Under the pieces are notes generated by a model. That model was not told the origin of the DNA. It searched no databases and worked only from the letters and a program-made list of their open reading frames with translations. This document shows positions 1 through 37,224 of a stretch of 37,224 nucleotides of DNA, one piece after another. The translations under genes and the position numbers were made by a program. Numbering within the stretch: position 1 is the first letter of the stretch; each line of letters begins with the position of its first letter. Source of the DNA: an uncultured Thiotrichaceae bacterium (GTDB taxonomy: Bacteria > Pseudomonadota > Gammaproteobacteria > Thiotrichales > Thiotrichaceae); NCBI GenBank assembly GCA_902727985.1, contig CACVAY010000015.1:9793-47016 (forward strand), read 5' to 3'.

Positions 1-222
1 TCTTCACGCCAATTTATCCCGAAGATTACAACCCACACCTTGATCATCCATTCTAAAGATGACCCCTTCATGTTTCCTGATTCATCACCCTCTACGACAG
101 AACTCCCACATTCCGTACAATTAGAACTGACCAACCAAGGTGGTCATGTTGGGTTTATAGCAGGCAAACTACTTCCCCGACGCTGGCTAGAACCTCGCAT
201 TCTTCAGTTCTTACTGGAGTGA
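1..222 (+). CDS. YheT-like alpha/beta hydrolase, C-terminal fragment (partial at window edge)
   Basis: The frame is open from base 1 and ends with TGA at 220-222, so about 73 C-terminal residues of a longer gene are visible. It reads THTLIIHSKDDPFM near the start and GGHVGFIAG about 45 residues later, then WLEPRI before the end. In YheT-type alpha/beta hydrolases these two places carry the catalytic Asp (KDDPF) and His (GGHVGF). The family acts on esters in the cytoplasm, with a poorly known physiological substrate. The stop lies 19 bases inside the convergent comEC gene. An ATG-less start near base 40 is only an artefact of the window edge. The identity is a family-level call from two motifs. 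Confidence 0.85.
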   Translation, partial: SSRQFIPKITTHTLIIHSKDDPFMFPDSSPSTTELPHSVQLELTNQGGHVGFIAGKLLPRRWLEPRILQFLLE

Positions 223-2507
223 TGCCAATAACGCTGGTTTTCTTGGCGATAAGAATAGATTTCATAGGGTTCTTCTGAAGCTGGAAAATCTAGCTGTATA
301 GCTCCCTCTTCTACATTACTCAAAAAGCGTATATCACGCTCAATATAGCGTTGTTGAATTGAAGGGGCGGGATGATTAAAACGACTCATATAAGCTGCTG
401 AGTTAATCGCAAGATCCGATGACACAGCATCTAAAAAGCTTTCTGTGGAAGACGTCTTACTCCCATGGTGCGGAACCGTCATTACTTCCGACTTCAGTTG
501 TTTACCATAGCGGCTTAGCAAATCCTGCTCAGCCTCTTTCTCAATATCACCCGCTAGTAACAAGTGATGATGCGCGTTACTGACACGGATAACACATGAC
601 AGATTGTTATCTGATAATTCCCGTTCATAATCTTCCGCAGCAGGAAACAGCACTTCAAAGCTCACACCATCCCATTGCCAATGTTGCCCCGCTTCGCAAC
701 GCTGTGTGTTCGGGATAAGTAGAATATTACTGCTCATCACTTGCTCAACGGGTACCACCTTCATCACCGCTTGTGCACCACCACGATGATCCATATCTTC
801 ATGGGATATTGCCAACATATCAAGCTTCTGCATCCCTTTTGCTCTCAGAAAAGGAACGACCACCAGTTTTCCTGTATCAAAATGCTTACCCGCTTTTGGA
901 CCAGCGTCATAAAGCAAAATATGGTTTTTCGTTTGCACCACCGAAGCTGTCCCTTGCCCAACATCCAAGGAGTAGAAACGGAATGCACCCTCCTTTACCG
1001 ACTCTGGTTTCACCCATAACAACGGCAGGATTAACGTTAGCCCCAACCATCGCCAAGGGGTTTTATAGGGAAGCCACAGCACGATCACACCCACAAATGC
1101 AAGAAGCGTTATGAACATCGGTACTTCAGGTAAAGAGATGGATAACAGAGGATGGCTTAATGCAGAAAGTACTTGGAACAGTATATCTATCGACGTCCCA
1201 GCCATATTAAACAGTATTTCAGCGAATGGCTCGTAGATCATCAAACTCACAATTCCCAGAAGAATCAAAGGCACCACAAAAATACTTACCCACGGTATCG
1301 CAAATAAGTTGGCAATAGGTGATGACAGAGACCCCGTTCCGAATAATGCAAGCGTCAAAGGCAGCATCGCTAGAGACAATAACAATTGAATGGAAATAAG
1401 GTTTAAACCTTTGGGTAATGATGGGCGTTTGAGTGCGTAGAAGATAAGCCCAACCGCAATAAAAGACAGCCAGAAACCTGAAGATAATACGGCAAGTGGA
1501 TCAAACAATAAGACTAGAAATAAGGCGAGCGAAAAAACAGTACTGGATGCGTAACGTCGCTTGACCAGTAAAGCAAACAACACGGCTAAGACCATAATTA
1601 ACGCCCGCTGTGTAGGCAAAGTTAAACCGGCCAATAAGGCATAGCCGATCGCTAGACCAGCTCCAGCTACCCCTCCTGCTATCTGTACAGGCATCCATAA
1701 ATATAACCGGGGAAACAGCCACCAAATGGGCCACACTAGCAAAAAACCAAACCCTGCAACCAAGCCAATATGTAAACCCGAAATAGCAATCAGATGGTTG
1801 GTTCCCGTTGAACGGAAAATTGTCCATTGCTCATCGGTAATGCCAGCTCGACTGGCAACTGCTAAGGCAGAAATGATGGCAGCTTGAGACGTATCAGGTA
1901 CTAATGCGTGAATTTTCTCTAGAATATAACTCCTGAAGGTATTCACGGCATAAGGTCTTGCTACTTCAAGTCGCTTATTTTCAGCAGATTTACGAACATA
2001 ACCCGTTGCTATCAAGCGCTCACTAAACAACCATTTTTCATAGTCAAACCCGCCTGGATTACGAAAGCCATACCCTTGCTTTAAGCGCACCACTAAACGC
2101 CACTTCTCTCCTGCTTTAGGAGTCTGCAACGTTCGATACCATGAAAGCCTCACTTCGCCGTTTAGCGATAGACTTTGAGTTGGATTATTGTTTGTATGAA
2201 CTTTATCAATCTGGAATCGAAATCGCCTCCCAGTTCCCCTGTTATCAGGTATACTCGTCACAACCCCTTCAACTATGAGATCCTTACCAGATACGGATTT
2301 AGGTAACTGTTGCAGGATATGCTGATGAGCAATAAGCGAGACATACAAAACCCCAATCAACACTGCTAAAAATACGCGTAGTCGCCATAAAAAAAGGATT
2401 GCTGGGACGACGACAATTAAGCCATACCCCCATTCTTTAGGAGGCAGTGAGGCCAGTAGTTGTATTAGTAGAATGCCTAAAAAAAGCCCTAGTGCTAATA
2501 AACGCAT
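204..2507 (-). CDS. comEC: ComEC/Rec2 DNA-uptake channel protein
   Basis: This 767-residue inner-membrane protein has the full ComEC architecture. Hydrophobic helices occupy residues 1-60. An OB-like soluble region (about 70-175) includes the family motif PGGFDYEKWL. A polytopic competence domain (about 200-500) contains ISGLHIGL at 242-249. A C-terminal metallo-beta-lactamase-like domain follows, with DVGQG (515-519), SHEDMDHRGG (568-577) and VPHHGSKTSS (678-687). In the family, the channel imports single-stranded DNA during natural transformation and the MBL-like domain is proposed to degrade the other strand. All metal-binding HxDxDH residues are present, so the domain looks active. The gene is divergent from the DUF2062 gene, and its 3' end overlaps the hydrolase gene convergently. 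The length is normal for the family. Confidence 0.95.
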   Translation of the reverse strand: MRLLALGLFLGILLIQLLASLPPKEWGYGLIVVVPAILFLWRLRVFLAVLIGVLYVSLIAHQHILQQLPKSVSGKDLIVEGVVTSIPDNRGTGRRFRFQIDKVHTNNNPTQSLSLNGEVRLSWYRTLQTPKAGEKWRLVVRLKQGYGFRNPGGFDYEKWLFSERLIATGYVRKSAENKRLEVARPYAVNTFRSYILEKIHALVPDTSQAAIISALAVASRAGITDEQWTIFRSTGTNHLIAISGLHIGLVAGFGFLLVWPIWWLFPRLYLWMPVQIAGGVAGAGLAIGYALLAGLTLPTQRALIMVLAVLFALLVKRRYASSTVFSLALFLVLLFDPLAVLSSGFWLSFIAVGLIFYALKRPSLPKGLNLISIQLLLSLAMLPLTLALFGTGSLSSPIANLFAIPWVSIFVVPLILLGIVSLMIYEPFAEILFNMAGTSIDILFQVLSALSHPLLSISLPEVPMFITLLAFVGVIVLWLPYKTPWRWLGLTLILPLLWVKPESVKEGAFRFYSLDVGQGTASVVQTKNHILLYDAGPKAGKHFDTGKLVVVPFLRAKGMQKLDMLAISHEDMDHRGGAQAVMKVVPVEQVMSSNILLIPNTQRCEAGQHWQWDGVSFEVLFPAAEDYERELSDNNLSCVIRVSNAHHHLLLAGDIEKEAEQDLLSRYGKQLKSEVMTVPHHGSKTSSTESFLDAVSSDLAINSAAYMSRFNHPAPSIQQRYIERDIRFLSNVEEGAIQLDFPASEEPYEIYSYRQENQRYWHHSSKN

Positions 2508-2570
2508 ATTTTTATTGTTGTCATATTTTGTTGGTTAACCACGAGAAACTCAACAGAGTGCTTTTTTATA

Positions 2571-3089
2571 ATGCCACGTAAGTTTATTAAACGATTTGTT
2601 CCAAATGCCAAAGAGTTTCAAAAACGCAATTCCCTCTTTGGCTTTTTTGGCGATCACTTACACCAAGCTGGACTTTGGCACCTGAATCGTCGCTCAGTAT
2701 CCAAAGCCGTTGCTATTGGTTTCTTTTGTATGTGGCTCCCAATACCCTTTCAGACAGTATTTGCAGCGCTACTCGCCGTTGTTTTTATTGCCAATCTTCC
2801 TATTTCAGTATTATTGGTATTCATTACTAATCCACTCACCATTCCCCCAATGTTTTTTATCGCCTATCAAACGGGCGCATCGTTGTTAGGCATGCCAAGT
2901 GAACCTTTGACCTTCGAGTTCTCGGCAGACTGGCTGAGAGAAACTATCCTCAATTCTTGGGAGCCCTTATTACTTGGTAGCCTAATTTTGGCAACCATCT
3001 CATCTATCGTTGGCTATATTCTGGTGCGTATCTTATGGCGCTTACATATTATACAACGATGGAAAGACCGAAAAAGCCATAAGATATAA
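2571..3089 (+). CDS. DUF2062 family inner-membrane protein
   Basis: The protein has 172 residues. Its basic N-terminus (MPRKFIKRFVPNAKEF) is followed by RRSVSKAVAIGFFCMWLPIPFQT, read here as the start of the DUF2062 domain, and by two or three membrane segments around residues 50-70, 75-105 and 135-160. The NPLTIPPMFFIAYQTG stretch is typical of the family. Its function is unknown. The gene is often found next to comEC in gammaproteobacteria, and here the two are divergent with a 63-base gap. The start was chosen at the first ATG; the upstream Shine-Dalgarno is weak (GAG about 12 bases before). A role in envelope or lipid processes is only a guess. Confidence 0.8.
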   Translation: MPRKFIKRFVPNAKEFQKRNSLFGFFGDHLHQAGLWHLNRRSVSKAVAIGFFCMWLPIPFQTVFAALLAVVFIANLPISVLLVFITNPLTIPPMFFIAYQTGASLLGMPSEPLTFEFSADWLRETILNSWEPLLLGSLILATISSIVGYILVRILWRLHIIQRWKDRKSHKI

Positions 3090-3444
3090 AGTTTATTTTC
3101 CCCGTTTATTCAGATAGCTAAGTTCAATAAAACGATTTTTGACCTCTTCATACCTGATATTCATTCAGCTTTCATTAAGCCCCCATCTATTATTCTCTAA
3201 GTCGCTTAGAAATACAGCCAAAACCTAGTGTTTAGGCGTCAACTGAGAAGGGCTTCTCAAGACATACCACGATTGTCATTAGTGGTATTTCGATTATAAG
3301 TTTTACGACAAACTTTAATCGATTTACTCAAAAAAACAGGTGTGCTTGATATAACAATAAAACAATGCACAGCATTGGGCTGTCGCATTGATAATAATTT
3401 AAGGCCCTTACACTCAAAGAATTATAAAAGTGAGGGCTTACGTT
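3090..3444 (+). other. Intergenic region with four hairpins; structured leader of the next gene
   Basis: I see no gene here. Four inverted repeats are present: TGAGAA/TTCTCA with a GGGC loop (3244-3259); ATACCAC/GTGGTAT (3264-3288); a strong 11-bp stem with one bulged C (CAATGCACAGC, 3363-3373, with 3379-3390); and GCCCT plus CACT (3404-3414) with AGTG plus AGGGC (3429-3437). The last one buries the GAGGG ribosome site (3432-3436) of the downstream gene. A TATAAC at 3350-3355 would place a transcript start just before the third hairpin, but I see no good -35. Region type is certain; the regulatory role is inferred. Confidence 0.45.
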
Positions 3445-4110
3445 TTGAAATATCGACACTTCTTTATTAATAAAGGAATCATTAGCGCCGTCTTTGCACT
3501 GTGTATAAGCAACGTCTCCTATGCTCTTTCTAACGATCCTCTAGGGAAACATTTTCTACAAAAAGCGGTTGGTGATCTATCAAACTGTGGCCCAATTTCT
3601 GCATTAATGGCCCGCCAATATAGTCAAAAAAATTACAAGGTCGTTAACTTAGCTTCATCGATTCGGGATGCGCGTGGTCAATCACATCAGGATAGCAGTG
3701 ATGATATGTTTTTCTCAGAAAGTACCCAGGGGCGCTGGTGGAAAATGTCGGATATTAAATCCTATTTCAATAAACACAACGTCGCTTACAAGCCCCTATT
3801 GGTTTCCAATAATCCCCGTGAAATCGTTAATGCACTTAGAAACAACCAAATTGTTTTAATCAATTTAAATATGAACGATATTCCCCGTGGAACAAGAAGC
3901 ATTGGCAAACCGTATTTTACCTTCCCTGTCCCTGGTGGCTGGGGACATTATCTGATGATCATTGGCTTTGATTATATAGATGGTGAGCTGGTTTTTGAGG
4001 CACATGACTCATTTCGACGTGCGGGTAAAAACCGTCTATTTTATGCAAAAAACATTATGCGAGCGGTAAAACGTTACTACCCAGAAACCTTACTGGTTAA
4101 GAAACACTAA
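3445..4110 (+). CDS. Secreted C39/papain-like cysteine peptidase family protein
   Basis: The protein has about 221 residues. Residues 1-27 form a signal peptide (MKYRHFFINKG, then ISAVFALCISNVSYA), so export to the periplasm or beyond is likely. The mature protein has SNCGPISALMA, typical of the nucleophile segment of C39-like peptidases, and a later GGWGHYLMIIGFDY segment, which supplies the His, followed by EAHDSF, which may supply the Asp. This pattern fits the peptidase_C39_2 fold; the substrate is unknown. I chose TTG at 3445 because GAGGG lies 8 bases upstream and the protein then begins directly with a signal peptide. GTG at 3430 is the alternative. Its 3' end overlaps the P450 gene convergently by 14 bases. 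No transporter or bacteriocin gene sits beside it, so a bacteriocin-processing role is not supported. Confidence 0.6.
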   Translation: MKYRHFFINKGIISAVFALCISNVSYALSNDPLGKHFLQKAVGDLSNCGPISALMARQYSQKNYKVVNLASSIRDARGQSHQDSSDDMFFSESTQGRWWKMSDIKSYFNKHNVAYKPLLVSNNPREIVNALRNNQIVLINLNMNDIPRGTRSIGKPYFTFPVPGGWGHYLMIIGFDYIDGELVFEAHDSFRRAGKNRLFYAKNIMRAVKRYYPETLLVKKH

Positions 4111-5464
4111 AAAGTTGCATTGGCAAGTTATCTTTTGGGCGTAAGGTCAAACGACAATCATGTGTGACCTCTGTATTTGGTGGTAAACTTAGCCTAAATT
4201 TCTGGGCTAATGTTGCCATTGTCAGCACCAATTCTACTTGTCCAAAGTATTTTCCCAAGCACACACGTGGCCCGATGCTAAAAGGCACATACGTGTATTT
4301 ATCTTGTTTAAAGGCGGATCCTCCTTCGAGAAAACGCTCAGGAATGAACTGGTTGGGGTGTTCCCATAAGCTTTCATGACGATGCAATAACCAAGGCACC
4401 ACCATCACAATCGCTCCCTTAGGAATCTCCCTTCCTCTTATATAATCGGTGTCGGCTGCTTGACGAGAAAGTATTGGCACTGGTGGGTACAAGCGCATAG
4501 CCTCATCCAATATAGCCCGAAGATACGTCAACTGTGAGTAATGCTCATAGCTAGGTGTTTGGCCTCGGCAAATAGCACCCAATTCCGCATGCATTTTTGA
4601 CTCAACATCTGGCGCTTGAGAGATGAGATACCATGTCCATGCCAAAGTATTAGCGGTCGTTTCATGTCCCGCCATAAACAACACAATAATTTCGTTACGA
4701 ATACCTTCTCTGGTGATGGCCTCGTCTCGTTGATTAAGCTTGAGGAATTGCGCCAACATAGTGAAGTCATCCTCCGCATAATCTGCATTCTCAATAATGT
4801 CATCGACCACTTTATGAATCCGCTTTGCCGCCTTGCGAGCCTTACGCATACTTGTTCCTGGCACCGGAACCCAATCTGGAATACCCAGAAATTCTGAAAG
4901 TGCCATTTGCTCTATGGACTCTTGGTACTCACTAAATGCCTTAACAACTTCTGAGGATTTTGTTTTCCCTAGCTCTGCACCAAACAAGGTACGGCAAATA
5001 ATTTCTGCCGTAAGCATTGCCATTTCTGGTAGCACCTCTAAGGTATCACCATCAGATTTCTTAGCCCAGGCTTCCGCTCTCTCCAAGGCTGTATCCACCA
5101 TAATGCGACTGTACTCAATGACATGCTGCGCAGTAAATAATGGGGTCTGGATTTTACGACGTGTATGCCATGTTTCTCCATCACTGATAAAAAGCCCATC
5201 TCCCAACAGAGGCTCCAGCGCTTTGCGCATTTGCGGGCTTTTTTGTAGATAGTTTTGGTGGTTACTTACAAAAACATGCTTTACCACATCCGGAGCATTC
5301 GCTATATACACCCACTGATTGAGAATTTTACTTCCCATAAGCTGTAGCTCAAAGGCCTCCTCTGCCCAAATTGACAAGAGATCCTTACGTGCATATTGCC
5401 AGGTTTTAAAAGCAGAGAGGGGTTCAGCATGACGCGGAGGGTAAGTCGGTTCAAAAACACTCAT
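4097..5464 (-). CDS. Cytochrome P450 monooxygenase
   Basis: This 455-residue soluble haem monooxygenase shows every P450 signature. WHTRR (C-helix) is near residue 99, the oxygen-binding I-helix AGHETT at 265-270, the K-helix EAMR at 321-324, PERF at 375-378, and the haem loop FSIGPRVCLG at 395-404 with the thiolate ligand Cys402. No reductase or ferredoxin domain is fused and none lies nearby, so it must borrow redox partners. The broad sequence style (AGHETT with ANTLAWTWYL) resembles the CYP102/CYP4-like branch that often oxidises fatty acyl chains, but I cannot assign a CYP family or substrate. Its ATG shares a base with the stop of the upstream DUF2156 gene (TAATG), so the two are translationally coupled and probably act in one pathway. 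Confidence 0.95.
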   Translation of the reverse strand: MSVFEPTYPPRHAEPLSAFKTWQYARKDLLSIWAEEAFELQLMGSKILNQWVYIANAPDVVKHVFVSNHQNYLQKSPQMRKALEPLLGDGLFISDGETWHTRRKIQTPLFTAQHVIEYSRIMVDTALERAEAWAKKSDGDTLEVLPEMAMLTAEIICRTLFGAELGKTKSSEVVKAFSEYQESIEQMALSEFLGIPDWVPVPGTSMRKARKAAKRIHKVVDDIIENADYAEDDFTMLAQFLKLNQRDEAITREGIRNEIIVLFMAGHETTANTLAWTWYLISQAPDVESKMHAELGAICRGQTPSYEHYSQLTYLRAILDEAMRLYPPVPILSRQAADTDYIRGREIPKGAIVMVVPWLLHRHESLWEHPNQFIPERFLEGGSAFKQDKYTYVPFSIGPRVCLGKYFGQVELVLTMATLAQKFRLSLPPNTEVTHDCRLTLRPKDNLPMQLFSVS

Positions 5465-6489
5465 TAAAACAGCCTTAAAGCTTTGATAATAATAAATAGC
5501 TCACGCAATGAGTTTCCTTGCGTACTCGAAAAAAACACTTGCTTCTGTTGACCATTAAACTTCTTTTTATGGGATGCGTTACCCTGAAACGGGTATAAAA
5601 AATTAAGTTTATGATAAGTGAACCACAAAGCATCTGCGGTAAATTTTCGATGCGTAAACGGTTCACGTAAACGAAAAAGTGGCGATAATCCCAGTGAAAC
5701 TCTTTCCTTTTTTTCACTTCGAAAGATATCCATCGCTTTTAAGATAATATATGCACTTGTGCCATGAGGCGCATTTTCAGCAAGACGGTCAACATTATGA
5801 TAATAACCAATAATTTCACCCTCTCTATACATTGGATCAAACACAGCAAAACCCAGTAAGCTTTCGCCTTGATATGCGGTAAAAAGCCTCACATCACGTT
5901 CCCCATGCAATAAAAAAGGACGTGTTAGAAAACGTAATTCATGCCCTCCTCTGCGCTTAATCCAACTATCTGAAAGCTGTGTAATAGCAGATAAATTAAC
6001 ATCAGAAAAATTTTCTTCTCTTACTTCAACCTGCTTTCGTTGACAACCATTTTGCCACTGACGAAGCTTACTGCGCGCCTTCCCCGCTAAGGAAAAACCA
6101 TCCAGAGTTAGCTCAGTCTCTGTGCCAAAACAATTCACTTCATGCCCTAAGGATTGCAATACTTCTCCATAATTACGTTCTACTTGCAAAAAGATTGTTT
6201 TCGGATATTTCTCTAAAAACCGCATCGTTATCCAACGATAGTGCTTCTCAGAACACATGGGGTTACCTAGTACAATAGTTCGTCCAAAAGGTGCAAACAA
6301 TCCATGCCGACACTGCTGATAAGCAATAAAGCCAATATCTTGCACAAAAAAATACTGTAGTTCAGGTTGTAATACCGAATAGGAGATACATTGATCTCCA
6401 CACTGTTTTAAGTGCGGCCATAACAATGCATGCTTCTGGACCGAGGGCGATGCTGCGGGATTCAATATATGACACTCTAAAAGATTCAA
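5464..6489 (-). CDS. DUF2156 (lysylphosphatidylglycerol synthetase C-terminal-like) acyl/aminoacyl-transferase
   Basis: The protein has 341 residues and no membrane segment. It matches the soluble GNAT-fold domain found at the C-terminus of MprF-type aminoacyl-phosphatidylglycerol synthases (DUF2156). It has AGKARSKLRQWQN at about 135-147 (the GKxRxxLRxAxN element), a WIKRRGG segment at 176-182, LLGFAVFDP at 211-219, SLGLSPL at 265-271, and the basic ASHKKKFNG near 305-313. Family members transfer an aminoacyl or acyl group to a lipid head group or small amine. The present substrate is unknown. It is the first gene of a two-gene operon with the P450. The start is the first ATG; no strong ribosome site is evident. 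Confidence 0.75.
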   Translation of the reverse strand: MNLLECHILNPAASPSVQKHALLWPHLKQCGDQCISYSVLQPELQYFFVQDIGFIAYQQCRHGLFAPFGRTIVLGNPMCSEKHYRWITMRFLEKYPKTIFLQVERNYGEVLQSLGHEVNCFGTETELTLDGFSLAGKARSKLRQWQNGCQRKQVEVREENFSDVNLSAITQLSDSWIKRRGGHELRFLTRPFLLHGERDVRLFTAYQGESLLGFAVFDPMYREGEIIGYYHNVDRLAENAPHGTSAYIILKAMDIFRSEKKERVSLGLSPLFRLREPFTHRKFTADALWFTYHKLNFLYPFQGNASHKKKFNGQQKQVFFSSTQGNSLRELFIIIKALRLF

Positions 6490-6798
6490 TGCGTTGAGTG
6501 TAGAAAAGAAAGGGCAAAATAAATAGGTCGGTTTATCAGAAAATCATATTTACTGTGCGAATGTGGTCATATCTCAGCAATCGATATAAAGAAGAATTCC
6601 TTGCTTCTTTTTTTGATTCTACTGTCACTTAATTTTAGGTCAGGTAAATTTCAACCGCTTAAAACCTGGAACTCTCACTAAAACTTCTGGAAAAATAATT
6701 CTTGATGATGTAGATTGCCCCCCTCTTGAAGTCCGCATATCCAGACAAAAGCTAGAAAAATATTGGATAATCATTTCAAGACAGCATATTTACGTACT
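6490..6798. other. Intergenic region between the P450 operon and metK
   Basis: No supported gene. It must hold the start of the leftward DUF2156-P450 transcript and the rightward metK promoter. On the plus strand TTGGAT (6763-6768), an 18-base spacer and TATTTA (6787-6792) would start transcription at about 6799, exactly at the 5' edge of the metK riboswitch. The match to the sigma70 consensus is weak. A stop-free frame at 6617-6826 lacks any usual start codon and is not called. Confidence 0.4.
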
Positions 6799-6867
6799 CC
6801 CTGAGGAGCGTTGCGATCTCATTCTATGAGGCCAGGCTCAGGGCGTATTAGAGAAACAACGGCGCTC
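6799..6867 (+). ncRNA. SAH riboswitch upstream of metK
   Basis: The sequence fits the SAH riboswitch fold element by element. The 5' pseudoknot strand CCCTGAG (6799-6805) is perfectly complementary to CTCAGGG (6837-6843). P1 is GAGCGT (6806-6811) with GCGCTC (6862-6867), closing with one G-U. P2 is CTCAT/ATGAG (6818-6822/6826-6830). Conserved sequence blocks GAGGAGCG, TTGC, CCAGGCTC and AACGGCGCTCA are all present. The metK ribosome site AGGAG lies 13 bases downstream. In known members SAH binding turns expression on. CTCC at 6797-6800 could pair with GGAG of the ribosome site and would be freed when the aptamer folds. The aptamer is well supported; the mechanism is inferred. Confidence 0.93.
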
Positions 6868-6891
6868 AGTCATATTTTTAGGAGAAAAATT

Positions 6892-8046
6892 ATGGCTGAG
6901 AGCCATCTCTTTACCTCAGAATCCGTATCAGCAGGTCATCCCGACAAAATGTCTGACCAAATTTCAGACGCAGTCCTTGATGCAATCCTTGCACAAGACC
7001 CCAATGCCCGCGTTGCTTGTGAAACATTGGTTAAAACAGGCATGGTTGTTCTAGCCGGCGAAATTACTACTAGCGCCGTTATTGATTACGAAACCATTGT
7101 TCGTGATACGGTTAACGATATTGGTTATACCTCATCAGACGTTGGTTTCGACGGTTCTTCCTGTGCCGTTCTTAATGCACTTGGTCAGCAATCACCTGAT
7201 ATCGCAATGGGCGTTGATCGTGAAGACAAAGAATCACAAGGCGCTGGCGACCAAGGTTTAATGTTCGGTTATGCATCGAATGAAACGGACGTATTGATGC
7301 CTGCGCCCATCACTTATTCTCATCGCTTAGTAAAAGCACAAGCAGACAAAATGAAGTCTGGCGAGTTAGCATGGTTGCGTCCTGACGCAAAGAGTCAAGT
7401 GACGTTCCGCTATGAAGACAACAAGCCAGTTGCTATTGACGCAGTTGTGCTTTCTACTCAGCACAATCCTGACATCAGCCTTACAGACCTTCAAGAAGCT
7501 GTGATGGAAGAAATCGTTAAACCCGTGCTCCCAGCAGAGTGGTTAAACGAAAACACGAAATACCACATCAACCCAACTGGCAACTTCGTTATTGGCGGCC
7601 CAGTAGGCGATGCCGGTCTAACAGGTCGTAAAATCATCGTTGATACCTACGGTGGTATGGCACGTCATGGCGGCGGCGCATTCTCAGGAAAAGACCCCTC
7701 TAAAGTTGATCGCTCAGCTGCATATGCGGGCCGCTATGTTGCTAAGAATGTGGTTGCCGCTGGTCTTGCAGATCGATGTGAAATCCAAGTGTCTTATGCA
7801 ATTGGCGTTGCAGAACCTACGTCTATTTCCATTGACACCTTTGGTACTGGTAAGATTGACGACCGTCAGATCGAGGTATTAGTTCGTGAACACTTCGACC
7901 TTCGTCCTTACGGCATCGTTAACATGCTTGACTTGATCCAGCCGATCTATCGTCAAACAGCTGCCTACGGGCACTTTGGCCGTGACGATATTGATCTGCC
8001 TTGGGAAAACACGGATAAAGCTGACGCACTTAAAGCTTCAGCCTAA
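6892..8046 (+). CDS. metK: S-adenosylmethionine synthetase (methionine adenosyltransferase)
   Basis: MetK makes S-adenosylmethionine from methionine and ATP in the cytoplasm, supplying methyl groups. The 384-residue length equals the classic bacterial enzyme. Visible family motifs are [12 protein letters not shown] near the N-terminus (the catalytic His), [12 protein letters not shown] around residues 115-126, and [19 protein letters not shown] around 260-278, which carries phosphate-binding lysines. The start was set at the ATG at 6892, preceded by AGGAG seven bases away. A longer in-frame TTG start at 6811 would lie inside the riboswitch and is rejected. ahcY follows 107 bases downstream and metF further on, so synthesis of SAM, disposal of SAH and supply of methyl-THF are grouped. 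It is controlled by the upstream SAH aptamer. Confidence 0.98.
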
Positions 8047-8052
8047 TTATTT

Positions 8053-8133
8053 ATTGCCTTCATTGAGGAGCGCTGCATCCTGAACCTGTTTCAGGGGAGG
8101 CTCAGTAAAGGCAATACAGATTTAACCGCGCTC
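8053..8133 (+). ncRNA. SAH riboswitch upstream of ahcY
   Basis: This is a second, independent SAH aptamer. P1 is a perfect GAGCGC (8068-8073) with GCGCTC (8128-8133). P2 is CCTGAA (8079-8084) with TTCAGG (8090-8095). The pseudoknot helix is unusually long: 8053-8067 pairs with 8101-8115 across 15 positions with one mismatch and one G-U. Conserved GAGGAGCGCTGC, GGAGGCTC and AACCGCGCTCA blocks are seen. The last block differs from the metK copy by reading AACCG rather than AACGG. Placement directly before ahcY is the typical one for the class, whose ligand is the AhcY substrate. Confidence 0.93.
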
Positions 8134-8153
8134 ACATAATTATGGAAATAACT

Positions 8154-9572
8154 ATGAACGCAGTAGTAGATACAAACACGATCAACGATTATCTCGTTGC
8201 TGACATTAGCCTCGCTGCTTGGGGTCGTAAAGAACTCAATATCGCTGAAACAGAAATGCCTGGTTTAATGGCGCTTCGTGAAAAGTACGGTACAGAGCAA
8301 CCTCTAAAAGGTGCGCGTGTTGCTGGCTCTTTGCACATGACTATCCAAACAGCAGTTTTGATTGAAACATTGACAGCGCTAGGTGCAGAAGTCCGTTGGG
8401 CATCTTGCAACATCTTCTCTACTCAGGATCACGCAGCAGCAGCTATCGCCGCTTCTGGCGTTCCTGTTTTTGCGACTAAAGGCGAGACACTGGATGAGTA
8501 CTGGGATTACTGTCACCGTATATTTGAATGGCATGATGGTGGCACACCAAACATGATTCTTGATGATGGTGGTGATGCAACTATGTTGATCGAGCTTGGA
8601 ACAAAAGCTGAATCAGATATCTCTGTGTTAGACAATCCAGGCAGTGAAGAGGAAGTTGCGCTTTACAACTCAATCAAAGAGAAATTGGCATCAAGCCCTA
8701 ACTGGTACTCAAACATCCGTCCAAACATCAAAGGTGTTACGGAAGAAACCACTACAGGCGTACATCGTTTATACGAAATGCAAAAGTCGGGCGAGCTTAG
8801 CTACCCCGCTATCAACGTAAATGATTCTGTTACTAAATCTAAGTTCGATAACCTGTATGGTTGTCGTGAGTCTTTAGTTGACGGTATCAAGCGTGCAACT
8901 GACGTTATGATTGCAGGTAAAATTTCAGTTGTCCTAGGTTATGGTGACGTGGGTAAAGGCTGTGCACAATCTCTACGTGGTCTTGGCGCAACAGTATGGG
9001 TGACTGAAATCGATCCTATCTGCGCTCTTCAAGCAGCGATGGAAGGCTACCGTGTAGTAACTATGGATGAAGCTGCTGCTATCGGTGACATCTTTGTTAC
9101 AGCAACAGGTAACTTTAACGTTATCACTGAAGAACACATGCTACAAATGAAGCATGAGTCTATTGTTTGTAACATCGGCCATTTCGATAATGAAATCGCT
9201 GTTGCTGATATGGAAAAATACGAATGGGAAAATATCAAACCACAAGTTGACCACATCATCCTACCTAGTGGTAACCGTATTATCCTTTTGGCTCAAGGTC
9301 GTTTGGTTAACCTGGGTTGTGCAACAGGTCATCCAAGCTTTGTTATGTCAGCTTCATTCACAAACCAGGTATTGGCACAAATCGAAATCTTTGCCCATGG
9401 TGACAAGTATGAGAACGAAGTTTACATGCTGCCTAAAGCACTAGACGAAGAAGTTGCACGTTTACACCTCGACAAGATCGGCGCGAACCTGACTGAGCTT
9501 ACTGACTATCAAGCAGGCTACATTAGTGTTGATAAAGCTGGTCCTTATAAGGTTGAGCATTACCGCTACTAA
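8154..9572 (+). CDS. ahcY: Adenosylhomocysteinase (S-adenosyl-L-homocysteine hydrolase)
   Basis: AhcY splits SAH, the product and inhibitor of methyltransferases, into adenosine and homocysteine using tightly bound NAD. The 472-residue protein contains the NAD-binding GYGDVGKG (about residue 262), the substrate-binding HMTIQTA and [15 protein letters not shown] segments, and the conserved C-terminus [13 protein letters not shown], which reaches into the neighbouring subunit. The start at 8154 is favoured over the in-frame ATG at 8142 because TGGA precedes it at a usable distance, while the upstream ATG directly follows the riboswitch with no ribosome site. It probably shares a transcript with metK but has its own riboswitch. 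It ends at a strong terminator. Confidence 0.98.
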
Positions 9573-9591
9573 ACTTCTGGGTTGTAAGCAA

Positions 9592-9658
9592 CAGAATAGT
9601 GCCTTAATCACTATTCTGGATTGAGGCGCATTTGTCGTTGTGATAATGCGCCTTTTTT
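9592..9658 (+). terminator. Double hairpin with intrinsic terminator after ahcY
   Basis: A perfect 10-bp hairpin CAGAATAGTG/CACTATTCTG (9592-9601/9609-9618) is followed by AGGCGCAT/ATGCGCCT (9624-9631/9646-9653) and a run of six T (9653-9658). The second hairpin is a standard Rho-independent terminator. The first may protect the mRNA end or be an independent processing site. Confidence 0.85.
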
Positions 9659-9660
9659 AT

Positions 9661-9780
9661 ACCTGACGTTTCCTCCATTGCTATAACACTCTAGCCACTA
9701 TGGCTTCTAGTCGAATCATTATGATAGCTAGAGAAACAAGCCAATGTTGAGTCAGGTTATCCTAAGCGCAAAATCAGGAT
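9661..9780 (+). promoter_or_regulatory. Structured metF leader with a sequestered ribosome site
   Basis: The 5' region of metF is rich in nested complementarity. ACCTGAC (9661-9667) pairs with GTCAGGT (9751-9757), CATTG (9676-9680) with CAATG (9742-9746), and CTCTAG (9689-9694) with CTAGAG (9728-9733). Next, ATCCT (9759-9763) pairs with AGGAT (9776-9780), covering the AGGA ribosome site. CCTGA at 9662-9666 could instead pair with TCAGG at 9774-9778, so two exclusive folds exist. It does not carry the SAH aptamer consensus. Function is inferred. Confidence 0.45.
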
Positions 9781-9787
9781 TAACATC

Positions 9788-10630
9788 ATGAATACTCCAT
9801 CCTTTAGCTTTGAGTTCTTCCCGCCTAAAACCGATAAAGGCATCGAAAACCTCAAAACAGTCAGAGAAAGCCTAGCTGAATTAAAGCCCGAGTTTTTTTC
9901 GGTAACCTATGGTGCTGGCGGCTCTACACAAGACTGCACATTAAGTACTGTCATAGACATTCAGCAACACTCTGGCATTGATACAGCCCCCCACTTATCA
10001 TGCATTGGCTCAAGCCAAAAACAAATACGTGAACTGTTAGATATTTTTAAGAACAATGATATCAAACGCATCGTCGCATTACGTGGCGACCTCCCTTCAG
10101 GCATGATGGATATTGGTGAATTCAAATATGCCAATGAGCTTGTTGAATTCATCCGCGCAGAAAAAGGGGATTATTTCACCATAGAGGTCGCGGCTTACCC
10201 GGAAATGCATCCACAAGCAACAAACTTCCAAAGCGATTTAATGAACTTCGCCAAGAAAGTGTCTGCAGGTGCGGATAGCGCAATCACCCAATATTTCTAC
10301 AATGCAGATGCATATTTCCGCTTTGTAGATAGCTGTGCACATATTGGTATTGATACGCCAATCATTCCTGGCATTATGCCGATTACCAATATCACACAGT
10401 TAGCCCGCTTTTCTGATGCCACAGGCGCAGAGATCCCACGTTGGTTACGCAAACGCCTTGAAGGTTATGGTGAAGACCTTGACTCTATTCAAAAGCTAGG
10501 CCTCGATTTCGTGACTGAAATGTCCGATAAATTATTAGCGGGTGGCGCACCTGGACTACACTTCTATTCAATGAATAGAGTAGAACCTAGCTTATCAATT
10601 TGGAATAACCTTGGATTAAGTGAACGATGA
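9788..10630 (+). CDS. metF: 5,10-methylenetetrahydrofolate reductase
   Basis: MetF reduces 5,10-methylene-THF to 5-methyl-THF with an FAD cofactor, providing the methyl group used to remake methionine from homocysteine. The 280-residue protein starts with SFSFEFFPPKT, the family hallmark carrying the catalytic Glu. It also has SVTYGAGGSTQD (about 37-48), VALRGDLP (about 97-104), and the barrel end GGAPGLHFYSMNR. It is slightly shorter than the enteric enzyme, within family range. AGGA lies eight bases before the ATG. The stop overlaps the next ATG (ATGA), coupling it to the OsmC-like gene. Its position after metK-ahcY links it to the activated methyl cycle. Confidence 0.97.
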   Translation: MNTPSFSFEFFPPKTDKGIENLKTVRESLAELKPEFFSVTYGAGGSTQDCTLSTVIDIQQHSGIDTAPHLSCIGSSQKQIRELLDIFKNNDIKRIVALRGDLPSGMMDIGEFKYANELVEFIRAEKGDYFTIEVAAYPEMHPQATNFQSDLMNFAKKVSAGADSAITQYFYNADAYFRFVDSCAHIGIDTPIIPGIMPITNITQLARFSDATGAEIPRWLRKRLEGYGEDLDSIQKLGLDFVTEMSDKLLAGGAPGLHFYSMNRVEPSLSIWNNLGLSER

Positions 10631-11040
10631 AAGCACGTGTGAAATGGCTCGATAATATGAGCTTTGTGGGTGAATCAGGCAGTGGACATTCCGTTGTTAT
10701 GGATGGCCCTCCTGAAGCTGGTGGCAGAGATCTAGGCATTCGACCTATGGAAATGCTACTGCTTGGTATGGGTGGCTGTGCATCGTTTGACGTGGTTTCT
10801 ATCTTAAAGAAAACTCGCCAAGATGTAACGGACTGCGAGGCTCAACTGAGCGCTGAACGCGCTGAAACCGAGCCAAAGGTTTTTACCACCATCAATATGC
10901 ACTTTGTCGTAAAGGGAAATGACTTATCTGAATCAAAAGTAGAAAAGGCTGTAGCACTTTCTGCGGAAAAATATTGCTCTGCCTCTATCATGCTCGGTAA
11001 AACCGCGAAGATCACCCATTCCCTTGAAATCATCGAGTAA
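10627..11040 (+). CDS. OsmC/Ohr family protein
   Basis: This 137-residue protein belongs to the OsmC family, small dimers that reduce peroxides with a pair of cysteines. The N-terminal strand region has RVKWLDNMSFVGES. The central helix carries GMGGCASFDVVSIL, with the first reactive Cys near residue 52. The second Cys is in EKYCSAS, near residue 118. The spacing fits the YhfA-like subgroup, whose exact substrate is unclear. It overlaps metF by four bases and is followed by a bidirectional terminator, so it is the last gene of the unit. A link to folate or methyl metabolism is suggested only by position. Confidence 0.88.
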   Translation: MKARVKWLDNMSFVGESGSGHSVVMDGPPEAGGRDLGIRPMEMLLLGMGGCASFDVVSILKKTRQDVTDCEAQLSAERAETEPKVFTTINMHFVVKGNDLSESKVEKAVALSAEKYCSASIMLGKTAKITHSLEIIE

Positions 11041-11064
11041 ACTATCAAGGTAATTTCAAGCATA

Positions 11065-11092
11065 AAAAAGCCCCTTTCTAAGGGGCCTTTTT
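11065..11092. terminator. Bidirectional intrinsic terminator between osmC-like gene and the antiporter operon
   Basis: GCCCCTT (11070-11076) pairs with AAGGGGC (11080-11086) around a TCT loop. A-rich and T-rich flanks on each side allow it to end transcription from both strands. It separates the metF-osmC unit from the convergent antiporter operon ending at 11208. Confidence 0.9.
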
Positions 11093-11207
11093 ATTGAATC
11101 AAGTAACTGAACGGCAAAGCCATAATGACCATTCTGCCATAACCCAAGCAAATGGCAGATTAGCTCTCTCGATATCACTCAAACTGCTCACAAGCACAAA
11201 CAATCCA

Positions 11208-12932
11208 TCAGAGATAGTAAAGCAACAACGAGCAAGCAAGTATAATCGCAACCCACAGCACCATATTGCCACTCGGCCAAGTCCTTGCCAAGACCCCCTG
11301 AGGTCCATGATGTTTGTACAACTTTTCGATAAAGCGCTGAATCTTGATACTTACCTTATCCATGACAACACCGAAAACTGTTTTAGTTTTGATTGTAAAC
11401 TCATCACCCAAGACTTTAAAGAACCGGCGATAAAACCAGTCAAAATCCAGGCTGATCGTCAATGTTCGCTTCATCATGGGTAACAGCGCAAAGAAGGCGA
11501 AGCCAGAAAACAGCAGCAACTGAAACTGAGTCACCAAATGATCAATCGTGTAGGGTTGATAATCGATTGGATAAGGAAGAATCGAGTAAAGCGCTTGCGG
11601 ATAAACACCAATCCCAATACACAGAAAGGAGAAAAACCACATCGCCCAATGCATATTCTTATGGTGTGGATCAGGTGTTCGTTCAGCTTTACTCAAACCC
11701 TCTTCGGAATCTTTCTGGAAAAACACGAACCATGGGAACTTAATACCAGCATGTAGAAATACCCCCGCCGATGCCGCGAGCAGCATAAACCAGACGATAA
11801 CCATTCCTTCATAAGCCGCAGCCGACGTTTCCAGTGACTTGGTGACAAATCCAGAGGTGAACGGAAAGGCAGAAATCGCCAATGCCCCAATAATCCCATT
11901 GACCGCCGTCACTGGCATACTCTGGAATAAGCCACCGAGGTCAGTACATTTGCGTTTGGCCGTCATCAACAACACACTGCCAGCAGACATGAGCAGTAAA
12001 GCTTTGTAAATAATGTGGGCAAAAGCATGCGCTGCGGCACCATTCAGCGCCAACTCTGTCCCAATACCTATCGCCGTCACCATGAAGCCAACCTGGTTGA
12101 CAATACTGTAAGCTAGGATGCGACGCATATCATTTTCTAACAGCGCATAAATAATGCCGTAGAACACCATATACAAGCCGATCCAGATCAGAATATCAGC
12201 CCCAGGAAAACCCACGAGTAGCGCAAAAACTGCTGTCTTAGTGGTAAACGCTGAGAGAAATACCATACCGCTAGGACTGGCTTCCGGGTAGGCATCTGCG
12301 ATCCAGGCTGAAAGTGGAGGCGCACCGGCATTAATCAGAAATCCGGCCAAGATCAACCAAGTAGCAACACTATCTGTTTGCATCGCGGTAAAGGTTGTTG
12401 ACCCGGTCTCATAGATATAAGCGACAATCCCAGCCATGAGAATAACGCCACCAAGCAAATGCACCAGTAGGTAACGAATACTGGCAGCATAAGCTTTTGG
12501 ATTATTTTTGCTATTCGCCCATAACACCATGGTTGAACTCAGCGCCATGATTTCCCAGAAAATGAACAAAGTGATCAAATCACCGGAAAAAGTGACGGCA
12601 ATCGCAGAACCCGCATAGACGAATGCTGAAGTAAGTTCGGTCAAAGACGCCGTTTTGAGCGCATACAGCCCGCCCACAAAAGCCATAATGGAAAAGATCG
12701 TTGCAAACAACCGACCTTCAGCCGTCGAATTCACTGGCTGAAGGGTATATTCCATAAAACCGAAATGAATGTGATTTCCTTCTGGAATGGTCCACACCAA
12801 AGTCAGTGTTAGGAGCGGAAGCACTAACACAAGCGCTGAGCGCAACTTGCCCTCAACAACAGGCAGTAACAACCCGCCTAGCAGTAACACCAAGCCTGGA
12901 GGAAACAGGATGGAAGCAAACATTTCAGTCAT
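11208..12932 (-). CDS. Third NuoL/MrpD-like antiporter subunit, lacking the TM7 lysine
   Basis: This 574-residue polytopic protein is of the proton-antiporter M family (NuoL/M/N, MrpA/D). The TM5 Glu is present (FIFWEIMALSS, E127). The TM7 segment reads AGFLINAGAPPLSAW, with Asn201 where the two sister subunits have Lys. A later Lys is kept in TTKTAVF (K232). About 120 extra C-terminal residues include an amphipathic stretch (about 480-550) and a last membrane helix, resembling the lateral-helix extension of NuoL or the long MrpA. It is the last gene of the operon, overlapping the 88-residue gene by eight bases. It may contribute structure or a modified ion path rather than a full half-channel set; this is inference. 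Confidence 0.88.
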   Translation of the reverse strand: MTEMFASILFPPGLVLLLGGLLLPVVEGKLRSALVLVLPLLTLTLVWTIPEGNHIHFGFMEYTLQPVNSTAEGRLFATIFSIMAFVGGLYALKTASLTELTSAFVYAGSAIAVTFSGDLITLFIFWEIMALSSTMVLWANSKNNPKAYAASIRYLLVHLLGGVILMAGIVAYIYETGSTTFTAMQTDSVATWLILAGFLINAGAPPLSAWIADAYPEASPSGMVFLSAFTTKTAVFALLVGFPGADILIWIGLYMVFYGIIYALLENDMRRILAYSIVNQVGFMVTAIGIGTELALNGAAAHAFAHIIYKALLLMSAGSVLLMTAKRKCTDLGGLFQSMPVTAVNGIIGALAISAFPFTSGFVTKSLETSAAAYEGMVIVWFMLLAASAGVFLHAGIKFPWFVFFQKDSEEGLSKAERTPDPHHKNMHWAMWFFSFLCIGIGVYPQALYSILPYPIDYQPYTIDHLVTQFQLLLFSGFAFFALLPMMKRTLTISLDFDWFYRRFFKVLGDEFTIKTKTVFGVVMDKVSIKIQRFIEKLYKHHGPQGVLARTWPSGNMVLWVAIILACSLLLYYL

Positions 12933-13191
12933 CGTAATAGGTATCCTTACGCTTCAGAAAGATGCCCAGTATTTTTGCGCCAACCACCATCGCTGTACAG
13001 GTCAAAAAACCATACCAGGCAAAAAATCCCCAAGTTGCATCGATATTGATACCCTGCTTTTCAAAATGCGGATGATGATGAATAAAAAATTCTGGCAAGA
13101 CAGCCACTACCAAAATGGCTATCTGGATACTCCATAAAATGGGGAGGCTTTTCTTACGATAGAGCCAATGTTTGTTGTTGTCATCAATCAT
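12925..13191 (-). CDS. Small two-helix membrane protein in the antiporter operon
   Basis: The protein has 88 residues. It has a basic N-terminus (KHWLYRKKSLP), a first membrane helix ILWSIQIAILVVAVLPEFF, a His-rich loop (FIHHHPHFEK), a second helix about residues 53-77, and a charged tail KRKDTYYDD. I do not recognise the family. Its start codon overlaps the stop of the preceding antiporter subunit gene (TAATG), and its end overlaps the next gene by eight bases, so it is made as part of the complex-coding transcript. A small accessory subunit that holds the two large subunits together would fit. It has no matching piece in the classical seven-gene Mrp set. Confidence 0.75.
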   Translation of the reverse strand: MIDDNNKHWLYRKKSLPILWSIQIAILVVAVLPEFFIHHHPHFEKQGINIDATWGFFAWYGFLTCTAMVVGAKILGIFLKRKDTYYDD

Positions 13192-14666
13192 TATGGAACC
13201 CCCACACCTATTTGTTTTGCCAACTCAAACGGCACTTCGGGAAAAAGAAACAAGAGCACCGTCATAGCCGCTGTCAAAGATAATGCCAGCACTGCGGCAA
13301 ATGGCGCTTCGCCATGATCTTTAGTGCCTGGTGCCTCTGGCTTAAAAAAGGCGGCAAAAATAATGGGGACAAAATAGGCAGCATTGAGCAAGGTAGAAAT
13401 AATAATCACAGCAATAGCAATCCACTGCTCTGTTTGGAATGCCCCCATCAGAATGTACCATTTGGAGATAAAACCTACAGCAGGTGGCACTCCAATCATT
13501 GATAGCGCGCCAATCGCAAAAGCGCCCATGGTCCAAGGCATACGGCGACCAATACCATCGAGCTGACTGACTTCTGTCTTTTTACTGGCGGTATAAATTG
13601 CCCCGGCTGCAAAAAATAAGGTAATTTTCCCAAAAGCATGTGCGACGATATGCAAGGCGGCACCCACCATTGAAATCGGTGCCAGAATAGCCACACCCAA
13701 GACAACATAGGAAAGCTGACCGATCGTGGAATATGCCAAACGACGCTTTAAGTTATCCTGCTGCAACGCAATAAATGAAGCCACAACAACCGTAAATCCG
13801 GCGGCATACAACAGCCACTCAACACCGGCCACACCCTGCAGTGTCTCAAGACCAAATATATACGTCACTACCTTAACGACGCTAAATACACCAGCTTTTA
13901 CAACCGCTACCGCATGCAATAATGCACTGACAGGAGTCGGCGCAACCATTGCCGCAGGTAACCACCTATGTACTGGCATAACGGCAGCTTTGCCGATGCC
14001 ATAAACAAAGAGAAATAGCAGTAGCACCAACAAGGGGCCCTGCAAATTGTCACCAATGATGCCTCCAGGTACAAATGCCGTTGTCCCAGTAACATGCCAT
14101 GTCCAGATGATTGCTGGCAAAAGCAGTCCAATAGACGTTGTAATCAGGATACCAAGATAGACCCTCCCCGATTGCATCGACGAGGAACCTTTATGTGTAA
14201 CCAGCGGAAATGTCGACAGTGTCAGTACTTCATAGAACAAAAACAAGGTAACAAGGTTGCCTGCAAAGGCAATCCCCATGGCTCCAAAGATAGCCACGAC
14301 AAAGAAAAAATAGAATCGAGTCTGCTTCTTTTCTTTATTCCCTCGCATATAGCCAATGGAATAAATCGAGTTAATCGGCCATAAAAACGCTGCGACACAA
14401 GCGAAAAGCATGCCTAAAGGCTCCACCTCAAAGCGGATACTCAAGCCAGGCATCATTTCCAGCAAGACTAATTCCGGCCTTTCTCCTGCCAGAATCTCAG
14501 GAATCATGCTAAACACAACCAATAGCAGCAACAACGCCGTAGTCAGCGTGACACCTTCACGCAAATTGGGGTAACGCCCCGCCAGCAGAATACCAAGCCC
14601 ACCTAACAACGGTAGAAGCAGAGCCAACACAATACTCATTTCAAGAGTGATAGGCAGGAAGGACAT
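13191..14666 (-). CDS. Second NuoL/MrpD-like antiporter subunit
   Basis: This 491-residue protein has about 14 membrane helices. Key residues of the antiporter family are intact: TM5 Glu in LFYEVLTLSTF (E146), TM7 Lys in YGIGKAAVMPVHRWLP (K226), and His/Lys in the LLHAVAVVKAGVF segment (H251, K257). It also has NLKRRLAYSTIGQLSYV, a loop typical of NuoL/M/MrpA. It may replace the N-terminal half of MrpA, which is missing from the operon as a single long gene. It is joined to mrpD upstream and to the 88-residue gene downstream by TAATG overlaps, so all are translated together. Confidence 0.9.
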   Translation of the reverse strand: MSFLPITLEMSIVLALLLPLLGGLGILLAGRYPNLREGVTLTTALLLLLVVFSMIPEILAGERPELVLLEMMPGLSIRFEVEPLGMLFACVAAFLWPINSIYSIGYMRGNKEKKQTRFYFFFVVAIFGAMGIAFAGNLVTLFLFYEVLTLSTFPLVTHKGSSSMQSGRVYLGILITTSIGLLLPAIIWTWHVTGTTAFVPGGIIGDNLQGPLLVLLLFLFVYGIGKAAVMPVHRWLPAAMVAPTPVSALLHAVAVVKAGVFSVVKVVTYIFGLETLQGVAGVEWLLYAAGFTVVVASFIALQQDNLKRRLAYSTIGQLSYVVLGVAILAPISMVGAALHIVAHAFGKITLFFAAGAIYTASKKTEVSQLDGIGRRMPWTMGAFAIGALSMIGVPPAVGFISKWYILMGAFQTEQWIAIAVIIISTLLNAAYFVPIIFAAFFKPEAPGTKDHGEAPFAAVLALSLTAAMTVLLFLFPEVPFELAKQIGVGVP

Positions 14667-16147
14667 TATGGCGCACCTCCCAATAAACTGGCAGCAGCCC
14701 CTTTAGCAAAGCTCACCGTAAAATCAGTCTGCACACCAAAATAAATATTGGCTGCTGCAAGCACCCAAGTAGGCAGCAATAAACTCAACGGCGCTTCTTT
14801 AACGTCGGGCGCACCTTCCGGTCTTTCACGGAAATAGGCAACCTCCACAACACGCCAGATATAAATAACAGCCAGCAAGGAGGCAATGAGGATAGCGGCA
14901 GTCAATGGCCACCAACCATTCTCCAATGTCCCAAGAATCAAATACCACTTGGATACGAACCCTGCCGTAAGCGGCACCCCAATAATGCTTAGACCACCCA
15001 CCACAAATGCTGCCATCGTCCACGGCATCTGTTGCCCTAGCCCAGCCATCTGCTGAATGCTGGTTCTGCCAATCCGGTAACAGACTGCTCCCAAAGCGAG
15101 GAACAATGCTCCTTTCATCAAGGCATGATTAAATAAATGGAGTAAGGTTGCCGTGATACCTGTGGCATTTACCAGACCAATACCTAGCAACATATAACCG
15201 ATCTGTGCCACCGATGAGTAGGCCAACATGCGCTTCACATCGTTCTGAAAAATTGCCACGATCGAAGCAAATAAAATAGCCACGGTTGCAAGTGGTATCA
15301 ACAGGTATTGCACCTGCATTGCTTCATACGTAAAGTTTACATCATACACATCGAACAGGAAGCGCAATAAAGCGTAGACGGCTACCTTGGTCGCCGTAGC
15401 AGCCAGAAATGCTGACACCACCGACGGTGCGAAAGCATAAGCGTTAGGGAGCCATAAATGTAGAGGGAACATCGCCAGTTTCAGGCCAAAACCGACTACG
15501 ATAAAGGCAAAGGCCGCTTGCAACGTTCGTGAAGATTCAATCTGTGGGATACGTTCGGCCAAGTCAGCCATATTCAGCGTACCCGTTAGCGCATAGATCA
15601 GGCCAATGCCGATTAAAATAAAGGTCGCGCCAATCGTTCCCATTATCAGGTATTGGAATGATGAAGTTAGAGCACGACGATCTTTTCCAAGACTAATCAG
15701 GGTATACGTTGATAACGAAGAAATTTCGAGCAGGACGAAAACATTAAAGGCATCCCCTGTGATGGTAATACCCAAAAGACCCGCAAAACAAAGGAGCATA
15801 GCGGTGTAGAATAAACCATGTTGCTCTGGAGCAATTTCACGTTCAACACTGCGTAAGGCATAAGGAAATACTACCGCAGCAATCCCAGAAACAATCACCA
15901 GAACGAGTGCATTGAGCTGATCTACATTGTATGAAATACCCCAGGGTGGTTCCCAGCCTCCCAGCTCATACTGCAATGTTGAACCATCACTAACCTGAAT
16001 AGCGATCAGTATGGAAATAGCAAACGTTACCCAGCTAACAAGCGTAGCAAACATCCAGGGTAATTTGCCACGCCCCAGCAAAAAACAAATGGCGGCTGAC
16101 AACAGGGGCACAATAACCTGAAGAACAGGGAGATGCATTTCCATCAT
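14666..16147 (-). CDS. mrpD: Mrp-type cation/proton antiporter subunit D
   Basis: This 493-residue membrane protein is the canonical MrpD. Glu141 lies in VLLEISSLSTY, Lys223 in GFGLKLAMFPLHLWLPNAY, and Lys254 in TATKVAVYALLRF. Together these form the proton path of this family. The AFAPSVVSAFLAATATK segment is the usual family core. In Mrp complexes MrpD with MrpA exchanges external protons for internal Na+, serving pH and salt homeostasis. The gene overlaps mrpC by four bases (ATGA) and the next subunit by one base. Confidence 0.93.
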   Translation of the reverse strand: MMEMHLPVLQVIVPLLSAAICFLLGRGKLPWMFATLVSWVTFAISILIAIQVSDGSTLQYELGGWEPPWGISYNVDQLNALVLVIVSGIAAVVFPYALRSVEREIAPEQHGLFYTAMLLCFAGLLGITITGDAFNVFVLLEISSLSTYTLISLGKDRRALTSSFQYLIMGTIGATFILIGIGLIYALTGTLNMADLAERIPQIESSRTLQAAFAFIVVGFGLKLAMFPLHLWLPNAYAFAPSVVSAFLAATATKVAVYALLRFLFDVYDVNFTYEAMQVQYLLIPLATVAILFASIVAIFQNDVKRMLAYSSVAQIGYMLLGIGLVNATGITATLLHLFNHALMKGALFLALGAVCYRIGRTSIQQMAGLGQQMPWTMAAFVVGGLSIIGVPLTAGFVSKWYLILGTLENGWWPLTAAILIASLLAVIYIWRVVEVAYFRERPEGAPDVKEAPLSLLLPTWVLAAANIYFGVQTDFTVSFAKGAAASLLGGAP

Positions 16148-16509
16148 TCCCGCCCCTCGTCCTTTTGATCCATCGCGAGAATCTCATCTTCCTCAATCGT
16201 GCCGTATGCTTCTTTGATCCGGATAATCAGAGCAAGTCCCAATGCGGTGGTTGCTACACCAACCACAATGGCGGTAAGGATCAATACATGAGGCAAAGGA
16301 TTGGAATAAGCAGTCGCTGCATCCGAGACAATGGGTGCCGTACCACCAGAAACCTTCCCCAGAGAGATATAAAGAATAAATACCGATGTCTGAAAAATAT
16401 TCAATCCAACAATCTTCTTAACAAGATTGCCACGTGCAATGACTGTGTAGAAACCAGCCATCATCAGAAAAATCACTACCCAGTAGTTAAAAAGTCCCAA
16501 TGTATCCAT
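16144..16509 (-). CDS. mrpC: Mrp-type antiporter subunit C (NuoK-like)
   Basis: This 121-residue protein with three membrane helices matches MrpC/NuoK. A first helix begins at LFNYWVVIFLMMAGFY, the second helix has GLNIFQTSVFILYISLG, and the third has PHVLILTAIVVGVATTALGLALIIRIKE, the typical LxLTAIVV motif. The C-terminus is short and acidic. It overlaps its neighbours (TAATG upstream, ATGA downstream), as expected for stoichiometric membrane subunits. Confidence 0.92.
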   Translation of the reverse strand: MDTLGLFNYWVVIFLMMAGFYTVIARGNLVKKIVGLNIFQTSVFILYISLGKVSGGTAPIVSDAATAYSNPLPHVLILTAIVVGVATTALGLALIIRIKEAYGTIEEDEILAMDQKDEGRE

Positions 16510-17459
16510 TAATCGGCTTCTCCACGACTGACAAAGGCATAGAAGATCAGCATCATCACCGATGCAACCGTCAAACCAACACCTAACTCAACTAACAAAA
16601 TACCATAATGCTGCCCATGGATAGGATCATGCGCCAACACACTGTAATTTAGGAAAGTTCCCCCCTTTAACATAGAAACAATACCCGTCCCCCCATAAAG
16701 CAAGACACCAAAAGCCGCTATCACTTTTACTACTTTTGGAGGCGCAAGATGCATCGCATCCTTAAGACTAAACGTTAGGGCATACAATATGATCCCAGCA
16801 GCAAAAATGACACCCGCCTGGAAACCTCCGCCTGGCCCAAAGTCACCATGAAATTGAACATATAAGGCAAACAGCAGTATAAAAGGGATCAACAGCTTGG
16901 CTGCCACTTGTAAAATAGACTCTGGAGGTTTTTCGGTGCGCCCAGGTTCTTTATTCGTATATTTTTTTATGCCAATCAATGATAACACGCCGATCAGGGC
17001 AGCAAATACGACGATTGTTTCTCCCATGGTATCGTAACCCCGGTAACTAGCAAGCACCGAAGTAACCATATTTGGGATACCCACTTCTTTCGGTGAGTCG
17101 TCGATATAGCGTGGAGCCACATGCTGATGGACAGGCTGATCCGGGCTCCCAAAATGAGGCATATCTAATGTACCCCAAACCAAGACAGCACCCGTTAGTA
17201 CAACAACGATTAGAGGCAATATCGGACTATGAGCAGGTCGCTTTTCCCTATAGCCCGTAATCATTAATGTCCCCAACATAAGCATTGTCGATATACCCGC
17301 ACCGACAGCAGCTTCTGTAAAAGCGACATCTACTGCATCCAGCACCATGAATAAGCTGGCTGTTAACAAACTATAAATACTAAAAAGCATTACAACCGCA
17401 AACAGGCTACGCAAGCGAATAATAGTCATCGCAGTAAGTCCAAGCATGGTGAGCAACAC
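16509..17459 (-). CDS. Fused MbhD-MbhE-MrpB type antiporter subunit
   Basis: In 316 residues three modules appear in order. The first is a DUF4040/MbhD-like part (about 1-75, with DAVDVAFTEAAVGAG), corresponding to the C-terminal part of MrpA. The second is an MbhE-like part (about 80-165, including GYDTMGETIVVFAALIG). The third is MrpB (about 185-312) with FHGDFGPGGGFQAGV, the MnhB signature. So the C-terminal half of MrpA is attached to MrpB, while its N-terminal antiporter half is encoded elsewhere. The start is GTG at 17459 with no clear ribosome site. The frame stays open a little further upstream (IEILIDIV, matching the usual family start), so the true start could be slightly upstream and overlap mrpG. 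Confidence 0.88.
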   Translation of the reverse strand: MLLTMLGLTAMTIIRLRSLFAVVMLFSIYSLLTASLFMVLDAVDVAFTEAAVGAGISTMLMLGTLMITGYREKRPAHSPILPLIVVVLTGAVLVWGTLDMPHFGSPDQPVHQHVAPRYIDDSPKEVGIPNMVTSVLASYRGYDTMGETIVVFAALIGVLSLIGIKKYTNKEPGRTEKPPESILQVAAKLLIPFILLFALYVQFHGDFGPGGGFQAGVIFAAGIILYALTFSLKDAMHLAPPKVVKVIAAFGVLLYGGTGIVSMLKGGTFLNYSVLAHDPIHGQHYGILLVELGVGLTVASVMMLIFYAFVSRGEAD

Positions 17460-17467
17460 AATGTCGA

Positions 17468-17818
17468 TCAGGATTTCGATGACACTTCCTCCTCTTTTAC
17501 CTCATCTTCATTGCTATCTGATAGAAGCGGTTTCAAACCATGATAATGGGCGGCCTTGACGAGAGCATGGCTTGCCACAGGGCTCGTATACCAGAGGAAT
17601 AACAACACGATGATCAATTTGACGGTGATGAGTGTAAAACCAGCCTGCAAGACCAAACCGCTTATAATAAGGAGAGCACAAAGTGTATCAGTCACGCTCG
17701 CCGCGTGTACTCGGCTATAGAAGTCAGGAAAACGAAACAAACCAATAGCACCGCTAATGCCCAAAAACGAGCCAGCCAAAAGCAATAGCCAACTCAGTAT
17801 GTCAACCACTTGCTCCAT
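17468..17818 (-). CDS. mrpG: Mrp-type antiporter subunit G
   Basis: This 116-residue protein has three membrane helices. The hallmark GAIGLFRFPDFYSRVHAAS (about 24-42) is present, followed by TLCALLIISGLVL and a third helix around 60-80. The hydrophilic tail (DSNEDEVKEEEVSS) is acidic. It follows mrpF with a two-base gap and leads into the fused MbhD-E-MrpB gene. The gene symbol follows the Mrp naming; mnhG is the equivalent. Confidence 0.93.
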   Translation of the reverse strand: MEQVVDILSWLLLLAGSFLGISGAIGLFRFPDFYSRVHAASVTDTLCALLIISGLVLQAGFTLITVKLIIVLLFLWYTSPVASHALVKAAHYHGLKPLLSDSNEDEVKEEEVSSKS

Positions 17819-17820
17819 GA

Positions 17821-18108
17821 CTAATTCTCCTTACCATCAACGTCAGCGCTTTCCTCTTCGGCAATTCGCTCAACAAATTTAAGCACCGCAATGACACCAA
17901 TAAAATTGATCAGGGCGTACACCATTGCAATATCCAGAAAATCAGGCCTTCCCGCAAAAAAGCCAAGCACGGCGATAAACAATACGGTCTTGGTGCCGAA
18001 CATATTGACCGCTAAAATACGATCGTAAACACTTGGCCCCATAAAAGCTCGAATGAGGGCAAGTGCCATTATTACCATAATAGCCACAGCGGTTACGGCG
18101 AACATCAT
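17821..18108 (-). CDS. mrpF: Mrp-type antiporter subunit F
   Basis: This 95-residue protein has three membrane helices. The family motif GPSVYDRILAVNMFGTKT (about 28-45) is intact, followed by FLDIAMVYALINFIGVIAVLKF. The tail is acidic. It overlaps mrpE by four bases (ATGA). MrpF and MrpG are small membrane subunits of the antiporter found in all Mrp clusters. Confidence 0.93.
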   Translation of the reverse strand: MMFAVTAVAIMVIMALALIRAFMGPSVYDRILAVNMFGTKTVLFIAVLGFFAGRPDFLDIAMVYALINFIGVIAVLKFVERIAEEESADVDGKEN

Positions 18109-18590
18109 GTGGTTTTCCCCTCAAGTGCTGTAACTCGACGATCCATTTCTCCCTCTTCCAGACCTGCAATTCCCTCAGCAGAAACAGCATGCACTAGAAC
18201 ACGATCACCAACGACATCAACAGATACTGTGCCAGGCGTTAACGTAATAGCATTCGCATAAATGGTTTTTCCCAATGCCCCCTTCTGACTCATGGGTAAT
18301 GATTTCATTATAGGCTCAACAGGATACCGCCCAGAAAACCAAATCCGCTTCAGTACATCAATATTTGCTTTTATGATTTCGCCAATTAACCAAACCAAAA
18401 ACACAGGCAAAAGCAGTAGAATACGAGTAGACAGCATTGTCGGATGTTGTCTCTCTATCTGCCACGTTAAATAACCTACCAAAGCTACAGATACCGCCCC
18501 CAGAGCCAACAACAAACCGTTATCCCAAAAGCCTGAAAGCAATAACCAAAAAACAGTCAAACTGATAATAATGAAAGTAATATAAGGCAC
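18105..18590 (-). CDS. mrpE: Mrp-type antiporter subunit E
   Basis: This protein of about 161 residues is the first gene of the antiporter operon. The start was set at GTG 18590, giving PYITFIIISLTVFWLLLSG. This is the usual MrpE N-terminus and lies just after AAGGAG. A TTG at 18605 would place five extra residues over that ribosome site and is less likely. Two membrane helices are followed by a soluble domain ending in NAITLTPGTVSVDVVGDRVLVHAVS, the MrpE signature. It helps assemble the complex. Confidence 0.92.
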   Translation of the reverse strand: MPYITFIIISLTVFWLLLSGFWDNGLLLALGAVSVALVGYLTWQIERQHPTMLSTRILLLLPVFLVWLIGEIIKANIDVLKRIWFSGRYPVEPIMKSLPMSQKGALGKTIYANAITLTPGTVSVDVVGDRVLVHAVSAEGIAGLEEGEMDRRVTALEGKTT

Positions 18591-18638
18591 GTGACTCCTT
18601 CTCAAGTTCGGGTGCTTTGCCTATCGATCTGGCAGGGT

Positions 18639-18644
18639 ATTATA
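18639..18644 (-). promoter_or_regulatory. Probable -10 element of the antiporter operon
   Basis: The minus strand reads TATAAT here, about 50 bases before the mrpE start. No good -35 lies 16-18 bases further upstream (ATGCAG is the nearest), so the promoter may be weak or activator-dependent. The remaining bases up to 18844 contain only a small hairpin (TGAGCA/TGCTCA, 18732-18752). Confidence 0.4.
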
Positions 18645-18844
18645 GCGAACATTTTAGAACTCTGCATACTTCAACAAGTTATCAACCTTGATTCTCATAA
18701 TACGCTGTGACGATTATTAATATTGCAGCTGTGAGCATGACGCTATTGCTCATAAATCTTAATGAATTGTACACTCTTTAGACGCTATTTAAATCAATGT
18801 TTCATACCCTAAAGCCCATGCATTCAAAATGAATGAAAGTATCA

Positions 18845-19288
18845 TCATCCTGATGTGTTCTTTTTGACCCATCGCTGGGAGCCATCAATCAACATTTCCT
18901 TCTTCCAAAAAGGTACACTACTTTTGAGAGCCTCCATCAAATACCGACAAGATTCAAAAGCTGCTTTCCGGTGTGCAGACCATGTTGCCACTAGTACAAT
19001 CGGGTCGCTGGGTTTGATATTCCCTGTACGGTGAATAATCAACGTATGAAGAATGGGCCATTTCTCATCGCTTGCTTCGGCCAAGCTTGCCAATTTTTGT
19101 TCCGTCATGGAAGGATAATGTTCTAAGGTCATACCTATCACATTGTCACCTTCATTAAAGTCACGCATATAACCTATGAAGTTTGCCTGCGCTCCAAAAT
19201 CTGTAGCACCTTGCAAATGCTCACTTTCAAAACTAGCCAACTCAGACCATGGAGATAAAGGCTCTTCTGTAATCTTTATCACATGCAT
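18845..19288 (-). CDS. moaE: Molybdopterin synthase catalytic subunit MoaE
   Basis: MoaE, with the sulfur carrier MoaD, adds two sulfurs to cyclic pyranopterin monophosphate to form molybdopterin. The 147-residue protein contains GATDFGAQANFIGYMRDFN (usual GAxxxFxGxVR region), MTLEHYP, a HRTGNIKPSDPIVLVAT segment around the conserved H and G, and the C-terminal PFWKKEMLIDGSQRWV with its active-site Lys. The ATG at 19288 gives the normal length; an in-frame start farther upstream would run into the sulP terminator. No moaD or other moa gene is nearby, so it must work with genes elsewhere. Confidence 0.93.
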   Translation of the reverse strand: MHVIKITEEPLSPWSELASFESEHLQGATDFGAQANFIGYMRDFNEGDNVIGMTLEHYPSMTEQKLASLAEASDEKWPILHTLIIHRTGNIKPSDPIVLVATWSAHRKAAFESCRYLMEALKSSVPFWKKEMLIDGSQRWVKKNTSG

Positions 19289-19314
19289 AAATAAACAGTC
19301 CTGAACGATGAAGC

Positions 19315-19344
19315 TAAAAGCTCTTGAGGCAGCCCCCAAGAGCT
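19315..19344 (-). terminator. Intrinsic terminator after the SulP gene
   Basis: On the minus strand AGCTCTTG (19344-19337) pairs with CAAGAGCT (19326-19319), followed by a short T run. It lies a few bases after the sulP stop and before moaE. The T run is short, so some read-through into moaE is possible. Confidence 0.65.
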
Positions 19345-19350
19345 AATTCT

Positions 19351-21099
19351 TTAAGTATGTACTGGTTTTAGGTAACAATCGATATCAATCTCATCACCTA
19401 ATTTTTCTTTCGCAGATTTAACTGCATCAGTACGCTGTCTGAAGATGCGTTCTTCACCTATCTTTTGTAGCAAGCCCGAACGTCTAAAGGCATCAATAAC
19501 CTGTTTCTTTGGTCGAGCCAAAAAGAGTTCGATACCCACAGATTCCAATCGCTCAAATAGGTTCTTAATCATCTCTTCACCTGTCGCATCGACTTGATCC
19601 GCAGACTCAATATCCAAGACAACCACTTTTAAATCAGGCTTCTTAGATATTTCATTGAGCAGTTTACCTTCAAGATAACCAGCATTAGCGAAGTAAAGAT
19701 CACCATCATAACGGAATACAGAAACTGTATCGCTGGTTTTTAAGTCAAAACGTTCCGCATTACGTAATGTTGTATCTTCGTGACGAGCCACCTCAACCAA
19801 ACGCGGACTCATTGTACGATACAAGAACAAGCCAAGAGATAGTAACACACCAGCTAAAATGCCCAACTCTAAGTGAGGCGCGACAATCAGGGTCACAACA
19901 AATGCAACTATCGCTACAATACCATCATGACGATGTACTTTCCAAGCATGCTTGATTGGCTCAATCTTAATTAAACCTGCTACTGCCATCATAATAACTG
20001 CCGCCAAAGTTGCCTGTGGCAGGTGATACAGTAATGGCGTTAAAAAGAGTAATGTTATGCCCACCAACAAACCCGTAATAATGGCAGCAAAGGCCGTTTG
20101 GGCATTTGCAGAGAAGTTAACCGCTGAACGTGAGAAGGAACCAGAAACAGCATAACCGCTTGTAAATCCAGAGGCGATGTTCCCCAACCCCTGTCCTACC
20201 AACTCCTGATTAGCAGAAAGACGTTGACGTGTCTGAGATGAAATCGCTTTAGCAACTGAGATCGCCTCAACAAAACCAATTAATGCAATTAACAACGCTG
20301 TTACAAACAAACCACCGAAGTCTTTAGAATCAACCATTGGCATTGAGAATGACGGTAACCCCTCTGGAATCGAACCGACGATCGCACCACCTTTATCTCC
20401 ATAGCCAATAGCCCAGGAGATGACAGTACAAATCACCACTGCAATCAAAACATTCGGTGCTTTTGGTGCAACTTTCCTAATATAAAGAAGCAGGAACAGC
20501 GCAAACCCCCCCATGATAAAGGTCACCATATGTGTTTGCGGCAAGGCTACGATGATATTCCACACCGTTTCATAGTGGTGTTCACCTTTCTCAACCGTCA
20601 AACCAAACATCTTACTAACTTGGCTACTGGCAATAATCAGTGCCGCTGCATTGGTAAATCCGACTACAACAGGATGAGAAAGAAAATCCACCAAAACACC
20701 CAAACGTAATAAACCGAGCGAAATCTGGAAAATCCCCACCGTTAACGCCAGAAATGCCGCATAGGCCATATAAGTTTCAGGGTTTAAGGCCAGAGGTTCT
20801 AGTGCAGCAGCAGTCATTAACGACACAATAGCTACTGGGCCGGTCGCCAACTGTCTTGATGAACCAAAAAGAGAAGCAATAATAACGGGGAGAAATGAAG
20901 CATAAAGACCAACATACGGCGGCAAACCTGCTAACTGAGCGTATGCCATTGATTGAGGAACAAGTACCAATGCAACGGTAATGCCGGCCATCACATCTGC
21001 TTTCAGAATACTTTTATCCTTAAGCATGCCAATCCATTCTTTATATGGAGTGAAACGATCTTTCAGATCGACTAGAAATGATGCTATTACATTTCCCAT
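19351..21099 (-). CDS. SulP family anion transporter with STAS domain
   Basis: This 582-residue inner-membrane transporter of the SLC26/SulP family moves sulfate, bicarbonate or related anions, usually with H+ or Na+. Domains are the transmembrane core (about 30-430), with the sulfate-transporter motif LVLVPQSMAYAQLAGLPP at 45-62, SSRQLATGPVAIVSLM, and GFVEAISVAKA, then a cytoplasmic STAS domain (about 455-560) with VVLDIESADQVDATG. The substrate cannot be told from sequence. It has its own strong promoter and a leader of about 140 bases containing a hairpin. Position next to the antiporter operon would suit an ion-gradient-driven anion uptake system, but this is inference. Confidence 0.94.
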   Translation of the reverse strand: MGNVIASFLVDLKDRFTPYKEWIGMLKDKSILKADVMAGITVALVLVPQSMAYAQLAGLPPYVGLYASFLPVIIASLFGSSRQLATGPVAIVSLMTAAALEPLALNPETYMAYAAFLALTVGIFQISLGLLRLGVLVDFLSHPVVVGFTNAAALIIASSQVSKMFGLTVEKGEHHYETVWNIIVALPQTHMVTFIMGGFALFLLLYIRKVAPKAPNVLIAVVICTVISWAIGYGDKGGAIVGSIPEGLPSFSMPMVDSKDFGGLFVTALLIALIGFVEAISVAKAISSQTRQRLSANQELVGQGLGNIASGFTSGYAVSGSFSRSAVNFSANAQTAFAAIITGLLVGITLLFLTPLLYHLPQATLAAVIMMAVAGLIKIEPIKHAWKVHRHDGIVAIVAFVVTLIVAPHLELGILAGVLLSLGLFLYRTMSPRLVEVARHEDTTLRNAERFDLKTSDTVSVFRYDGDLYFANAGYLEGKLLNEISKKPDLKVVVLDIESADQVDATGEEMIKNLFERLESVGIELFLARPKKQVIDAFRRSGLLQKIGEERIFRQRTDAVKSAKEKLGDEIDIDCYLKPVHT

Positions 21100-21134
21100 A
21101 ATTACTACCGCCTAGTTTTCTGCGTAACCGGATA

Positions 21135-21158
21135 GACAACCCAATGACGTGGGTTGTC
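21135..21158. promoter_or_regulatory. 9-bp palindrome in the SulP leader
   Basis: GACAACCCA (21135-21143) and TGGGTTGTC (21150-21158) form a perfect inverted repeat with a six-base loop (ATGACG). It lies between the promoter and the start of the SulP gene, with no following T run, so it is not a terminator. It could be an operator or an mRNA hairpin. Confidence 0.45.
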
Positions 21159-21245
21159 ATTGCGCTACTACTCTGAAGATATTTGAAGGACAATACACAG
21201 TGGACACTATGCATTTGAACATTCGAATATGAATAATGGGCGCGA

Positions 21246-21274
21246 ATTATAGTCAACTGGTCAGCATTTGTCAG
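21246..21274 (-). promoter_or_regulatory. Sigma70-type promoter for the SulP gene
   Basis: On the minus strand CTGACA (21274-21269), a 17-base spacer and a perfect TATAAT (21251-21246) predict transcription from about 21239, giving a 5' leader of about 140 bases. Confidence 0.75.
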
Positions 21275-21432
21275 CTAACTATTGGTCAAGTATTAGACTA
21301 TTACATTACATAAATCATATTTCAGGCAGATTTAACAATACAACCGGCAAAATAATAGCAACAGCCGTTTCTGGAGCTACTTTTCCCAGCAGCCGTCGGG
21401 CAATAATCAACCACCTTTCAAATGGATTTCGA

Positions 21433-21460
21433 TTGACAATAAAATGCGCTTTCTTATACT
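21433..21460 (+). promoter_or_regulatory. Sigma70-type promoter for the helical-repeat gene
   Basis: A perfect TTGACA (21433-21438), a 16-base spacer and TATACT (21455-21460) predict a transcript starting near 21467, about 50 bases before the ATG at 21519. Confidence 0.8.
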
Positions 21461-21518
21461 TCTAAGATAGATTTCAACCATCTGAAAAACAAATAAATTT
21501 GCCTAAGGACGCGCTACT

Positions 21519-23699
21519 ATGGCCACACAAGAACAGCAGGTTAAATTAAGAGAGCTTGAAAAAAAAATCCACCTATACAAAACCCGTATTACTGACGCGC
21601 AACAGAAAAGTCGCCCTGACATTGAAAGAATATGGGTCTCGGAACTAAAAATCGTAGAAAGAAAACGTCAAGTATTAAAAGAAGAAATCTCAAATAATAC
21701 GCGCTCTACAATAGAACCTTCACCCGCTACAGACATACCAAATGCTGAGCGTCAACTTAGACAAATTGATAATCAAATTGCCTATATAAAAAAGAAAATA
21801 ACCATTCACCAAGAACGAGGAGAAATGACAGCTGCTGCCAAACAAACAGCCTTGCTTGAAAACCTGGAACGGCAAAGAAAAACACTCCTACCTACACCTC
21901 CTCCCCCGCTCCCCAGTCATATCTCTTCAACACCAAAAACCATCAAACGACTGAATGCAGAAATCGCGCATGCTAATAAGATGATTTCTGAATATAAGAA
22001 GTTTAACTCACCAAAAGCGAATGAGTGGATCGGCAAGAAATTTCAATTAGAAGCGCAACGGGACAGACTTTTAGCAGAACAACCTACTCCAATACCGCCA
22101 CCTCTTCCCATAACGCGCCCACCCCCGGCAACCATTGTCGATACCGCAATCGACATTAATAAACAAATCCGCATCATTGATTTAGAGCTAACACATGCTG
22201 ACAAAATGATTCGTGAATATCAAAAATTTCACTCCCCTAAAGTGAATCAATGGATACAACGAAAAAATGAACTACTAGCCAGGCGCGCCAGAATTACCGG
22301 CCATGCCACACCCTCCATGACTAATCCTGCGAATGATCTTGATATACAACGCCGACTCCAGGTTATTCTTTTGGAATTGGCACATGCTGATAAAATGATT
22401 CGTGAATACCAAAAGTATAATTCACCCAAAGTTCAAGAATGGATCGATAAACGCAATGACCTCTTAGCAGAACGTGCCTTCTTGCAGGGAAATGAAGTAC
22501 CTTCGACTACACCCAATACTCAACCTCAGCCCATTGACAGGGAAGCTATAAAAGCTCGCATCGTTGAATACAATAGACAAGCGCAAAATGCTGATAAACT
22601 CATGCGCATTGAGCTTCAACGAGGTAACCATCAACAAGCCATTGCGTATAAAGAACAACGTGATTTTTTTAATCTTGAAGTCAAAAAACTGACCGCCAGT
22701 CTCAACAGCACGCACACGATCACACCTGTTACGCCTTCACAACCCGACAATGTCCCAACGCTACCTGTCATTGGAAATCCCTCTGCACAAGAACGTAACA
22801 TCGCTAATCGTTATCTTCACGATAGACACTATTCACATGAACATGTTTATAGAGATCTTATAAACCTTTTGACACAACAAACACAGTATCGTTATTTGGC
22901 ACATGCGAAAGACACACTTTTTGATATCACCCAAGCCAATCAGTTACCACCACGGGGGACAACCATCAATATGGCTTTCGTTCGAGATTGCTTTAAAATT
23001 CGCACCTCAGATATTCAGCTTGAGGGCTATACCATTAATGATACGATTTTTAACACCCCATTCCCGACTGATTTTGACAAAAGCATTGACCGAATTAACA
23101 CGGTGGTCGGGGAAGCCCCTCCTCTGAAGCACTTTTCACTATTAGCACATCGTGATGCCATCCAGCTCATTCCAGTTGATACCAACATTGCTCGACATAA
23201 TAGCCAATATGCAGGGGCAAAACTCAGCAATATCACTATTCGAAACCTTAATATCAATTCAGAAGGGCCACTCCAAGGATTATTTGCAAGTGATGGCTGT
23301 TTCGAGAACATCCATCTCGAAAATATTCATATCCAAACAGCCAGTCAACATCAAATTGCTATTCTCGGCATGCTTTCCGGCACACTATCCTTATCGAGTA
23401 CCCGCGTCCAACCTATCCATGTTAATCTACTCCCGCTTCGTTTAGGCGGTGGACGTAATATTTACATCAACAGTTTTTCTGAGGATTCTTTATACCAATA
23501 TGGTCAAGTCAATTCAGGCAATTCAAATGCCATCATTAACGATAACCGTCTGCAAATGAATAAACGAGGCAAGTATTACCAAGATTTTAGCATGGAAGAT
23601 TTTTTTGCAAGCCTCAGACGCGCAGATCCAAACACCCATATTCTAGACCAAATTGAATTCGCAGCAGAAACTGCTGGTAGATTATTTAAAGAGATATAA
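21519..23699 (+). CDS. Large protein with helical-hairpin repeats and proline-rich linkers, unknown function
   Basis: I do not recognise this 726-residue protein. It has no signal peptide. The first 390 residues hold about six copies of a ~43-residue helical hairpin. Three are clear (144-188, 218-259, 282-322), each with a helix like LELxHADKMIREYQK, a turn NSPK or HSPK, and a second helix like VxEWIDKRNDLLAER. Three are more diverged (10-57, 81-124, 346-391). Pro/Thr-rich linkers (PTPPPPLP, PIPPPLP, PPPAT) separate them. After about 425 comes a different domain, with an Asn/Ile-rich strand-like part (NITIRNLNINS, IHLENIHIQTA) hinting at a beta-solenoid. The next gene starts one base after the stop, so both are probably one operon. 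Confidence 0.75.
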   Translation: MATQEQQVKLRELEKKIHLYKTRITDAQQKSRPDIERIWVSELKIVERKRQVLKEEISNNTRSTIEPSPATDIPNAERQLRQIDNQIAYIKKKITIHQERGEMTAAAKQTALLENLERQRKTLLPTPPPPLPSHISSTPKTIKRLNAEIAHANKMISEYKKFNSPKANEWIGKKFQLEAQRDRLLAEQPTPIPPPLPITRPPPATIVDTAIDINKQIRIIDLELTHADKMIREYQKFHSPKVNQWIQRKNELLARRARITGHATPSMTNPANDLDIQRRLQVILLELAHADKMIREYQKYNSPKVQEWIDKRNDLLAERAFLQGNEVPSTTPNTQPQPIDREAIKARIVEYNRQAQNADKLMRIELQRGNHQQAIAYKEQRDFFNLEVKKLTASLNSTHTITPVTPSQPDNVPTLPVIGNPSAQERNIANRYLHDRHYSHEHVYRDLINLLTQQTQYRYLAHAKDTLFDITQANQLPPRGTTINMAFVRDCFKIRTSDIQLEGYTINDTIFNTPFPTDFDKSIDRINTVVGEAPPLKHFSLLAHRDAIQLIPVDTNIARHNSQYAGAKLSNITIRNLNINSEGPLQGLFASDGCFENIHLENIHIQTASQHQIAILGMLSGTLSLSSTRVQPIHVNLLPLRLGGGRNIYINSFSEDSLYQYGQVNSGNSNAIINDNRLQMNKRGKYYQDFSMEDFFASLRRADPNTHILDQIEFAAETAGRLFKEI
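21948..22484 (+). repeat. Three in-frame tandem repeats inside the helical-repeat gene
   Basis: The segment codes for repeats A, B and C. B and C are strongly alike in DNA as well: both contain AAAATGATTCGTGAATA, followed by a closely similar stretch reading CACCTAAAGT or a near variant, which suggests recent duplication. Repeat A is more diverged. Pro-rich linkers differ between copies. Confidence 0.75.
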
Positions 23700-23700
23700 A

Positions 23701-24819
23701 ATGCTGATGAGAAAACGATTTATACCGTTAGGGCTTGCAATATCTGCCTCACTACCATCACTCGGGTATACTGCGGATAGCAAGTTTTGTGAATACTATG
23801 CCCGTGATCTTATTAGTGTCCCCTATGTTTCATCGAACGCAATGTCGCTATGTCAACCCGATCAGAAACACTGGAGCACTAACAAAAAATCACATATTCA
23901 ATGGTGCCTGACTGCAACAGAAGCTGAAGCCAACAAGAAACGCTACTCACATAACAAACTCGTCAATCTCTGTAACGACACATACAAAATTGTCATGATT
24001 GATCGTCAGCGTACAGCACAACTTGCCTTGTCGCCTGATGAAGAAAAAAAGATGCAGCCACTAGGTCAGCCCCTCAAAGATCAGCTAACGACAGGTAAGA
24101 TTAAGTCTCCATACCAGCAACTTTACCCGCATATTTCTCAAGCCCAAAAAGCAGGGAAGCTCAATAATTGTGATTTAAAAAACCTTCCCATTGATCTGGA
24201 TAACAACCCGACAACACAAGAACAGGTCATCAGTACGGATTTAACATGCTCTGTCACTCCTGAAAAAGAACATATTTGGCTCGTTCAGAGCCTCAATGAT
24301 AAACATCGTATTCTTTTTGAAGGGGAAGATATCACTCTAACCATTCGCTATAGTGAACATAATCGCTATAAAAACCTCGCCGTAGCAACTGAGCTTCCAA
24401 AACAGGAAACCACCAATAAACGTTGCGGCGCAATCAAAGCAGAATGGCGCTATGTAGATGGACGCTATCTCCCTTTTTCTGGAAAAGCAGATACTTACGG
24501 AGAATGCCTCCCTCCCTACAATCTACCCGATACACTACAAGGTGAAAACACCCTCTCCATGAAGAAAAAAGATTGGGTAGAAGGAATGGCCAAGGAAGAA
24601 CAACATCGTAAAACTGAAATTGCCAGCTTCGAAGAGGCGCTAAGCCATTACATCCCTCACTGGATCAGCGAAATGGAAAAGAAGATTCCTGTCTTTGCAA
24701 CTCCTGAGCATTTTCTAACACCCCCAAAGACCGAAGCAAAAAGCTCTCCTGAAGAAAAAGCCCCAGCAGAAGAGCCAAGTTTATTTGATAAAATCAAAGC
24801 TCTCATTGGACTAGAATAA
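23701..24819 (+). CDS. Exported Cys-containing protein of unknown function
   Basis: This protein of about 372 residues has a signal peptide (MLMRKRFIPLGLAISA, then SLPSLGYTA before ADSKFCE), so it is probably periplasmic. The mature part has many spaced cysteines (FCEYYARD, SLCQPD, QWCLTA, LCNDTYK, NNCDLK, LTCSVTP, RCGAIK, GECLPP), which suggest disulfides. An Ala/Glu/Pro-rich segment precedes the C-terminal LFDKIKALIGLE. The start at 23701 is preferred for its position after GAGAT and the signal peptide; an upstream ATG-less extension to 23653 is unlikely because it overlaps the previous gene. It is co-transcribed with the helical-repeat gene. Family unknown. Confidence 0.75.
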   Translation: MLMRKRFIPLGLAISASLPSLGYTADSKFCEYYARDLISVPYVSSNAMSLCQPDQKHWSTNKKSHIQWCLTATEAEANKKRYSHNKLVNLCNDTYKIVMIDRQRTAQLALSPDEEKKMQPLGQPLKDQLTTGKIKSPYQQLYPHISQAQKAGKLNNCDLKNLPIDLDNNPTTQEQVISTDLTCSVTPEKEHIWLVQSLNDKHRILFEGEDITLTIRYSEHNRYKNLAVATELPKQETTNKRCGAIKAEWRYVDGRYLPFSGKADTYGECLPPYNLPDTLQGENTLSMKKKDWVEGMAKEEQHRKTEIASFEEALSHYIPHWISEMEKKIPVFATPEHFLTPPKTEAKSSPEEKAPAEEPSLFDKIKALIGLE

Positions 24820-24821
24820 GC

Positions 24822-24957
24822 TTAAGGAAGCTCTGATTAAGTCTATTTTTTTGGAATCAGGACTTTAGTCCCGCCCTTCGTATTTTATTTTCAATACGTT
24901 AGGCGAGGCTAAAGCCTCGGTTCCAATATTGTTTGGACTTGATCAGAGGTTCCTTAA
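24822..24957. mobile_element. MITE/REP-like palindromic element
   Basis: This noncoding block of about 136 bp is built from inverted repeats. The outer arms (24822-24843 and 24936-24957) match at 20 of 22 positions and begin TTAAGGAA. Inside are TTGGAA/TTCCAA (24851-24856/24921-24926) and three hairpins: GGACT-TT-AGTCC (24860-24871), CGTATT/AATACG (24879-24898), and CGAGGCT-AA-AGCCTCG (24904-24919). It lies between the ends of two convergent genes. The layout is typical of non-autonomous transposon-derived or REP/BIME-like sequences. It may also act as a terminator for both genes. Confidence 0.7.
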
Positions 24958-24967
24958 CTTAACCTTA

Positions 24968-26128
24968 TTACGGCAAACCTATGACAAAAGCTAACTGGTA
25001 AGGTCCATTTTCTTTAAATGTCTCTTTAAATACTGCCAACTTTTTTGTCGCCTCATCTCGACTACCAAACGGCCCGACATAAACTTTCTTTAAAGCTTGT
25101 CCATTACTCCCAAGTGTTCGAGTAAAAGTAGTGAATTTAGCTTTTTGTAGTATCTTAATCACATTCTTGGTCAATGCATGCTGCCTATAAGCCGCAACCT
25201 GAATAGCAAATTTGCTTTTTTTAATTGTCGTTTTCGTGACTTTTACCTCAGGTTTAGTGATTGGCTTTGCCGAACTCATTGCTACTAGCTTAGGGTTTGG
25301 AGTTGGCTTTGGCTTTACCAAACTAACTGCTACTGGCTTAGGATTTGGAGTTGGCTTTGCCGAACCCATTGCTATTTGCTTAGGTAATTTGACCGTGAGC
25401 TTTTTCTTATTCAATAGGAATAACGATAAGGTTTCACCCTCTTGAACCTCCCAAGCATTATTTATTGTTTTTACTGATTCGCAAGCTATACCATCTAATG
25501 ACTGCTTATATGAGACTTGCCATTTTTGACTAGCGTAACCACCTTCCTCCAGTAAATATCTTATATTGGCTTGCCAAAACGTCTTGCTCATCGCATTGCT
25601 TCTGCTAGACATGACCAATTCCAAAAATAATGTTTCTCCTGTAACACACCAACGCCCTATATCGCGCTGATAAAAACTCTTTCCTGAATCATCATCGAAA
25701 GGTAAAGGCACATCAATCCATTGTTTGCCATCTAAGCTCATGTGCATCACAGGCCTATTTACCAGATAGAAGTAAGCTGCCTGCATCCACAAACGCCCTT
25801 TCGCATCTTTCTGAATTTTTTTGGGTTGCCCAGCAAAAGTCTGTGCTACTTTCCATTCACCTTTTGCATTCAAAACTAATGGGACTGACTCCTGAACTTG
25901 GCTCTTATTATTTTTCTTATGAAAAAATGAAACAAGCTGATCACCATCCAACGTTAGCGTTTGACTATGTTGTAATTCTTGCCCAACAACACAAGAAGCA
26001 CCTTTATCCGACAGAAGACGACACATCTCCTGCTTCGTAGCTTCAGGTATTTCTATAATGCCTTGTGCAAACCCAAGCGCAGACACTAAAGACAGCACGA
26101 TACATCTAATAATAAATTGAATCATCAT
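24968..26128 (-). CDS. Exported SPOR-domain protein
   Basis: The protein has 386 residues. A signal peptide (MMIQFIIRCIVLSLVSALGFA) is followed by a novel region of about 230 residues (about 25-255), rich in aromatic residues. Next is a linker made of repeated KPTPNPKxVA units (about 255-295), and then a C-terminal SPOR domain (about 308-386) with FAIQVAAYR and KKVYVGPFGSRDEA. SPOR domains bind denuded peptidoglycan, often at the division site. The gene is alone between a palindromic element and the glmS terminator region. The role of the central region is unknown. Confidence 0.82.
   Translation of the reverse strand: MMIQFIIRCIVLSLVSALGFAQGIIEIPEATKQEMCRLLSDKGASCVVGQELQHSQTLTLDGDQLVSFFHKKNNKSQVQESVPLVLNAKGEWKVAQTFAGQPKKIQKDAKGRLWMQAAYFYLVNRPVMHMSLDGKQWIDVPLPFDDDSGKSFYQRDIGRWCVTGETLFLELVMSSRSNAMSKTFWQANIRYLLEEGGYASQKWQVSYKQSLDGIACESVKTINNAWEVQEGETLSLFLLNKKKLTVKLPKQIAMGSAKPTPNPKPVAVSLVKPKPTPNPKLVAMSSAKPITKPEVKVTKTTIKKSKFAIQVAAYRQHALTKNVIKILQKAKFTTFTRTLGSNGQALKKVYVGPFGSRDEATKKLAVFKETFKENGPYQLAFVIGLP
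25258..25385 (-). repeat. Minisatellite-like repeat coding for the KPTPNPK linker
   Basis: The plus strand contains three copies of a GGCTTTGCCGAAC/GGTTTGGAGTTGG unit spaced by 42 and 48 bases, so the reading frame is kept. Copy number may vary between strains. Confidence 0.7.
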
Positions 26129-26498
26129 AAATCCATTTAGGAAAACTCTTTGATATGACCTATTAAGGTACGATAAACACTCTCAAACATCTACTCAAAT
26201 CTGCCATACCTTATTCTTTCTTATGTATATCGGTAGCTGTCTTCAGATTGTGTGACAGGTTCATCGTTCTCTATTCAAAGTGAAGCGACGGGTTGTTGGT
26301 AATTCTTTCGCACTTCACTGCACTCATCCTTGCTTGACGAGTAAATAGCTCAAAAAAGATCAATTAAATCATATTTTTAATAATAATTATGAGAGTGTAA
26401 TCTATGAGAAGGCATTAGAGATGGGATATGTAAAAAGCAAAAAAAGAGATACCTTTTGGGCATCTCTTTTTCGATAGACCTAATTTTGTAGAGAAGCG
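26129..26498. other. Intergenic region between the SPOR gene and glmS
   Basis: No gene is seen in these 370 bases. Besides the glmS terminator at the right end, there is an imperfect hairpin AGTGAAGCGA with TCGC-AC-TTCACT (about 26280-26316) and an AT-rich tract near 26355-26400. The SPOR-gene promoter must lie on the left side. I cannot assign anything else. Confidence 0.4.
26439..26471 (-). terminator. Intrinsic terminator of glmS
   Basis: AAAAAGAGAT (26441-26450) pairs with ATCTCTTTTT (26462-26471). Read on the minus strand it ends in a run of seven T, directly after the glmS stop. Stem is AT-rich but long. Confidence 0.8.
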
Positions 26499-28334
26499 TT
26501 ACTCAACAGTTACCGATTTCGCAAGATTGCGCGGCTTATCAACATCTGTGCCTTTGTAGACAGCAGTATGATAAGAAAGTAGCTGTAGTGGAATCGTATA
26601 GACAATCGGCGCGATTGACTCAGGAACTGAGGGCATTTCTAGTACATGCAGATTGTCTTGCTTTTCAATCCTTGCTGCCTTATCCGCAAACACATATAAC
26701 TCACCACCGCGCGAGCGAACTTCTTCCAAATTTGATTTGAGCTTTTCTAACAAACTCGTATTTGGAGCAACCGCAATAATCGGCATTTCCGCATCAACCA
26801 AGGCAAGTGGCCCATGCTTTAATTCACCAGCAGGATAAGCCTCTGCATGAATATAGGAAATTTCTTTCAATTTCAATGCGCCTTCAAGCGCGACTGGGTA
26901 CTGATCACCGCGCCCAAGGAATAAAGCATTATGCTTATCGATAAAGTCCTCAGCCATTTTTTCGATCGCCTTATCTAGCTCCAAGGCTTGCTCAATGAAC
27001 AATGGAAGCTGTTTAAGATTATCAATCAGCATCTTCACCTTTTCTGGTGATTCATTTTTTGCCTGCATCAACAAACCAACCAGCATTTGCAATGCAACAA
27101 GCTGGGTCGTGAACGCTTTTGTTGAAGCAACGCCAATTTCAGGCCCGGCAATCGTCATTAAAGAAAAATCAGATTCACGCGTCAAAGAGCTTTCTGCAAC
27201 ATTACAGATAGTTAACGTCGCAACAGCGAGATTTTCAGAAGTAACCTTTTCAAGAGCAGCAAGCGTGTCTGCTGTTTCACCCGACTGTGAGATTGTTACA
27301 AAAAGCACATTATCTCGTGGTGGACGACGGCGGTAACGGAATTCACTTGCCACTTCTACACTACACGGTATGTCGGTCATTTCTTCTAACCAATAACTCG
27401 CAATCAGACCCGCATGGTAGCTCGTCCCACAAGCGATAATCTGTACCTCTTCGACTTTTTCCAAAGTCTCCATAACATTATCGCCGTTTATACAATGCAC
27501 AAGCTCGTCATTACCAATGCGCCCTTCCAATGTACCTTGGACTGATGCTGGCTGTTCAAAGATTTCCTTGAGCATATAATGACGGTATTCACCAAGGTCA
27601 GCCGAACAAGAACCTGCATTAGACTGTTTTATTTCACGCTCTACAACGTGTCCGCTTTCATCCTGAATCTGGCAAGAATGGCGAGTAAGCTCTACAAAGT
27701 CACCATTTTCTAAATAAATAAAGCGATTTGTTACAGGCAACATGGCTTGAATATCTGAGCCAATAAAATGTTCACCTAAACCGACGCCAATCACTAAAGG
27801 ACTGCCTTGACGCGCCGCGATGAGTAAATTGGGGTTATCTTTACTAATAACACCCAAAGCATACGCACCACGCAATTTGGTAATGGCTACCTTAACCGCA
27901 TCAGCTAAACTCTTTCCATCAGACATTTGTTGCTCAATAAGATGTACAACAACTTCTGTATCTGTATCTGAAGTAAAGGTATAACCTGCCTCAATAAGTT
28001 CGGCACGTAGCTCCTGATAGTTTTCAATAATACCATTGTGCACGATAGCAACACGATCACTACTCATATGTGGATGTGCATTACGTTCAGCAGGCTCTCC
28101 ATGTGTTGCCCAGCGCGTATGCGCAATGCCCATCGTGCCATCAATGGGTTCAGAAGTTAGCTTCTTCGTTAACTCAGCCACCTTCCCCAAGGCTCGGGTA
28201 CGTTGTATATGACCATTTTCATCTAACATGGCCACACCTGCGGAGTCATAACCGCGATACTCTAGACGGCGCAAACCTTCTAGTAGAATTTCACTTACCG
28301 GACGTTGTGCAATAGCACCGACAATTCCACACAT
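26499..28334 (-). CDS. glmS: Glutamine-fructose-6-phosphate aminotransferase (isomerizing)
   Basis: GlmS makes glucosamine-6-phosphate from fructose-6-phosphate and glutamine, the first step toward UDP-GlcNAc for peptidoglycan and LPS. The 611-residue enzyme starts MCGIVGA, so the catalytic Cys is residue 2. This is why the ATG at 28334 was chosen over one three codons upstream. An N-terminal glutaminase domain ([15 protein letters not shown]) is followed by two SIS domains ([28 protein letters not shown]) and the conserved end [13 protein letters not shown]. It abuts glmU with a one-base gap, and GGGG upstream serves as ribosome site. No glmS ribozyme is present. Confidence 0.98.
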
Positions 28335-28335
28335 A

Positions 28336-29712
28336 CTACTCATCCCCTGATTGTGTTTTGATAGGTCTTACCCAGTCTTTTATAGTGATTTGTTTAGCTC
28401 TCGCAACTGTCAGAGAGCCCGCTTGTGTATTTTTGGTAATGGTAGAACCTGCACCGATGGTAGAACCCGATCCGACTTCTACGGGAGCAACCATCTGAGT
28501 ACATGAGCCTACAAAAACATTATCACCAATAACCGTTTGATGTTTATTCGCGCCATCATAGTTACATGTGATCGTACCAGCTCCGATATTTACTCCAGAG
28601 CCCATATTCGTATCGCCTACATAGCTTAAATGATTCACTTTACTACCTGAACCCACTGTAGATTTTTTGATTTCAACGAAATTACCGACCTTTGCCTTAT
28701 CATGAAGCACCGTGTTAGGGCGCAATCTCGCAAATGGGCCTATATCACAATCCTGCCCAATGGCTGACGACTCTAAAACAGAGTTAGCTTTCACGCGTGT
28801 ATTGGCACCAATAACGGCATTTTCAATAATACATCCGGGCTCAATAACAACATTATCACCCAAGGTTACATCGCCGATGAATACATTGTTAACGTCAATT
28901 ACCACATCCTTACCAACAGTCATTGTTCCACGAATATCCACACGTGTCGGGTCCATCATTGTGACACCTTCAACCATAAGAGCTTGAACTTGCTGCCACT
29001 GATAAGCACGCTCTAACTCAGCTTGCTGCATGCGATTGTTTACACCCTGTACTTCCATTGGGTTTTCACAAATCACTGCATCAACCACCGCATTTTCTGC
29101 TACGGCTAGCTCAACACAATCGGTGAGGTAATACTCGCCTTGAGCATTATTGGGGGTAATAGCATCCAACCATGTCTTTAACTTCTTACCTTTTGCGGCA
29201 ATGAACCCCGTGTTGACTTCCTGAATTTTACGGATTTCATCATCAGCATCTTTTTCTTCCACAATTTTTTGCACTTTGCCATCATCGTTTCTGACAATAC
29301 GCCCATAACCGAAAGGCTTACTCAGTTGCGTTGTTAATACGACCAAATCTGCATTTTGCAAAGCACTTGCCAATGAATGCAACGTTTCAGCACGAATAAG
29401 CGGCACATCGCCATAAGCAATAACAACATCATCGTCATCTTGAATGTGGCCAGCTGCTTGCGCAACAGCATGCCCCGTTCCTTTTTGCTCGACTTGTTCC
29501 ACCCACTGAATATCAGTGTCAGTAATTGTGGTCTTTACTTGATCTCCTCCATGCCCATAAATAACGGCCATACGTTCACCTTTTAAATCACGACATGCAT
29601 CAATCACATGCTGCAACATGGCTTTAGCACCAATAGGATGAAGGACTTTAGGAAGATTAGATCGCATACGAGTACCTTGCCCCGCTGCGAGAATAATTGG
29701 ATATGGTTTCAT
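28336..29712 (-). CDS. glmU: Bifunctional UDP-GlcNAc pyrophosphorylase / glucosamine-1-P acetyltransferase
   Basis: GlmU acetylates glucosamine-1-phosphate and then adds UMP to give UDP-GlcNAc. The 458-residue protein has an N-terminal nucleotidyltransferase domain with [18 protein letters not shown] (about 8-25) and AYGDVPLI, and a C-terminal left-handed beta-helix of hexapeptide repeats (about 255-440). Acetyltransferase residues are seen in [21 protein letters not shown] and [11 protein letters not shown]. It is the first gene of a glmU-glmS operon with consecutive pathway roles (GlmM lies elsewhere). Length is normal. Confidence 0.98.
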
Positions 29713-29871
29713 TTTTTTACACAGTTTTGTAGTTTTGAGTTTTACCCGACAGCCCTGACACTTTTCGTCGTACGGATAATACGGAAGTTTTTACCATGAT
29801 ACAGGAATTCAGTGCAATGCCTTTTTGGAAATTCATAAAAATTTGGTGTATGTCGTGAACTATCCAAAAGA

Positions 29872-29898
29872 TTAGCACTCTATACCTGTGAGTGCTAA
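29872..29898. promoter_or_regulatory. CIRCE element (HrcA operator) upstream of rpoH
   Basis: A perfect inverted repeat TTAGCACTC (29872-29880), nine spacer bases and GAGTGCTAA (29890-29898) matches the CIRCE consensus exactly in both arms and in spacer length. CIRCE is the binding site of the heat-shock repressor HrcA. It ends 21 bases before the rpoH ATG. A -10-like TCTATA (29879-29884), with GTGAAC (29855-29860) 18 bases upstream, lies partly in the spacer, so HrcA would block polymerase. Confidence 0.92.
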
Positions 29899-29919
29899 AA
29901 TAACGTATCGAGGTAATTT

Positions 29920-30777
29920 ATGGGTAGAGCATTAATGTTACAAAACCACACGCTAGCAGTTCCGGGTGCGGATCTGGATAACTATATCCATGCCGTTCAT
30001 GAAATCCCAGTATTGACTGCAGAAGAAGAAAAACAATTAGCTAATCAACTCAACGAAAATAAAGACATAGAGGCAGCACGCTCTCTTGTCATGCACAACC
30101 TGCGCTTTGTGATCAAAGTCGCACGTGGATACAGCGGCTATGGTCTGCCACTAGGTGACCTTGTTCAAGAAGGAAACGTAGGCTTAATGAAAGCCATCAA
30201 ACGTTTCGACCCTACAATGAATGTGCGTTTGATTTCCTTCGCTGTTCATTGGATTCGTGCAGAGATTCATGAGTTCATTTTACGTAACTGGAAAATCGTC
30301 AAAGTTGCGACGACAAAAGCGCAACGTAAGTTGTTCTTTAACCTTCGTAGCGGTAAAAAACGTCTAGGTTGGTTAAATGACAAGCAAGTCCATGAAGTTG
30401 CCAATGATCTTGGTGTAAAAACCAAAGATGTATTGGAAATGGAAAAACGTATGAGTGGCGTTGATCTCTCTTTTGACCTGTCACCAGGACAAGACGATGA
30501 TGATACCGCCTATTCACCCAGTCAATATCTTGTGAATAATGAAGCTGACCCTGCCGAGGCTTTAGAAGCTGAAGACTGGGAAAACCATACTCAGGAACGT
30601 TTTCATACTGCACTAGCTACATTGGATGATCGTAGCAAGGACATTATTGCAAGCCGCTGGTTAGCCGAGAAAAAAGCGACTCTGCAAGATTTAGCAACCA
30701 AGTACAGCATCTCAGCAGAGCGGGTTCGTCAATTAGAAAATGCCGCAATTAATAAGATTAAGTCAGATGTTGCCTAA
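29920..30777 (+). CDS. rpoH: RNA polymerase heat-shock sigma factor sigma-32
   Basis: This 285-residue RpoH directs RNA polymerase to heat-shock promoters. Region 2 is complete: DLVQEGNVGLMKAIKRFDP (about 80-98) and the DNA-melting SFAVHWIRAEIHEFILRNWK (about 107-126). The RpoH-specific box QRKLFFNLRS (about 136-145), which affects sigma stability and core binding, is present. Region 4 ends with the helix-turn-helix YSISAERVRQLENAAINKIK. GAGGT lies about seven bases before the ATG. The leader is short, so the long 5' thermosensor described for enteric rpoH is unlikely; control by a CIRCE operator replaces it. A terminator follows. Confidence 0.97.
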   Translation: MGRALMLQNHTLAVPGADLDNYIHAVHEIPVLTAEEEKQLANQLNENKDIEAARSLVMHNLRFVIKVARGYSGYGLPLGDLVQEGNVGLMKAIKRFDPTMNVRLISFAVHWIRAEIHEFILRNWKIVKVATTKAQRKLFFNLRSGKKRLGWLNDKQVHEVANDLGVKTKDVLEMEKRMSGVDLSFDLSPGQDDDDTAYSPSQYLVNNEADPAEALEAEDWENHTQERFHTALATLDDRSKDIIASRWLAEKKATLQDLATKYSISAERVRQLENAAINKIKSDVA

Positions 30778-30804
30778 TCAGTAAAACAACCCAACCTTGA
30801 TGAG

Positions 30805-30827
30805 AAGCCCGCTTTTGTGGGCTTTTT
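30805..30827 (+). terminator. Intrinsic terminator after rpoH
   Basis: AAGCCC (30805-30810) pairs with GGGCTT (30819-30824), extendable by two inner pairs around a TTTT loop, followed by a T run to 30827. Confidence 0.88.
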
Positions 30828-30855
30828 CATGCCTGAAAAAAATAATTTCCATAAA

Positions 30856-31548
30856 CTAACGAATTGACACATCCGATATATAAATAGGACGCGTTATGGC
30901 TTCGATATTTTCTGGCGTATAAAGTTTTAATAGCGCATTACGCCCTCTTTCCTCCTCTTCACTTCCATCTTCGGATGTTTCTTCTTTTGGTGTTTCCTTC
31001 AAATGCTCTTCAATGTTTGCATTTCTGGTTTTTTTTTCTTCGATTTTTTCAAGCCACTCCTTAGGCATCTCATCCTGGTACTTCACAAACCACACTTCTG
31101 CATATTTCATGGCTGAAGTAGCAGGCTTTGCATCAAAAGTGATTTTTTTCCATGTCGGCTCAATAACCGTTAGTCCACCACCTCCCGGTTCCGTAAAAAC
31201 ACCATTTGCGTCATAATACCGAACCTCATACCACAGTGATGGCAGCGTTTCAGCATCCTCAAGCGTCTTACTCATAAATGATAAATGAATGCGCTGCCCA
31301 GCCTGAATAGGAAACAAACCAGAGGTTAAAGCACTTCTATCATTCCAATCTCCTTTTATCTTAGGCGGTATTGAACCTTCATTCAGAACATGCCCCAAAT
31401 TTGCCTTGTAAGTTATCTTTGTCAGCTCCGCTCCATTTTTAAGACTGCGATTAAAAGATTTCACATCAGGCAAAACCACTTCAGCCTTAGCTGACATCAT
31501 CATAAACAATAAAAAAACAATAAATAAAGGCTTCAAAATATATCTCAT
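30856..31548 (-). CDS. Exported protein of unknown function
   Basis: This protein of about 230 residues begins with a signal peptide (MRYILKPLFIVFLLFMMM, then SAKA before EVVLP), so it is probably periplasmic. The central part (about 40-150) looks beta-rich, with WYEVRYYDANG and TEPGGGGLTVIEPTWKKI, and could be a galactose-binding-like jelly roll. A charged Glu/Lys segment (about 165-205, EEKKTRNANIEEHLKE and later EDGSEEEERG) is followed by a conserved-looking end RPIYISDVSIR. The start was chosen at the ATG giving a signal peptide. It is divergent from the MoxR gene. I cannot name the family. Confidence 0.65.
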   Translation of the reverse strand: MRYILKPLFIVFLLFMMMSAKAEVVLPDVKSFNRSLKNGAELTKITYKANLGHVLNEGSIPPKIKGDWNDRSALTSGLFPIQAGQRIHLSFMSKTLEDAETLPSLWYEVRYYDANGVFTEPGGGGLTVIEPTWKKITFDAKPATSAMKYAEVWFVKYQDEMPKEWLEKIEEKKTRNANIEEHLKETPKEETSEDGSEEEERGRNALLKLYTPENIEAITRPIYISDVSIR

Positions 31549-31624
31549 CTGACTGTTGGGGATTCTTGCGTGTTTGGGTTGTGTATGGGTATTATCGCGC
31601 ATCTTTAGACAGGAATCGAACACA

Positions 31625-32668
31625 ATGCGTCCAGCACACCTCAGCACCATTCTGGATCAAGAATTTATTGGCGCTCAAAACGGCCACCACACTCCTGTTA
31701 TGCTTTGGGGGCCTCCTGGTATAGGTAAATCTGACATTATCAATCAAATTGGTACACGTAATCATATACCTGTTATTGATATTCGCCTTTCTCAAATGGA
31801 ACCGAGTGATTTACGCGGCATTCCTTTCCGTAACAATGAATTAGTTGAATGGGCAACACCCGCCATGCTGCCAAATGCTAAACGTCATGGTAACAAGGGA
31901 ATTTTATTTCTTGATGAAATTACCTCAGCCGTACCTAGTGTTTCAGCAGCGGCCTATCAATTAATACTAGATCGTCGCCTTGGTGAATATGAAGTTCCTG
32001 ATGGTTGGGCAATTTTCGCCGCAGGAAACCGTCAAGGTGACCGTGGCGTGACTTACACCATGCCTGCTCCACTAGCAAACCGTTTTTCGCATTTTGAGAT
32101 TCAACTCAATCTTGATGATTGGGTGGCATGGGCTTATCAAAACAATATTGATGAACGTATTATCGCTTTCTTACGATTCCGCCCTGAGCTGCTTTTTGAC
32201 TTTGACCCTGCACATAACCCTGTTGCCTTCCCATCACCTCGTTCTTGGGAATTTGCACATCGCGCCTTGCAGAAGTTTAGTAACCATCCAGAGTTATTAC
32301 TAGGAACATTACAAGCCTGTGTTGGCCCTTCTTCCGGCATTGAATTAAAAGCCTTCGTGGATAGCCTCGACCAAATGCCGGATCTCGATGCGATTCTACG
32401 CGGTGAAGATATCAAGGCTCCGAAAGAGATTGATTTACAATATGCCGTCGCAGCTGCTTTAGTAGGTCGCGCTATTCGCGCTAAAGACTCTGATGATGCT
32501 AGTACGGTATTCGGACATATTCTGAATTATGCAAAAGTGTTCCGCACCAAAGAGATGGGAGTCATGCTGGTATCTGATATGTTGCGTGCCATTGGAGATG
32601 ATTTGTTTAACACTCCAGAATTTTCGCAATGGGCACAATCCATTGGCGACATTATGCTGTATGACTAA
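31625..32668 (+). CDS. MoxR-type AAA+ ATPase
   Basis: This 347-residue AAA+ ATPase has Walker A GPPGIGKS (about 29-36), the pre-sensor segment DIRLSQMEPSDLRGIP, Walker B GILFLDEI (about 92-99), sensor-1 AAGNRQGD (about 133-140) and the arginine-finger region ANRFSHFE. MoxR-family ATPases work with VWA-domain proteins to assemble or activate metal-containing or other protein complexes. The VWA partner follows nine bases downstream. The start was set at ATG 31625, preceded by AGGA; a longer frame to 31556 overlaps the divergent gene's start region and lacks a ribosome site. The client is unknown. Confidence 0.93.
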   Translation: MRPAHLSTILDQEFIGAQNGHHTPVMLWGPPGIGKSDIINQIGTRNHIPVIDIRLSQMEPSDLRGIPFRNNELVEWATPAMLPNAKRHGNKGILFLDEITSAVPSVSAAAYQLILDRRLGEYEVPDGWAIFAAGNRQGDRGVTYTMPAPLANRFSHFEIQLNLDDWVAWAYQNNIDERIIAFLRFRPELLFDFDPAHNPVAFPSPRSWEFAHRALQKFSNHPELLLGTLQACVGPSSGIELKAFVDSLDQMPDLDAILRGEDIKAPKEIDLQYAVAAALVGRAIRAKDSDDASTVFGHILNYAKVFRTKEMGVMLVSDMLRAIGDDLFNTPEFSQWAQSIGDIMLYD

Positions 32669-32677
32669 AACCTGACT

Positions 32678-34063
32678 ATGTCCGATCAAATTGACATTGC
32701 TGTTATCGAAGAAAAGCTGACTGCCGCGCGCACCAAGCTAATTCTTGACAAACCTTTCCTAGGCGCTCTCGTGCTCCGTTTACCTTTACAACAGGCAGAC
32801 CCAGCATGGTGCGCAACCACAGGAACGGACGCGAAGAAATTCTATTACAACCCTGAGTTCATCGCTGCGCTCAAGCCATCTGAAACACAGTTTATCCTTG
32901 CGCATGAGGCTCTACACTGCGCACTTTCACATTTTTCACGCCGTGAGCATCGTATTAAACATCGCTGGGATCTCGCCTGTGACTATGCCATTAACCCGAT
33001 ACTGGTCGCAGAAGGTCTAACACCACCCGCAGGCGCTCCTATCCTTCGTGAATACGAAGGCATGTCGGCTGAAGAAATCTACCCCTGTATTGACGATAAT
33101 GACATGTCGGAATCACTGGATCAGCATCTTTACGATAAGGAAGATCAATTCAGTGAAGGCGGACAAAGTAGCAGCGAAAATCCTCTCGACACTTCAAAAG
33201 GCGAAGGTGACCCACCACCTCCTAACAACAGCGATGATGATGAAGAAAAACAACCACCGCCACCTGATGAACAACAAGGTGATAGCGAACCTGAGCAACA
33301 AGAACAAGAAGGCGCAGGTAGTGGTGAAGACCCTGATGATAGCTCAGAAGAAGATGCGGGCAACAGCCCCGTGCAGAAGTATGACCAAGATGAAGGCGGC
33401 ACTCCCCCCCCCCCACCGTTACAACAGCAAGAAGCAGAAGAGCTGACTCTACAATGGCAACAACGTTTAGCAGGTGCCGCCCAACAAGCACAACAAGCGG
33501 GCAAGATGACCGCTATTATGAAACGCTTGGTGGAAGGCATATTGCAACCGCAATTACCATGGCGCATGTTACTCGCTCGCTTCATGAGCAGCATTGCCAA
33601 GGACGATTACAGTTACACTCGCCCATCCACTCGCCGCGGAGACCCGGCAATTTATCCAAGTTTGAAGAGCACACAAATCAATGCTGTGATTGGCATTGAT
33701 GTCAGCGGATCTGTAGGAAACAAAGAACTGCAAGAGTTCGTTAGCGAAATTAATGCTATCAAAGGACAAGTCCGCGCCAGGATAACCCTTCTTGCTTGTG
33801 ACTCGGAACTGATCGATGGTAGCCCCTATATTTTCGAGCCTTGGGAAGAAGTCACCATGCCCACCGAAGTGAAAGGCGGTGGTAGCACGAGTTTCCGCCC
33901 CGTTTTCGATTGGGCAAACGCACAGGATCAAGCACCAGATATTGTCATCTACTTCACTGATGCCTGGGGTAAATTCCCAGACTTTGAACCCGCTTATCCA
34001 ACAATTTGGCTCGTCAAAGGCAAACAAAATGTCCCATGGGGTCAGCGCATCCAGTTAAACTAA
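32678..34063 (+). CDS. DUF2201 putative metallopeptidase with C-terminal VWA-like domain
   Basis: In this 461-residue protein, the N-terminal domain (about 1-140) carries HEALH at 76-80 and CDYAIN near 101-106, the zinc-site pattern of the DUF2201 metallopeptidase-like domain. A long acidic Pro/Gln/Glu-rich linker (about 150-255) has three polyproline runs. The C-terminal VWA-like domain (about 333-461) has the metal-ion site DVSGS at 341-345, GGGSTSFRP and FTDAWG. It pairs with the upstream MoxR ATPase. The linker includes an uninterrupted C11 tract (33404-33414), where a one-base slip would cut off the VWA domain. As given the frame is intact. Confidence 0.9.
   Translation: MSDQIDIAVIEEKLTAARTKLILDKPFLGALVLRLPLQQADPAWCATTGTDAKKFYYNPEFIAALKPSETQFILAHEALHCALSHFSRREHRIKHRWDLACDYAINPILVAEGLTPPAGAPILREYEGMSAEEIYPCIDDNDMSESLDQHLYDKEDQFSEGGQSSSENPLDTSKGEGDPPPPNNSDDDEEKQPPPPDEQQGDSEPEQQEQEGAGSGEDPDDSSEEDAGNSPVQKYDQDEGGTPPPPPLQQQEAEELTLQWQQRLAGAAQQAQQAGKMTAIMKRLVEGILQPQLPWRMLLARFMSSIAKDDYSYTRPSTRRGDPAIYPSLKSTQINAVIGIDVSGSVGNKELQEFVSEINAIKGQVRARITLLACDSELIDGSPYIFEPWEEVTMPTEVKGGGSTSFRPVFDWANAQDQAPDIVIYFTDAWGKFPDFEPAYPTIWLVKGKQNVPWGQRIQLN
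33404..33414 (+). repeat. C11 homopolymer inside the DUF2201/VWA gene
   Basis: Eleven consecutive C residues code for part of five prolines (residues 243-247). Length changes not divisible by three would shift the frame upstream of the VWA domain. It could mark phase variation or be prone to sequencing error. Confidence 0.9.
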
Positions 34064-34193
34064 TCACCTCCAAATTACGTGACAAGCCAAAACCTAGTAT
34101 AAACACCTACACCCATTCTGATTTTCTGCAATTGGCTTTTCGTAACACGCCTTCCATACTAACAATAAGCAAATTTCACCTTGGAGAATCGAA

Positions 34194-34781
34194 ATGAAGC
34201 GCCTTTTGTTGTTAATCACTCTCATTATTCCTTTTAGCTTCTCATCATTCGTACATGCAGAACAAAGTAAAGAATCTACTCCAGCAGCTGATACCGAAGA
34301 AGCTCGCTTAAGCGATTGGGAAAATTTCTTTGACGATAGTCTGAATGAACTTCCTGAAGAATTAGATATCGCCAAAGAAGAAGGAAAAAAAGGCCTGTTG
34401 ATTATGTTTGAAATGGATGAATGCCCCTTTTGTAAACGCATGAAAAAAACTATTCTCAACCGTTCAAACGTCCAGGATTATTACAAAGACAACTTTCGCA
34501 TCATCAGCATTGATACCGAAGGTGACCTTGAACTCATCGACTTTAAAGGCGAAACAACCACACAAAAAGATTTCTCCCTGAAACAATTCCGTGTCCGCGC
34601 TACCCCTGTGTATTTATTCGTAGACTTAGAAGGAAAGCCTGTTAAAAATGGACGCTTATCTGGCGCAACCAAAGACATTAATGAATTCATGATGCTTGGA
34701 AAATACATCGCTGAAAAACATAATGAGGAAATGACGTTTACACGCTTCAAGCGAAACGAAAAATCAAAAGAACAGGAGTAA
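34194..34781 (+). CDS. Periplasmic thioredoxin-fold protein with CPFC active site
   Basis: The protein has 195 residues. Signal peptide MKRLLLLITLIIPFSFSS, cleaved after VHA. The mature protein has a thioredoxin fold: GKKGLLIMFEMDECPFCKRMKK carries the CxxC (DECPFCKRM, about 75-83), and the cis-Pro loop is RVRATPVYLFVD (about 138-149). This resembles SoxW/DsbD-gamma-like periplasmic reductants. GGAG lies before the ATG. It is followed after three bases by the TolC-like gene, so they form an operon with the HlyD-like gene. It may keep cysteines of envelope or efflux proteins reduced; this is inference. Confidence 0.87.
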   Translation: MKRLLLLITLIIPFSFSSFVHAEQSKESTPAADTEEARLSDWENFFDDSLNELPEELDIAKEEGKKGLLIMFEMDECPFCKRMKKTILNRSNVQDYYKDNFRIISIDTEGDLELIDFKGETTTQKDFSLKQFRVRATPVYLFVDLEGKPVKNGRLSGATKDINEFMMLGKYIAEKHNEEMTFTRFKRNEKSKEQE

Positions 34782-34784
34782 AAA

Positions 34785-35777
34785 GTGTCGAAAGGCCTAA
34801 GCAAAATCTCTAAAGTTCTTAGTGGGATAACTGTCTGCGCCCTGTGCAGCTACCCAGTGCAGGCTAATGATGGGCTACCTAATCCATTAACATTATCTCA
34901 AGCACTAGACTATGCACCTCAACACCCACGTTTAAAACTAGAAAGTAATGAGCAGCATTTTGCCTTTGATATTCCACCACTTTATCTCAACTGTCATGCT
35001 ATAGCGGCCAATCAACTAGAGCACCCTGCACAGCAGCCCGATAATATTCTCTCTCCACTCATTGCCCCTGAAGTCCAGCAACAACTCATTATCCTGCAAC
35101 GCTTTTATGATGTGCTATTGGCTGATTTAACCTTTATCGCCACTAATGAAAAAATGGCCAGCGCCTTTATACGCGTTGATCGAGCTAAAATACGTAATGA
35201 ATTAAAACAAATTTCGGAGGTTGAGGTCGCCAGACTAGAAACTGAATACCAGAACATTCGCCAAGAATATTTCGCTACCGAAAACATGCAACGCCTCACA
35301 CGCTCATGGCTTTCAGAAAGTATCAACCAGCTAAAACTACCTTCTGACTTACAGCCCCCTACTCTCGTTCGTTTCCCTAGACAAGCACCTGATTACCAGG
35401 CCTTACTTAATGATACGAAACAAAATACTTATCTCAATGACTTAAGCAAAAAATCATCAAAGGCAGCGAAAGCTCAACTCAATAGTCGCTTAAGGCAAGA
35501 GATACTTGGGTTATTACTTCGCGGTCAAATGCTCCGTTTTGCCAAACAAGCCATTGATGCCGATAGCTATCAACGCGACCTTAACCTAGAGCGAAGCCGC
35601 ACCTTGTATGAGCAAGAAGTAAAAGCTGATCTTGGTAACTCTATGGTTATGCAAAGCTTCACTAATATGTACGAAAAACGGATAGACTATTGCCTAAGCC
35701 TAACTTGGGCACAAATAAACGCCCTACGTGGTAAGCCTTTATTCACCAAGCCTGAACCCAAGAAACCTGAGGAGTAA
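34785..35777 (+). CDS. Exported TolC-like (outer-membrane efflux) protein, short or degenerate
   Basis: This 330-residue protein starts at GTG after AGGAG. It has a signal peptide (MSKGLSKISKVLSG to SYPVQA). After it comes LTLSQALDYAPQHPRLKLE, matching the N-terminal motif of TolC-family proteins (LTLxxALxxALxxNPxL), and then long helices. It is about 100 residues shorter than usual TolC proteins and seems to contain only part of the second repeat. It precedes a membrane-fusion protein gene by two bases. No inner-membrane pump is found here. It could be a reduced outer-membrane component or a periplasmic scaffold. TolC assignment is moderate. Confidence 0.65.
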   Translation: MSKGLSKISKVLSGITVCALCSYPVQANDGLPNPLTLSQALDYAPQHPRLKLESNEQHFAFDIPPLYLNCHAIAANQLEHPAQQPDNILSPLIAPEVQQQLIILQRFYDVLLADLTFIATNEKMASAFIRVDRAKIRNELKQISEVEVARLETEYQNIRQEYFATENMQRLTRSWLSESINQLKLPSDLQPPTLVRFPRQAPDYQALLNDTKQNTYLNDLSKKSSKAAKAQLNSRLRQEILGLLLRGQMLRFAKQAIDADSYQRDLNLERSRTLYEQEVKADLGNSMVMQSFTNMYEKRIDYCLSLTWAQINALRGKPLFTKPEPKKPEE

Positions 35778-35779
35778 AA

Positions 35780-36553
35780 ATGGCAATCCGTAAAATACTT
35801 TCAACCATCGTGATACTCCTCACCCTCAGCAACTATGCCTTTGCTGTTAATGTGAAGGGTCGCCTGGAATGGGTCAATAAAATTGAAATGCGTGTTTTAG
35901 AAAGTGGTGTCGTTGAAAAAGTCACGGTAAATCCAGGTGATCGAATAAAGAAAGGACAACTACTATTACGTATGGATCAACGTGAAACGGCTGCGAAGCT
36001 ACTACAAGCGAATGCACAAATCGCAAAAGCAGACATTGGTCTTGCCGATGCAATACGTGCACTCGAAAGAACCCAAGAGCTTTTTGATCGCGGTCTCATT
36101 GCCGAAGAAGAAATGAAGGATGCAGAACTAATACTCTCTGCCGCTGAAGCCGACCAGCAAGCTGCCAAAGCCAACCAAGCTGCCGCGCAAGTTTCCCACG
36201 AACGTACAGAATTACGCTCCCCCTTTAATGGCATCGTGATTTCACGCAATACATTCACGGGGGATGTTATCTATAAAACACTGCAACAGACACCCTTGAT
36301 TTCCATTGCACAAAACCAACAAATGCTTGCTCGCGTATTACTCACAGCAGGGGTTATTCAAAAGTACAAAAAAGGACAAGTCGCAAAGGTTGCGATAAGA
36401 GGAAAAAACTATACAGGTAAAATTCACAGCCTAGGTGTAGAACCCGTACGTATTGATATGAATGGTGCTGTCTATGAGCTTGATGTCATTTTTAATAACA
36501 CATCGCATGCACTACTTCGTCCTGCAGAAAGCGTACTGGTATCATTACCCTAA
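35780..36553 (+). CDS. HlyD/RND-type periplasmic adaptor (membrane fusion) protein
   Basis: This 257-residue protein has a signal peptide (MAIRKILSTIVILLTL, cleaved after AFA). Split lipoyl-like halves are seen in VLESGVVEKVTVNPGDRIKKG (about 39-58) and ELRSPFNGIVISRN (about 147-160). They flank an alpha-helical hairpin (about 65-145) rich in Ala, containing LFDRGLIAEEEMKDAE. A beta-barrel follows (about 165-257). It is shorter than typical adaptors (350-400 residues), lacking much of the membrane-proximal domain. The ribosome site GAGGAG overlaps the preceding stop. It is the last gene of the thioredoxin-TolC-like-adaptor unit. Confidence 0.88.
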   Translation: MAIRKILSTIVILLTLSNYAFAVNVKGRLEWVNKIEMRVLESGVVEKVTVNPGDRIKKGQLLLRMDQRETAAKLLQANAQIAKADIGLADAIRALERTQELFDRGLIAEEEMKDAELILSAAEADQQAAKANQAAAQVSHERTELRSPFNGIVISRNTFTGDVIYKTLQQTPLISIAQNQQMLARVLLTAGVIQKYKKGQVAKVAIRGKNYTGKIHSLGVEPVRIDMNGAVYELDVIFNNTSHALLRPAESVLVSLP

Positions 36554-36576
36554 ATACAACCTTGATCCAAAACGGA

Positions 36577-36867
36577 TTAAAACGGCATAATAAAACCAAA
36601 CATCTTTGTAAACGGACGCATTGGCGAGGCCATATCGGCGATAGGCTCAGCCGCACGTGAAATGGTTCCTATTTGTTGATTCATTTGCCCAACATTACCA
36701 TTTAACTGATAAATTGCTTGATTCATAGTCTGCATATTGGTTAGCACAAGCAACATATAGGAAAAAGCAAACATGGCCGCCGCCCCCAATGAAAACACTA
36801 ACCAAGAACTTAACTTTTTATTGACCCTCGGGGCAACTTGCAACTGCTTCTGAACCTGAGTGACCAT
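36577..36867 (-). CDS. Small single-span membrane protein of unknown function
   Basis: This protein of about 96 residues has a cytoplasmic N-terminus (MVTQVQKQLQVAPRVNKK), one membrane helix (about residues 22-42, LVFSLGAAAMFAFSYMLLVL), then a Gln/Asn/Met-rich region with coiled-coil tendency (NMQTMNQAIYQLNGNVGQMN). The start at 36867 follows GGGGAG four to five bases upstream. Upstream ATG 36888 and TTG 36903 remain possible. It is convergent with the adaptor gene (23-base gap) and follows a gene remnant. No family recognised. Confidence 0.55.
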   Translation of the reverse strand: MVTQVQKQLQVAPRVNKKLSSWLVFSLGAAAMFAFSYMLLVLTNMQTMNQAIYQLNGNVGQMNQQIGTISRAAEPIADMASPMRPFTKMFGFIMPF

Positions 36868-36906
36868 ATCACTCCCCGACCAAGGCATCAGCCTTTGTAG
36901 CAAACT

Positions 36907-37098
36907 CTATTCGATCACATTTAGATCTGCTTTTTTTGACTTTGGTTCAGGTTTAGTCCAAGTAATAACGATTTCGCGCCTCTCAACAATACGAAACGCC
37001 GAAGAAAGCTCTTCACCGACATTATGCAAAACGTCAGGGATAGCATTACCATGACGGTCAAGACTAAGTATATGACGCTTTTCTTTCGGTTTTCTGTA
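36907..37098 (-). pseudogene. Start-less gene remnant, C-terminal part of an unknown protein
   Basis: An open frame of 63 codons ends at TAG (36909-36907). It encodes HILSLDRHGNAIPDVL, then NVGEELSSAFRIVERREIV and a Lys-rich end. It has no ATG, GTG or TTG near its 5' edge, where a stop (TGA, 37101-37099) cuts it. The upstream side borders the probable insertion element. The gene was probably truncated by that insertion. Parent family unknown. Confidence 0.45.
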
Positions 37099-37134
37099 TC
37101 AATACTTCGGACAGTTTGTGATTAAGTAAACAAA

Positions 37135-37194
37135 ATGAGAGCTTCCCTTATAGTTAAGTGTTACTAGGCACTTACCAATCGAGGAAACTCTCAT
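37135..37194 (+). promoter_or_regulatory. Hairpin leader covering the start of a probable transposase gene
   Basis: The 12-base arms at 37135-37146 and 37183-37194 match at 11 positions and include the ATG start and part of the ribosome site GAGG (37181-37184). An inner stem is TAAGTG/CACTTA (37155-37160/37169-37174). Such hairpins limit translation of transposase mRNA entering from outside. Confidence 0.55.
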
Positions 37195-37224
37195 GAATAA
37201 GAGTATAACCATTGCTTTTGATGC
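37193..37224 (+). CDS. Probable transposase, first codons only (partial at window edge)
   Basis: Only MNKSITIAFDA is visible. A short N-terminal strand ending in Asp (SITIAFDA) resembles the first RNase H-fold strand and catalytic Asp of DEDD transposases (IS110-like). The adjoining truncated gene supports a mobile element. GAGG lies eight bases before the ATG. Identification is tentative because the gene is cut by the window edge. Confidence 0.35.
   Translation, partial: MNKSITIAFD

Follow-up and report, generated by a model that had tools for sequence, protein, structure and literature searches.

A two-gene system, here called A-B, lies within a 37,224-nucleotide stretch of DNA from an uncultured Thiotrichaceae bacterium (the window), and conservation of the pair extends to other members of the group. 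Computation established the gene pair, the family of A, its predicted fold, its association with phages, and the conserved linkage of A with B. On this basis we tentatively favor, at slightly less than an even chance, a reading in which A is a bacteriocin-like protein that attacks the cell envelope and B is its periplasmic immunity protein, the two forming an antagonism pair. The preliminary description of this DNA, made from the sequence alone, was partly supported in its interpretation.

Organization and surroundings of the gene pair

Both genes and the best promoter-like site of the region are on the forward strand.

21433..21460, + strand: promoter-like site TTGACA-16-TATACT (consensus scan, 11/12)
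21519..23699, + strand: gene A, 726 aa, without a signal peptide, alpha-hairpin array plus beta-helix domain (open reading frame; AlphaFold2 model, pLDDT 85.5; homologues)
23701..24819, + strand: gene B, 372 aa, exported partner, candidate periplasmic immunity protein (open reading frame; relatives adjoin A, 20/56)

The two reading frames and the one-base gap between them, both reported in the preliminary description, were confirmed with B counted from the ATG at 23701. A longer B reading frame starts from a TTG at 23653; the ATG is preferred because it yields a signal-peptide-like N-terminus, as in the relatives of B. The dedicated promoter claimed earlier corresponds to a predicted site that is the strongest of the region and ends 58 bases before the ATG of A; the total of promoter-like sites across the region (8 seen versus 8.6 expected) is not above chance. 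The flanking genes are ordinary: judged by eye from the translations, we take the upstream neighbor of A to be a SulP-type transporter and those downstream of B to be a SPOR-like protein and glmS, all in the opposite orientation. Base composition is also ordinary (40-42% GC in the region versus 40-49% in the window). We found no earlier description of the A-B pair.

The palindromic, mobile-like element noted beside the pair does exist (24822-24957; ∼136 bases, ∼69% self-complementary), and ∼40 copies of it are spread over the genome, many of them 90-99% identical, forming a MITE- or REP-like interspersed family of this organism. With that many copies genome-wide, it is not specific to the operon and has no bearing on the pair. 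The proposal that the pair is accessory DNA consequently loses the palindrome as a sign, but it gains from three genomes of the same genus in which the pair is set among differing neighbors, with no synteny past the pair itself.

Predicted structure of A

The AlphaFold2 model of A, built on an alignment of 31 sequences (mean pLDDT 85.5), bore out the helical-hairpin repeats seen in the sequence. It contains six coiled-coil alpha-hairpins, with pLDDT mostly >90, joined by low-confidence linkers that are predicted to be disordered and are mostly proline-rich.

21531..21704, + strand: coiled-coil hairpin 1, residues 5-62 (AlphaFold2)
21741..21887, + strand: coiled-coil hairpin 2, residues 75-123 (AlphaFold2)
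21930..22076, + strand: coiled-coil hairpin 3, residues 138-186, duplicate of 4 and 5 (AlphaFold2; repeat alignment z 24)
22128..22298, + strand: coiled-coil hairpin 4, residues 204-260 (AlphaFold2; repeat alignment z 30 with hairpin 5)
22329..22487, + strand: coiled-coil hairpin 5, residues 271-323 (AlphaFold2; repeat alignment)
22539..22706, + strand: coiled-coil hairpin 6, residues 341-396 (AlphaFold2; hairpin profile)
22896..23651, + strand: beta-helix domain, residues 460-711 (domain profile; model; structural matches to polysaccharide lyases; viral relatives)
23148..23174, + strand: motif HRDAIQLIP, residues 544-552, with H, R, D, Q, and P invariant in 31 relatives; candidate active-site or ligand-binding row

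Hairpins 3, 4, and 5 clearly stem from duplication (alignment z 24-30), apparently recent. Hairpins 1 and 2 show a weak mutual likeness (z 4.9), and hairpin 6 is unlike hairpins 1-5 and is similar, by hairpin profile, to hairpins from other genera. Relatives of A contain 1 to 5 recognizable hairpins, so the variation in repeat number that had been expected between strains holds between species.

The rest of A forms a compact domain (∼420 to 720) of beta-helix type, with pLDDT >90 over most of its length, in agreement with the distinct beta-solenoid-like C-terminus proposed earlier. Structural alignment of residues 457-680 by VIA-align matched the K1 capsule lyase 7w1c (Z 11.4, rmsd 3.7 Å, 156 aligned), the alginate lyase 6kfn (Z 11.0), PL3 pectate lyases (10.4), and mannuronan epimerases (10.0). 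As the best chance Z of such an alignment is typically 7 to 8, the match is probably real, and the domain is likely to adopt the predicted right-handed parallel beta-helix fold. Foldseek alone, run with the A model against the PDB, gave no match under E 0.001 (E 0.67 for the first beta-helix enzyme); with the full model its listing was filled by ferritin-like helical matches caused by the hairpins. The domain thus has a fold class in common with beta-helix lyases, epimerases, and phage depolymerases (7w1c, 6kfn, PL3, and AlgE4; Z 10-11.4), but identity is 7-14%, the domain comprises only some 250 residues, it has no Pfam match, and it carries conserved motifs of its own (HRDxxQLIP, LQGIFxSDG, and HxIxixGxLSG). 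Residues H544, R545, D546, Q549, Q586, G587, D592, R641, and D675 are invariant over the 31 sequences, and H611 is nearly so. A fold match by itself is no proof of catalysis.

Sequence searches agreed with the earlier listing of the pair as an unidentified two-gene system: neither A nor B has a usable match in Pfam or NCBIfam, a PHROGs scan of both gave nothing useful, and PDB sequence searches with the two profiles returned chance matches only. Among the anti-phage defense models of PADLOC, A gave only a weak helical match to JetD (7e-4, with no single stretch passing) and B gave none. No Pfam or NCBIfam family representing a pesticin, colicin, or ColM domain was found at E up to 1.

Lineage distribution and phage lysis modules

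Relatives of A are present in 30/57 genomes, all from the same family, and the domain profile was positive in 3 of 369 sampled Gammaproteobacteria genomes, namely the three that belong to that family. A scan of 84,980 species, which works on exact short motifs and may miss remote relatives elsewhere, yielded 54 loci in Thiothrix, Leucothrix, Cocleimonas, Thiolinea, Thiofilum, Thiotrichaceae MAGs, and two MAGs without a genus name; these were retrieved with the domain alignment as query, whereas A alone retrieved nothing. By sequence, the beta-helix domain appears to be lineage-specific, the named loci being Thiotrichales. These filamentous sulfur bacteria, as an order, and the phages that infect them have this domain in common, and it was not seen in the other Gammaproteobacteria sampled, a distribution that predicts a distinctive envelope polymer together with a protein that acts on it. 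For chemical studies of the envelope and sheath in Thiothrix-type (bulking) bacteria, such a domain may be a useful tool.

The genome itself encodes two additional A-type proteins, of 480 and 790 residues. The larger (contig C94; L128 7469-9841) matches the Pfam beta-helix family PF13229 (1.2e-11) and has two beta-helix units; its neighbors, by eye, presumably resemble TamA and TamB. Separately, an A-type protein from a MAG (L080 8927-10813) has a signal-peptide-like start and a Cys-rich N-terminus, in which it differs from the other full-length relatives examined.

The domain also occurs in seven viral contigs and in two Thiothrix eikelboomii prophages (L094 and L095), whose A genes have the same sequence as those of viral contigs L140 and L142; counting near-copies once leaves six distinct viral or prophage contexts. 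L143 encodes the domain as a fusion with a GH24 lysozyme (PF00959, 5.5e-26), L142 as a fusion with GH108 plus PG_binding_3 directly behind a tail hub gene (L144 is the same, cut short), and L138 as one with an endolysin-like C-terminus (phrog_90, 1.2e-6). Elsewhere the A-domain gene adjoins a GH24 gene (L139), a GH19 gene (L140), or an endolysin gene with PG_binding_1 (L141), and in the T. eikelboomii prophages the domain lies beside GH19 and is fused to GH108. The bacterial contig L097 has a GH19-type gene with a peptidoglycan-binding domain followed by an A-type gene. A tblastn search with a prophage copy against INPHARED phages gave no match. Because three unrelated families of lytic enzymes keep it company, a chance association with lysis modules is unlikely, and the A domain is a component of phage lysis modules, a statement that holds for the domain and not for the window gene itself. 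Like the modules of multi-domain phage endolysins, it occurs in Thiotrichales phages joined to or beside GH24, GH108, and GH19 enzymes; unlike them, the host protein joins it to a hairpin array and is paired with B rather than with a lysozyme.

Fused or adjacent to cell-wall lytic enzymes in six viral contexts, the domain most likely acts on an envelope polymer, and the simplest reading is that it breaks, or less likely binds, such a polymer of the host. In endolysins, a lytic domain is often combined with one that binds the wall. The beta-helix could on that model be a non-catalytic cell-wall-binding domain in phages and host alike; A would then be a binding protein whose exported counterpart is B. 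This account also respects the limits of a fold match as a demonstration of catalysis. We consider it improbable, as some phage copies are separate genes beside complete lysozymes (L139, L140, and L141) and almost every structural neighbor of the domain is an enzyme active on polysaccharides. The sharing of the domain with phage lysis modules likewise refines the function suggested in the preliminary description: it points to envelope attack by a Thiotrichales beta-helix protein with B as the protector, more than to adhesion or host interaction.

Gene B and the proposed antagonism

The B protein can be divided as follows.

23701..23775, + strand: signal-peptide-like N-terminus, ∼25 residues (sequence; same pattern in aligned relatives)
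23776..23985, + strand: Cys-containing N-terminal domain, only in part of the B family (alignment; also found without the B core in contig C52 of this genome)
24058..24495, + strand: core domain, residues ∼120-265, common to all B relatives (alignment; model)

B has eight cysteines, and its core was modelled as an eight-strand sheet (pLDDT mostly 70-93). As fold searches gave only weak matches (NTF2-like, CarG, and integrin-like; Z ∼5, best 5.3), we claim no structural family for it. As a separate observation, two adjacent genes of contig C52 (L034) encode exported proteins that have B's Cys domain but carry an FG-GAP-like segment (DFNDDGVDDYLFVE) where the core would be, and a copy of the 136-base repeat lies beside this protein pair (C52:7251-7361).

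As had been anticipated, the pairing is conserved: on host contigs a B relative adjoins 20/56 A genes, in two gene orders, and all B relatives on named A contigs (20/20) fall within -115 to +515 bases of the A gene. B is downstream on the same strand in class I, the window type (12 cases), and upstream and divergent in class II (8 cases), where several B proteins resemble lipoproteins. The linkage is seen in both deep clades of A, and since the two classes are far apart in the A tree, the pairing either survived a switch in gene order or had two origins. No recognizable B was found within 2.5 kb of the other 36/56 A genes (some of these loci are cut by contig ends), throughout Cocleimonas and several Leucothrix clades, or in the viral A-domain contexts. 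Within a genus, B diverges faster than the A domain (43-47% versus 60-67%). Orphan B genes also occur: three lie within 5 kb with no A within 19 kb (L126 7472-12129; genome G007, contig C13), and whole-genome searches found more. Genes that we take, by eye, to be Rpn-type-like (PD-(D/E)XK) recur by orphan B genes (L041, L053, L060, and L061).

The layout, a signal-less A gene beside a B gene with a signal-peptide-like start, is of the bacteriocin type. The pairing, the orphan B genes, and the rapid divergence of B fit an immunity protein, and a required cofactor fits less well because the phage A copies are without B. In the antagonism reading, the beta-helix domain would act on a carbohydrate polymer in the envelope of Thiotrichales, whether peptidoglycan-associated or belonging to the sheath or capsule; the hairpin array would serve as the targeting or binding part, and exported B would block A in the periplasm and so protect the producer. 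The phage contexts, the predicted fold, the invariant residues of the domain, and the class II locus L104 described below also speak for this reading. The activity and toxicity of A, the protection by B, and the delivery are in this sense inferred. Having no export signal and no T6SS to carry it, A might most simply leave the producer through the lysis of some cells and then attack the envelopes of close relatives. Colicins are released through lysis of some producer cells. No lysis gene was found beside A, and the many A genes without B, together with the absence of a T6SS from this genome as a secretion route for A, count against an antagonism pair, as do the Foldseek result for A and the weak fold matches of B.

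The main rival, which we consider somewhat unlikely, holds that A is a self-directed enzyme of envelope or sheath remodelling (filament breakage, gonidia release, or sacrificial-cell lysis), perhaps a domesticated phage lysis module, with B as a periplasmic regulator or restrainer and no antagonism between strains. The family is confined to filamentous, often sheathed bacteria, Thiothrix nivea for instance having a multilayer sheath and gonidia (PMC3368414), and many B-less A genes are easier to accommodate in this way than with an obligate toxin-immunity pair. Such a role is harder to reconcile with an A protein that has no signal peptide, a patchy and non-syntenic presence inside one genus, orphan B clusters, fast B divergence, and several divergent A paralogues per genome.

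Several class II A proteins carry PKD and SpaA-like domains; proteins of this class have another helical N-terminus (THTLYxxY...) ahead of the beta-helix and are often larger. Such domains are typical of extracellular proteins, and with the proline-rich linkers of the repeat array they would suit a surface or matrix protein that uses its hairpins and beta-helix for adhesion or as part of the sheath structure, with B as an exported assembly partner. Adhesion, however, hardly explains why the domain keeps recurring in phage lysis modules, A has no export signal in this clade, and the domain has invariant polar residues, which together make this role quite improbable.

The gene after the class II carrier encodes a lytic-transglycosylase-like protein in L104 (9udh, 1.4e-22), a DUF6402 protein in L108, and an A-type protein in L082. 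Polymorphic toxin loci place a constant carrier beside variable cargo, and the class II loci, few in number, may resemble them. In L104 (261-6345), an A-type carrier with Ig-like repeats is followed by the lytic-transglycosylase-like gene and then by a gene for a lipoprotein; a B-type lipoprotein is encoded divergently. The variable genes behind the class II carriers of L108 (4356-8155), L103 (128-4578), and L082 (5871-10552) share a similar C..DC motif at their start.

Pesticin and pesticin-like muramidase effectors have a cognate immunity protein, and the proposed A-B system resembles them in turning a cell-wall lytic domain on relatives, in periplasmic action, and in a neutralizing protein from the adjacent gene (PMC9927483). 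It differs in that pesticin is a muramidase, whereas the A domain is a polysaccharide-lyase-type beta-helix without a recognized receptor domain. The colicin M family offers a second parallel, a modular envelope-directed protein whose diverse immunity partners are located in the periplasm or face it, conserved Cys residues being present in some (PMC5821083), but A has no ColM domain, its enzyme fold is unrelated, and its release by lysis is only inferred. By sequence A belongs to neither family, and at most it would work like them. If the antagonism reading is true, A-B exemplifies the conversion of phage lysis domains into weapons against kin that come with immunity proteins of their own. A broader claim, which we rate as unlikely, is that of a lineage-private weapon family, comprising an enzyme shared with phages and directed at a polymer of Thiotrichales envelopes only, an immunity family in the periplasm dedicated to it, a second and larger class in which the beta-helix is joined by PKD and SpaA-like domains and by exchangeable cargo genes, and delivery by neither T6SS nor a recognized toxin system.

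A role as a T6SS effector, with B as the periplasmic immunity protein, could be read from a signal-less protein beside an exported immunity candidate and from the T6SS of some carriers, yet it is highly improbable and disfavored for this genome. VipB (PF05943) was not found in the genome (G000, 99% complete), for which reason T6SS delivery of A was dropped, nor in 25/30 carriers. A T6SS is present in 5/30 genomes with A versus 3/27 without A, and neither PAAR, VgrG, nor any further T6SS domain turned up in Pfam and NCBIfam scans of A. Of 35 genomes, 5 have contractile sheath genes, this one included, with no visible link to A; the copy here, a contractile tail sheath gene at C30:12810-13046, could belong to a prophage or tail-like element.
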